From IMG/VR virus record IMGVR_UViG_3300008111_000127, positions 1-44,696 of that record: a stretch of DNA of 44,696 bases, one strand, 5' to 3'. A program made the position numbers and the translations under genes. This DNA comes from a virus. Every line of letters begins with the position of its first letter. Positions within the stretch are counted from its first letter, which is position 1. The notes under the pieces are model-generated. The model did not search any database. It had not been told where the DNA came from and saw nothing but the letters and a program-made list of their open reading frames with translations. Shown here piece by piece: positions 1-44,696 of the stretch.

Positions 1-2
1 CT

Positions 3-240
3 GGTGCTCAAGGTGCTCAAGGACCTGCAGGAGAGGGTGGCAGTGGATCTGGTGCTCAAGGTGCTCAAGGTGCTCAAGGTGCTCAAGGATCTACAGGTGC
101 TCAAGGATCTACAGGTACTCAAGGTGCTCAAGGATCTACAGGTGCTCAAGGATCTACAGGTGCTCAAGGTGCCACTGGATCTGGTGCTCAAGGTGCTCAA
201 GGAACCGCTGGTGCTACTGGTGCTCAAGGTGCTCAAGGAC
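3..240 (+). repeat. Collagen-like repeat tract (fibre 1)
   Basis: Nine-base units of the type ggtgctcaa and variants encode Gly-Ala-Gln and Gly-Ser-Thr triplets. Nearly identical DNA recurs near 6319-7085, 38840-39320, 41450-41815 and 44310-44696, so these tracts are possible recombination sites. Confidence 0.9.
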
Positions 241-1868
241 CTGCAGGAGGGGGCGTCGGTGGCGGTGGAGAATTCATTTTAAGTGGTTCTTGTGGGACCA
301 TTTACAGTTCAGAAGCAGGAACTGGTGGCACTGGACTCAATAATTTCTTTGCTGGTTATTGTGCTGGTCAATCCAACACCAGTGGATCCTTTAACTTCTT
401 TGCTGGACAATGTGCTGGTGCCTGTAACACCACTGGATCCAATAACAACTTTATTGGACAAGGTGCTGGTGCCTGTAACACCACTGGATCCTTCAACAAC
501 TTCATTGGACAATGTGCTGGTCGATGCAACAGCACTGGAACTAACAACAACTTCTTTGGACGATTTGCTGGATTCCGCAACACCATTGGAAACTACAACA
601 ACTTCATTGGAAATTATGCTGGTCGATACAACAGCACTGGAACTAACAACAACTTCATTGGATTTAGTGCTGGTTATAGCAACACCACTGGAACCTGCAA
701 CAACTTCATTGGACGATGTGCTGGTTTCAGCAACACCACTGGATCCAATAACAACTTCATTGGAGCTTATACTGGTCAATCCAACATCGGTGGAGCCAAC
801 AACAACTTCTTTGGATCTAATGCTGGTCGATGCAACACCAGTGGAACTCATAACTTCTTTGCTGGACAATGTGCTGGTTTCAGCAACACCAGTGGATCCT
901 ACAACAACTTCTTTGGACGATTTGCTGGTCGATGCAACACCAGTGGAGCCAACAACAACTTCTTTGGATCTAATGCTGGTCAATCCAACACCATTGGAAC
1001 CTGCAACAACTTCATTGGACGACTTGCTGGATCCAACAACACCACTGGATCCAATAACACCTTCATTGGAGCTTATGCTGGTTTCGGCAACACCACTGGA
1101 TCCAATAACAACTTTATTGGATTTAGTGCTGGTTACTGCAACACCGGTGGATCCTTTAACTTCTTTGCTGGACGATGTGCTGGTTTCAGCAACACCACTG
1201 GATCCAATAACAACTTTATTGGATTTAGTGCCGGTCAATGCAACACCACTGGAGCCTTTAACAACTTCATTGGACAATGTGCTGGATTCCGCAACACCAG
1301 TGGAACCTTTAACATCTTCATTGGAGCTTATACTGGTATCTGCAACACCAGTGGATGCAACAACACCTTTATTGGACGTAATGCTGGTTACTGCAACACC
1401 ACTGGAACTAATAATCTTTTCTTCGGACAAAATGCTGGAACGGGTTCTACAGGACTTTGTAATGTTACAACAGAATCCAATTACATCATTATGGGTAACA
1501 ACAGTCATGCATGTGCTCTTATCCAGGTTGCTTGGACAGCAGTTTCTGATTGCCGTGACAAGTGCATTTTTGGACCTGTTCCTCATGGTAGAGGTTTCCT
1601 TCATAATATTACTCCAATTGAATATGCCTTTAAGGACCGTGATACTGATGAATTAAAGGACATAGAAGGAAAGCGTAGGTATGGATTCAGTGCCCAGAAT
1701 GTCCTTGAAGCAGAAGGAGAAAATCCTGTTATTGTAGACTCAAATGATCCAGAGCATCTCAAACTGACATCAGATCATATGATTCCAGTTCTTGTAAATG
1801 CAGTGAAGGAATTATCAGAGGAAGTTGATGTATTAAAATCAAGATTGGATATATTGGAAAATTCGTGA
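3..1868 (+). CDS. Tail fibre with collagen-like stalk, 17-residue repeats and S74-type chaperone (5' partial)
   Basis: The reading frame is already open at base 3, so the N-terminus lies outside the window; 621 residues are visible. Residues 1-80 are Gly-X-Y collagen-like repeats ([10 protein letters not shown] type). Residues about 106-480 hold some 22 copies of a 17-residue repeat of the form SNNNFIGxxAGxxNTTG. The last 110 residues resemble the S74 intramolecular chaperone that trimerises phage fibres. SDCRDK at residue 515 fits the usual SDxRxK start of that domain, where the serine normally cuts, and YGFSAQNVLEAE with a terminal coiled coil follows. Inference: a trimeric receptor-binding fibre whose C-terminal 107 residues may be released. 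The repeats are unusually rich in cysteine. Confidence 0.8.
   Translation, partial: GAQGAQGPAGEGGSGSGAQGAQGAQGAQGSTGAQGSTGTQGAQGSTGAQGSTGAQGATGSGAQGAQGTAGATGAQGAQGPAGGGVGGGGEFILSGSCGTIYSSEAGTGGTGLNNFFAGYCAGQSNTSGSFNFFAGQCAGACNTTGSNNNFIGQGAGACNTTGSFNNFIGQCAGRCNSTGTNNNFFGRFAGFRNTIGNYNNFIGNYAGRYNSTGTNNNFIGFSAGYSNTTGTCNNFIGRCAGFSNTTGSNNNFIGAYTGQSNIGGANNNFFGSNAGRCNTSGTHNFFAGQCAGFSNTSGSYNNFFGRFAGRCNTSGANNNFFGSNAGQSNTIGTCNNFIGRLAGSNNTTGSNNTFIGAYAGFGNTTGSNNNFIGFSAGYCNTGGSFNFFAGRCAGFSNTTGSNNNFIGFSAGQCNTTGAFNNFIGQCAGFRNTSGTFNIFIGAYTGICNTSGCNNTFIGRNAGYCNTTGTNNLFFGQNAGTGSTGLCNVTTESNYIIMGNNSHACALIQVAWTAVSDCRDKCIFGPVPHGRGFLHNITPIEYAFKDRDTDELKDIEGKRRYGFSAQNVLEAEGENPVIVDSNDPEHLKLTSDHMIPVLVNAVKELSEEVDVLKSRLDILENS
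320..1440 (+). repeat. Tandem 51-bp repeats encoding a 17-residue motif
   Basis: About 22 degenerate copies encode (S/T/A)xNNF(I/F)GxxAGxxNTTG. Similar Asn/Gly-rich motifs occur in YadA-head-like and other beta-helical adhesins. Lack of stop codons in other frames of the repeat creates long spurious ORFs on both strands. Confidence 0.85.
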
Positions 1869-1874
1869 TATAAT
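1845..1874 (+). promoter_or_regulatory. Possible sigma-70 promoter
   Basis: TTGGAT, an 18-base spacer and a perfect TATAAT overlap the end of the fibre gene. It lies 35 bases before the glycosyltransferase at 1909. TCATAC/GTATGA inverted repeats (1879-1895) follow. The -35 is poor, so this is tentative. Confidence 0.35.
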
Positions 1875-1908
1875 AGTCTCATACATACTGTATGATACGT
1901 GAGAATAT

Positions 1909-2550
1909 ATGAAAAAAGTTTTAATTGCTACACCATGCCTTGATCAAAAAGTTGATGCTTATTTTGTTCACAGTTTATGTGAATCTATTAAATTAGGAAT
2001 CAAAAATGACTTAGATATTAGATGTGTTTTTTTAGCTAATGAAAGTATTCTTCCAATGGCTAGAAATGAGTTATTTAAATTATCTTATACTGATAATTAT
2101 GATGTAATGGTGTTTATTGATGATGATGAATATTGGGATGAAAAAGCATTAATTGAAATTATTCAATCTGAAAAGGATGTTATAACAATACCTGTTGTGA
2201 ATAAGGAAGATAAAAAAATTAAATATAATGTATGGTTAAATAATGACATTCAAAAAGATACCGATGGATATATTAAAATTGAAAAATGTGGGACAGGATT
2301 TCTTAAATTGACTCGTAAGGTTATTATTGATTTGTGGAATACAAACACAGAATTACTATTTCGTAACAGTCCTTTAAAAAATATTTGTGAATATACCTTT
2401 GAAAATGGAAGTTTTATCGGAGAGGATGTCGCATTAACTAGAAAAATAAAGGAATTGGGATATGATATTTGGTTAAATCCAAAACACACAGTATCACATA
2501 TTGGAAATAAAATATATAAAGGAAATTTTGAAAAGAGTTATAATTTATGA
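1909..2550 (+). CDS. Glycosyltransferase (GT-A, GT2-like)
   Basis: The product is 213 residues. It starts with a Rossmann-like strand (KKVLIATPC) and carries an FIDDDEYWD motif at residues 69-77, typical of the metal and nucleotide-sugar binding DxD of GT-A enzymes. It would move a sugar from a nucleotide donor to an acceptor that cannot be identified from the sequence. The stop overlaps the next gene's start by four bases (ATGA), so the two are probably translated together. The gene is distinctly AT-rich compared with the structural genes, suggesting acquisition. No signal peptide or membrane segment is visible, so it should act in the cytoplasm. Confidence 0.75.
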   Translation: MKKVLIATPCLDQKVDAYFVHSLCESIKLGIKNDLDIRCVFLANESILPMARNELFKLSYTDNYDVMVFIDDDEYWDEKALIEIIQSEKDVITIPVVNKEDKKIKYNVWLNNDIQKDTDGYIKIEKCGTGFLKLTRKVIIDLWNTNTELLFRNSPLKNICEYTFENGSFIGEDVALTRKIKELGYDIWLNPKHTVSHIGNKIYKGNFEKSYNL

Positions 2551-3845
2551 TCGATCTCATTATTCCAACAATGTGGTTTGCAAATAAATTTGAAGAATCT
2601 TTGCAAACTTATGTAAGTCATAACTCAATTAACAAAATTATTATCGTTGACAATAATAAATTAAAAAGACCATCTTATGAGATTTTAAATCACTCAAAAA
2701 TTGAAATTATTTCATATGGTAAAAATATTTTTGTAAATCCTGCTTGGAATGAGGGATATTTTCGATCAAAATCTAAAATTATTGGAATATTAAATGATGA
2801 TATTAAAGTGTCATCAGAAATATTTGATATGATTATTGATTTTAATCTTTCAAATGGAGATTTGATTGGTGTAAATTTACAGGGAAGGCAAAATAATTAT
2901 AAAATTGATGATTATATTGATACAAAAGAAGAGATTGTAAAATTAAATTATGATCCCACAAAACCTATTGGAGGTCAGTCGTGGGCATTCGGAATCTGTA
3001 TGTTTATGTTAAGAGAATCATATAAAGTTATACCATCTCTATATCAAGTTTGGTATGGTGATGATTTTTTTGTACAATATGCAAAAAACATTTACGCGAT
3101 TAATTCAAATAAAATTAAAGGAACTATTTCGGAAACACTTACAAAGTTTGAAGACCCCGACAGTGATATTTCAAAAAGAATTGAATTAGATTCAAAAAAC
3201 TTGATATCATATGATCATTTTATCAATGGAAAAAATTGGGAAATCCCACACAATATGATAAAACTTTATGAACATCAACGTAAAGATAAAAATATAAAAT
3301 CAGGTGTATTTGATTTAGAGTATCAAAGAGCAAGGAAAATACCAAGTGATATCAACGAAAATGTTCATGAACTTTATGAATTAGCAAAAGAATGTAAGAC
3401 CGTAGTGGAAATGGGAGTTAGAACAGGAGTTAGTACTAGAGCATTTTTAAACACTAATGCTAAACTTTTTTCCTTTGATATCATATTAGATTCAAATGTT
3501 CAAAAACTTTTTGATCTTGCTAAACGACAAGGAAAATCTGCGGAATATATTCAAGCAGATGTTCTCGATATAGAAATTGAAGAGACTGATTTATTGTTTA
3601 TTGATACTTTTCACATATATGATCAACTTAAACGGGAATTAAATCTTCACGGAAACAAGGCACAAAAATATATTGTATTTCATGACACATATACATTTGG
3701 TCTTAAAGGAGAAGATGGAAAAGATGATAAAGGATTGTTATCTGCGGTTATTGAGTTTGTAATGAAGAATCCACACTGGAAATTTTATAAGTATAAAACA
3801 AACAATAATGGATTGACAGTTTTAAAAAGAGATGATATAATATAA
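2547..3845 (+). CDS. Glycosyltransferase-methyltransferase fusion
   Basis: The product is 432 residues in two parts. Residues 1-240 look like a GT2 domain, with a beta-strand start (MIDLIIPTMW) and a DD motif in GILNDDIKVS (residues 80-89). Residues about 260-430 resemble a class I SAM-dependent methyltransferase: VVEMGVRTGVSTRAF near 285-299 is the SAM-binding glycine loop, LLFIDTFH follows near 350, and the fold is like the cephalosporin-hydroxylase or rhamnosyl O-methyltransferase group. Inference: it adds and methylates a sugar in one polypeptide. A second GT-methyltransferase fusion with a different methyltransferase type lies at 8811. A consensus promoter for the next gene sits within its last codons. 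Confidence 0.75.
   Translation: MIDLIIPTMWFANKFEESLQTYVSHNSINKIIIVDNNKLKRPSYEILNHSKIEIISYGKNIFVNPAWNEGYFRSKSKIIGILNDDIKVSSEIFDMIIDFNLSNGDLIGVNLQGRQNNYKIDDYIDTKEEIVKLNYDPTKPIGGQSWAFGICMFMLRESYKVIPSLYQVWYGDDFFVQYAKNIYAINSNKIKGTISETLTKFEDPDSDISKRIELDSKNLISYDHFINGKNWEIPHNMIKLYEHQRKDKNIKSGVFDLEYQRARKIPSDINENVHELYELAKECKTVVEMGVRTGVSTRAFLNTNAKLFSFDIILDSNVQKLFDLAKRQGKSAEYIQADVLDIEIEETDLLFIDTFHIYDQLKRELNLHGNKAQKYIVFHDTYTFGLKGEDGKDDKGLLSAVIEFVMKNPHWKFYKYKTNNNGLTVLKRDDII
3813..3841 (+). promoter_or_regulatory. Consensus sigma-70 promoter
   Basis: A perfect TTGACA (3813-3818), a 17-base spacer and a perfect TATAAT (3836-3841) lie at the end of the preceding gene, about 65 bases before the ORF at 3906. 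A second overlapping TATAAT starts at 3841. This would be read by host polymerase early in infection. Confidence 0.8.
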
Positions 3846-3905
3846 TGCACCATAAATTGATAATAATATTTTATAAGTAGACCCATTCAAGTTAATCATT
3901 CATTT

Positions 3906-4808
3906 ATGAAATCAAAATATAGTATTTTTCATGTGCAGGGTGGTATTGGAAAACATATTGCGGCCACCGCAGTAGCAAAAGCAATTAAAGCAAATCACCC
4001 AGATCGTAAATTAGTTATAGTCTGTGCATATGCAGATATTTTTATAAATCTTCCTTATGTTCATAGAGTTTATACCATAGGAACAACGCAGTATTTTTAT
4101 CAAGAATATATTCAAGATAAAGATTCTATTCTATTTCATAATGAACCATATTATACAACTAATCATATTCATAAACGTAAACGTTTAATTGAGAATTGGT
4201 GTGATATGTATGGTATTAAATATTCTAGAGAAAGACCAGAAATAAGATTTAATAAACTTCAACAAAATATATCCAGAGAAGTTTGGAAACGAAAAAAACC
4301 AGTTATGATTATTCATACTAACGGTGGAGTTATGACCACTGATTCGAAACCATATTCTTGGACAAGAGATATGCCATTTGATCTTGCAGAAAAACTTGTA
4401 GATTATTATAAATCTGAATATCATATTATTCAACTTACAAAAGTTAATTCGCCAAAACTAGAAGGTGTCGAGCACATTTTTGCAACACCAGAAAAATCTT
4501 TATCTTTGATGGAATACTTTAGTATTGTTCTTCATGCTAAAAAAAGAATCTTAATTGATTCTTGTGTTCAACATGCTGCTGCCGCACTAAATAAAAAATC
4601 AACAGTTCTTTGGAATGGGACTAGTCCAAAAGTATTTGGATATGATCTGCATGATAATATCTCCACAACAGTTCCATATGATTTTAAATTACCGGGGAGT
4701 TATCTTTTTGATTTTGACTTTGATGGTAATGAAGTTGAGTATCCTTATGAAGAGGGAACCGAACTGTTTGATTTTAATGAAATTGTTAAATCCGTTGATG
4801 CTCAGTAA
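3906..4808 (+). CDS. GT9-like (GT-B) glycosyltransferase
   Basis: The 300-residue product resembles the ADP-heptose:LPS heptosyltransferase group. It has an N-terminal glycine loop (HVQGGIGKHIAATAVAKAI, residues 9-27). The C-terminal half contains DSCVQHAAAALNKKSTVLWNG, split here as DSCVQHAAAAL and VLWNGTSP, which matches the donor-binding region of GT9 enzymes (usually a D-S-G-P-x-H-A-A-A-A pattern). It has its own consensus promoter and is followed by a sulfotransferase after nine bases. Inference: it transfers a sugar during glycan or LPS modification; the substrate is not deducible. The protein is slightly shorter than typical bacterial GT9 enzymes. Confidence 0.7.
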   Translation: MKSKYSIFHVQGGIGKHIAATAVAKAIKANHPDRKLVIVCAYADIFINLPYVHRVYTIGTTQYFYQEYIQDKDSILFHNEPYYTTNHIHKRKRLIENWCDMYGIKYSRERPEIRFNKLQQNISREVWKRKKPVMIIHTNGGVMTTDSKPYSWTRDMPFDLAEKLVDYYKSEYHIIQLTKVNSPKLEGVEHIFATPEKSLSLMEYFSIVLHAKKRILIDSCVQHAAAALNKKSTVLWNGTSPKVFGYDLHDNISTTVPYDFKLPGSYLFDFDFDGNEVEYPYEEGTELFDFNEIVKSVDAQ

Positions 4809-4817
4809 ATTAAGTCT

Positions 4818-5732
4818 ATGGTAGAACCAGTGCAAAAAACTTATTATTTTATGGCGGGACTTCCTCGCTCTGGAAGTACAATTTTATCTAGCATTTTAAA
4901 TCAAAATCCAAGGTTTTATTCTGGTCCTAGTTCTCCTGTGACTGGGTTGATGATTATGTTAGAACAACAATTGTCTCAGGACGAGTTGTTTTTGGCATAT
5001 CCAAAACCAGAACAAGCATCAATGATTATTTCCAATATTATTCATCAATATTATTTTGATGTAAAAAAACCAGTAATTTTTGACAAGAATAGATCTTGGG
5101 TAAATCGAATTCATTACATTGAAGGTTACTTGGGAATTACACCAAAAATTATTTGTCCTGTTAGAAACATTGATGAAATTTTAGCATCTTTTATTTCGAT
5201 GCATCGTCGTAATCCATATGAAGTAAATGGAAAAATAAACTTTATTGATGATATGTTAGTTAAATCTAATATTTTATTAACGGATGATAATCGTTGTGAA
5301 TTTCTTGTAAGTGAATCTGGAATTCTTGGACAAAGTTATTTGGGAATTCGTGATGTACTAACGAAAGGGCAGGAAAAATATTTGCATTTTGTTGAATATG
5401 ATGATCTTGTTAGTTTTCCAGAAAAAACAATGAAGAAAATTTATGAGTTTCTTGATGAAGAATATTATGAACACGAATTTGATAATCTTATTAACATTAA
5501 TGAGGAAAATGATGCCTCTACTTATGGTTTAAGTGATATGCATTATGTTAGAAAGGAGTTGAAAAAAACTTCTTTATCTCCAAAAGAAATTCTTTCCGAT
5601 GAAATCTTATCAAGATGTAAAGGACTTGAATTTTGGAGAGATCTTGAATCAATTGATTATGAAGATATTGAATTGAATATAAATGCAAATAATCAGGTCT
5701 TTGAAGATTCAAAAAACTTTATAGGAGCTTAA
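4818..5732 (+). CDS. Sulfotransferase-like protein
   Basis: The 304-residue product begins with YYFMAGLPRSGSTILSS (residues 9-25), the P-loop-like PAPS 5'-phosphosulfate binding motif of sulfotransferases. A second motif, CPVRNIDEILASFISM, matches the 3'-phosphate binding region (R-x-x-x-x-x-x-S) of the family. The enzyme would move sulfate from PAPS to a hydroxyl or amine acceptor. Given the neighbouring glycosyltransferases, a sugar on a glycan is the likeliest acceptor, but that is inference. It lies between a GT9-like gene and a small unknown gene with very short gaps, so it is probably co-transcribed with them. Confidence 0.75.
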   Translation: MVEPVQKTYYFMAGLPRSGSTILSSILNQNPRFYSGPSSPVTGLMIMLEQQLSQDELFLAYPKPEQASMIISNIIHQYYFDVKKPVIFDKNRSWVNRIHYIEGYLGITPKIICPVRNIDEILASFISMHRRNPYEVNGKINFIDDMLVKSNILLTDDNRCEFLVSESGILGQSYLGIRDVLTKGQEKYLHFVEYDDLVSFPEKTMKKIYEFLDEEYYEHEFDNLININEENDASTYGLSDMHYVRKELKKTSLSPKEILSDEILSRCKGLEFWRDLESIDYEDIELNINANNQVFEDSKNFIGA

Positions 5733-5735
5733 AAA

Positions 5736-6005
5736 ATGGCAAGAACTCAAGAACAAATTTTGCAAACAATTACTGTAGCTAAAGATAGTGTTTGGGTGAT
5801 TGAAGATGCTATTGAAAAATTAGATGGTGGAGAAACGCCCTCCAAAGACTTAAAATCTAATATTGATCGTAATGTTGGACACCTTAAACTTGTTGTTACT
5901 GACCAAGAAATTGTAGATTCTGGAGAAGATATTTCAGATCTAGAATCTGCAATTATAACTGGCGAAGCAAAACTTGCTGAAAACATTTGGTTAACTAATC
6001 TTTGA
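5736..6005 (+). CDS. Small conserved protein of unknown function
   Basis: The 89-residue, acidic and mostly helical product starts MARTQEQILQTITVAKDSVW. It has no recognisable catalytic motif, signal peptide or membrane segment. It starts three bases after the sulfotransferase stop, with GGAG upstream, and is followed by a three-hairpin structured tail ending in a terminator. It is therefore the last gene of its transcript. Similar short helical proteins are common beside cyanophage fibre genes, but no function can be assigned. Confidence 0.6.
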   Translation: MARTQEQILQTITVAKDSVWVIEDAIEKLDGGETPSKDLKSNIDRNVGHLKLVVTDQEIVDSGEDISDLESAIITGEAKLAENIWLTNL

Positions 6006-6028
6006 TGATGGGTGTACGTTCTCTTTAA

Positions 6029-6085
6029 GGTCTTCAAGATTCCTTGTATCTTTGGGAATGAAGACCCTCTCTGTGGTGGGAGAGG
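6029..6085 (+). ncRNA. Two tandem hairpins in the 3' untranslated tail
   Basis: Hairpin 1 pairs GGTCTTC (6029-6035) with GAAGACC (6060-6066) and ATTCC (6039-6043) with GGAAT (6055-6059), leaving an AAG bulge. Hairpin 2 pairs CCTCTC (6066-6071) with GAGAGG (6080-6085). A terminator follows at 6099. This could be a stable 3' end or a small RNA. Confidence 0.5.
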
Positions 6086-6098
6086 TGAGTTGGTGGTT

Positions 6099-6129
6099 AA
6101 AAAAGGAGAGTTTTATACTCTCTTTTTTT
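6099..6129 (+). terminator. Rho-independent terminator
   Basis: GAGAG (6106-6110) pairs with CTCTC (6118-6122), extended by a G-U pair and a run of six A-T pairs, and ends in a T-tract. It closes the transcript of the 1909-6005 block. Confidence 0.8.
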
Positions 6130-6131
6130 AT

Positions 6132-6160
6132 TTGACTTTATGTATGATATTGGTTATAAT
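6132..6160 (+). promoter_or_regulatory. Sigma-70 promoter before the collar fibre gene
   Basis: TTGACT (6132-6137), a 17-base spacer and TATAAT (6155-6160) lie just after the terminator and about 55 bases before the fibre start. Confidence 0.65.
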
Positions 6161-6181
6161 CCTTTAAGAATTCAAAGAAAA

Positions 6182-6189
6182 GATAAATA
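6182..6189 (+). promoter_or_regulatory. T4-type late promoter motif GATAAATA
   Basis: It matches the late consensus TATAAATA in seven of eight positions and lies 27 bases before the fibre start at 6217. The fibre gene thus has both an early-type and a late-type promoter. Confidence 0.65.
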
Positions 6190-6216
6190 ACTTGAAAGGA
6201 ATATAGTGGTTAGATA

Positions 6217-7578
6217 ATGGCTCTAAACTTTCCAGATAGTCCATCAGTAAATGATATTTTTACATCTAGTAACTCCAGATGGATATGGAATGGAACATCT
6301 TGGGTTAGGCAGGGAACACCTGGAACTCAAGGTGCTCAAGGATCTACAGGTGCTCAAGGTGCTCAAGGATCTACAGGTGCTCAAGGTGCTCAAGGTGCTG
6401 TAGGGGATCAAGGTGCTCAAGGATCTACAGGTGCTGAAGGTGCTCAAGGTGCTCAAGGTTCAGTAGGAGCACAAGGATCTACAGGTGTACAAGGCACAGT
6501 TGGTGCTCAAGGTTCAGTAGGAGCACAAGGATCTACAGGTGCTCAAGGTGCTCAAGGTGCTCAAGGTGCTCAAGGTGCTCAAGGTGCTCAAGGAACCGCA
6601 GGTACATCAGGATCTCAAGGTACTATAGGTGCTCAAGGTGCTCAAGGTGCTACTGGTGCTCAAGGAACCGCAGGTGCATCAGGATCTCAAGGTTCCACAG
6701 GTGCTCAAGGTGATGTAGGTGCTCAAGGTGCTCAAGGTGATGTAGGTGCTCAAGGATCTACAGGTGTACAAGGCACAGTTGGTGCTCAAGGTTCCACAGG
6801 TGCTCAAGGTGCTACTGGTGCTCAAGGTGCTACTGGTGCTCAAGGTTCAGTAGGAGCACAAGGATCTACAGGTGCTCAAGGTGCTCAAGGTTCCACAGGT
6901 GCTCAAGGTGCTCAAGGTTCCACAGGTGCTCAAGGTGCTCAAGGAACCGCAGGTACATCAGGATCTCAAGGTACTATAGGTGCTCAAGGTGCTCAAGGAT
7001 CTACAGGTACTCAAGGTGCTCAAGGATCTACAGGTGCTCAAGGTGCTGTAGGTGCACAGGGTGCTGTTGGATCTCAAGGTACTTCTGGCGCTATAACTTT
7101 TGCATCAGGCACTTTGATGTTATTCCAACAGACAGCAGCACCTACTGGTTGGACCAAACAAACAACTCATAATAATAAAGCACTTAGAGTAGTAAGTGGA
7201 TCTGCAAGTTCTGGTGGTACGACCGCATTTACAAGTGTATTTGCTTCTAGGACACCATCTGGTTCTGTTTCGGTTTCTGGATCTAACTCTGGCGGTTCTG
7301 TAAGTAATACTACACTAACCACTTCAGAGATGCCATCCCACAACCACTCATCAACATCTGGGCAATTTTTGCTTGATAATGGTGGAGGTGGTTCTCAAGG
7401 ATTTGCCGGTGGTGGTACAATTGTTGGTCTCAGCCCAAATACCACATCAACTGGTGGTGGAAACTCTCACGGACACGGATTTACTAATCCATCTTGGTCT
7501 GGTTCAGCATCTTTTACAGTTACAGCAATGGACTTTGCTGTCCAATATGTTGACTTAATTATTGCTTCTAAAGACTAA
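6217..7578 (+). CDS. Collagen-like tail fibre with phage tail-collar C-terminus
   Basis: The 453-residue product has three parts. Residues 1-33 form an N-terminal module ([12 protein letters not shown]...[12 protein letters not shown]) shared with the genes at 41344 and 44213, probably the virion attachment or registration piece. Residues 35-290 are Gly-X-Y repeats, mainly GAQ, GST, GAT and GTA. Residues 295-453 resemble the tail-collar/short-tail-fibre tip, starting [15 protein letters not shown] and ending in [16 protein letters not shown], with HNH and HGH motifs. In T4 gp12 and gp37, HxH motifs bind metal at the trimer axis, so metal binding here is plausible. It likely contacts the host surface. 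Confidence 0.8.
6319..7085 (+). repeat. Collagen-like repeat tract (fibre 2)
   Basis: About 85 Gly-X-Y triplets built from very few DNA words, such as ggtgctcaa, ggatctaca and ggttccaca. This is the longest such tract in the window. Confidence 0.9.
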
Positions 7579-7590
7579 TACTGATATAAT
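7562..7590 (+). promoter_or_regulatory. Possible sigma-70 promoter
   Basis: A perfect TATAAT (7585-7590) lies 17 bases after TTGCTT (7562-7567), ahead of the gene at 7604. The -35 matches poorly and it overlaps the fibre stop. Confidence 0.4.
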
Positions 7591-7603
7591 ATAATTTTTA
7601 GAT

Positions 7604-7948
7604 ATGGCTAAAATTAAACCAGGAAACTTTTGTCCACTTATTAAGAAAGACTGCATTGGTCTTAAGTGTTCATGGTACACTCAGATGAGAGGTACTAATC
7701 CAAACACAGGAGAACCAGTTGATGAGTGGGGGTGTGCAGTAACTTGGATGCCTTTTATGGCAGTTGAAATAGCACAAAAATCAAATCAGACTGGAGCAGC
7801 AGTAGAGAGTTTTAGGAATGAAGTTGTGCGAGCAAACTATCAAAACCAAGAACTTTATAAAGAAGCACTTAAGCAACAAATTATTCCTGCACAAATTACA
7901 CCACTCAATCAACCTATAAATATCTTAGAAGAAGGTAAAGAAGAATGA
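7604..7948 (+). CDS. Conserved cyanophage protein with cysteine motif
   Basis: The 114-residue product has FCPLIKKDCIGLKCSWY near the start and a further cysteine in EWGC, giving four cysteines in the first 45 residues. These could bind zinc or an iron-sulfur cluster, though the spacing does not match a motif I can name. The C-terminal half is helical and charged. It overlaps the next gene by four bases (ATGA), so it is probably co-translated with the fibre assembly chaperone-like gene. It may therefore have a fibre-related role, but that is only context. Confidence 0.6.
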   Translation: MAKIKPGNFCPLIKKDCIGLKCSWYTQMRGTNPNTGEPVDEWGCAVTWMPFMAVEIAQKSNQTGAAVESFRNEVVRANYQNQELYKEALKQQIIPAQITPLNQPINILEEGKEE

Positions 7949-8460
7949 GAATTACACTTATTCCAAGTGATAAAACAATTGGAATTGATAATGAGTTTTA
8001 TCGTAATATTGAACAGGATTTTTCTTGGATTCCGTCAAATATTCATGCTGTTCAATGGTATGATACCTGGGGTGAGATTGAGTATATTGATGGATCTCCC
8101 AATAAAAGAATTGAGGAGTTGGGTATTTTTGAACAGGCAGTTTTGGATTTTAATAATGAAAAGGAAAGAATTGATACTGAACTTGAGGCATTAAATAAAG
8201 AGAATGAGGAGAAAAAAATTTTAGAAGAATTGGCATTGGAAGCAGCAAGAAATTACTGGAAAGAATTTAGAAATATAAGAGATAGTCTTTTATCTAGATG
8301 TGATTGGACTCAATCTCCAGATTCCCCACTAACAGAAGAAAAGAAAGATGAGTGGGCAACATATCGTCAGATATTGCGAGATCTCCCAGTTATTATTAGT
8401 GATCCAAAACCAATGGTTAATGATTTAAATCACGAGAATTGGCCAACTAAACCAGATTAA
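7945..8460 (+). CDS. Tail fibre assembly chaperone-like protein
   Basis: The 171-residue product has a C-terminal stretch, RDSLLSRCDWTQSPDSPL followed by a YRQILRDLP motif, that matches the phage tail-assembly chaperone family (RD.LL..sDWTQ.pD.pl...W..YRQ.LRDLP), which occurs in many fibre-linked genes. The middle (residues 70-100) is a charged helix, probably coiled coil. The N-terminal half (ITLIPSDKTIGIDNEFY...) is a small beta domain seen in similar genes. It follows the collar fibre and probably helps fold or attach that fibre. Its N-terminal start overlaps the preceding stop. Confidence 0.65.
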   Translation: MRITLIPSDKTIGIDNEFYRNIEQDFSWIPSNIHAVQWYDTWGEIEYIDGSPNKRIEELGIFEQAVLDFNNEKERIDTELEALNKENEEKKILEELALEAARNYWKEFRNIRDSLLSRCDWTQSPDSPLTEEKKDEWATYRQILRDLPVIISDPKPMVNDLNHENWPTKPD

Positions 8461-8461
8461 T

Positions 8462-8779
8462 ATGATATTTTTTGATAATGATGTTTTTAAGTTAAGTGAG
8501 AAGTTGAATGTCACAACCATAAATTATGGTTTGACTGATATTAGTATACTTGATAATTTTTATTGTGATTTAGATGCGGTTAATTGTGAGATAGAAAAAC
8601 TACCTATAACTTTAGTGGGTGGTCTTTACAAACCAGATAATGGTAAAAAATATATTGATGGTAGAAAAATTTATATTCAGAACATGAGGGGAACTGAACT
8701 ACCATATCTAGTGAATGATCAGTTAAAAAAAGTAGTTTCAAAAATTTCAAAAAATAGTTTGACTGAACCAACTACATAA
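8462..8779 (+). CDS. Short protein, possible remnant of an oxygenase-like family
   Basis: The 105-residue product contains ILDNFYCDLDAV (residues 29-40). This resembles WVVDNFYANPYAV in the 2OG-Fe(II)-oxygenase-like gene at 12188, followed by a similar spaced region ending NMRGTELPY. It lacks the HxD and distal His that form the iron site of the longer protein. It may be a shortened, non-catalytic relative or a decayed copy, and which is unclear. It starts one base after the chaperone-like gene stop and precedes a promoter for the second sugar cassette. Confidence 0.5.
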   Translation: MIFFDNDVFKLSEKLNVTTINYGLTDISILDNFYCDLDAVNCEIEKLPITLVGGLYKPDNGKKYIDGRKIYIQNMRGTELPYLVNDQLKKVVSKISKNSLTEPTT

Positions 8780-8787
8780 GGTATAAT
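8759..8787 (+). promoter_or_regulatory. Strong sigma-70 promoter for the second sugar cassette
   Basis: TTGACT (8759-8764), a 17-base spacer and a perfect TATAAT (8782-8787) overlap the end of the preceding ORF and lie 24 bases before the glycosyltransferase at 8811. Confidence 0.75.
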
Positions 8788-8810
8788 ACTTCTATATCAC
8801 CTTTACTTGA

Positions 8811-10043
8811 ATGGATTATAAGTTCAGCATTATTTCGCCATCCCACAAGAACACTCCCTACCTTCAAGAACTCTACGAAAGTCTGTGTGCTCAGACTTAT
8901 GAGAACTGGGAGTGGATTTTGTGGTTGAATGGTAAGTTTAACCGTAGCAAACTCTCTCCAGAAATTGAGAATGATGGGAGGGTAAAGATCTACGAGTGTA
9001 ATGAAAATAATCCTAACGTTGGGTTTCACAAGAGCAAGGCATTCCATCTTGGTTCTGGTGATGTCCTTGTGGAAGTTGACCATGATGATATGATCACACC
9101 AGACTGTCTGGAAGAACTTAACAAGGCATACCAAGACGAGAGTGTTGGTTTTGTGTACAGTGATGTTGCTGTGTATGATGATAACTTTGTTCCTTATAAT
9201 GAGCAGCATGGTTGGTCTTACTACTTCTACAATTTTCGTGGTAAAGACCGTTATGTGATGAACTCTTGGCGTCCAACTAGTCAGGCATTATCATTCATCT
9301 GGTATTCTCCTGACCATGTTAGATCTTGGAGAAGGAGTGTTTATCAATCAATCGGTGGGCATAATGTTCAATTAAGTATATGTGATGACCACGAGTTGAT
9401 GATAAGAACCTATCTGAATACGAAGATGTATCATATTCAAAAACCTCTTTACATCTATAGGGTTTATGGTGACAATACTTACCTAGAAAGAAATGCTCAA
9501 ATTCAAACTAAGACCGTAGACCTTTATTATGAGTATGGATATCAACTTGCAGAGAAAGATGCAGAAGACCGTGGACTTCTGAAAGTTGATATTGGTGGTG
9601 GACTTTATCCTCGTCCTGGTTATGTAACCATTGACCAGGAGGGTGCTGATATTACTTGTGACCTGAATGATGGCATCCCACTTCCTGATAATAGTGTTGG
9701 TGTTTTGAATGCAAGTCATGTTCTAGAGCACCTGAGAGACCCTGTTAAGTCAATGAGAGAAATTCATCGGGTCCTTGCACACGGTGGTTGGGCAATGATT
9801 GAGGTTCCTTCTACTGATGGTAGGGGTGCATTCCAAGACCCAACTCACGTTAGCTTCTGGAATGAACATAGTTTCTGGTATTATACCAACAAACAGCTAG
9901 CAAACTTCATTAGAAACTATGATATTCGCTTTCAAACGTATCGGTTAAATACTTGGGAAATGGCACCACATATTCCTGTTGTCACTGCTTGGTTGACAGC
10001 AATTAAGGATGAAGAACGTTTCCCTGGAATTCTTGCAATTTAA
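8811..10043 (+). CDS. Glycosyltransferase family 2-methyltransferase fusion
   Basis: The 410-residue product has an N-terminal GT2 domain (FSIISPSHKNTPYLQELYESL) with a VEVDHDDM motif at residues 87-94, the metal and donor site, and a CDDHELMIRTY acceptor-region motif near 192. From about residue 255 it has a SAM methyltransferase of the type 11 group, with VDIGGGLYPRPGYVTID, DITCDLNDGIPLPDNS and ASHVLEHL. Both activities in one chain suggest it builds and methylates a sugar. It is under its own early-type promoter and less AT-rich than the cassette at 1909. Confidence 0.8.
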   Translation: MDYKFSIISPSHKNTPYLQELYESLCAQTYENWEWILWLNGKFNRSKLSPEIENDGRVKIYECNENNPNVGFHKSKAFHLGSGDVLVEVDHDDMITPDCLEELNKAYQDESVGFVYSDVAVYDDNFVPYNEQHGWSYYFYNFRGKDRYVMNSWRPTSQALSFIWYSPDHVRSWRRSVYQSIGGHNVQLSICDDHELMIRTYLNTKMYHIQKPLYIYRVYGDNTYLERNAQIQTKTVDLYYEYGYQLAEKDAEDRGLLKVDIGGGLYPRPGYVTIDQEGADITCDLNDGIPLPDNSVGVLNASHVLEHLRDPVKSMREIHRVLAHGGWAMIEVPSTDGRGAFQDPTHVSFWNEHSFWYYTNKQLANFIRNYDIRFQTYRLNTWEMAPHIPVVTAWLTAIKDEERFPGILAI

Positions 10044-10048
10044 TTTTT

Positions 10049-11074
10049 ATGGCACTTGCATATGTAATCGGCGCAGGAACAGCAGGTTCAACTGCCGCTA
10101 GAATTTTAAAAGATAATGGGTGGGATGTAGAAGTATTTGAAACTAGATCTTATATTTCTGGTAATTGCTACGACTATATTGATGAAAAGACCCGTTGTAT
10201 TGTCCATGCACATGGTCCACACGCAATTCATACTAATAGTGAGAAAGTCTGGAACTGGTTGCATCAGTTTTCGGAGTTTAATGATTTCTCAGTCAAGGTC
10301 TGGGCAAATACTAAACTGGGTAAAATCCCCATTCCTTATAATGATACGTCTGATAGAATTATTGGACGACGACTTTCTGATGAAGAAATTATTGATTTAG
10401 TCTTCAGGGATTATTCTGAAAAGATGTGGAATACTCCCTTTGAGGAACTTCCTCAGAGTATTCTTGCACGACTAGCAGTAAGAAATCCTGGTGAAGAAAC
10501 TTACTTTGTGAATAACAAGTATCAGGGTCTTCCTAAGTATGGATTTGTTCGGATGTTTGAAAACATTCTGGATGGTATCCCCGTTCATTTGGATACACCC
10601 AGAGATGAGTGGAGAAAACTGAAAGACAAGTGTGACCTGTTGGTTTATACTGGTAAGGTTGATAATTACTTTGATTATCAGTTTGGCGAATTAACTTATC
10701 GCTCTTTGAATTTTGAACACGTCTATTGCCCTAAAACTCTTTATATTCAACTGAATGAATGTAATAAAGAGAATGGATGGAACCGTGCAATTGACCATTC
10801 CTACTGGTATAAACAGGATGTAGAAACAACAATTGTCACAAGAGAGTATCCTGTTCCTCACGTTGATGGTGTGAACAATCCATATTATCCAATGATATTT
10901 GGTGAGTATCTCAGTCAGTTCAGACTGTATGAACCTCTGATGCAGGCAGAAAAGAACACAGTATTCACTGGAAGAACTGCTACTTATGAATATCTGACGA
11001 TTGATGAAACCATCATCAAGACTGCTAAAAAACTGAAGAAACTTGGACTATCTGATTCTATTTTAACGCCATGA
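10049..11074 (+). CDS. glf: UDP-galactopyranose mutase
   Basis: The 341-residue product resembles the flavoenzyme that interconverts UDP-galactopyranose and UDP-galactofuranose. It has an N-terminal FAD motif (YVIGAGTAGSTAARIL, residues 5-20), the SGNCYDYIDE stretch, HAHGPHAIHT (a family H-x-x-GPH signature), and a C-terminal FTGRTATYEYLTIDE region, consistent with the family's FAD-binding tail. Its length fits small bacterial enzymes. It supplies galactofuranose, a sugar absent from most phage pathways, to the neighbouring glycosyltransferases. It overlaps the next gene by four bases. This is the clearest assigned enzyme in the cassette. Confidence 0.85.
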   Translation: MALAYVIGAGTAGSTAARILKDNGWDVEVFETRSYISGNCYDYIDEKTRCIVHAHGPHAIHTNSEKVWNWLHQFSEFNDFSVKVWANTKLGKIPIPYNDTSDRIIGRRLSDEEIIDLVFRDYSEKMWNTPFEELPQSILARLAVRNPGEETYFVNNKYQGLPKYGFVRMFENILDGIPVHLDTPRDEWRKLKDKCDLLVYTGKVDNYFDYQFGELTYRSLNFEHVYCPKTLYIQLNECNKENGWNRAIDHSYWYKQDVETTIVTREYPVPHVDGVNNPYYPMIFGEYLSQFRLYEPLMQAEKNTVFTGRTATYEYLTIDETIIKTAKKLKKLGLSDSILTP

Positions 11075-12186
11075 AGAAAACTAAACTATGTCTCAATGTA
11101 ATGCTTGGAAATGAGGAGCACGTCGTTGAGAGAATGCTTAATTCTTGTTATAAGCACATTGACTATTGGATTATCCAGTGTAATGGTAACGACCGCACTC
11201 AACAGATGGTTGAAGACTTTTTTCAACAAAAAGGTATTCCTGGATTTACCTACAATGTAGAATGGCACTATCCTGGTTGGAATAGTGATGACTTGGTTCA
11301 GAAATGTACAGAGACTGACCACGGTTGTGACTGGTTATTCAGAATTGATGCTGATGAACAACTACACGTTGATGATGACTTTGATTGGAGTGTTTTAGAA
11401 GATACTTCAATTGATGCCTGGGATGTTACGGCACAGTCTGATAATTGTATTTGGTATCGTTGCCGTCTATGGAATACAAAAATTCCCTGGAGGTTTAGGC
11501 ACGACAAGAGGCACGAGTGTATTCTGAAACCTGGATGTGTTCCAACGGGAGAAGAGTTTCCAAGAATAAGTCTGGCAAGAGGATTTAGACACATCATTAT
11601 TAACGATGGTCGGACTTGGGTAAATCCAACTAAGTTCTTTACTGATGCTGTTGAACTTGAGAACCAACACATTTCCAACAACACAATGCTAGAGGATGTT
11701 TATCACTTCTGGTATATTGCTAAAAGTTATAATGATGCTGCTTATGGTACTTATCCTTTAGGTGAAACGCATAATCAGGAGATGGCACGTCGTGCTTTAT
11801 TTTATTATGAAGAGTATCTGAATTATCGATTTAATTATCATCAACTTGGATATGTAACTGGTATTGATGAGATGGCATATTTTACTTTATGTGCTATGGG
11901 AGACTTGAATCGAACTTGCAATAATTTTGAAAAAGCAATTGACTGCTATATTCGTGCAGAAGAATGGTGTCCACCAAGAAATGAACATCTTGTGGGATTA
12001 TCTGAGTGCTACAGAACTTTAGGTGATTATCAGATGATGAAGATGCAGACGGAAAGATTGATTGATCCGAGCAGAGTTAATCCTTTTCCCACATATCACT
12101 TCCTTGTCAATAGTAACTATTATATAGATACCGGTGATTATGGAAAATCGCTTCATCAAATCGTATGTGAAAACTTATGCAATTGA
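11071..12186 (+). CDS. Glycosyltransferase (GT2-like) with C-terminal helical repeats
   Basis: The 371-residue product starts with a GT2-like fold (CLNVMLGNEEHVVERML) and has RIDADEQL at residues 91-98, a DxD motif. The C-terminal third (AIDCYIRAEEWCPPRNEHLVG-type region) looks like TPR-type helical repeats, which often follow GT2 domains in bacterial O-glycan enzymes. Inference: it may use UDP-galactofuranose made by the preceding gene. The start overlaps that gene's stop (ATGA), supporting co-expression. Confidence 0.75.
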   Translation: MKKTKLCLNVMLGNEEHVVERMLNSCYKHIDYWIIQCNGNDRTQQMVEDFFQQKGIPGFTYNVEWHYPGWNSDDLVQKCTETDHGCDWLFRIDADEQLHVDDDFDWSVLEDTSIDAWDVTAQSDNCIWYRCRLWNTKIPWRFRHDKRHECILKPGCVPTGEEFPRISLARGFRHIIINDGRTWVNPTKFFTDAVELENQHISNNTMLEDVYHFWYIAKSYNDAAYGTYPLGETHNQEMARRALFYYEEYLNYRFNYHQLGYVTGIDEMAYFTLCAMGDLNRTCNNFEKAIDCYIRAEEWCPPRNEHLVGLSECYRTLGDYQMMKMQTERLIDPSRVNPFPTYHFLVNSNYYIDTGDYGKSLHQIVCENLCN

Positions 12187-12187
12187 T

Positions 12188-12772
12188 ATGAAATACCTTC
12201 CAGTCTCATCAATAAATAGACAGTCGCAGAAAACTATATGGGTTGTTGATAATTTTTATGCTAACCCATATGCTGTAAGAGAATTTGCTCTTCAGCAAGA
12301 GTTTTCTGAAGATTTAAATTATTTCAAAGGAAGTCGTTCAAAAGAACAATACTTCGTTCCTGGAACAAAAGAAGCATTTGAAAAAATCATGGGTATCAAA
12401 ATCCGTGAATGGGAGTCTCATGGAATGTGTGGTCGTTTTCAATACTGTACCTCACAAGATGCCCTTGTCTATCATCACGATGGTCAAACCTGGGCTGCTA
12501 TGATATATCTCAACCCAGATGCTCCTTATTGTACAGGAACTTCTCTTTACGCTAGTAAGAATGGTGCTAGGAGAACTGGTGACCCCAACTTTACGGATGA
12601 TGTATTTGCTGGTGGTTTTTACGATGAAACCAAGTTTGAGTTAGTTGACTCTATTGGTAATGTCTTCAATAGACTATTCATCTTTGACGCTCAAAATATT
12701 CACGCAGCATCAAAATACTTTGGTCAAACCAAAGAAGATTCACGACTCTTTCACATTTTCTTTTTCGACTAA
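12188..12772 (+). CDS. 2OG-Fe(II) oxygenase-like protein (DUF6445-like)
   Basis: The 194-residue product carries HHD (residues 96-98), a distal IHAA (His172) and SRLFHIFF (Arg186), a plausible HxD...H iron site with an arginine to hold 2-oxoglutarate. It opens with WVVDNFYANPYAVREFAL, seen in cyanophage members of the family. The start at 12188 was chosen because it comes two bases after the preceding stop; an in-frame upstream ATG at 12134 would overlap the glycosyltransferase by 53 bases and add 18 residues. It may hydroxylate a protein side chain or sugar; the substrate is unknown. Confidence 0.7.
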   Translation: MKYLPVSSINRQSQKTIWVVDNFYANPYAVREFALQQEFSEDLNYFKGSRSKEQYFVPGTKEAFEKIMGIKIREWESHGMCGRFQYCTSQDALVYHHDGQTWAAMIYLNPDAPYCTGTSLYASKNGARRTGDPNFTDDVFAGGFYDETKFELVDSIGNVFNRLFIFDAQNIHAASKYFGQTKEDSRLFHIFFFD

Positions 12773-12774
12773 AA

Positions 12775-13017
12775 ATGAATTTTACAGTTTACTCAAAAGA
12801 AGGTTGTCCATATTGCGACAAAGTAAAAAAAGTCTTAGAGTTGACAAACACTCAGTTTGTCGTGTATACTCTTAGTGAGGACTTTACTAGAGAAGAATTC
12901 TATTCTGAATTTGGTGAAGGTTCTACCTTCCCTCAGGTTATTTGTGATGATAAAAAGCTAGGAGGTTCCGTTGACACAATCAGATTCCTCAAAGAACAAC
13001 AAGTCATCAAGTCATAA
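12775..13017 (+). CDS. grx: Glutaredoxin
   Basis: The 80-residue product has the redox site CPYC at residues 11-14, the TFPQVICDD region holding the conserved cis-proline, and GGSVDTIRFL near the end. It is a small thiol-disulfide reductant, in phages usually the electron source for ribonucleotide reductase. It starts two bases after the oxygenase-like gene. The gene also contains a sigma-70 promoter-like sequence (12841-12870) that may serve the region downstream. Confidence 0.85.
   Translation: MNFTVYSKEGCPYCDKVKKVLELTNTQFVVYTLSEDFTREEFYSEFGEGSTFPQVICDDKKLGGSVDTIRFLKEQQVIKS
12841..12870 (+). promoter_or_regulatory. Possible intragenic sigma-70 promoter in grx
   Basis: TTGACA (12841-12846), an 18-base spacer and TATACT (12865-12870) occur inside the glutaredoxin gene. 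Transcripts would pass through the structured leader at 13018-13208. Confidence 0.45.
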
Positions 13018-13025
13018 CATAAATA
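13018..13025 (+). promoter_or_regulatory. T4-type late promoter motif CATAAATA
   Basis: It matches TATAAATA in seven of eight positions and lies one base after the glutaredoxin stop, well before the membrane protein gene at 13209. Confidence 0.6.
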
Positions 13026-13036
13026 AAAACAAGAGT

Positions 13037-13200
13037 CACGTAAACCGTGGCGTTGATTTACTGCTTAATGGAGGTAAGAGAAAGCAAACGCAACCATTCC
13101 ATATCATCTTCGAAAAGATGGTTTGCTTTCTGAATCGGGAAGTTACCATCTATTTTGAATTTTCCTTTAAGTCAAGGAAAAGAATAGTAGTTTCCCGAGG
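13037..13200 (+). ncRNA. Highly structured leader or small RNA
   Basis: Three stems lie in a gene-free stretch. A short CACG/CGTG stem opens it. Then AGAAAGCAAAC (13079-13089) pairs with GTTTGCTTTCT (13121-13131), with CATCTT-CGAA-AAGATG (13105-13120) stacked inside. TCGGGAA (13135-13141) pairs with TTCCCGA (13192-13198) around the TTTTCCTT/AAGGAAAA hairpin (13160-13181). The last arm abuts the GAGG ribosome site of the gene at 13209. It is probably a regulatory leader or a processed RNA. Confidence 0.55.
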
Positions 13201-13208
13201 CAAAAGAA

Positions 13209-13439
13209 ATGTTAGCAGTTAGTCTAGTTTTTGGTTCATTCATGACCGTATTGTTTCTTATTGTGGGACTTATAGGTGGTTGGGTAGCAAGAGAATATAT
13301 GATGAACTATCGGGAGATTCCAAGACCTCACCCCGAAATGTTCGATAACCAGGGTAACCTGATTCCAGATGAGGTGATTGCATTTAACTTTGAAAACTAT
13401 CATGACTACGAAATCAACGACGAAGAAGACGACGAGTAA
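13209..13439 (+). CDS. Small single-pass membrane protein
   Basis: The 76-residue product has one hydrophobic segment (residues 3-26, LVFGSFMTVLFLIVGLIGGW) and an acidic cytoplasmic tail containing HPEMFDNQGNLIPDEVIAF. Similar short membrane proteins are seen in cyanomyoviruses, but no function is known. Its ribosome site lies against the structured leader. It overlaps the next ORF. Confidence 0.65.
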   Translation: MLAVSLVFGSFMTVLFLIVGLIGGWVAREYMMNYREIPRPHPEMFDNQGNLIPDEVIAFNFENYHDYEINDEEDDE

Positions 13440-14016
13440 CACTACCAATACAAAACCAAGGACTGTTAAGGTTTCTACCTCACTAGAACTCCCTAATAAT
13501 CCACTGGTTTTTGAGGTTCTTGATCTAGTATCGAAACAAAAAACCAAAGCAAAAAAAGTCGAAGTTCTGAAAAAATATGAGGATATGTCTCTTAAGATCA
13601 TCCTCATTTGGAACTTTGATGAGAGTGTTGTAAGTGTTCTTCCACCAGGGGAAGTTCCATATTCCTCTTATGATGAACAAACTGTAAACTCTGGTACACT
13701 TTCTACCAAAATCAGTCAAGAGACACGTAGAATGTATGAGACTGGTTCATTCTCAATGGGAGTGACTGATCAGCAGGCTAGAACTACTATTCGTAAAGAG
13801 GCGAAGAACTTTTATTTCTTTGTGAAAGGTGGTAATGATAGTATGAACAGCATTCGTAGAGAAAGTATGTTTATCAATCTTCTCCAAGGTTTACACCCAC
13901 TTGAAGCAGAGATTATTTGTCTTGTAAAAGATAAAAAACTAACCGACAAATACAATCTTACTCAGGATGATGTTGCTGAAGCATTCCCCGATATTCAGTG
14001 GGGCAATCGTTCTTGA
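13402..14016 (+). CDS. Conserved T4-like cyanophage protein of unknown function (possibly DUF6433)
   Basis: The product is 204 residues from this start. The first 25 residues are a Thr/Lys/Ser-rich tail (MTTKSTTKKTTSNTTNTKP), followed by a folded domain that includes NNPLVFEVLDLVSKQK and SMNSIRRESMFINLLQGLHP. The last part, DKYNLTQDDVAEAFPDIQW, looks like a small helical domain. The start at 13402 is preferred over 13378, which would overlap the preceding gene more and give an atypical N-terminus. It lies inside the preceding gene in another frame for 38 bases. Its position among the small replication genes is typical of cyanomyoviruses, but I cannot give a function. Confidence 0.65.
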   Translation: MTTKSTTKKTTSNTTNTKPRTVKVSTSLELPNNPLVFEVLDLVSKQKTKAKKVEVLKKYEDMSLKIILIWNFDESVVSVLPPGEVPYSSYDEQTVNSGTLSTKISQETRRMYETGSFSMGVTDQQARTTIRKEAKNFYFFVKGGNDSMNSIRRESMFINLLQGLHPLEAEIICLVKDKKLTDKYNLTQDDVAEAFPDIQWGNRS

Positions 14017-14017
14017 T

Positions 14018-14278
14018 ATGGGAAAGGGTATCAATATTATTCACATAAATTGTGATCCTTCTTTTGCTGACGATAAGAGTCTTCCAAGAGATTCTTATCT
14101 AGTATCTTATGGTGATAATGATGAAGAAAAGTTTGATGTAGTTCAAGGTCTTCGCTCTGATATCTTTGACCACTATTGGGATAAGTATCGTGATGTAAGA
14201 CGAATGGATTGGACTCAAGGTACAGTCAATCCAAAGTCATGGGGTTATAATGTGCCTGAAAAGAAAAAGCGAAAGTAG
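14018..14278 (+). CDS. Small basic-tailed protein of unknown function
   Basis: The 86-residue product ends in a basic PEKKKRK tail and contains PRDSYLVSYGDNDEEKFDVV. The start at 14018 is one base after the preceding stop. An upstream start at 13967 would overlap that gene by 50 bases and is less likely. A conserved-looking WTQGTVNPKSWGYNV stretch near the end resembles other cyanophage small proteins, but no fold or role can be named. Confidence 0.6.
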   Translation: MGKGINIIHINCDPSFADDKSLPRDSYLVSYGDNDEEKFDVVQGLRSDIFDHYWDKYRDVRRMDWTQGTVNPKSWGYNVPEKKKRK

Positions 14279-14329
14279 TTTCCAATATCGCTAATAATTT
14301 TTCCGGCAAAATTTTCTTGCGTGAGGGTT

Positions 14330-14359
14330 TTCACAAATCTTCACGCTTTTTAGTATAAT
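14330..14359 (+). promoter_or_regulatory. Sigma-70 promoter upstream of the small-gene cluster
   Basis: TTCACA (14330-14335), an 18-base spacer and a perfect TATAAT (14354-14359) lie about 95 bases before the gene at 14454. The transcript would contain the hairpin at 14412-14455. Confidence 0.65.
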
Positions 14360-14411
14360 ATAGATACCATTTAGTATCTTATGTTACTGTTTTCACACAT
14401 ATAAGACCTAT

Positions 14412-14455
14412 ATAGGATGAATAGGGGTATAATAATCCCCTAACGTTCATCCTAT
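14412..14455 (+). promoter_or_regulatory. Hairpin with TATAAT in the loop covering a start codon
   Basis: ATAGGATGAA (14412-14421) pairs with TTCATCCTAT (14446-14455), whose last two bases belong to the start codon at 14454. TAGGGG (14422-14427) pairs with CCCCTA (14437-14442), leaving an ACG bulge. The loop holds TATAAT (14428-14433). Transcripts from the upstream promoter would fold the start codon away, while one begun near the loop would not. Confidence 0.6.
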
Positions 14456-14660
14456 GACTAAAGCACTTTTGCTTTTAGCATGGGTTCCACTTCTTTCTGT
14501 TTCAACGCCACGACTTATACAGAATCCATATCCTGTGACTATAAGTTGTGACGCAGCGTGGGAACTAATGGACATCGTTAAAAACGACGATGTAGTAGAC
14601 CAAAGAAGAGAAGACCGATTGCTATTAGAACTCCGAAAGGATGTTGTTCAAAGGTGCTAA
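14454..14660 (+). CDS. Small protein with signal-like N-terminus
   Basis: The 68-residue product begins with a hydrophobic stretch (MTKALLLLAWVPLLSVST) that looks like a short signal peptide or membrane anchor. It is followed by a hydrophilic domain rich in acidic and basic residues (WELMDIVKNDDVVDQRREDR). There is no clear Shine-Dalgarno; the bases before the start form the right arm of a hairpin. The protein may be inserted in or sent across the host membrane; no family function is known. It leads a chain of tiny genes running to the terminator at 15396. Confidence 0.6.
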   Translation: MTKALLLLAWVPLLSVSTPRLIQNPYPVTISCDAAWELMDIVKNDDVVDQRREDRLLLELRKDVVQRC

Positions 14661-14671
14661 AAACTGAATAG

Positions 14672-14708
14672 GACGCAAGTAAGCCGACTCGGAACGGATC
14701 GTTCATCT
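14672..14708 (+). repeat. Direct repeat copy 1
   Basis: It begins GACGCAAGTAAGCCGACT and ends ATCT just before the start codon of the gene at 14709. It is a near-copy of 14847-14884, with small insertions and deletions. It contains a short CCG-ACT-CGG palindrome. Confidence 0.6.
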
Positions 14709-14864
14709 ATGGAGCAACTCTTTTTATCTTGCTTACAGGCACAACTTCTCATTAGTAGAGTTAATGCTAGTAACTTCGTCACTGACCATGAAAAAATTGG
14801 TCTCATATTAGAAATTGAACAAGTCACAAAGAAAGGTTGTTTCATAGACGCAAAAGCCGACTGA
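14709..14864 (+). CDS. Very small protein, unknown function
   Basis: The 51-residue helical product starts MEQLFLSCLQAQLLISRVNA and ends VTKKGCFIDAKAD. It is too short to be listed by simple ORF length cut-offs. It is flanked by near-identical 37-base repeats, the second of which encodes its last residues. No Shine-Dalgarno is obvious. I believe similar MEQLFLSC-type small proteins occur in other cyanomyoviruses, but I cannot name a function. Confidence 0.55.
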   Translation: MEQLFLSCLQAQLLISRVNASNFVTDHEKIGLILEIEQVTKKGCFIDAKAD

Positions 14865-14884
14865 AGGAACGGGACTAACCATCT
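14847..14884 (+). repeat. Direct repeat copy 2
   Basis: It begins GACGCAAAAGCCGACTGA and ends CCATCT. Its first part is the 3' end of the gene at 14709, and its remainder forms the leader of the gene at 14906. Confidence 0.6.
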
Positions 14885-14905
14885 CATTTCTTTAGGAGAA
14901 AACCA

Positions 14906-15043
14906 ATGTCGAAAGTAGTTTATCGTGGTGCTGAATACGATACCGAAAAGCGTATCGCATATCAACAACAGATGATGCAACAACCCCAACAATACAACGA
15001 AACCTATCGTGGTGTTAAGTATGTAAAGGAGGGGCACAAATGA
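14906..15043 (+). CDS. DUF4278-like small protein
   Basis: The 45-residue product contains two YRGxxY motifs, YRGAEY (residues 6-11) and YRGVKY (34-39). These match the small cyanobacterial DUF4278 family, whose function is unknown. A clear AGGAG lies ahead of the start (near 14893). The middle is glutamine-rich. It overlaps the next gene by four bases. Confidence 0.65.
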   Translation: MSKVVYRGAEYDTEKRIAYQQQMMQQPQQYNETYRGVKYVKEGHK

Positions 15044-15138
15044 AGAAACTAAACTTCTTGCAAATCATTAAAGAGCAAAAACAAAAAGAAGAGCGTCGTC
15101 ATCAAGCCCAACTAGCACAATTAGTAGGAGCAAGGTAA
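15040..15138 (+). CDS. Micro-ORF, 32 residues, coiled and basic
   Basis: It starts inside the preceding stop (ATGA) and follows an AGGAGG-like site (AAGGAGGGG). The product, MKKLNFLQIIKEQKQKEERR and a short tail, is a single charged helix. Its stop overlaps the next start (TAATG). The arrangement and clear ribosome site favour a real gene, but no function can be given. Confidence 0.55.
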   Translation: MKKLNFLQIIKEQKQKEERRHQAQLAQLVGAR

Positions 15139-15224
15139 TGGTACAGTTCATGGTATCAACTACTGCTGCGATTGCTTTAACAACCGTATTTTTATCAATG
15201 TATGTTCAGTGGTTGGACAAATAA
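15138..15224 (+). CDS. Micro-ORF, 28-residue membrane peptide
   Basis: The product MVQFMVSTTAAIALTTVFLS plus MYVQWLDK is a single hydrophobic helix long enough to cross a membrane. It begins in the preceding stop (TAATG), with GGAG about 12 bases before, and ends in the next start. Single-helix peptides of this size can be photosystem- or membrane-associated, but that is only size and hydrophobicity. Confidence 0.5.
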   Translation: MVQFMVSTTAAIALTTVFLSMYVQWLDK

Positions 15225-15379
15225 TGGACAACTACAAATATCATTATGATGATATGGATAAGGACAATAGACCTCCTGCTTGCTATCAACTAACATACAG
15301 GGGTTGTAATTATTGGTCCTGTTATACTATTCATCTAGATGAGTGGTTTGAAAAAATGTTTAAGTTTGAGGGAGATTGA
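15224..15379 (+). CDS. Small protein with YRG motif (DUF4278-like)
   Basis: The 51-residue product contains LTYRGCNYW (residues 23-31), one copy of the motif seen twice in the gene at 14906. It also has several cysteines and aromatics and a C-terminal EWFEKMFKF helix. It starts inside the preceding stop, and its stop codon is part of the terminator that closes the cluster. Function unknown. Confidence 0.55.
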   Translation: MDNYKYHYDDMDKDNRPPACYQLTYRGCNYWSCYTIHLDEWFEKMFKFEGD

Positions 15380-15396
15380 CTCTCCCTCTTTTTTTA
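15368..15396 (+). terminator. Rho-independent terminator
   Basis: GAGGGAGA (15368-15375) pairs with TCTCCCTC (15381-15388) and is followed by seven T. The left arm and stop codon belong to the preceding gene. It ends the 14454-15379 cluster. Confidence 0.85.
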
Positions 15397-15532
15397 TGTC
15401 TATAAGTTTCTCTAATAGGCATAAATTTTTGTATCCTAAGTAACATATCTAATATACATATGGTAGAATAATGAGGTCATACAAATGAGCGAAAATTATT
15501 TGTTATGATTATCCTTGTGCGTGGAGGACATT
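15397..15532 (+). other. Intergenic leader before the gene at 15533
   Basis: This 136-base AT-rich stretch holds GCATAAATTT (a weak late-like motif near 15419), TATGAT (15504-15509) without a good -35, and a GGAGG ribosome site at 15523-15527. A seven-codon reading frame at 15485 is not treated as a gene. Confidence 0.5.
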
Positions 15533-15706
15533 ATGCACAACCTTGTCTCTTACAATCAACTTGCAGAATGGCGACACTTTGAGCAAACAGTTGACCGTTG
15601 TAATGATGAAATGGAGTTAGTCAATGATTATTTTAACTGTCTAATAGAATGTGATGATGACCAACAAACTTGTAAACGGGTATGTAGAAATATGCTGAGT
15701 GAGTAA
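15533..15706 (+). CDS. Small cysteine-containing protein
   Basis: The 57-residue product, starting MHNLVSYNQLAEWRHFEQ, has CLIECDDDQQTCKRVC, four cysteines in a spacing that could form two disulfides or bind a metal. The start at 15533 is chosen because GGAGG lies six bases upstream; an upstream TTG at 15515 would extend the product by six residues but overlaps the ribosome site. It is a single-gene unit closed by its own terminator. Function unknown. Confidence 0.6.
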   Translation: MHNLVSYNQLAEWRHFEQTVDRCNDEMELVNDYFNCLIECDDDQQTCKRVCRNMLSE

Positions 15707-15712
15707 TAAGAT

Positions 15713-15741
15713 GGGGAGGTCTTGACGACCTCCCTTTTTTT
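15713..15741 (+). terminator. Rho-independent terminator overlapping a promoter
   Basis: GGGAGGTC (15714-15721) pairs with GACCTCCC (15727-15734), followed by seven T. The loop supplies the TTGACG -35 of the promoter at 15722-15750. Confidence 0.85.
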
Positions 15742-15750
15742 GTGTAAAAT
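15722..15750 (+). promoter_or_regulatory. Sigma-70 promoter built into a terminator
   Basis: TTGACG (15722-15727), a 17-base spacer and TAAAAT (15745-15750) overlap the terminator loop and arm. The promoter lies just before the gene at 15772. Confidence 0.65.
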
Positions 15751-15771
15751 GAGTTGAGAGAACCCTATCTT

Positions 15772-15942
15772 ATGGACAAAGAAAAACTTAAACTCATCGT
15801 CCGTAATCTTGAATTACTTGTAGATTCTCTCAAAGCTGAAGTATACTCTGATACTCAGAGTTATCTCAACTATGAGGAAGTAAAAGTAGGTCTACAAGAC
15901 TACGATGAAATTTTTGACGATGATGATGGATATGCAGATTAA
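15772..15942 (+). CDS. Small acidic protein
   Basis: The 56-residue product has a helical N-terminal half (MDKEKLKLIVRNLELLVDSL) and an acidic tail (DDDDGYAD). The start at 15772 (ATG) is preferred to an in-frame upstream TTG at 15754, which lies at the probable transcription start. Its stop overlaps the next start (TAATG). It is the first gene of the transcript that leads to thyX. No function can be named. Confidence 0.6.
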   Translation: MDKEKLKLIVRNLELLVDSLKAEVYSDTQSYLNYEEVKVGLQDYDEIFDDDDGYAD

Positions 15943-16106
15943 TGACTAGTAGATCTAAAAAACTTGTAAAGTTGCTTGAGCGTCTCATCAAGCAAGACCA
16001 TCTCTATACCGATGAAAAGATTCGTGAGATGAAAGTGCAACTTCGTGAGTTGAAAGAACAACTCGCAGACTTAGAAAAGAAAACATCAAAAGGATTTGGT
16101 AAATGA
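15942..16106 (+). CDS. Small coiled-coil protein
   Basis: The 54-residue, highly charged product has heptad-like leucines (LVKLLERLIKQ, then LRELKEQLADLEKK), so a helical hairpin or dimer is expected. It begins inside the previous stop and its stop overlaps the thyX start by four bases. It is likely co-translated with thyX. Function unknown. Confidence 0.6.
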   Translation: MTSRSKKLVKLLERLIKQDHLYTDEKIREMKVQLRELKEQLADLEKKTSKGFGK

Positions 16107-16756
16107 CTGTAAAACTGGTTAGTGTAACTCCAGACGCCGAAAAGACAATGGCGTATGTAGCAAGAGTCAGTAATCCTGCAAATCAAGACAACGAAAACTA
16201 TTCCAAGTTGCTTGCTTATTGCATCAAGCACAACCATTGGTCTGTGTTTGAGCAGAGTTTTATGACTCTTGAGATTGAAACCAATCGTGGTATCGCAGCT
16301 CAAATTTTGCGTCACCGTAGTTTCACATATCAAGAGTTCTCACAACGCTATGCTGATACTTCACTGATTTCAGAGTATATTCCCGTTCCCGATCTTCGTC
16401 GTCAGGATACCAAGAATCGTCAAAACTCTATTGATGATATTGGCGAATATGAAAAACTGACGCTACAAAGTAAGATTCAAGACCATTTTGCGGAGGGTAT
16501 GCGCCTCTACAAGGAACTTCTTGCTCACGGAGTAGCAAAAGAGTCTGCTCGCTTTGTGCTTCCTCTGGCGACTCCTACTCGTCTTTATATGGCGGGTAGT
16601 TGCAGGTCTTGGATCACATATATTGCACTCCGAGAAAAAAATGGAACGCAAAAAGAGCATATGGATATTGCTAAAGAATGTAAAAAAATCTTTGCCGAGC
16701 AATTTCCTATCTGTACAGAAGCACTTGGGGGAGTAGAAAATCAATGGGTTCTGTAA
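16103..16756 (+). CDS. thyX: Flavin-dependent thymidylate synthase ThyX
   Basis: The 217-residue product has the ThyX signature RHR(x)7S at residues 70-80 (RHRSFTYQEFS), which binds flavin and dUMP. Other family features are a long helical core, LPLATPTRLYMAGSCRSW and the C-terminal catalytic helix. It makes dTMP from dUMP using FAD, NADPH and methylene-tetrahydrofolate, supplying nucleotides for phage DNA. It ends at an inverted repeat that overlaps its stop codon. Confidence 0.9.
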   Translation: MTVKLVSVTPDAEKTMAYVARVSNPANQDNENYSKLLAYCIKHNHWSVFEQSFMTLEIETNRGIAAQILRHRSFTYQEFSQRYADTSLISEYIPVPDLRRQDTKNRQNSIDDIGEYEKLTLQSKIQDHFAEGMRLYKELLAHGVAKESARFVLPLATPTRLYMAGSCRSWITYIALREKNGTQKEHMDIAKECKKIFAEQFPICTEALGGVENQWVL

Positions 16757-16795
16757 TGTATCCATATTATAAATATAAGTAGTTGGATACATTAC
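16753..16795 (+). promoter_or_regulatory. 12-bp inverted repeat with a late promoter in its loop
   Basis: GTAATGTATCCA (16753-16764) and TGGATACATTAC (16784-16795) are perfect inverted repeats 19 bases apart. The loop contains the exact T4 late motif TATAAATA (16768-16775). The right arm ends five bases before the HNH start at 16800. Read-through RNA from thyX can fold; late-initiated RNA would lack the left arm. Confidence 0.75.
16768..16775 (+). promoter_or_regulatory. Perfect T4-type late promoter motif TATAAATA
   Basis: An exact match to the T4 late consensus, 24 bases before the HNH endonuclease start. Confidence 0.8.
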
Positions 16796-16799
16796 TACT

Positions 16800-17378
16800 A
16801 TGGGAAGAAAATCATCTATTAGTGTTGGAGATGTCATAGGCAACTTTACCGTATTGGATGTAATACCAGCAAAAGGTCCAGGTCATCATGTTAAAGGGAA
16901 AGTAAAATGTTCTATATGTGGTGGGACTAAAGAAATGTATAGTTTTAACATAAGAAGAAGATATTCTTGTGGATGTTCTCAAAGAGATGTATCTACTTGG
17001 AAATCAAAAGGGGCAAAAAATATGCCTTGGAAATTATCTTATGGTGAAGCCGCAAAAAACGACCTATACTCCACATATAGAACTTCTGCTAATAGAAGAG
17101 GATTAAACTTTGACATTGATGTAAATTTTTTTACAGAAAATGTAGTAAAATCTTGTTCTTATTGTGGTGATTCATTATCTTCCGTAAAAAAATCGCAATC
17201 AAAAACTGGCGGTGATTTTTTATATACTGGAATTGATAGGATTGATAGTACTAAAGGTTATACAGAAGATAATTGTACCCCTTGCTGTAAAATTTGTAAT
17301 GTGATGAAGTGGGATTTATCTTTGGAAGATTTTACCAATCATATTATGAAAATATCTTCTCATTTAAACAATAAATAA
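16800..17378 (+). CDS. Free-standing HNH homing-type endonuclease
   Basis: The 192-residue product has CSICGG and SCGC zinc-knuckle-like pairs in the N-terminal part. The HNH-type core follows: SCSYCGDSL, GIDRIDSTKGYTEDN and TPCCKICNVMKWDLSLEDF, with the typical D-R-I-D-x-x-K-G-Y-T-x-x-N pattern. It would cut double-stranded DNA and may be a mobile or resident free-standing endonuclease like those of T4. It is AT-rich relative to thyX and phoH and lies alone between them, so insertion is likely. A promoter in a hairpin loop precedes it. Confidence 0.8.
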   Translation: MGRKSSISVGDVIGNFTVLDVIPAKGPGHHVKGKVKCSICGGTKEMYSFNIRRRYSCGCSQRDVSTWKSKGAKNMPWKLSYGEAAKNDLYSTYRTSANRRGLNFDIDVNFFTENVVKSCSYCGDSLSSVKKSQSKTGGDFLYTGIDRIDSTKGYTEDNCTPCCKICNVMKWDLSLEDFTNHIMKISSHLNNK

Positions 17379-17390
17379 GTTCATATCATT

Positions 17391-17407
17391 AGGAGGTGAA
17401 AATTTTG
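17391..17407 (+). promoter_or_regulatory. Strong ribosome site deciding a TTG start
   Basis: AGGAGG (17391-17396) lies eight bases before TTG (17405-17407), whereas the in-frame GTG at 17396 overlaps it. A late-like AATAAATA (17370-17377) sits in the HNH stop region. Confidence 0.6.
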
Positions 17408-17653
17408 GCAACATATCCTGTAGTCCACAAAGAAACTGGTGAACAAAAAGAAGTGACGATGAGCGTCAACGAATGGGACCAGTGGAAAGTGGAAAATCCA
17501 GAATGGATTCGAGACTGGTCTGATCCTTCTACCTGCCCACAACCTGGTGAAGTGGGTGAGTGGAAGGACAAACTCAGGAAGAAGAATCCTGGATGGAACG
17601 ATGTGCTGCACCGTGCAGCGAAAATGCCTGGTTCTAAAGTAAACAAAATCTAA
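17405..17653 (+). CDS. Conserved small cyanophage protein (TTG start)
   Basis: The 82-residue product (translated MATYPVVHKETGEQKEVTMS from the TTG) has aromatic and acidic stretches (EWDQWKVENPEWIRDWSD) and a conserved-looking C-terminal LHRAAKMPGSKV. I recall closely similar proteins beside phoH in other cyanomyoviruses, all starting MATYPV, which supports TTG rather than the GTG at 17396. The function is unknown. Its stop overlaps the phoH start by one base. Confidence 0.65.
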   Translation: MATYPVVHKETGEQKEVTMSVNEWDQWKVENPEWIRDWSDPSTCPQPGEVGEWKDKLRKKNPGWNDVLHRAAKMPGSKVNKI

Positions 17654-18411
17654 TGGCAAGAAGAAAAAGATCGTCTGCAGAGCAACCTATCGGGGTTGGT
17701 CTCACTGCAAAGCAGATGAAGAGGAAGAAACCTCTAAGTTCCGATTACCTTATTGATATTGATCCCCTTACGGATAATCAAAAAAGATTATTTAATTCCT
17801 ATCAAGAAGGTAAACATTTAGTAGCATATGGTTGTGCTGGTACTGGTAAAACCTTTATCACACTTTATAATGCTCTTCAAGATGTATTGAATGAACATAC
17901 ACCTTATGAACGCATTTACCTTGTTCGTTCTCTAGTTGCTACCAGAGAGATTGGGTTCCTTCCTGGTTCTCATGAAGATAAGGCGGATATTTACCAAATT
18001 CCTTATAAGAATATGGTGAAATATATGTTCCAGATGCCTAGTGATGCTGATTTCGAGATGCTCTATGGTAATCTCAAGTCACAAGAAACAATCAAGTTTT
18101 GGAGTACTTCGTTCCTTCGTGGAACTACACTTGATAACTCTATTATTATTGTTGATGAATATCAGAACCTAAACTTCCATGAATTAGACTCTATTATCAC
18201 TCGTGTTGGTGAAAATACTAGAATTTGTTTCTGTGGTGATGCGGTTCAGTCTGATTTGCAGAAGTCAAATGAGCGTAATGGTATTCATGATTTTATGAGT
18301 GTATTGCGTAAAATGCCTTCTTTTGATATAATTGAATTTGGGGTTGATGATATTGTCCGCTCTGGACTTGTTAAAGAATACATTCTCGCAAAAATGGAAG
18401 CAGGTTTTTAA
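17653..18411 (+). CDS. phoH: PhoH-like ATPase
   Basis: The 252-residue product has a Walker A motif GCAGTGKT (residues 60-67), a Walker B IIIVDEYQN and the ITRVGENTRICFCGDAVQ motif of PhoH-like proteins. It binds and hydrolyses ATP. PhoH is common in marine T4-like phages, but its role in infection is not settled, and links to phosphate stress or RNA metabolism are proposals from the literature. The next gene starts inside its stop. Confidence 0.9.
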   Translation: MARRKRSSAEQPIGVGLTAKQMKRKKPLSSDYLIDIDPLTDNQKRLFNSYQEGKHLVAYGCAGTGKTFITLYNALQDVLNEHTPYERIYLVRSLVATREIGFLPGSHEDKADIYQIPYKNMVKYMFQMPSDADFEMLYGNLKSQETIKFWSTSFLRGTTLDNSIIIVDEYQNLNFHELDSIITRVGENTRICFCGDAVQSDLQKSNERNGIHDFMSVLRKMPSFDIIEFGVDDIVRSGLVKEYILAKMEAGF

Positions 18412-19088
18412 TGTTCAGTCATGTTGATATTGATCTCCCTCAACTTGAGAGGGAGACTATTGATGGTGTAAGGTATTACAGAGTTCCTACAGAAGAAGAA
18501 CTTCTTAGACTGGTCTCCATCACTTCGGTGACCAGTCATTTTAATAGGGAGATTTTCGTCAACTGGAGAAAGAAAGTCGGTGATGAAGAAGCAGATCGTA
18601 TCACGAAGGCAGCAACAAGTCGTGGTACAGACATGCATACTCTGGTAGAACATCATCTGAAGAATGAAGAACTACCAAAAGTACAACCAATTTCTGATTT
18701 CCTCTTTAAAATTTCAAAATCAGACTTAAATCGTATAAATAATATTTACGCCCTTGAAGGGTCCCTATATAGTAAGCAACTAGGTATTGCTGGGACAGTT
18801 GACTGCATCGCTGAATATGACGGTGAGTTAGCTATAATCGACTTTAAGACTTCTAAAAAACCAAAACCACGAGAGTGGATCGAACACTATTTTGTTCAAT
18901 GTATGGCTTACGGATGTATGCTGTACGAACTGACTGGTATTTCAGTTAAAAAACTTGTAATCATCATGGCTTGTGAAAATGGAGAATGCGTCGTCTATGA
19001 AGAACGAGACAAATCAAAGTACATCAAACTTCTCAGCGAATACATTAGAAAGTTTGTTAGAGATAAACTGGAACTCTATGGAAAATAA
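18411..19088 (+). CDS. PD-(D/E)XK exonuclease-like protein
   Basis: The 225-residue product contains GTVDCIAEYDGELAIIDFKT, which fits the PD-(D/E)XK core: an aspartate in GTVDC, then DFK, a catalytic D and K. An upstream H of HTLVEHHL and downstream QCMAYG fit the RecB/MGME1-like group. It probably digests single- or double-stranded DNA, such as host DNA or recombination intermediates. It begins inside the phoH stop and overlaps gp33 by 11 bases. Confidence 0.75.
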   Translation: MFSHVDIDLPQLERETIDGVRYYRVPTEEELLRLVSITSVTSHFNREIFVNWRKKVGDEEADRITKAATSRGTDMHTLVEHHLKNEELPKVQPISDFLFKISKSDLNRINNIYALEGSLYSKQLGIAGTVDCIAEYDGELAIIDFKTSKKPKPREWIEHYFVQCMAYGCMLYELTGISVKKLVIIMACENGECVVYEERDKSKYIKLLSEYIRKFVRDKLELYGK

Positions 19089-19338
19089 CAAAGAACTAGA
19101 ACAAGCAATAGAAAGTAAGTTTCTGACTCCTTCTAAATTCGCTCTTGAAATTGAGAAGATTGTGATTGAAGAAAACTTCAACTACATTGATGCTATCTGT
19201 CACTATTGTGAAATTAACAGTCTTGAGGTAGAATCAGTCACGAAGCTTATCTCAAAACCATTAAAAGAGAGATTGAAGTGGGATGCTATCCGTCTCAACT
19301 TTATGAAGAAGACTTCGAAGGCAAAACTTCCTCTGTAA
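19078..19338 (+). CDS. gp33: Late transcription co-activator gp33-like
   Basis: The 86-residue product, with SKFALEIEKIVIEENFNYID, CEINSLEVESVTKLISK and LKWDAIRLNFMKKTS, matches the short cyanophage gp33 proteins I recall. T4 gp33 links the late sigma gp55 and host RNA polymerase to the sliding clamp and turns on late promoters. The start at 19078 sits inside the exonuclease end, ahead of the order 33-59-32 known in T4, here interrupted by the gene at 19365. No gp55 is seen in this window. Confidence 0.7.
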   Translation: MENNKELEQAIESKFLTPSKFALEIEKIVIEENFNYIDAICHYCEINSLEVESVTKLISKPLKERLKWDAIRLNFMKKTSKAKLPL

Positions 19339-19339
19339 A

Positions 19340-19347
19340 CTAAATAC
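19340..19347 (+). promoter_or_regulatory. Late promoter motif CTAAATAC
   Basis: It matches the cyanophage late variant (CTAAATAC, also before gp4) and lies 17 bases before the gene at 19365. It implies late expression of that gene amid early replication genes. Confidence 0.65.
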
Positions 19348-19364
19348 ATAAAAGACAACTTCAA

Positions 19365-19880
19365 ATGAAAACGTTTAATCAGTTTATATCTGTAATAAAC
19401 GAAATGAAAGCTGGATATATCACTGGTGACGAAACTCACGGAGGATATGATCCAAGTCATGGTGGTAAAAATTATCATGATCATTTGGAGTTTGATGATA
19501 AAAAGACTAGAGATGCTGCTATAGCATGGATGAAAAAACAGGGTTGGGAGATTGGTTCCACCTCTGGAGGAAAGCACTCTAAAGGATCAAGGCACTATTC
19601 TGATAGAGCATTTGATATCCCAATGTATAGACCTTCTGGTGGGGTACAAAAAGGTTTCTCTGATGATAAGATTGGAGAAAGAGCAATGAGTTCCTCAATT
19701 CGCAATGATTTAGCAAGAGCTGGATTTAGCATTTCTTCTGTATATGGCGGTGGTTATACCCCACCAAAAGTTCTTTCAAAACTAAAGGGAGTTGAGGGAA
19801 CTGGTGTTGGTAAAGACTTTGTTGCTAGACAATGGAGTGATACTGAAAAATCAAGATATACTGCTTGGGGAGGAAAGTAA
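19365..19880 (+). CDS. Possible internal head protein with M15-like peptidase fold
   Basis: The 171-residue product starts MKTFNQFISVINE. This resembles the N-terminal capsid targeting tag of T4 internal proteins (MKTYQEFIAE...), which is cut after Glu by the prohead protease; INE fits the (L/I)xE cut. The body has HSKGSRHYSDRAFDIP at residues 71-86, with His71/His77 and Asp84 as in the metal site of M15 (VanY-like) peptidases. It may digest cell-wall peptide links. It has its own late promoter motif and lies between gp33 and gp59. The role and packaging are inference. Confidence 0.65.
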   Translation: MKTFNQFISVINEMKAGYITGDETHGGYDPSHGGKNYHDHLEFDDKKTRDAAIAWMKKQGWEIGSTSGGKHSKGSRHYSDRAFDIPMYRPSGGVQKGFSDDKIGERAMSSSIRNDLARAGFSISSVYGGGYTPPKVLSKLKGVEGTGVGKDFVARQWSDTEKSRYTAWGGK

Positions 19881-19895
19881 TTTTTGAAGTTTATT

Positions 19896-20486
19896 ATGTC
19901 ACCATTTGAAACTTATCAAACTTATCTTTCGATGAAAAGTCATTTTACGAACAGTAAATATGACTTTTTTAAGTATGGAGGAAAGTCACGGGCAACTGTG
20001 ACTTCTTTCAATAAACGTAAAGACAAATACTGGTTTGAGAAGACCAGCCGTAAATATTCTGATGAGGAAGTCAAAGACTTTCTACTTGCAAATTTTGTAT
20101 CCGCAGACAACCCACAAAACTTATGGATTGGAGAAATTATCAATTCTGGCGAAAGAACATACGCAGAGTGGATGAGGCGTCAACAGAGTTTGACCTACTT
20201 ATTCAAAGAGCAAAGCAACGAATTGTTATCGGAGAACGAGTTAGAGAGTTTGTTCAACTGTACCAAAGGTCACCCTCCGATACTCAAAAAGTTTCTAAGC
20301 GGGCAACTATCGCTAGAAACTTTCACAATCTACGAAAAAATATTCCATTTCTCAAACGATTTTGATAAGAAACTTCTGGACCCTGTGTGGGAAACCGTAA
20401 GTTTGAAATTGAAAAAATATTCCCCATTCCTAAATATTGATGTGTTCAACTACCGAAAGATTTTGCGGTCCATTATCAATGAGTGA
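19896..20486 (+). CDS. gp59: gp59-like helicase loader
   Basis: The 196-residue product resembles the gp59 family, which loads the gp41 helicase on gp32-coated DNA. Features seen are MSPFETYQTYLSMKSHFT at the start, KYWFEKTSRKYSDEE in the middle and LFNCTKGHPPILKKFLSGQLSLE in the C-terminal half. The start at 19896 was chosen over a TTG at 19884 because the product then begins as in other cyanophage gp59 proteins. It lies between the inserted M15-like gene and the DUF1825-like gene, with gp32 downstream. Confidence 0.75.
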   Translation: MSPFETYQTYLSMKSHFTNSKYDFFKYGGKSRATVTSFNKRKDKYWFEKTSRKYSDEEVKDFLLANFVSADNPQNLWIGEIINSGERTYAEWMRRQQSLTYLFKEQSNELLSENELESLFNCTKGHPPILKKFLSGQLSLETFTIYEKIFHFSNDFDKKLLDPVWETVSLKLKKYSPFLNIDVFNYRKILRSIINE

Positions 20487-20811
20487 ATTTTTTAAATCCG
20501 ATATTATTCAAGAAGAACTTGAAGAAATTAATAATCTTCAAGAACAAATCTATGGAAGTATCCTTACCTTTGGTGTAATGGATAATGAAACCAAGAAAGA
20601 ACACGTTGAAAAGTTACAGACCTTGCTAGAAAAGCAAAGGATCATGTATACTAGATTGTCTCTTTCAGATGACCCACAGGCGGTTGAGATGAAAGAGAAT
20701 CTTCGCAAATCGGTAGCACTGATGGGATTCCCACCAGAGACCGATATGCAAGTTTTATTCGACAGTATGAATCAGACAATCGAATCCCTCAAGCAATATC
20801 TTGACGACTGA
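20479..20811 (+). CDS. DUF1825-like protein
   Basis: The 110-residue helical product, with MSEFFKSDIIQEELEEINNL, EKQRIMYTRLSLSDDPQA and MGFPPETDMQVLFDSMNQTI, matches the cyanobacterial and cyanophage DUF1825 family. Its function is not known. It overlaps the gp59 end by eight bases and its last codons contain the -35 of the gp32 promoter. Confidence 0.75.
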   Translation: MSEFFKSDIIQEELEEINNLQEQIYGSILTFGVMDNETKKEHVEKLQTLLEKQRIMYTRLSLSDDPQAVEMKENLRKSVALMGFPPETDMQVLFDSMNQTIESLKQYLDD

Positions 20812-20829
20812 GGGCATCCCTGTTATACT
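20801..20829 (+). promoter_or_regulatory. Sigma-70 promoter of gp32
   Basis: TTGACG (20801-20806), a 17-base spacer and TATACT (20824-20829) precede gp32 by 43 bases. The transcript starts near 20836 and includes the repeated leader. Confidence 0.75.
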
Positions 20830-20830
20830 A

Positions 20831-20870
20831 TCCGAGTAATCCCCCGAATCCAATTAATCCGAGGTAATCC
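20831..20870 (+). promoter_or_regulatory. Repeated gp32 leader, possible autogenous operator
   Basis: TCCGAGTAATCC (20831-20842) and TCCGAGGTAATCC (20858-20870) are near-identical direct repeats, with an extra TAATCC at 20855-20860. The second carries the GAGG ribosome site. T4 gp32 represses its own translation by binding its leader, so an analogous site is plausible. Confidence 0.5.
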
Positions 20871-20872
20871 AA

Positions 20873-21802
20873 ATGTCTTTCGCAGACCTTAAGAAGCAAT
20901 CTAAGCTTGGCTCCCTGACCGCAAAACTGGTCAAGGAAGTCGAAAAAATGAATAACAATGGCGGTTCCAGTGGCGATGAGCGCCTGTGGAAACTAGAATG
21001 TGATAAGAGCGGCAATGGTTATGCCGTCATCCGTTTCCTGCCTGCTCCGAACGGTGAGGACCTTCCGTTCGTGAAACTCTACAGTCACGCATTCCAAGGT
21101 CCTGGTGGTTGGTATATTGAGAACTCTCTGACCACTCTGGGTCAGAAGGATCCTGTGTCTGAGCACAACACGATGCTGTGGAACAACGGCACTGATGTGG
21201 GTAAAGAACAGGCACGTAAACAGAAGCGTAAACTGACTTACATTGCTAACATCTATGTGGTCAAGGATCCCGCTAACCCCTCTAACGAAGGTAAAGTCTT
21301 CCTGTATAAGTTCGGTAAGAAGATCTTCGACAAACTCACTGCTGCGATGCAACCTGAGTTTGAGGATGAGGAAGCAATTGATCCGTTCGATTTCTGGCAG
21401 GGTGCTAACTTCAAACTGAAGGCAAAGAACGTTGCTGGTTATCGTAACTACGACTCCAGTGAGTTTGCTCGTCCCGATGCTCTTCTGGAAGATGACGATG
21501 CGATGGAAGCAATCTGGAAGAAGCAGTATTCTCTCGCTGAACTTGTTGCTGCTGATCAGTTCAAGTCTTATGATGATCTGAAGAAGCGCCTTGACTATGT
21601 TCTTGGTAACAAGGGCACTCCTCGCTATCAAGATCCTGATGAGGGTGAAGAAGAAGAATACACTCGTGGTTCTTCCCGTGAACTCACGGAAGATCTTCGT
21701 GGAGAACTGAATTCTCTTCAACCTACTCGCACTGTATCTTCTGCTGACGAAGATGAGGATGATGATACTCTTTCTTACTTTGCACGACTTGCTGAAGAGT
21801 GA
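20873..21802 (+). CDS. gp32: Single-stranded DNA-binding protein gp32
   Basis: The 309-residue product has the gp32 layout: an N-terminal basic self-association region (MSFADLKKQSKLGSLTAKL), a core with GNGYAVIRFLPAPNGEDLPFV, GKVFLYKFGKKIFDKL and FDFWQGANFKLK, and an acidic C-terminal tail (EDEDDDTLSYFARLAEE) that in T4 controls partner proteins. It coats and protects single-stranded DNA during replication, repair and recombination. It has its own promoter and a repeated leader, and is richer in GC than its neighbours. Confidence 0.9.
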   Translation: MSFADLKKQSKLGSLTAKLVKEVEKMNNNGGSSGDERLWKLECDKSGNGYAVIRFLPAPNGEDLPFVKLYSHAFQGPGGWYIENSLTTLGQKDPVSEHNTMLWNNGTDVGKEQARKQKRKLTYIANIYVVKDPANPSNEGKVFLYKFGKKIFDKLTAAMQPEFEDEEAIDPFDFWQGANFKLKAKNVAGYRNYDSSEFARPDALLEDDDAMEAIWKKQYSLAELVAADQFKSYDDLKKRLDYVLGNKGTPRYQDPDEGEEEEYTRGSSRELTEDLRGELNSLQPTRTVSSADEDEDDDTLSYFARLAEE

Positions 21803-21863
21803 AGTATAATCAAATCTGCCTAATACTTTTAGTTGTAGCAGCATACATTAATTTACTGTTCAA

Positions 21864-22364
21864 GTGAAAACAGATTATTACATTGACCGTGTAAGTAAAT
21901 CCGAAGCCGCAGAGTTACTTCTGCGGTTTCATTATCTTAAGGACTTTTCTAAAGGATTTAAGAGCGGATATAACTACGGTTTATATGAGAGCAATGATTT
22001 TAGCCCACTGAATATTGGTGGTATTAAAGGAGTCTGTATCTTTACAGGTCTCCCTGTCCCAGAAGTAGCACAAGGAGCATTTGGACTAGCACGAAATGAG
22101 CAAGAAGGACTCTTTGAACTTTCACGCCTTTGCGTACACCCTGAAACCCAACGAGCAGAATATAATATCACTTCTTGGTTTGTTTCAAGAGCGATTAGAC
22201 AGTTACGGAAGGATACTGAAGTTAAAGCAGTCATCTCTTACGCTGATAGTGATTTTCATTCTGGTACAATCTATCGCGTCAGTAGCAGCAAGTTGCTTAT
22301 TGATATATTGAGAAGACTTTTCATACTTCATAATTCTTCTCATATCACTAAGATAGAGTTGTAG
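21864..22364 (+). CDS. Mom/GNAT-like phage protein, truncated
   Basis: The 166-residue product, using a GTG start with no ATG nearby, contains GLPVPEVAQGAFGLARNEQ, FELSRLCVHPETQRAEYN, SWFVSRAIRQLRKDTEV and YADSDFHSGTIYR. These resemble the N-acyltransferase-like cyanophage family related to Mu Mom. In members I recall, this is followed by a further domain of about 50 residues, missing here: after IYR the frame runs into DNA that is the antisense of the gp53 end. Mom-like proteins modify DNA bases, so if intact in relatives this one may be a degraded or shortened version. Confidence 0.65.
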   Translation: MKTDYYIDRVSKSEAAELLLRFHYLKDFSKGFKSGYNYGLYESNDFSPLNIGGIKGVCIFTGLPVPEVAQGAFGLARNEQEGLFELSRLCVHPETQRAEYNITSWFVSRAIRQLRKDTEVKAVISYADSDFHSGTIYRVSSSKLLIDILRRLFILHNSSHITKIEL

Positions 22365-22901
22365 GTAGTCTGGTTTTAATAGATAGACCTGTCTCTTTTG
22401 CTCATTTAGTCTTACTTCATACTCATAGTTAGTAACACCACCAACAGGATTTAAATTTGCTGTTGGTATATTTGGATTTGGAATTGAGAAATTTGAATCT
22501 ACAACTTTACCTTTAGGAAGAATAAGCCTTCCAGAAGAATCTTTCACTTCAGTTGTTTCATAGAATCTAATTGTATTCAGATTACTACCATACTTATTTT
22601 CTGCATACTTATAAAGTTCGTAATCTGAAAGTGGCCACTGGTCTCTAACATTTACAATACCAGCGGTTAAAAGAACAACCCAATCATAAGATACGTCACC
22701 ATAAAGTCTATTGGCGACAGTTTCTGGTCTTTCTCCTTGTTGGATTTGGTATTTGTTGAATAGAGTAAAAACATTCTGTAAGTCATCACGAAGTTTGACT
22801 CTTCTAAAAAGATTCTTTACTCTTACATATTCGGTAGATGAAGTTCTATCTTTAAATGGGGACTGATAGAATAAGTCTGGTAGTTCTCTAAAGTAACTCA
22901 T
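22203..22901 (-). CDS. gp53: Baseplate wedge protein gp53-like
   Basis: The 232-residue product, with MSYFRELPDLFYQSPFK, YQIQQGERPETVANRLYGD, DYELYKYAENKYG and LKPDYLQLYLSDMRRI, is a cyanophage gp53, which in T4 helps join wedges around the hub. The last 20 or so residues (CTRMKITISVRDD) are the antisense of the neighbouring Mom-like gene and are probably not native. The normal end would be close to YINKQL. It follows gp48 by one base on the minus strand. Confidence 0.7.
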   Translation of the reverse strand: MSYFRELPDLFYQSPFKDRTSSTEYVRVKNLFRRVKLRDDLQNVFTLFNKYQIQQGERPETVANRLYGDVSYDWVVLLTAGIVNVRDQWPLSDYELYKYAENKYGSNLNTIRFYETTEVKDSSGRLILPKGKVVDSNFSIPNPNIPTANLNPVGGVTNYEYEVRLNEQKRQVYLLKPDYLQLYLSDMRRIMKYEKSSQYINKQLAATDAIDCTRMKITISVRDDCFNFSILP

Positions 22902-22902
22902 T

Positions 22903-23979
22903 TTAGTAACCTACAGCATGACCTTGGTTCACTGGATCTTCACCTGGAGCATATGGACCACTATATTGCTCCTCGTTATAATCTTCAAAGTATATTGGAT
23001 TAAGTTCTTTAAATGATAAAGACATTGTTATATGAGTTGGTGTTCCATCCCAGAAGGTTGAATAAGTTCCAGAACCTGTGTAGTTCACTTGTAGATCTAC
23101 CAGAGCCATTGGTTTAAACTTATTCAATATTGGGTGGTTTTTACCACCTTTCATATAAGTCAGTTGGAAAAGATCTGGAGCGGAAATGAAGACACCTTGA
23201 ATCTTAGAGTTTCCACTTGCGTTTTTCTTAGCACTCATTCTTGCTTTCAGGGTACGAATAATAAGAATGACTTGTTCCGCTTCTTTCTTATTTCTTGGAA
23301 AGAATTCAAAGCTAAACTGGAAATTTCTAAGACCAACACCATCAAATAATAGTTCCAGGTTTGGATTAAATACTTGACCAGTTGCTCTTGAAATTAATTC
23401 ATTAGCACTTACGTTACCACCTAAGACACCAATTGCGGTAGAGGAAACAACATTCTGTATGGCTTTCAATGCTTGTGAATCAGCTCCAATTCCACTTACT
23501 CCATCCGTCAACGCCTTTAGGGCAGCATTTAATGCTGCTGTTGGATTATCTTGAAATTGATTACCAAAACCAATACCAAAGGCTTCTGCTGGATTTAATT
23601 TTCCCTCTCCCCAACTAATTTGTGTGGTATCACCTATTTGTTCTGGTATTGGTAGATAAATTGTATGAAGTATTCCTTTCGTTCTTTTAGTTTCTTCTAC
23701 TTTTGAAGATATCGTAGGTAATTGAAAGTTTGCCTTCTCTTTTATTTTTACAGTTGGATTTTCTACATTCTGATCTGTTGGAACATCAAAAAGAGAATCT
23801 AAGTTAATTGCTGGAGACTCATATTTGATTATCTCAATTCTCAAATAATCAGAGTCGTTATCGATTCTAGCATATGGATACCTTAAAACCTTGTCCTTTT
23901 GAGCAGTTGCTTTCTCTCCAGGTTTAGGTGAATTTGGTTGATTTCCTTGATATGGAATTACATCTAAGGGTATCGCCAT
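22903..23979 (-). CDS. gp48: Baseplate tail-tube cap protein gp48-like
   Basis: The 358-residue product contains LRNFQFSFEFFPRNKKEAEQ and KFKPMALVDLQVNYTGSGTY, characteristic of cyanophage gp48, which caps the baseplate and starts the tail tube. The N-terminal part is rich in proline and lysine (NQPNSPKPGEKATAQK). It is transcribed with gp53 and the two upstream minus-strand genes. A CTAAATAC-like late motif lies just upstream (minus strand, 24000-23993), within the end of the preceding gene. Confidence 0.7.
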   Translation of the reverse strand: MAIPLDVIPYQGNQPNSPKPGEKATAQKDKVLRYPYARIDNDSDYLRIEIIKYESPAINLDSLFDVPTDQNVENPTVKIKEKANFQLPTISSKVEETKRTKGILHTIYLPIPEQIGDTTQISWGEGKLNPAEAFGIGFGNQFQDNPTAALNAALKALTDGVSGIGADSQALKAIQNVVSSTAIGVLGGNVSANELISRATGQVFNPNLELLFDGVGLRNFQFSFEFFPRNKKEAEQVILIIRTLKARMSAKKNASGNSKIQGVFISAPDLFQLTYMKGGKNHPILNKFKPMALVDLQVNYTGSGTYSTFWDGTPTHITMSLSFKELNPIYFEDYNEEQYSGPYAPGEDPVNQGHAVGY

Positions 23980-23988
23980 TTATGTTTT

Positions 23989-24396
23989 TTAAGTATTTAG
24001 TCGAAAATTAGCAAAAGGTATCATCTGCAAATCTTTCACTTCCGATGGATAGACTTCATACAACCCACCAGCAACTTCATTCCAAGTATATTGTCTGGTC
24101 TCACCCCAATGGAAGTTCAGACCACGAAAACCCCACTGGAATACATCAGTAACAGCAACAAAAGGGTTTTGATCATAGTTCAGTGATGCTGTCTTGGCGC
24201 TGTAAACAAAGATATAAATCTTACCTGCTTCAGGTATCTTAGGTCCTTCATTTAGAACTGCTAAGAGTTCTACCATAATATCATCAGGGTCTTTGATACC
24301 AATAATACTATCACTTATCCCACGGACTCGGTTTACATTTGTATCCGTATCTGTGGGTCTTTTTGTTGTTTGTTGCTTGACTGTCTTTCTAGGCAT
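23989..24396 (-). CDS. Unknown virion-region protein
   Basis: The 135-residue product has a basic N-terminus (MPRKTVKQQTTKRPTDT) and a body with KIPEAGKIYIFVYSAKTASL and WNEVAGGLYEVYPSEVKDL, a beta-rich pattern. I recall similar proteins next to gp4 and gp48 in other cyanomyoviruses, probably structural or assembly related, but no specific role is known to me. It overlaps gp4 by one base on the minus strand. Confidence 0.6.
   Translation of the reverse strand: MPRKTVKQQTTKRPTDTDTNVNRVRGISDSIIGIKDPDDIMVELLAVLNEGPKIPEAGKIYIFVYSAKTASLNYDQNPFVAVTDVFQWGFRGLNFHWGETRQYTWNEVAGGLYEVYPSEVKDLQMIPFANFRLNT
23993..24000 (-). promoter_or_regulatory. Possible late promoter motif before gp48
   Basis: CTAAATAC on the minus strand lies within the last codons of the preceding gene, 13 bases before the gp48 start, rather close for a normal late promoter. 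Confidence 0.35.
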
Positions 24397-24833
24397 TACT
24401 TGATACCTAATTCTTTCTCAGTAAAGACTCTGAACTCATAACCCCTATCAAGACACCATTCTTTTGCTGCTTCCCACTTTGCCTGGTTTTTAGCATACTC
24501 GTATGCCTCACGCAAGTAACCTTGAGTTTGTCTCTTTGGTTTTGGTGGAGGTGCAGTTTGACGTAGAGGTTTAATCTCAATAATATACTTTTTAATGTTT
24601 CCAGTTGATTCTTTTACTTTAATGTAAAAGTCTGGAAAATATCTATGTGGTTTATTGTCTACTGGAGACTTATACCACACATACATTTCTTCACTACCCC
24701 ATTCTAATATATTTGGGTTATTATCACAGTAACGACAAAACTTTCTTTCCCATAATGATCTATAGATTATATTTGATGGGTCACCTTTGTATTTTTTTGG
24801 GTTAGAAGGTTGATACTTTCCCTTATATGCCAT
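24396..24833 (-). CDS. gp4: Head completion protein gp4-like
   Basis: The 145-residue product, with YRSLWERKFCRYCDNNPN, HRYFPDFYIKVK and YIIEIKPLRQ, fits the T4 gp4 head completion protein, a nuclease-like fold needed to finish the filled head before the tail joins. DFYIK and EIKP lie in the usual active-site order (D...ExK). The start is one base before a plus-strand late motif, and its own late motif lies at 24873-24866. It is the first gene of the minus-strand block. Confidence 0.75.
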   Translation of the reverse strand: MAYKGKYQPSNPKKYKGDPSNIIYRSLWERKFCRYCDNNPNILEWGSEEMYVWYKSPVDNKPHRYFPDFYIKVKESTGNIKKYIIEIKPLRQTAPPPKPKRQTQGYLREAYEYAKNQAKWEAAKEWCLDRGYEFRVFTEKELGIK

Positions 24834-24841
24834 CTAAATAA
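24834..24841 (+). promoter_or_regulatory. Late promoter motif CTAAATAA (plus strand)
   Basis: It starts one base from the gp4 start codon (minus strand) and lies 33 bases before the plus-strand gene at 24875. Confidence 0.6.
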
Positions 24842-24865
24842 CTAATAATGTAAGACTCGTATAAG

Positions 24866-24873
24866 GTATTTAG
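24866..24873 (-). promoter_or_regulatory. Late promoter motif CTAAATAC (minus strand)
   Basis: It faces the motif at 24834 and lies 32 bases from the gp4 start. The motif overlaps the ribosome-site region of the plus-strand gene. Confidence 0.6.
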
Positions 24874-24874
24874 A

Positions 24875-25675
24875 GTGGCAGCACCTAGACCAAGAAGGAT
24901 ATCGGATTTTAAACCAGCACTAACAAATCTAGCGCAAACTTCACATTATCAGGTTGTTTTTGGTGGTCTACCATTACCTTTAAGACAACATTTGAATGTC
25001 CGTGGAGTTGGTTATAGGTTTATTACTGAGACATCAGGACTTCTGTGCTATTCTGCTTCGTTACCTGGAAGTGCTCTTGCTACTGCGAATATTAAGGGAA
25101 ACTTTATGGGAGTCGTTGAAAATATGGCTCACACAAGATTGTTTACTGAGATAGGTCTTGAGTTTTATGTTGATAATGAGTATAAAACTCTGAAGTTCTT
25201 AGAACATTGGATGGACTTCATTTCTAATGGATCCGCACATAGAAAAGCATCTGATGATTATTATTTTAGGATGGAATATCCAGAAGATTATAAATCAAAC
25301 CAAACAAAAATTATTAAGTTTGATAGAGATTATAAAGAAGATATAGAATATACTTTCTGGGGTCTTTTTCCAAGAGATCTTTCATCAACAGTAGTGAAAT
25401 ATGATGCATCGGAGATATTAAAAGCATCAGTACGCTTTAGTTACGACAGATATATTTGTGGTAGAAGTGATAGTTACTCTATTCACAGAGGAACTGATGA
25501 TAATAAGAAAAATGATAATTCAAATCAATCAACTGGTAATGAAGGACAGAGATATGTTCCAGTTTCTGCTGGTGCTGCTCAGGCTGGTGGAGTTAGATTT
25601 ATTCCTGAAGGTATGACTTATGCTGAAGCACTTAACAAGGGACAAGTCTACAATAGCCCCTATGGACCTAGATAA
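24875..25675 (+). CDS. gp54-like tail tube initiator or tube-like baseplate protein
   Basis: The 266-residue product, starting at GTG, resembles the tail tube-like baseplate family: SHYQVVFGGLPLPLRQHL, NMAHTRLFTEIGLEFYVDNEYKTL (given here in parts as FTEIGLEFYV) and a C-terminal tail with GAAQAGGVRFIPEGMTYAEA. It lies immediately upstream of gp26/51 and the hub genes, where cyanophages often carry gp54, the protein that starts tube assembly. The assignment rests on position and tube-like sequence. AAGG lies about eight bases ahead of the GTG. Confidence 0.6.
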   Translation: MAAPRPRRISDFKPALTNLAQTSHYQVVFGGLPLPLRQHLNVRGVGYRFITETSGLLCYSASLPGSALATANIKGNFMGVVENMAHTRLFTEIGLEFYVDNEYKTLKFLEHWMDFISNGSAHRKASDDYYFRMEYPEDYKSNQTKIIKFDRDYKEDIEYTFWGLFPRDLSSTVVKYDASEILKASVRFSYDRYICGRSDSYSIHRGTDDNKKNDNSNQSTGNEGQRYVPVSAGAAQAGGVRFIPEGMTYAEALNKGQVYNSPYGPR

Positions 25676-25678
25676 ATA
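25671..25678 (+). promoter_or_regulatory. Late promoter motif GATAAATA
   Basis: It overlaps the preceding stop and lies 27 bases before the gp26-like gene at 25705. Confidence 0.65.
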
Positions 25679-25704
25679 TTTTTAACTGAACTTTTTGGGT
25701 TGTT

Positions 25705-26421
25705 ATGCCTTTACCAAAAATATCTACACCAACCTATGAGTTGGAACTTCCTTCTAATGGAAAGAAAATTAGATATCGCCCTTTTCTTGTAAGAGAAGAA
25801 AAGATTCTTATCATCGCAATGGAAAGCGAAGATGATAAGCAAATCACAAATGCTGTTAAGGAAGTTATTTCTAACTGTATCCTAAGCAGAGGAATTAAAA
25901 TCGAACAACTGTCTACATTTGATATTGAATATATCTTTTTGAACATCAGAGGTAAATCTGTTGGCGAAGAAGTGGAAGTTATTGTAACATGTCCAGATGA
26001 TGGAACTACCCAAGTTCCCGTAACAATCAACTTAGATGATATCAAAGTTGAGACTGGAAAGAACCATAATAGAGATATCAAACTTGATAATGATCTTATT
26101 CTGAGGATGAAGTATCCATCTATGGAAGAATTTGTGAAAAATAATTTCAGCACCGAAGAGCTAAACTTAGATAATACTTTTGATCTAATCTCTTCCTGCA
26201 TTGAGCAAGTCTATTCTGAGGAAGAGTCTTGGTCAGCATCGGACTGTTCTAAGAAAGAACTTAGAGAATTTCTTGAGCAGTTGAGTTCAAAACAATTCAA
26301 AGAGATTGAAACATTCTTTGAGACAATGCCAAAATTGTCTCATACTGTTACGGTGATGAATCCAAATACAAAGGTTGAAAATGAAATTGTTCTGGAGGGA
26401 TTAAATGCTTTTTTCGGGTAA
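25705..26421 (+). CDS. gp26: gp26-like baseplate hub or tail assembly chaperone
   Basis: The 238-residue product has LELPSNGKKIRYRPFLVREEK near the start, DIEYIFLNIRGKSVGEEVEV and CPDDGTTQVPV in the middle and an acidic helical C-terminal half ending LEGLNAFFG. I recognise it as the cyanophage protein usually called gp26. T4-family gp26 and gp51 help build the hub and are likely relatives of tail assembly chaperones. A -1 frameshift signal at its end would join it to the small ORF that follows. It has a late promoter motif upstream. Confidence 0.7.
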   Translation: MPLPKISTPTYELELPSNGKKIRYRPFLVREEKILIIAMESEDDKQITNAVKEVISNCILSRGIKIEQLSTFDIEYIFLNIRGKSVGEEVEVIVTCPDDGTTQVPVTINLDDIKVETGKNHNRDIKLDNDLILRMKYPSMEEFVKNNFSTEELNLDNTFDLISSCIEQVYSEEESWSASDCSKKELREFLEQLSSKQFKEIETFFETMPKLSHTVTVMNPNTKVENEIVLEGLNAFFG

Positions 26422-26450
26422 GTATGGCTCATGAAGATCTTGAGTCATAC
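26409..26450 (+). promoter_or_regulatory. -1 programmed ribosomal frameshift signal
   Basis: The slippery heptamer T TTT TTC (26409-26415) is in the right frame of the gp26-like gene. After a 6-base spacer (26416-26421), GTATGGCTCA (26422-26431) pairs with TGAGTCATAC (26441-26450), ten pairs with one G-U, around a nine-base loop. The stop of the zero frame is at 26419-26421. The stem covers the start codon of the next ORF. Shifting gives a 300-residue fusion. Confidence 0.75.
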
Positions 26451-26606
26451 TACAAGATAAATTTTGCCTTGATGCAGCATCATAAATACTCATTGACTGA
26501 ACTAGAGAATATGATACCTTGGGAAAGAGAAGTTTATCTCACTTTCCTAAAACAATATATTGAGGAAGAAAATTTAAAACAACAGCAATCTGAACTAAAT
26601 GGCTGA
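26424..26606 (+). CDS. Small gp51/T-domain-like protein, probably made by frameshift
   Basis: The 60-residue product, MAHEDLESYYKINFALMQHH then YSLTELENMIPWEREVYL and a charged tail, resembles the T part of lambda-type G/GT tail assembly chaperones and may correspond to the T4 gp51 slot (T4 order 26-51). It is in the -1 frame relative to the preceding gene, three codons after the slippery site. It also has its own ATG, which lies inside a stem. Its end overlaps the next start by eight bases. Chaperones of this kind act on the tape-measure protein encoded next. Confidence 0.65.
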   Translation: MAHEDLESYYKINFALMQHHKYSLTELENMIPWEREVYLTFLKQYIEEENLKQQQSELNG

Positions 26607-28011
26607 GTTTTCATCGCCAATCACAACTGGTTTAAGAGTAAGAAGAACTAGAGTATCCTCTTTTTCGTTTCTGAATCGTCCCCAAGACCAACAGCCAAGG
26701 GAAGATTATGGAACTACGCTTGCGCTGCAGCAGAATAGACTTGCTTTTGATAATATTAATTCTTCCCTTATAAATCTTAGTAATCAAGTTAGTGCTCTAA
26801 GTGCTTCTCTGAATGGTATTGCTGAAAGAGTAAGAGAAGATTCTGCATTAGATCAGGCAAGAGAATCTCAGAAGATAAGACAGGAAGAAATCTTAGCAGA
26901 GCAGAAAATCAGAGAAGGTAAAGAAAGCGTCGTTGAACGCAAAATGCAGTCTGCTCTTTTGACTCCGATTAAAAAAGTTGGCGATAAAGCAAGATTTACT
27001 CTAGGTAGATTATCAAGCTTCTTTATGATTCTCCTAGGTGGTTTCCTAGGAAATATGGCGCTATCAACTATTAGTGCCTTGATATCTGGTGATAAAGAAA
27101 GACTAGAAGAACTTAAGCAAAAGTTCTTGAAGAATATTGGTGTTGTAACTGGTATTTTCTTATTGTTTAGTGGTGGATTTAGAACTATACTTGGTTATCT
27201 TACCAGACTTACTTCTAAGTTGGGTAGTTCTATTTTTAGAAACTTATTAATTAGACCTGTTGCTGCACTACTCAATTTAGTTAAAACTGCTGCTGCAGGT
27301 ATAGCGGCAGGAATAGGTTTAAAACCAAAAACAAAACCAACTCCAACAAAACCAAAACCATCAGCACCACCAGCAAAAACTTCACCTGGAGGTAAAGCAG
27401 GATCTAGTGGAGCTCCACCTGCTTCATCTGGTTCTAAAGGAAGTCCTTTTGGTTCATCAGTACTTAAAGGTGGTTTATTCGCTGCAGGTGCGTCTGCAAT
27501 ATACGATACGCTTTTTGGATCATCTGTTGGTGAAATGATCGCTGGTTCTGGTACAGGTTTTGCTGCTGGCGGTGCTCTATCAGCATTAAACTATGTTCTA
27601 GGTCCAAAATTCACAATACCGTTAACAATAGCTGGAACATTTGCTATTCCAGCATTGATTGGTCTTGGTAAGGAATTTTATAAGGGAAGCGATATTGGTA
27701 AAGATAATCCATTCTTGAATACAGAGATTAATTTACTAGATGCGTTTACTGGACAAGGACCATTATTTAAAACACCATCTCCAGAAATAAATGCACCACC
27801 AAAAAAATCTAATGATAATCTCCAGTCATTAAAAAGTTCAGACTCTGGAGGTAATGTAACAGTAATTAATAATGAATCTACTGCTAGTGCAAGAAATGTA
27901 CCAACACAAGATCTAGGTTCTGCTAACTATCTGCCTAGCATTGCTACTTCAGATCCAGATAATTTTCACAAGTATACTTCGTATCGTTACTTTAATACTG
28001 GATGGGCATAA
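26599..28011 (+). CDS. Tape-measure-like tail protein
   Basis: The 470-residue product has an N-terminal coiled-coil part (residues about 50-120, with QVSALSASLNGIAERV), then hydrophobic segments (SFFMILLGGFLGNMALSTI near 139 and GIFLLFSGGFRTILGYL near 185). A Lys/Pro-rich linker (residues about 238-275) and a second hydrophobic stretch near 290-355 follow. This layout fits a tail tape measure or hub protein, like T4 gp29, which sets the tail length. It lies straight after the chaperone genes, as tape measures do. Confidence 0.6.
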   Translation: MAEFSSPITTGLRVRRTRVSSFSFLNRPQDQQPREDYGTTLALQQNRLAFDNINSSLINLSNQVSALSASLNGIAERVREDSALDQARESQKIRQEEILAEQKIREGKESVVERKMQSALLTPIKKVGDKARFTLGRLSSFFMILLGGFLGNMALSTISALISGDKERLEELKQKFLKNIGVVTGIFLLFSGGFRTILGYLTRLTSKLGSSIFRNLLIRPVAALLNLVKTAAAGIAAGIGLKPKTKPTPTKPKPSAPPAKTSPGGKAGSSGAPPASSGSKGSPFGSSVLKGGLFAAGASAIYDTLFGSSVGEMIAGSGTGFAAGGALSALNYVLGPKFTIPLTIAGTFAIPALIGLGKEFYKGSDIGKDNPFLNTEINLLDAFTGQGPLFKTPSPEINAPPKKSNDNLQSLKSSDSGGNVTVINNESTASARNVPTQDLGSANYLPSIATSDPDNFHKYTSYRYFNTGWA

Positions 28012-28016
28012 GTTAA

Positions 28017-29570
28017 ATGGCGTATCGTTCTTCCATAAATGTAACTAGCATTAATAAGTCTTTATCTGGACTTAACAAAAGTCTTCTTAGGACAAGAGAA
28101 TCTGCTGCAACTGTTAGAACAACAATTATACAGTCTACAACAAATAAGAGAAAATCTTTTTCAGCGAGTATAAAAGCATTTAATCAGAGAAGAGAAGCGA
28201 CAAGAAGAAAAGAAAGAGAGGATATTGTAGAGGCATCATCAATTCAGGGTGCAATATCAAGATCTACTAGTGCTGTAGCAAATAGCACAAGAGGTTTCTT
28301 GGGTAGAATACTTGATTTTCTTGGAACATTACTAGTTGGATGGGCTTTGACCAATCTCCCAAATATCATTAAAATGGCTCAAGCTCTCATTGAGAGGATG
28401 AAGACATATTTCCAATATCTCAATAATTTTAGAGAGGGTCTTCAAAACTTTTTGATAGGATTTGGTGATATGGTTGGTGAAATTTCTTCTGGTCTTGTTA
28501 GATTTGATTTTAATGCTGTAAGAGTAGCAGTAGACAAAGGAATGAATCAAATGAAGGATTCCTTCGTCCAAATGGATAATTCAATAAATTCTGTAATACT
28601 TTTACTTAAGCAGGATGTTAAGAAATTACTTGGAATTGAGGATTATGAATTTGATAGAGGTAGTGATGATGGTGGAGGTGGTGGAGTAGATCCTGGAGGA
28701 GGTTCAGCACAACTTCCAGATCCAAAGTCTGCTGAAATGTATCGTATCGCTGCGGCACTCACCACAGAAGGTAGTAGTGACCAGGGATACGCCGACATGC
28801 TGCAGGTGGTTGCTAATAGAGTTGCACACCCTGGATATGGTACTAACTATACTGATGTTCTTGGTGCTCCCGGACAGTTTCAAGGTGTGTACACTAGAGG
28901 TAGTGGAGCATTTAAATCAATACGTACTTTAGGGCAAGCATCTGCATGGTCTGGTCAAAGTCAGGCAACTCTATTAAAAGTTATTAGTCTTCTATCCGAT
29001 CCAAAAAGACAAGCAAGTGCAGCAAAATTTGTTGGCGGTGCTCTAGAGTTTAGAGGTAGTCCAGCAACAGTTAGGGCAGTTAATAGTGATAGCGATCCAC
29101 GAAATAATATTCGGGCAGATGCTAATGGAATAATTCCTGGTTCCGTCTGGCGTGGTACAAACCAAGATAACCAGTTCCTTGTGGATCCATCCAAAGATCC
29201 GATGCTTAGTGGTCCAGCATCACTTAACCTACCAAAACCACAACCACAAGCACCACCACCAAAAAGCCCCCCAAAACGAAATACTGCTATGCCTGATGCG
29301 AGTAAAGAGGGTGCTCCCGGAATTCCTGGAGATCCTAAGTCTCCAAAAATTGGTGAATGGGTAGGTTCATCTAAAAAAGACTATTCATCTCAACTTGCTA
29401 TGGCTTTGCAAAATGCAAAACCACAACCAAGAACAAATACTTTAATTTTAAATAATACTGTAAAGCAAACAGAATATGTTGGTGGAGAAACAAATAGTGG
29501 TTCTGTTATTATAGTTGCTGGGGTAAATAGTAATAATATAAAAAATAAGTTCCTTTCTAGTGTAGTATAA
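28017..29570 (+). CDS. Hub or tape-measure protein with SleB-like cell-wall hydrolase domain
   Basis: The 517-residue product has an N-terminal helical part with a hydrophobic segment (FLGRILDFLGTLLVGWALTN near 93-112). From about residue 239 a domain with ALTTEGSSDQGYADMLQVVA and APGQFQGVYTRG follows, which resembles the SleB cell-wall hydrolase family. The glutamate in LTTEG is the probable catalytic residue. A Pro-rich linker and tail follow. It likely opens peptidoglycan during DNA entry, since the nearby gp5-like protein has no lysozyme domain. Expression is with the tail genes. Confidence 0.65.
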   Translation: MAYRSSINVTSINKSLSGLNKSLLRTRESAATVRTTIIQSTTNKRKSFSASIKAFNQRREATRRKEREDIVEASSIQGAISRSTSAVANSTRGFLGRILDFLGTLLVGWALTNLPNIIKMAQALIERMKTYFQYLNNFREGLQNFLIGFGDMVGEISSGLVRFDFNAVRVAVDKGMNQMKDSFVQMDNSINSVILLLKQDVKKLLGIEDYEFDRGSDDGGGGGVDPGGGSAQLPDPKSAEMYRIAAALTTEGSSDQGYADMLQVVANRVAHPGYGTNYTDVLGAPGQFQGVYTRGSGAFKSIRTLGQASAWSGQSQATLLKVISLLSDPKRQASAAKFVGGALEFRGSPATVRAVNSDSDPRNNIRADANGIIPGSVWRGTNQDNQFLVDPSKDPMLSGPASLNLPKPQPQAPPPKSPPKRNTAMPDASKEGAPGIPGDPKSPKIGEWVGSSKKDYSSQLAMALQNAKPQPRTNTLILNNTVKQTEYVGGETNSGSVIIVAGVNSNNIKNKFLSSVV

Positions 29571-30860
29571 ATGGCAGCAAGAGACGCATCAATATTCGAA
29601 CAAATTACCATAGAGTCTGGTGATGGTACAAGAACCATTGATATGAGACTCGGTGTAGTTGCTATCAAATATTATGAAGATGTTTTTTCACCAACTATCA
29701 CAGCAGAGATTACCGTATCTAATACGGGAGGAACAATTCCTGGAAAAGATGGTTCATTGCAGTCAATCTACAGTGGTCTTCCGTTAAGAGGTGGCGAAAG
29801 AGTATTCATAAAAATTGCTGGTAACAGTGATAAAAATAAATCTGGTATTGATCTTGTTGATGAACCATTGTACGTCTCTAAAATTACAAATGTTATCAGA
29901 GAAGGTCAAAGAGAAACATTTACATTAAAGTTAGTATCAAGAGAAGCAATTACTAATGAAACTTCAAGACTATACAAAAAATTTCCAAGAGCTCAAATAA
30001 CTGATCATATAGAAAACATTATAAAGGAAGGTTTACAATCTCAAAAAACATTGAAATCTGATGTCGTTAGTAATCAATATAGTTTTATTGGAAACTTGAG
30101 AAGACCTTTCGATGTTCTGACTTGGTTAGCATCAAAGTCTATTCCAGATACCAATGTTCCTGGATACTTTTTCTATGAAACTATAGATGGATACAACTTC
30201 AGATCTATCGACAAACTTATTATTGATGGAAAAGCAAGTCCAAAAGCAGAATATTATCATCAAGAGGACCAAGATATTGAGAAGTCAACTGATCAAAGGA
30301 TATTGAGTTATTCTGTTAATAGAAATAATGACTTATTAGAAAAACTTAGACTAGGAACGTATGCATCATTCTTTACTGAATATGATCCATATCAAAGTAA
30401 GTTTAGTCTTCAGCAAGAAGGAAAGAGAACAATAACTGATTTTGCTAAGAACGCAACATTCCTTGGTGACGATCCAGATATTCCTAAAATTTTTGGTTCT
30501 GGTAACTTCTCTTTTGACACTGTTCCAAGTAGAATTATCTCATCAGTTCTCGATGTTGGTGTGTTGGAGAAAGATGTGAGCAAACAACCTGGTAATGATG
30601 CTAAGTTATATCAAAGAGACGCTTTCTTTAGATACAATTATTTGTTCATGCAAACACTCAATATGACTGTTCCATTAAATAATAATTTAAGATCTGGTGA
30701 TGTTATACGATGCAATTTCCTTAAAATTTCAGCAAACAGTAATGATTTTGACCCTGAGAATAGTGGTCTATATATGATAAAAGAACTCTGTCATTATTTT
30801 GATGGTACACAATCTCTAACATCAATGAAGCTACTTAGAGATACATTCAGGGATATTTAA
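29571..30860 (+). CDS. gp27: Baseplate hub protein gp27-like
   Basis: The 429-residue product, with MRLGVVAIKYYEDVFSPTIT, FTLKLVSREAITNETSRLYK and SKSIPDTNVPGYFFYETIDG, fits the gp27 hub fold (tube-like beta domains), which in T4 forms a trimeric ring joining the tube to gp5. Its length is close to T4 gp27 (391). It lies directly before the gp5-like gene, as in T4 hubs. It starts on the stop of the hydrolase gene with no gap. Confidence 0.7.
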   Translation: MAARDASIFEQITIESGDGTRTIDMRLGVVAIKYYEDVFSPTITAEITVSNTGGTIPGKDGSLQSIYSGLPLRGGERVFIKIAGNSDKNKSGIDLVDEPLYVSKITNVIREGQRETFTLKLVSREAITNETSRLYKKFPRAQITDHIENIIKEGLQSQKTLKSDVVSNQYSFIGNLRRPFDVLTWLASKSIPDTNVPGYFFYETIDGYNFRSIDKLIIDGKASPKAEYYHQEDQDIEKSTDQRILSYSVNRNNDLLEKLRLGTYASFFTEYDPYQSKFSLQQEGKRTITDFAKNATFLGDDPDIPKIFGSGNFSFDTVPSRIISSVLDVGVLEKDVSKQPGNDAKLYQRDAFFRYNYLFMQTLNMTVPLNNNLRSGDVIRCNFLKISANSNDFDPENSGLYMIKELCHYFDGTQSLTSMKLLRDTFRDI

Positions 30861-30869
30861 AAGTAACAA

Positions 30870-32921
30870 ATGGAAGATCTTTCACTTAAAACTAATTTTG
30901 TAGGCAGAGATGGATTTGTTTGGTGGATAGGGCAGATTCCACCTATTGAATCATGGGACCAACAAGCAACTGGTCCAGGTTGGGGCATTAGATATAAAGT
31001 CCGCATTATGGGATATCATCCTTATAGTGAAGCGGAACTAAGTAATGAGGACTTACCATGGGCACATGTGATGCTACCACCAGGTCATGGAACTGGTTCG
31101 GCAAATACATTCAAGAGTATTCGTTTTAACCCTGGTGATACTGTAATTGGTTTCTTTCTAGATGGAGCAGATGGTCAGCATCCAGTTATTATGGGTGCAT
31201 TCGCCAATTCAATCGACGCTGTAAAGGATGGTGAGAAACTACCATTCGCACCATTCTCCGGATACAATAAGTATATCAAAGAACCAGCGAAAGGCTCACT
31301 ATCAAAGAGTGAGTCTGGAGATCAGAATGCTGCAACTGCAAAACAACCAATAGGTGTTAGTCCTTCTGATGCTAAAAAGGTAGATCCAAGCAATCCAGCA
31401 GCAAAGAGAACTTCTGATGGAAAGGTGATACGATTACCTTGTGGTACAGAAGGTGAAGATACTAAAGGTAATAAAGGAACAATTACCAAGATCAAAAATG
31501 CTATTGAAGGATTTGTTAAGTTTCTCCAAGACTTAAAGGCACAGTTTGATGAGGGACTTGAGTATTATAGAGACTGGGTAGATAGAGAGATTGATATTAG
31601 GGCAGAACAAATAACTACCGCTGCAACCAAAATGATCAGTGGTATGATTAATAAGTTATTTAAGAAACTTGAACCAATTCTAAGCAAGGGTCTTGATCTT
31701 CTCTATGCTTCTGTATATGCTACAGTCTTCGCTGCAACTTTAAATCCAGTAGCAGCACACCTTGCTGGAGTAGCGGCACAAACTGCTATGCTTCAACCAG
31801 TAAAAATACTTCAAGATCTTATCCCTTGTATTGTTAATCAAATCTTAGACAAAGTATTTAATCTTGTAAAAGATCTTTTAAAGTCTATTGCTAATAATGT
31901 CCTAAACTTTGTCGATTGTGTTGCTGATCAAACTGTCGGTGCAATGATCAATGGTATTATTGGTCTTATTGATAATGCATTGCTACCAGCAATTAATGGA
32001 ATATCTAAGATTCTTCAATTCTTCGAAGACTTTAGTGTTGAGGGTCTACTACGGAATGGTATTGATGCACTTCTTGGACTTGTTGGTCTTAAGTCTTGTA
32101 ATAAAAAGAATCAGAAAGACAAGTATGGCGCTTGCAAATATAAACTAGGATATGGACCAGTATTTCAAGATGAGCCAGATCTCAAAGGAATTATTGATAA
32201 TGCTAATACTGCTAAGTCAATATCAACAGCAGCAAAGCTTGCTGGTTTCCCATTAGACGGAGTTCAAGATATTGCTGGAGCATATGACTTCATATCTGGA
32301 ACAGTTAAAGATCCAAACTTTATTGGTGATCTTGGTTCTTGTTATACTGGACCACCAATTGTTTGTGGACCACCAAAGATCAATATTTTTGGTGGGGGTG
32401 GTACAGGAGCAAGTGCTGTTCCTATTCTTGGTGGTATTATCGGTGAAGATAAGTATAAAACAGGAAGTATTATAAGTGTTAAGGTAACCAATCCAGGAAG
32501 TGGATATACCTTCCCACCATTTGTAGAAGTTGTAGATAGTTGTAACCAAGGATATGGTGCTATTGCTAGAGCTATTGTTAAGAATGGTCAGGTAGATACC
32601 ATTTATGTTGTGTCTGAGGGTGAGAACTATCCAGCAGATAAAGAGATTCCATATGTTGTTGATAGCGTAACAGTTATTGATCCAGGGCAAGACTTTGAAG
32701 ATGGAGATACTGTAGTTGATGACCAAGGAAATGAGTATGATGTTCTTATCCAGTCTGGTGCTATCATCAAGGTGACCCCAATAAATAGTAGAGATGTAAC
32801 TAATATTCCTGTACTTGAGGTCATTTCAAAGAATGGTTCTGGAGCAATCCTTGCTGCTAACCTAGGAGAAAGACCACCATTTGATGGAGAAGTTAAGCAA
32901 GTAATTGATTGTATTACCTAA
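30870..32921 (+). CDS. gp5: gp5-like hub protein lacking a lysozyme domain
   Basis: The 683-residue product begins with an OB-fold-like part, FVWWIGQIPPIESWDQ, then RYKVRIMGYHPY, VMLPPGHGTGSANTFKSI and a GDTVIGFFLDGADGQHPVIM motif, all typical of the gp5 N-terminus that sits on gp27. The middle (residues 195-460) is a long helical region. No lysozyme motif is seen. The C-terminal third carries PGSGYTFPPFVEVVD, also related to the gene at 33469. The needle or spike part appears to be the separate gene that follows. Confidence 0.7.
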   Translation: MEDLSLKTNFVGRDGFVWWIGQIPPIESWDQQATGPGWGIRYKVRIMGYHPYSEAELSNEDLPWAHVMLPPGHGTGSANTFKSIRFNPGDTVIGFFLDGADGQHPVIMGAFANSIDAVKDGEKLPFAPFSGYNKYIKEPAKGSLSKSESGDQNAATAKQPIGVSPSDAKKVDPSNPAAKRTSDGKVIRLPCGTEGEDTKGNKGTITKIKNAIEGFVKFLQDLKAQFDEGLEYYRDWVDREIDIRAEQITTAATKMISGMINKLFKKLEPILSKGLDLLYASVYATVFAATLNPVAAHLAGVAAQTAMLQPVKILQDLIPCIVNQILDKVFNLVKDLLKSIANNVLNFVDCVADQTVGAMINGIIGLIDNALLPAINGISKILQFFEDFSVEGLLRNGIDALLGLVGLKSCNKKNQKDKYGACKYKLGYGPVFQDEPDLKGIIDNANTAKSISTAAKLAGFPLDGVQDIAGAYDFISGTVKDPNFIGDLGSCYTGPPIVCGPPKINIFGGGGTGASAVPILGGIIGEDKYKTGSIISVKVTNPGSGYTFPPFVEVVDSCNQGYGAIARAIVKNGQVDTIYVVSEGENYPADKEIPYVVDSVTVIDPGQDFEDGDTVVDDQGNEYDVLIQSGAIIKVTPINSRDVTNIPVLEVISKNGSGAILAANLGERPPFDGEVKQVIDCIT

Positions 32922-33467
32922 ATGGCAAAGCGCCCAGAAGATAAACAAAACTGGTATTTGAGAGAGTGTATCTCTTATAACCCAAAAGTAAGGGAAGAAA
33001 TATGTAATCCTTCCTTTGGATATTTGGGAGCTTCCAATTATTTTTTATATACAGTATCCGATAAGAATTTAAAAACTTCTATCGACATTACGGATGCTGG
33101 AAAATTTATTCTAAACTCCGACGAATCCATTGAAATGGTTGCTGGAGAGCGTTCTGGCGACAAAAGTGAGAACATTCTAATTCACGCTAGACGTGGTAAT
33201 GTATCAATAACAGCAGATAGAACTGGAAATATTCGCATATCGGGTAATAATGTAGTAGTTGAGTCTAATGGTGATCTCGAATATGTGGCTGGTAATGATT
33301 TTATTGTTGATGCCGCTAACATGAGGTTTCAAGGGAACAGTATTGAATCTGATGCACTAACAGGAAGTATGGTTCCACCACAGAAACAGTTTTTATTTAA
33401 AGTCTTCGCCAACTCCTTTGTTGGTGGTGGAGTAATACTAAAAGCACTTGGATTATTCATAGGATAA
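32922..33467 (+). CDS. Spike or needle-like protein (gp5 C-terminal-like)
   Basis: The 181-residue product has repeated short strands (GNVSITADRTGNIRISGNN, VVVESNGDLEYVAGNDFIV), an intertwined beta-helix pattern as in the gp5 needle of T4. It starts on the stop of the gp5-like gene. I infer it is the cell-puncturing spike made as a separate protein. A glycine-rich hydrophobic end (SFVGGGVILKALGLFIG) is unusual for a spike tip and might touch the membrane. Confidence 0.55.
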   Translation: MAKRPEDKQNWYLRECISYNPKVREEICNPSFGYLGASNYFLYTVSDKNLKTSIDITDAGKFILNSDESIEMVAGERSGDKSENILIHARRGNVSITADRTGNIRISGNNVVVESNGDLEYVAGNDFIVDAANMRFQGNSIESDALTGSMVPPQKQFLFKVFANSFVGGGVILKALGLFIG

Positions 33468-33468
33468 G

Positions 33469-36400
33469 ATGGCAGAAAACATCTGGGTACAAGGACAAGA
33501 GTCATATTTTAATGAAGACGCTAAGTTCTTCAAAGACGTATACATTTACGGAAAACTTTATTATGACTTTGAAGGTCTTGGAGATGATTTAACTCTTGAT
33601 AATCTTACTGTTAATAACCAAGCAAATATAAATGACCTATATGTAGCAGGTCTCTCTACTTTCATAGGAGCATCTCAATTTAATAGCGTAGTTTCTTTTG
33701 GAAACACTGCTACTTTCCAAACCGATGTTAACATTCTAGGAACACTAGATGTAGATAATATTGATGTTGGAATTGCTACAGTCAGACAACGTTTTGAACT
33801 TACTAGTGATGGCGGAACTAATTACTTAGTTGGTTTTGCTACTGGATCCCGCGCTGGTAATATTGGTATTGGAAGCACGTTACCTGAACAACTACTTGAT
33901 ATTGGTAACTCTATTCGTATTGTTAGGAATATCTTTGACTCTGCTAACTTTCCTGGTGATAATGGATACTTCCTATCCCGCGATGCTAATGGTATTCGTT
34001 GGATTTCTGCACCACCAAATGCTAAGACTGATGGATTCTTCGCACGAAATGAAGGTATAAACGTCGGTGTTGGTTCATTTACAACTATTAACTTCATTGG
34101 TAATGGTAGTGGTGGAGACGTTGTTAATGCTACAGTAAATACTTCAGACTCCAATGTCCTTGATGTTAATATCATAGACCATTGGATAAGAAATGGTGCT
34201 GGTATTCACACAACAGTTAATGTTGGTGTTAATGTAATTTCCCCACAAACACAGCTTGATGTTAACGGAATTGCTTGGTTCAGGGATGAACTGAGAGTAT
34301 CTGGGGTATCAACATTTACTCAGTTGGTTAGAATAGATGCTCCACTGAGAGTACATAATAATCTTATTGTAGGTACAGCAACAACAGCAATATACGCAAA
34401 TAACTCTGGTATTGCTACATATGCAGATAGGGCAGGTTTCTCTACAGTAGCAGGAATCTCAACGTTTGCTATCCAGTCTGGTTTCTCTACAGTATCAGGC
34501 ATTGCTACATACGCTATTCAGTCTGGCTTCTCTACAGTATCAGGCATCTCTACTTTTGCTATTCAAGCAGGATTTGCTACCGTATCTGGTATATCGACTT
34601 TTGCTATTCAAGCAGGTTTCGCAACAGTAGCAGGAATCTCAACGTTTGCTATTCAGGCAGGATTTGCTACTGTATCTGGTATATCGACTTTTGCTATTCA
34701 GTCTGGTTTCTCTACAGTATCAGGTATTGCTACCTTTGCTATCCAGTCTGGATTTGCTACAGTAGCAGGTTTCGCAACAAATGCCGCTAGAGCAGGCATT
34801 TCTACATTCATTCAAACTACTGAGACTCTCACAAACCAAGACTTCTTCATTCCATTTGTTGAAAACTCAACTAGTCAAACAAGTGAGACTGTAAGAGTTG
34901 ATAGTGGTATTACATATAACCCATCAACCAATGCTTTGGGTATTGATGGATCTTTACAGGTTGGATCTGCTGCTACAGTTATTGCTACTAATGCATCTGG
35001 TGATATTGGTTTCAACAGCACAACTCCAACAAGAGCAGTTGACTTCCAAAAAGATGTTCGCTTCCAGCAGGCATTATATGATCTAAATGATAATGTTGGA
35101 TTTAGAACTGAAAAGTATCAGGTTCCAAGAAATGTCCTAACAACTGTTGGAGTTGATACGACAGGAAACATTATTGGTGGAAGATTCTATGATGCCGCAA
35201 ACCTAATACGACTAAACTTAGACTACATTGCTAATGAATCTATTGGTTTCTTAACAAGTACAGACTATAAGAGTCCAGCATTTGCCCTATCTTCGGCAGA
35301 CTACACTTCCTGTAAGGATGATATTAAGGATATTCTGAAAGCTATTACCTATGATATCACAAGAGGTGGTAACTCCCGTTGTGTTGGTGCTGGTCAGTCT
35401 TATTATAATGGAGCAACTCTACAGCACATCACTGGAACTGATATAAACGGTTACAGTATCAAGGAAGCAACTATTGTTGCTATCACGACTGCTGCTCAAG
35501 TAGCAAGATATGTTATCAATAACTTACCAGCACCAAGATCTTATCAGGGTGTAGGCAATAGTGTTTCTCTCATTCGTGATCTAACATTACAAGACGACCC
35601 TGCTGTTGGTTTCAACACTGATCCAGGCGGTTGTTCTAATGTTGTTTCTGCTATTACTGTTTGTGCAGGTATTGTTACTAATATTATTCAACTTGGTGCA
35701 TCTGCATTCACCACTATTGGTTTTACCACAACAGCACCAAATGGTAAGATTGTTTGGGCTCCTGCAGGTGCTGACTCTAGAAACATTATCTGGGTTTCTA
35801 AGTATGGTAACGATGATAATGATGGTAGAACAGAAGGTTCAGCAAAACTAACTATCGGTTCCGCCGCTGAAGCAGCACAACCTGGCGATACTATTATGGT
35901 TCGCTCTGGTGTTTATGCTGAGAACAATCCTATTGGTTTAAGAACTGATGTTTCGGTTATTGGTCAAGACTTAAGACTGGTTACTATTTACCCACAAAAC
36001 AATGATGATGTCTTTTATGTTAGAAGAGGATGTTTGATTGATAGTTTGAGTTTTGCTTACAGTAAAGATCCTTATGATGATTCTGCACCATTGTCTATTA
36101 CTGGTGCTGCTGTTGCTTTCCCACCACCAGCTGGTATTGGTAGTGCTAGATCTGGTTTCTTGGATCCTGGTCCTTGCAATGAAGGTCCAAGTGGAAGATG
36201 GAGATCTCCATATGTTCGTAACTGTACGAACTTTATGAGTAACAGTATTGGTATGAAGATAGACGGAGACCATGTTGCTGCTGCCTTTACCGGAACTAAT
36301 AATCTTGGGCAAGACCTCAAGTGTATGGTTTGTGACTCATTTACTCAATATAACCAAAATGGTATTGGCGTTTCTATCACTAACAAAGCATATGCTCAGT

Positions 36401-37383
36401 TAGTTTCTATTTTTACTATCAACTCTAAGATTGGTATCTTTGCTGGTAGTGGTGGACAATGTGACCTAACAAACTCTAACTCCTCATTTGGTGATTATGG
36501 TTTGTATGCTGATGGAACCAGTGGTGATGAGTTTACTGGAATTACTACTGGGACAACAGTTGCTGCGGAACAAGATACTTATACCTTCTTCGATATGAGA
36601 GATGATCTATCGAATATAAGAAAACCATTTGATGGTCAGGGTGCTTTCTTCAAGATAAACCTTGACGATTATGTTAATACTGGAGGAAAGAGTGGTATTG
36701 TTATGGAACCACTTAGAACTATTAGAACAATTAATGTTACCAATGGAGGTTCTGGATATAGTGCATCAGCTCCTCCTAATGTAACTGTATCTGCACCATT
36801 TGGTCCTGAAGGAATTCTTGCCGAACTATCTGCTAATGTGAGTGCTGCCGGAACTATTAGTTCTATTGATATTATTGCTAGTGGTAGAAACTTCCTTCCC
36901 GCAGGTAGTGGATCTAATCAACAGGATATTGTTATCACCATTTCTGGTTCTGGTGGAGCAACTGCCGAAGCGATTACGGATCCAATACTTTACACTATAA
37001 ACACTGCAACAGAACCAACAAATACTGGTGTTACAACTGTTACTTTCAATGAATTTGTTCCTTATTCTGTTGGTGTTGGTGTGAGTGTTTCACTGAGAAG
37101 ACTAAGTAGAATCATCACCAGTTCTCACTCCTTTGAATATATCGGTGCTGGTACAGACATAAATAGAGCAAACCCCTTCCAGGGTGGTGTGCCTATTCCT
37201 GAAAATGAAATAGTTGCTATTAATGGCGGTCAAATTCCATTCACCAGCACAGATCAAAAAGGAAACTTTAGAATTGGACAAGGACTAACTATTGACCAAA
37301 CTACCTCTACTATTTCTGGAAGAGACTTTAACAGAGCGATACAAGCAAACTTAACACCACTGATACTTGCTTTGGGAGGATAA
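33469..37383 (+). CDS. Large virion fibre or baseplate protein with beta-helix
   Basis: The 1304-residue product has an N-terminal strand-rich region, about eight copies of a 15-residue repeat (residues 318-443, GFSTVSGISTFAIQ type), and a right-handed beta-helix from about residue 770 (WVSKYGNDDNDGRTEGSAK and TIMVRSGVYAENNPI). A GSGYSASAPPNVTV element follows near 1095. It ends STISGRDFNRAIQANLTP, which I recall from other cyanophage structural proteins. It may form part of the baseplate or long fibre. The beta-helix may bind host polysaccharide. Confidence 0.65.
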   Translation: MAENIWVQGQESYFNEDAKFFKDVYIYGKLYYDFEGLGDDLTLDNLTVNNQANINDLYVAGLSTFIGASQFNSVVSFGNTATFQTDVNILGTLDVDNIDVGIATVRQRFELTSDGGTNYLVGFATGSRAGNIGIGSTLPEQLLDIGNSIRIVRNIFDSANFPGDNGYFLSRDANGIRWISAPPNAKTDGFFARNEGINVGVGSFTTINFIGNGSGGDVVNATVNTSDSNVLDVNIIDHWIRNGAGIHTTVNVGVNVISPQTQLDVNGIAWFRDELRVSGVSTFTQLVRIDAPLRVHNNLIVGTATTAIYANNSGIATYADRAGFSTVAGISTFAIQSGFSTVSGIATYAIQSGFSTVSGISTFAIQAGFATVSGISTFAIQAGFATVAGISTFAIQAGFATVSGISTFAIQSGFSTVSGIATFAIQSGFATVAGFATNAARAGISTFIQTTETLTNQDFFIPFVENSTSQTSETVRVDSGITYNPSTNALGIDGSLQVGSAATVIATNASGDIGFNSTTPTRAVDFQKDVRFQQALYDLNDNVGFRTEKYQVPRNVLTTVGVDTTGNIIGGRFYDAANLIRLNLDYIANESIGFLTSTDYKSPAFALSSADYTSCKDDIKDILKAITYDITRGGNSRCVGAGQSYYNGATLQHITGTDINGYSIKEATIVAITTAAQVARYVINNLPAPRSYQGVGNSVSLIRDLTLQDDPAVGFNTDPGGCSNVVSAITVCAGIVTNIIQLGASAFTTIGFTTTAPNGKIVWAPAGADSRNIIWVSKYGNDDNDGRTEGSAKLTIGSAAEAAQPGDTIMVRSGVYAENNPIGLRTDVSVIGQDLRLVTIYPQNNDDVFYVRRGCLIDSLSFAYSKDPYDDSAPLSITGAAVAFPPPAGIGSARSGFLDPGPCNEGPSGRWRSPYVRNCTNFMSNSIGMKIDGDHVAAAFTGTNNLGQDLKCMVCDSFTQYNQNGIGVSITNKAYAQLVSIFTINSKIGIFAGSGGQCDLTNSNSSFGDYGLYADGTSGDEFTGITTGTTVAAEQDTYTFFDMRDDLSNIRKPFDGQGAFFKINLDDYVNTGGKSGIVMEPLRTIRTINVTNGGSGYSASAPPNVTVSAPFGPEGILAELSANVSAAGTISSIDIIASGRNFLPAGSGSNQQDIVITISGSGGATAEAITDPILYTINTATEPTNTGVTTVTFNEFVPYSVGVGVSVSLRRLSRIITSSHSFEYIGAGTDINRANPFQGGVPIPENEIVAINGGQIPFTSTDQKGNFRIGQGLTIDQTTSTISGRDFNRAIQANLTPLILALGG
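34425..34800 (+). repeat. 45-bp tandem repeats
   Basis: Over eight copies of a unit encode AGFSTVAGISTFAIQ and variants, alternating gctattcaagcagg and gctattcagtctgg DNA versions, in the middle of the 1304-residue protein. Confidence 0.85.
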
Positions 37384-37392
37384 TAAGATAAG

Positions 37393-38052
37393 ATGGCAAT
37401 CGCACCAGTCAATAAGTTTCTTACAGTCGCTGTTCCTGTGGCTCCAGGAGAACAGAAAATATACGAGGTCCCTACAGGCACTTCTGCTATTTTACTCTAT
37501 GCACAAGTATCTAATGTGGGAGTTGGAACCTATCCGACTACAACTCTGATACACAGAAGAGAAAGTAGAAGTACAGGTAATACAAGAGATATTAGAATTA
37601 TAAAAAATATTGAAGTTCCACCAAACGATGCTGCTATTCTTATTGATGGTCGTTTGGTTTTAGAAAAAACTGCTACAGTTCTAGATAGACTTTATATCAC
37701 TGGAACACAGACTGGTATTGTAACGATTACAAATGTAACTTATGATGAACCAACTGGTGTTTCAACTATTACAACTTTAACAGCACATAACTTTACTGTT
37801 GGTTCTGATATCACTATGTCTGGTATTGCTATGACCTGCCCATCAGGTTCTGGTATTACCACAACTATTTTCCCAAGTCCACAAAAGTCTTATGTTGTAG
37901 ACAACATAACTAGTGATGTTGGAGGTTCGAAAACATTCACAACAACTGTAGGAAGCGCCAATGGAATTATCCATACATATGTAAGCGGCGGTCTTGTTGG
38001 TCCACTACAAATGGAATTTATTGGTAGTTTCCTAGAAAATAGCACCACTTAA
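37393..38052 (+). CDS. Virion structural protein, beta-rich
   Basis: The 219-residue product has an N-terminal segment (MAIAPVNKFLTVAVPVAPGEQ) and a C-terminal domain with YVVDNITSDVGGSKTFTTTV and YVSGGLVGPLQM. I recall similar domains in other cyanophage fibre and baseplate proteins. The strands and small residues suggest a fibre-attached or baseplate protein. No catalytic motif is seen. It lies between the beta-helix gene and the collagen fibre, likely in the same late transcript. Confidence 0.6.
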   Translation: MAIAPVNKFLTVAVPVAPGEQKIYEVPTGTSAILLYAQVSNVGVGTYPTTTLIHRRESRSTGNTRDIRIIKNIEVPPNDAAILIDGRLVLEKTATVLDRLYITGTQTGIVTITNVTYDEPTGVSTITTLTAHNFTVGSDITMSGIAMTCPSGSGITTTIFPSPQKSYVVDNITSDVGGSKTFTTTVGSANGIIHTYVSGGLVGPLQMEFIGSFLENSTT

Positions 38053-38058
38053 TAAGAA

Positions 38059-39627
38059 ATGGCAGATAATACAAGAAAGCCGACACAGCGATATATAAGT
38101 GGTAGAGTAAAGATAGCAGGAACTGAAGCGTTATCTTCAGACCGTCATTTATATGTTCATCCAGGTGAGGTCGAACCCAACTTAGGTTATGTTGGAGAAA
38201 AATTAATACCACTTGCTGATAAGTATTATCAGTTGATTACCGTTAATAACGGTACAACTTATGATAGATACTGGCAGGAACAGCCTGGTTTACAACCTGG
38301 TGGAATAAGTATCTTTGACGAAGGATTTCTTGTTGGAACTGCCAATAGTATATCAAAACTAAACTTTGTAGGAACTGGTGTAACTGCCATTGCAAGTGGA
38401 TCTATTTCTACAATTACAATATCTCCCAGAGTTACTGTTAGTGCAGAACCACCAAGTGGAGTAAGTCAGGGAGATCTTTGGTGGGATAGTGATGTAGGTG
38501 AACTATATCTTTACTATCAGGATGGAAATAGTGAACAGTGGGTTGAAACATCTGGTGGTAGTGAGACTGTAACTATTAGCGATACTGCTCCAAGTTCTCC
38601 AAATATTGGAGACTTATGGTGGGAAAGTGATACTGGAGATTTAAAAGTATATTATAATGATGGTTCTAGTTCTCAATGGGTATCTGCAAATAGTTCTGAT
38701 ACACTAGTACAAATATCAACATCATCTCCATCATCACCACAACCAGGCGATCTTTGGTGGAATAGTGAGTCTGGTAACCTTTACGTTTACTATGAAGATG
38801 CAGACACATCTCAATGGGTTACGGCAAGCAATGCTATTGAAGGACCACAAGGATCTACAGGTGCTCAAGGTACTGCTGGACCACAAGGAGCACAAGGTTA
38901 TCAAGGTGCTCAAGGTGCAGTAGGAGCACAAGGATCTACAGGTGCTCAAGGTGCTACTGGTGCTCAAGGTTCAGTAGGTTCAGTAGGAGCACAAGGATCT
39001 ACAGGTGCTCAAGGTGCTCAAGGAACCGCAGGTGCTCAAGGTGCTCAAGGTACGGCAGGTACATCAGGATCTCAAGGTACTATAGGTGCTCAAGGTGCTA
39101 CTGGTGCTCAAGGTGCTCAAGGAACCGCAGGTGCATCAGGATCTCAAGGTACTACTGGTGCTCAAGGTGCTCAAGGAACCGCAGGATCTCAAGGTACTAT
39201 AGGTGCTCAAGGTACTATAGGTGCTCAAGGTTCAGTAGGAGCACAGGGTGCTCAAGGTCGTCAGGGTGCTACTGGTGCTCAAGGTGCTCAAGGTACGGCA
39301 GGTGCTCAAGGATCCGATGGAACAAGACCTCTAACTGTAACCACAAAATCTTCATCATATGTTTTAGTTGCAGGAGACGCTGGAACTATTATAAGTATAA
39401 CTGCAGGAGGAGTTACTGTTCCTTCTGATACTTTTACTGCAGGAAATACCGTATTAATTTACAATAACTCCGCTTCTTCACAAACAATCACACAGGGTAC
39501 TTCTACAACATTAAGACTTCCTGGAACTTCTGATACTGGCAATAGAACTTTACAGCAAAGAGGTTTGGCAACGGTTTTATGTATAGCAAGTAACGAATTT
39601 GTAATTTCTGGTAGCGGATTGTTGTAA
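38059..39627 (+). CDS. Collagen-like tail fibre with triple beta repeats
   Basis: The 522-residue product has an N-terminal domain of about 130 residues, three copies of a GDLWWxSDxGxLYxYYxDG-type motif (residues about 138-255), collagen-like repeats (262-424) and a C-terminal domain (425-522) with SYVLVAGDAGTIISITAG. The C-terminal domain closely resembles that of the fibre at 41344, with NRTLQQRGLATVLCIA at its end. The N-terminus differs from the other collagen fibres, so parts appear exchanged. It is probably a receptor-facing fibre. Confidence 0.75.
   Translation: MADNTRKPTQRYISGRVKIAGTEALSSDRHLYVHPGEVEPNLGYVGEKLIPLADKYYQLITVNNGTTYDRYWQEQPGLQPGGISIFDEGFLVGTANSISKLNFVGTGVTAIASGSISTITISPRVTVSAEPPSGVSQGDLWWDSDVGELYLYYQDGNSEQWVETSGGSETVTISDTAPSSPNIGDLWWESDTGDLKVYYNDGSSSQWVSANSSDTLVQISTSSPSSPQPGDLWWNSESGNLYVYYEDADTSQWVTASNAIEGPQGSTGAQGTAGPQGAQGYQGAQGAVGAQGSTGAQGATGAQGSVGSVGAQGSTGAQGAQGTAGAQGAQGTAGTSGSQGTIGAQGATGAQGAQGTAGASGSQGTTGAQGAQGTAGSQGTIGAQGTIGAQGSVGAQGAQGRQGATGAQGAQGTAGAQGSDGTRPLTVTTKSSSYVLVAGDAGTIISITAGGVTVPSDTFTAGNTVLIYNNSASSQTITQGTSTTLRLPGTSDTGNRTLQQRGLATVLCIASNEFVISGSGLL
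38840..39320 (+). repeat. Collagen-like repeat tract (fibre 3)
   Basis: Gly-X-Y triplets, including GAQ, GST, GTA and GTI, encoded by the same DNA words as the fibre at 6217. Confidence 0.9.
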
Positions 39628-39630
39628 TTT

Positions 39631-40491
39631 ATGACTATTGCATCTGTTCCTCATTTACTATCTTCAGAATTAATTCATCACATTACAACCAATCAAGAGA
39701 ATTTAAATTTACAAACTCTTTTTGGATCAAGTAAGTATTCAGCAGGTATTAATAAAAGAGTTGTCATTGCTAGTGGAGTTACTATTGGAGCCACGAGCAC
39801 AGGAAATTATGCTTTAAACATTCCGTCAGGATTTGGTGGAAGAATACTTTTGGTAAATGAGGGTTCTATTCTTGGTGCTGGTGGTGCCGCAAATAGTGGA
39901 ACTGGTGGAAATGCTATTAATGCTGGTGCCTCTAATATTTTCATTGATAATCGTGGCACTATTTCCTCTGGTGGTGGAGGAGGAGGAGTTGGTGGCACTG
40001 GTGGTGGAGGATATTATCAATCATCTGGAGAATCATATTGGGCAAATACTGTTTGTAGCGGAAACAGTATGCCTTGTTATCAATTAAATCCACCACACCC
40101 TTGTAACTGTCAAGATGAATGTAGAAGAATAAGAGCTTGTGGTGATGGTAGAAACTATACATTATGGGAAAAAGTATGTAAATATTGCTATACAAATACT
40201 TACTATACCTCAGGTGGTTCTGGTGGTAATGGTGGAAGAGGTGAAGGTTATGATGGTGCTGCTGCATCTGGTTCTTCTGGAAGTGCAGGTGGCACAAATG
40301 CTGGTGCTGGTGGAACAGGTGGAACTGGTGGTTCTTACGGAAACAGTGGTAATACTGGTAACACCGGTGCAAACGGCAACAATGGGTCTGGTGCCGCAGG
40401 AACTGCTGGTGGTTTAGCAGGATTTTATATCGTTAACAATGGAAATGTTACTTGGGTTGCAAATGGCACAAGAAATGGTAGAATAGGATAA
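39631..40491 (+). CDS. Glycine-rich adhesin (gp38-like) with cysteine-rich insert
   Basis: The 286-residue product has glycine-rich stretches (near 75-132 and 193-265) like those of T-even gp38 adhesins, whose glycine-rich motifs form a polyglycine sandwich tip. Between them lies a segment with eight cysteines from residue 142 to 186 (CSGNSMPC, HPCNCQDEC, RRIRAC, VCKYC), which could form disulfides or bind metal. The N-terminal part is beta-rich (INKRVVIASGVTIGATSTGN). It probably binds the host receptor at the tip of an adjacent fibre. The start is three bases after the fibre stop. Confidence 0.65.
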   Translation: MTIASVPHLLSSELIHHITTNQENLNLQTLFGSSKYSAGINKRVVIASGVTIGATSTGNYALNIPSGFGGRILLVNEGSILGAGGAANSGTGGNAINAGASNIFIDNRGTISSGGGGGGVGGTGGGGYYQSSGESYWANTVCSGNSMPCYQLNPPHPCNCQDECRRIRACGDGRNYTLWEKVCKYCYTNTYYTSGGSGGNGGRGEGYDGAAASGSSGSAGGTNAGAGGTGGTGGSYGNSGNTGNTGANGNNGSGAAGTAGGLAGFYIVNNGNVTWVANGTRNGRIG

Positions 40492-40494
40492 ATA
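40487..40494 (+). promoter_or_regulatory. Late promoter motif GATAAATA
   Basis: It overlaps the adhesin stop and lies 23 bases before the gene at 40517. Confidence 0.6.
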
Positions 40495-40516
40495 CTTGTA
40501 AATTTATTGATACATA

Positions 40517-41071
40517 ATGAAGTATATAATCAAAGAAGTTCTTCCTGGTCAAATCAGGGTTGAGTTTGAAGATAATTCGTGGGCAATCGTGCCTATTGGA
40601 GAAAATTTTTCTCTAGAAGATGTTGATGACGCAGTATCTTATTATGATCCAGAATTTATACCAGACCCACAAACTTTGATTAATTCGAATGTTTCTGTAG
40701 ATTTAGAAAGGCAATCTACTAGAAAGGAAAATTCTGTATTGCCAAATACAATTTTTGAAAAATCTATTCAAACTCAAGCATCAACTAGTGATAATGTTCC
40801 AGATGTAGATTTAACACCAATTACAACTGAATTATATGGCGGTTTACCACTACCAAATTTTCACAAAGACCAAATTATCATATCATATGTAATGGCAGAT
40901 TACTTTATCAAGAAAAATGATGATTATAGATTGAAAGAAGAGTTGGATAAGAAAATTGAGGAATATGTCGTAACAAATAGTATTACTGTTGAAGATGCAA
41001 TAGAAAGTTTAATTTTTGAAAATGATGATTTAATCGTAGAACTTGCAGAGGAGCAATTGAAAAATGAATGA
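40517..41071 (+). CDS. Unknown acidic cyanophage protein
   Basis: The 184-residue product starts MKYIIKEVLPGQIRVEFEDN with a small beta domain (SWAIVPIGENFSLEDVDDAV). The middle is a low-complexity linker (residues 65-105), and the C-terminal half is acidic and helical (DYRLKEELDKKIEEYV). There is no catalytic motif. It has a late promoter motif and is set among fibre genes, so it may assist fibre assembly. Its end overlaps the next small gene by eight bases. Confidence 0.55.
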   Translation: MKYIIKEVLPGQIRVEFEDNSWAIVPIGENFSLEDVDDAVSYYDPEFIPDPQTLINSNVSVDLERQSTRKENSVLPNTIFEKSIQTQASTSDNVPDVDLTPITTELYGGLPLPNFHKDQIIISYVMADYFIKKNDDYRLKEELDKKIEEYVVTNSITVEDAIESLIFENDDLIVELAEEQLKNE

Positions 41072-41219
41072 AAAAATTCAGTTAGCTGTTGATAGAATGA
41101 AACTTTGCTTACAGTGCGAACATTTCTTCAAACCAACTAGACAGTGTAAGAAGTGTGGGTGTTTTATGCCGATTAAGGTAAGACTTAGCAATTCTTCGTG
41201 TCCTGTTGGGAAATGGTAG
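41064..41219 (+). CDS. Small zinc-ribbon-like protein
   Basis: The 51-residue product has CLQCEHFF (residues 15-22), CKKCGCFMP (28-36) and a final CPVGKW, a C-x2-C...C-x2-C-x-C layout expected to bind zinc. I recall very similar peptides in other marine T4-like phages. It starts inside the end of the preceding gene (overlap eight bases). Its function is unknown. Confidence 0.65.
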   Translation: MNEKIQLAVDRMKLCLQCEHFFKPTRQCKKCGCFMPIKVRLSNSSCPVGKW

Positions 41220-41318
41220 TTTATTGTTGATGATAAAAATCTTAATTAATATTAACTAAAGTGATTGGTTGGCAAAAAAGTTACAGATTTAATGTTGCAT
41301 TTCTAATTACATGCTAAG

Positions 41319-41326
41319 AATAAATA
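41319..41326 (+). promoter_or_regulatory. Late promoter motif AATAAATA
   Basis: It lies 18 bases before the collagen fibre start at 41344, in the 124-base gap after the zinc-ribbon gene. The rest of that gap is AT-rich with no clear feature. Confidence 0.6.
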
Positions 41327-41343
41327 TCTAAAAACCGTAGATA

Positions 41344-42117
41344 ATGGCTGCATTAAATTTTCCTGCTAGTCCTACTTTAAATGATGAGTATAACGCTAAT
41401 GGTGCTACTTGGCGTTGGAATGGAACTGCTTGGGTAAGACTTGGTGATCCTGGAGCACAAGGTGCTCAAGGTTCCACAGGTGCTACTGGTGCTCAAGGTG
41501 CTCAAGGGACCGCTGGTGCTCAAGGTGCTGTAGGGGCTCAAGGTGCTCAAGGTTCCACAGGTGCTACTGGTGCTCAAGGTTCCACAGGTGCTACTGGCGC
41601 ACAAGGTTCAGTAGGAGCACAAGGAACCGCTGGTGCTCAAGGTGCTACTGGTGCTACTGGTGCTCAGGGTGCTGTAGGTGCTACTGGTGCTCAGGGTGCT
41701 GCAGGTGCATCAGGATCTCAAGGTACTATAGGTGCTCAAGGTGCTACTGGTGCTCAGGGTGCTGTAGGTGCTACTGGTGCTCAAGGTGCTCAAGGTGTAC
41801 AGGGTTCACCTGGAACTCTAACTCTTAATGAAAAGTCTTCAAATTATACATTAGTAGCATCAGATAATAGTAAAATTATTTCAATTACTGCAGCAATTAG
41901 TATCACCGTTCCATCTGGAGTATTTTCTGCTGGAGATACTGTAACCATAGTAAATAACACAAATGCAACCAGATCAATAGTTCAAGGATCTGGTGTTACT
42001 ATGTACACTGCAGGAACTTCTACTACAGGAAATAAATCTTTAATTCAAAGAGGAATTGCTACGGTAATTTGCGTATCTTCCGATACTTTTTTCATTAGTG
42101 GAGCTGGTCTTGTATAA
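41344..42117 (+). CDS. Collagen-like tail fibre (short)
   Basis: The 257-residue product has the shared N-terminal module ([28 protein letters not shown]), Gly-X-Y repeats (36-157) and a C-terminal domain (158-257) ending in [19 protein letters not shown]. The C-terminal domain is a close relative of that in the gene at 38059 (shared SSxYxLVAxD, TAGTSTTGN and QRGxATVxC patterns). It ends inside the next gene's start. It is probably a small fibre or decorating appendage. Confidence 0.8.
41450..41815 (+). repeat. Collagen-like repeat tract (fibre 4)
   Basis: Gly-X-Y triplets such as [12 protein letters not shown] and GTA, using the shared DNA words. Confidence 0.9.
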
Positions 42118-44180
42118 TGGGTCATCCACAACAATATACAATATTTAATACTCAACTGAATGATCTTCCGTCGTTGGAGAATTGTATTTATTATTATAAT
42201 ATTAGTAGTGTGTATGGGATATATAACAGACCTAATGGAAATATTTTACAAAGTCTTGCACCTGGACATCCCTTTGCTGTAAATGCAGGATCTAGTAATC
42301 GTAATGGTTCTAGGTTTGGTCAAACTGAAACTCCATATAATTATTATCCAACTTTATCCAGTAATTCTAATGGAGAATATTTGGATATGTCTGTGAATAA
42401 TAATTGGAATCCTGATACTTCTGGAGTTCTTGCTGGTTTTGTTGGTCCAGCAATTGGCGCTAAAAACCAAATGAATTGGCCAAATAGTAGTATGACATTT
42501 ACATTTTGGGTTACTTATGAACACAATAATATTGCAAAACAAGCTTTAATGGGAGTAGATACAATTCCAAGTTCTGGTCAAAGATATGTTGGATTTTATT
42601 TTGTTTCTGGAAAACTTGTATACACTAGTTATGATTATACAGCAGGATGGCAAGAAGAACATACATTTGACTATACTTTTTCAACTTCAGTTCTGTATAA
42701 TATAACTATAACATTCAATTCTTCTGGTGTAATTAGTTTATATGTGAATGGAACCTTTGAAGATAATTATACTGAGACTGAATCTGTCAATACTCCAGTA
42801 GGATCTAGAACTGGATATGGTGTAAGTGCTGATGTTTATGGTGATGGTGCCTTTAGTGGAAAATACTATAAATCGGCAGCGTGGGCAACACTTTTAAATT
42901 CTACTCAAATTACAGAAGTTTATGATGCTGGACCTGGAGTTAATCCAGATTCTTCGTATTGGATAAGTAGTGTTGGTTATAGTAGTCTTGAGAGAGGTAC
43001 TGCTGGTGTATATTATGATGGACATTACTATGGTTTTGGTGATACAAATAGGGGAAGTGGTGGACATGATGATTGGTTTATCTATAAAATAAATGAATAT
43101 GGTGCGATTGTTTGGCAAAAATATATTGGTGCTGGTAATTATGAATATGGTCTTGGAATAGATATTGATTCTAGTGGTAATATTTACATCTTTGGTGCTC
43201 AGTCATCGGAATTATACAAACCGTTCTGGACAATGCAATTAAGCTCTTCGACTGGAGCAATTCAATGGCAAAGACAAATTACAACAGGATATGCTAATAA
43301 TGTAGCTTATGATTTAAGATGTGATTCAAGTGGAAATGTTTATTGGACTGGATACGTCAATTCTCCAGCAACTGCCGGTAATGAACAAATGTATCTTGTA
43401 AAATATAATTCTTCAGGAACTTTACAGTGGACTAAAACATCAGGTACTGGTTACTCTGGAATGGTTGTTTTTGTAGATAGAACAACTGATGATGTTTATG
43501 TTGGATTTGGTAATAATGTTTCTCATTTCAATTCATCGGGAACTCTTCAAAAGACGGTACAGTTTTCTACAATACTTTCCAATAGTGGAATTAGAGGATT
43601 ATGTGTTGATAGTAGTGGAAATATATTTGTGGGTGCTATTGATAGTAATAATGATGGATATGTATTGAAAACAAATTCTTCTGGCGTAATTCAATGGCAG
43701 ATTAAGCATAGCTCTGAAAGTAGAATCTATGCTACAGCAATGACTTTGGATGATGATGGCAATCTTTACGTTGGAGGATCTCTTCTACAAACAAGTCCAT
43801 CAGTTGTTCTCAGGTCTTTTCTTTTTAAATATAACCAATCCAATGGAAACATTTCTTGGAAGAGATCTATATCCCATTCAACTAATTTTGTACAAAGTAA
43901 TTCTCACCATCTTTATGTTGTTAGAAATAGTATTTACTTTGTTGGTATGAATCAGTCTACTGCTGGAAATTGGGATCATATGGTAGCAAAACTTCCAATA
44001 GATGGTTCTTTTACTGGAACGTATGGTGGATTTACGTTAGCATCTTATACAACAACTGATTCTACTCCAACTATTACATCTTCAACACCAAGTCTATCCT
44101 TTGGAACACTTGGATCATCAAGCACATCATCACTTTCAATATCAGATGCTTCTGCTACTCAAATTATTCGGTACTTATAA
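42117..44180 (+). CDS. Large adhesin with LamG-like and beta-propeller domains
   Basis: The 687-residue product has an N-terminal region, then a LamG or concanavalin-like domain (residues about 115-255, with MTFTFWVTYEHNN, ITITFNSSGVISLYVNG) that would bind sugars. From about 295 to 640 it has repeats with D-S-S-G-N-I/V-Y/F motifs (DIDSSGNIYIFG, DSSGNVYWTG, DSSGNIFVGA), typical of beta-propeller blades. A Ser/Thr-rich tail follows. It starts at the stop of the preceding fibre and is probably a receptor-binding tip or side fibre. Confidence 0.65.
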   Translation: MGHPQQYTIFNTQLNDLPSLENCIYYYNISSVYGIYNRPNGNILQSLAPGHPFAVNAGSSNRNGSRFGQTETPYNYYPTLSSNSNGEYLDMSVNNNWNPDTSGVLAGFVGPAIGAKNQMNWPNSSMTFTFWVTYEHNNIAKQALMGVDTIPSSGQRYVGFYFVSGKLVYTSYDYTAGWQEEHTFDYTFSTSVLYNITITFNSSGVISLYVNGTFEDNYTETESVNTPVGSRTGYGVSADVYGDGAFSGKYYKSAAWATLLNSTQITEVYDAGPGVNPDSSYWISSVGYSSLERGTAGVYYDGHYYGFGDTNRGSGGHDDWFIYKINEYGAIVWQKYIGAGNYEYGLGIDIDSSGNIYIFGAQSSELYKPFWTMQLSSSTGAIQWQRQITTGYANNVAYDLRCDSSGNVYWTGYVNSPATAGNEQMYLVKYNSSGTLQWTKTSGTGYSGMVVFVDRTTDDVYVGFGNNVSHFNSSGTLQKTVQFSTILSNSGIRGLCVDSSGNIFVGAIDSNNDGYVLKTNSSGVIQWQIKHSSESRIYATAMTLDDDGNLYVGGSLLQTSPSVVLRSFLFKYNQSNGNISWKRSISHSTNFVQSNSHHLYVVRNSIYFVGMNQSTAGNWDHMVAKLPIDGSFTGTYGGFTLASYTTTDSTPTITSSTPSLSFGTLGSSSTSSLSISDASATQIIRYL

Positions 44181-44185
44181 TCTAG

Positions 44186-44193
44186 AATAAATA
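44186..44193 (+). promoter_or_regulatory. Late promoter motif AATAAATA
   Basis: It lies 20 bases before the collagen fibre start at 44213. Confidence 0.6.
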
Positions 44194-44212
44194 ATCAAAA
44201 AGTTTGTAATAA

Positions 44213-44696
44213 ATGGCGCTAGATTTTCCATCCAGCCCTAGTTTAAACGATTATTATGTCGCCAATGGGCGTAGGTGGCAATGGAATGGGACTGCCTGGC
44301 AACGAATACCAGACCCTGGAGCACAAGGTGTTCAAGGTTCCACAGGTACTACTGGTGCTCAAGGTGCTCAAGGTGCCACTGGATCTGGTGCTCAAGGAAC
44401 CGCTGGTGCTCAAGGAACCGCTGGTGCTCAAGGATCTACAGGTGCTCAAGGTGCCACTGGATCTGGTGCTCAAGGATCTACAGGTGCTCAAGGTGCTACT
44501 GGTGCTCAAGGAACTCAAGGTAGTATAGGTTCAACAGGTGCTCAAGGTTCTACTGGAGCAACTGGAGCACAGGGTGCAACAGGTTCTACTGGAGCACAAG
44601 GAAGTACAGGAGCAACAGGTGCACAGGGTGCAACAGGTTCTACAGGTGCTCAAGGTGCTCAAGGTTCCACAGGTGCTACTGGTGCTCAAGGAGCAC
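44213..44696 (+). CDS. Collagen-like tail fibre (3' partial)
   Basis: The first 161 codons are visible. It has the shared N-terminal module ([28 protein letters not shown]), then Gly-X-Y repeats with GAQ, GAT, GST and GSI triplets. The gene runs off the window end inside the repeats, so the C-terminal domain and length are unknown. It could match the fibre cut at the window start only if those ends were joined, which cannot be judged here. Confidence 0.8.
44310..44696 (+). repeat. Collagen-like repeat tract (fibre 5)
   Basis: Gly-X-Y repeats to the window end, including a GATGSGAQG phase change also seen in fibre 1, unlike fibres 2-4. Confidence 0.85.

Follow-up and report, generated by a model that had tools for sequence, protein, structure and literature searches.

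A conserved, probable lambda G/GT-type -1 frameshift signal in a gp26-like tail assembly chaperone gene of cyanophage-like T4 relatives

The window, by which the whole 44,696-base virus record is meant, carries a gp26-like gene that ends in GCT TTT TTC GGG TAA and is followed, one frame back, by a conserved open reading frame. On the comparisons of sequence presented here, the locus most probably (at about 95%) encodes a pair of tail assembly chaperones of the lambda G/GT type, made by -1 ribosomal frameshifting on T TTT TTC. The signal is most likely real and well conserved, and the mechanism originally proposed for it correct. The locus is one more instance of an already known system, to which the covariation of the downstream stem and the existence of lineages with no start codon for the -1 frame add detail.

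Results

The cyanophages P-SSM2 and S-SRM01 are among the best-scoring named relatives of the window in the phage collection, with 74.6% DNA identity over this stretch, and the features of the locus are collected in Table 1. The original prediction had described an in-frame T TTT TTC, a six-base spacer (26416-26421) and a ten-pair stem with a nine-base loop, and each of these is correct base for base in the window. The order of the elements is also as described, the end of the gp26-like gene being followed by the -1 frame ORF and then by the next gene, and the stem does span the ORF's own start codon, the ATG at 26424, by which it may, as originally proposed, promote frameshifting at the expense of independent starts. 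From the slip the -1 frame reads RVSMAHED, and its end overlaps the next gene by 8 bases. The locus thus has the form of a -1 programmed ribosomal frameshift site, with an in-frame X XXY YYZ and a -1 frame open past the 0-frame stop. A scan of the locus for promoters and terminators returned 6 promoter-like sequences (3.3 expected) and 0 terminators (0.4 expected).

Table 1. Features of the gp26-like locus, in coordinates of the window.
Feature	Position	Strand	Evidence
Tail tube protein gene	24875..25675	+	GTG start; Pfam PF23849 Phage_TTP_2 5e-17; phrog_45 tail tube 4.6e-39
gp26-like gene, putative short tail assembly chaperone form (N domain), 238 aa	25705..26421	+	PF12322 T4_baseplate 4.3e-76
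GGAGGG, Shine-Dalgarno-like, 9 bases 5' of heptamer; possible upstream stimulator (suggestive)	26394..26399	+	
Slippery heptamer T TTT TTC, in frame	26409..26415	+	
Stop codon of short form, one codon past heptamer	26419..26421	+	
Stem 5' arm, includes ATG at 26424	26422..26431	+	fold z -5.1; covariation
Stem 3' arm	26441..26450	+	fold z -5.1; covariation
-1 frame extension, putative C domain of long chaperone form (ORF listed 26424-26606)	26415..26606	+	
Next gene, 470 aa, tape-measure candidate by position	26599..28011	+	

Conservation was assessed in 324 loci, comprising 80 from a first scan, 14 from named phages, 229 from later scans and the window itself. Of these, 319 were usable and 284 unique, the window being represented by an identical relative (L001). 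Each of the first four scans contributed its best 80 of 588-598 confirmed matches, and the set is therefore weighted towards sequences close to each query; when the proteins of Aeromonas 65 and Cr30 were used for distant scans, 5 and 2 loci were returned. Aeromonas 25 (L095) and T4 (L096) were excluded beforehand because each has two genes, and five loci were dropped, four of them cut or ending early (L249, L266, L306 and L323) and one for an internal stop (L021). The in-frame stop within the gp26-like gene of L021, at about position 2461, is perhaps a sequencing error.

A slippery T TTT TTN is present in frame, at the homologous place, in all 284 unique loci, and in 272 it is T TTT TTC. Such conservation is beyond chance, since only 3 of the 286 other Phe-Phe pairs in the same genes are slippery and 14 are TTT TTC. 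Codon choice at the site is equally strict: the first Phe codon is TTT in 284/284 and the second is TTC in 272 of the 277 loci that have Phe there, while Phe elsewhere in these genes is encoded by TTT 2282 times and by TTC 934 times. The stop codon of the short form lies exactly one codon past the heptamer in 280/284. Eight further named phages were inspected one by one. KVP40, Marzo, Ci1, AsFcp_2 and S-CRM01 likewise have T TTT TTC with a -1 extension, and pf16 has T TTT TTT with a -1 extension. The other two count against the frameshift model, each having a -1 ORF and no canonical heptamer: Vibrio phage K452 (L329 3690-3910), where the gene ends CTT TTT GCG TAA, and Serratia phage Kevin (L331 3740-3925; Ackermannviridae), where it ends GTT TTC ATC TAA. 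These may use a different shift site or reinitiation. In Sinorhizobium phage phiM7 (L092 2680-2710) a T TTT TTT is followed by a stop two codons on, and an ATG lies inside the -1 extension.

The stem consists of ten pairs, one of them G-U. Folding of 26416-26460 gave -16.2 kcal/mol (z -5.1), which none of 200 shuffles equalled, and the same stem was retained in a longer fold of 26416-26600 (z -2.25). When 40-base stretches were folded across the relatives at 57 offsets from -400 to +160, the lowest mean energy, -10.56, fell right after the heptamer, and in 190/284 loci (67%) that stretch was within the lowest tenth of the locus's own offsets. A second dip in mean folding energy, to -7.6, was seen in the relatives about 100 bases past the heptamer (about 100-140), inside the extension.

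For the window's own type of stem, 66 unique segments were picked by the 5' arm and the codon following it, and not by pairing. All ten pairs form in 52/66, and 96.4% of cells are paired over the whole set, as against 28-39% for versions of the stem slid out of register. The covariation score was 0.094 compared with 0.029 in shuffled alignments, and none of 500 shuffles scored as high. Three pairs have changed on both sides and six further pair types occur, values that were matched by 12 and 15 of 500 shuffles, respectively. The double changes lie mostly at one pair (U-A 48, A-U 7, G-C 6), so the evidence from covariation is concentrated there. Outside this clade the structure differs: P-HM1, S-PM2 and Cr30 have different hairpins after the heptamer, no such stem was seen after the heptamer in S-RIM2, syn9 or Aeromonas 65, and in 41/284 loci the fold over 45 bases is weaker than -7 kcal/mol. 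Since the heptamer is kept while the hairpins differ or are absent by clade, the heptamer is the constant part of the signal and the hairpin a replaceable one. The alignment of gene junctions proposed as a check of the original prediction thus upheld the heptamer in all 284 unique loci and the stem, by covariation, in the window's clade; as a family-wide feature the stem did not hold.

A further element may lie upstream. GGAG, GAGG or AGGA occurs 7-20 bases 5' of the heptamer in 224/284 loci, compared with 474/5680 randomly placed stretches of the genes, and the conserved Glu at this place is coded GAG in 188/263 loci, compared with 2156/6608 elsewhere. Part of this enrichment arises because the conserved Glu-Gly dipeptide itself favours such bases, and related sequences are not independent; a role for GGAGGG as an upstream stimulator of frameshifting is therefore held to be suggestive. 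The frameshift signal of E. coli dnaX, a cellular gene, combines an upstream Shine-Dalgarno-like stretch, a slippery heptamer of different sequence and a downstream stem. The layout here resembles it, with counts of bases and codons as the basis for proposing the upstream element in the window.

In the 277 loci that include its end, the -1 extension spans 57-68 codons. Its first residue is Arg in 273/284, beneath a 0-frame residue that varies (G 128, A 115, V 27, E 7, other 7), and the second base of that 0-frame codon alters the 0-frame residue and is silent in the -1 Arg codon. From the slip to the position of the window's ATG the residues are conserved in the -1 frame, and the fourth is Met in 139/284 and Leu in 138/284. 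Start codons (ATG, GTG and TTG) were sought in the stretch that begins at the upstream -1 stop and extends 12 codons past the slip. An ATG was within reach in 201/284 loci, at which separate starts are therefore possible; 20 had GTG or TTG alone, and 63 had none, among them ACG-2014d, ACG-2014e, ACG-2014j, S-RIM2 and Aeromonas 65. A FastTree phylogeny was built from 199 rows under 90% identity, with the last codons omitted; on it the ATG at the fourth -1 codon changed state at least 19 times and the state of having no start at all changed at least 18 times, with the slippery heptamer present in every row.

The repeated gain or loss of an ATG at a homologous position could mean that, in the lineages possessing it, reinitiation releases a free C domain in addition to the frameshift fusion. 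Such an addition would be compatible with the G/GT-type reading and is unlikely, though worth bearing in mind: Met at this place suits the fusion as well, Leu is found there in the loci counted above, and none of the 139 ATGs has a strong Shine-Dalgarno match (GGAG, GAGG, AGGA or AAGG 5-15 bases 5'), which is weak evidence because the starts of gp26 itself have such a motif in 71/279. Quite doubtful is an elaboration by which a three-part device, made up of the Shine-Dalgarno-like stretch, the invariant heptamer and the replaceable hairpin, sets the chaperone ratio, and the hairpin, in lineages with the ATG inside its stem, also controls reinitiation, so as to yield short form, fusion and free C domain.

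It is very improbable that the -1 ORF is instead a small gene in its own right, gp51, for which ribosomes would reinitiate at the ATG two bases past the gp26 stop and no frameshift would be needed. An ATG stands at this position in those 139 loci, and gp51 is annotated from it in the P-SSM2 and S-PM2 records. Against this, 63 loci have no start codon in reach, the ATG comes and goes on the tree while the heptamer is always kept, -1 frame conservation extends to the residues ahead of the ATG, no ATG has the strong Shine-Dalgarno match just described, and gp51 of T4 is one continuous long protein. Slippage of RNA polymerase on the six-T run, by which part of the mRNA would gain an extra base and be read straight through, is scarcely credible. 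Every unique locus does have at least six T at the shift site, but the heptamer ends in C in 272/284 and in T in just 5, longer T runs being expected to slip better, and in the window's clade covariation is seen for the stem, which stands at ribosomal spacing.

The identity of the two products was examined by comparison with families. The gp26-like gene scored 255.9 bits against the T4 gp26/gp51 family PF12322, for which the curated cut-off is 24.5. In phrog_150 (282 columns) the gene matches columns 5-232 and the -1 ORF columns 239-278; phrog_150 therefore includes single-chain two-part proteins. T4 gp51 occupies columns 13-280 of the phrog_150 alignment and T4 gp26 columns 14-235. The -1 ORF also matches phrog_634 ('baseplate hub assembly catalyst', 4.1e-27), and a search of five proteins against NCBIfam gave no match above the cut-offs. 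A profile of the C domain, built from the -1 extensions and searched against four proteins, matched the C-terminus of T4 gp51 (1.6e-09) and gp51 of Aeromonas 25 (4.1e-15), and among the same four gave no match to T4 gp26.

Since gp51 has the C domain and gp26 is without it, gp51 resembles the long form and gp26 the short form. T4 therefore looks, by homology, to encode the long form as gp51 and the short form as gp26, with one gene for each; this two-gene layout, shared by Aeromonas 25 and Merlin, differs from the single gene with a -1 extension in the window. The 'T4-type' of the original prediction accordingly cannot include T4 itself, and for its 'hub proteins' a reading as tail assembly chaperones is preferable. 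At sequence level the window would have a short and a long form sharing the N domain, with the C domain on the long form, as G and GT do. Because the extension matches the end of gp51, a part absent from gp26, the locus is best read as a lambda G/GT-type pair.

The fold of the N domain was examined by structure prediction. The structure alignment comprised 56 sequences and the gp26 model had a pLDDT of 88.6; Foldseek returned no significant match for it. When the model was realigned to 729 chains, the top match was the HK97 tail assembly chaperone 2ob9 (Z 7.9, rmsd 4.1, 84 aligned), followed by 3fgx (Z 7.8), YqbN 3klu (Z 7.2) and then 5ir0 (Z 4.8), where a Z under 8 can be coincidence and a best Z of 7 to 8 is typical for models without a clear match. 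Both 3fgx and 3klu are tail assembly chaperones of this type, and coincidence appears less likely as the reason for three chaperones standing at the top. The aligned region is residues 1-96 of the model, and a chaperone fold is thus suggested for the N domain. A long-form model of the T4-like gp51 type, built on an alignment of nine of ten long-form loci and eight short forms, had no chaperone among its 594 aligned chains.

The next gene had been described as tape-measure-like. Its position is the sole basis for that description, and on this basis it is a candidate for the tape measure. Family scans of the gene gave no informative match, and a profile of 72 related downstream proteins did not match T4 gp29. 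In a PHROGs scan of eight downstream proteins, two hit tape-measure families: that of Cr30 (3.5e-09), for which a tail lysin family scored better, and that of pf16, whose hit was weak (0.0085). Of the two neighbours expected for a G/GT-type pair, a tail tube gene lies upstream, and the downstream gene is a tape-measure candidate that gave no match to T4 gp29.

Discussion

If the G/GT-type reading is correct, ordinary translation of 25705-26421 would yield the short tail assembly chaperone, and a smaller share of the ribosomes, held up by the stem and possibly also by a Shine-Dalgarno-like contact at their rear, would shift back by one base on T TTT TTC. These ribosomes would bypass the stop one codon later and continue for 63 codons, giving the long form with its C-terminal domain. 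By analogy with lambda, the tape measure protein would be coated with many copies of the short form and a few of the long one, whose extra C domain would bring in tail tube subunits. The sequences show the heptamer, its frame, the conserved extension, the stem of the window's clade and the homology to T4 gp51; that slippage occurs, its rate and the roles of the two forms in tail assembly are what we infer. The predicted tryptic C-terminal end of the short form is VENEIVLEGLNAFFG, and the fusion would be expected to give VENEIVLEGLNAFFR, then VSMAHEDLESYYK, whereas a product of reinitiation would yield a peptide starting with the M or the A of MAHEDLESYYK.

The heptamer of lambda G/GT differs from T TTT TTC. 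The likeness to lambda lies in layout rather than in a comparison of sequences, with a tail tube gene, a short chaperone, a -1 extension and then a long gene in both, and the locus departs from lambda in its downstream stem and possible upstream Shine-Dalgarno-like element. According to passages of a 2016 review (PMC5009743), lambda too makes a short form and a rarer fusion by -1 frameshifting near the gene end, its chaperones are absent from virions, and long-tailed phages other than T4 widely conserve the G/GT frameshift. Parts of PMC12846349 describe a -1 extension open in every genome examined of the Vandenendeviridae, and a conserved polyT shift site in these and the Andersonviridae; the motif in these other phage families is GTTTTT.

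The arrangement had been thought undescribed for T4-like phages. As papers citing their work indicate, however, Vladimirov, Gautam and Davidson (Virology 2022) had already identified the tail assembly chaperones of T4-like phages, and passages of two later papers cite that study, one for a scheme of a short gene and a fused long gene, the other for T4-like phages with frameshift sites of polyT type. To judge from these passages, the presence of such chaperones in T4-like phages is, as a general finding, already published. Neither the covarying stem nor the start-less lineages were found described in the literature searched, outside which lay the full text of the 2022 study and most subscription papers, and within the same bounds no reports on the cyanophage chaperone frameshift were recognised beyond the papers cited; the parts of PMC10448857 and PMC5587285 covered do not treat this frameshift. 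Taken together, the comparative evidence points to cyanophage-like T4 relatives that retain a lambda-type frameshift seemingly absent from T4. The abstract of the work of Vladimirov and colleagues is said to report frameshifting as retained in several T4-like groups. With its heptamer fixed and its hairpin and start codon turning over, the family offers a natural series in which to ask what elements of a frameshift signal are important.

The frameshift reading also explains why several cyanophage genomes have been annotated with no 'gp51' or with one that has a late start. In S-CAM1, S-WAM2, ACG-2014d, ACG-2014e and ACG-2014j the -1 ORF is without any annotated gene, and in syn9, S-RIM2 and Melnitz-3 the annotated gene begins about 50 bases past the gp26 stop, within the conserved domain. 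Late-starting genes annotated 'baseplate hub assembly' lie at 2771-2914 in L087, 2762-2899 in L088 and 2750-2893 in L091, apparently placed so because an earlier ATG is absent.
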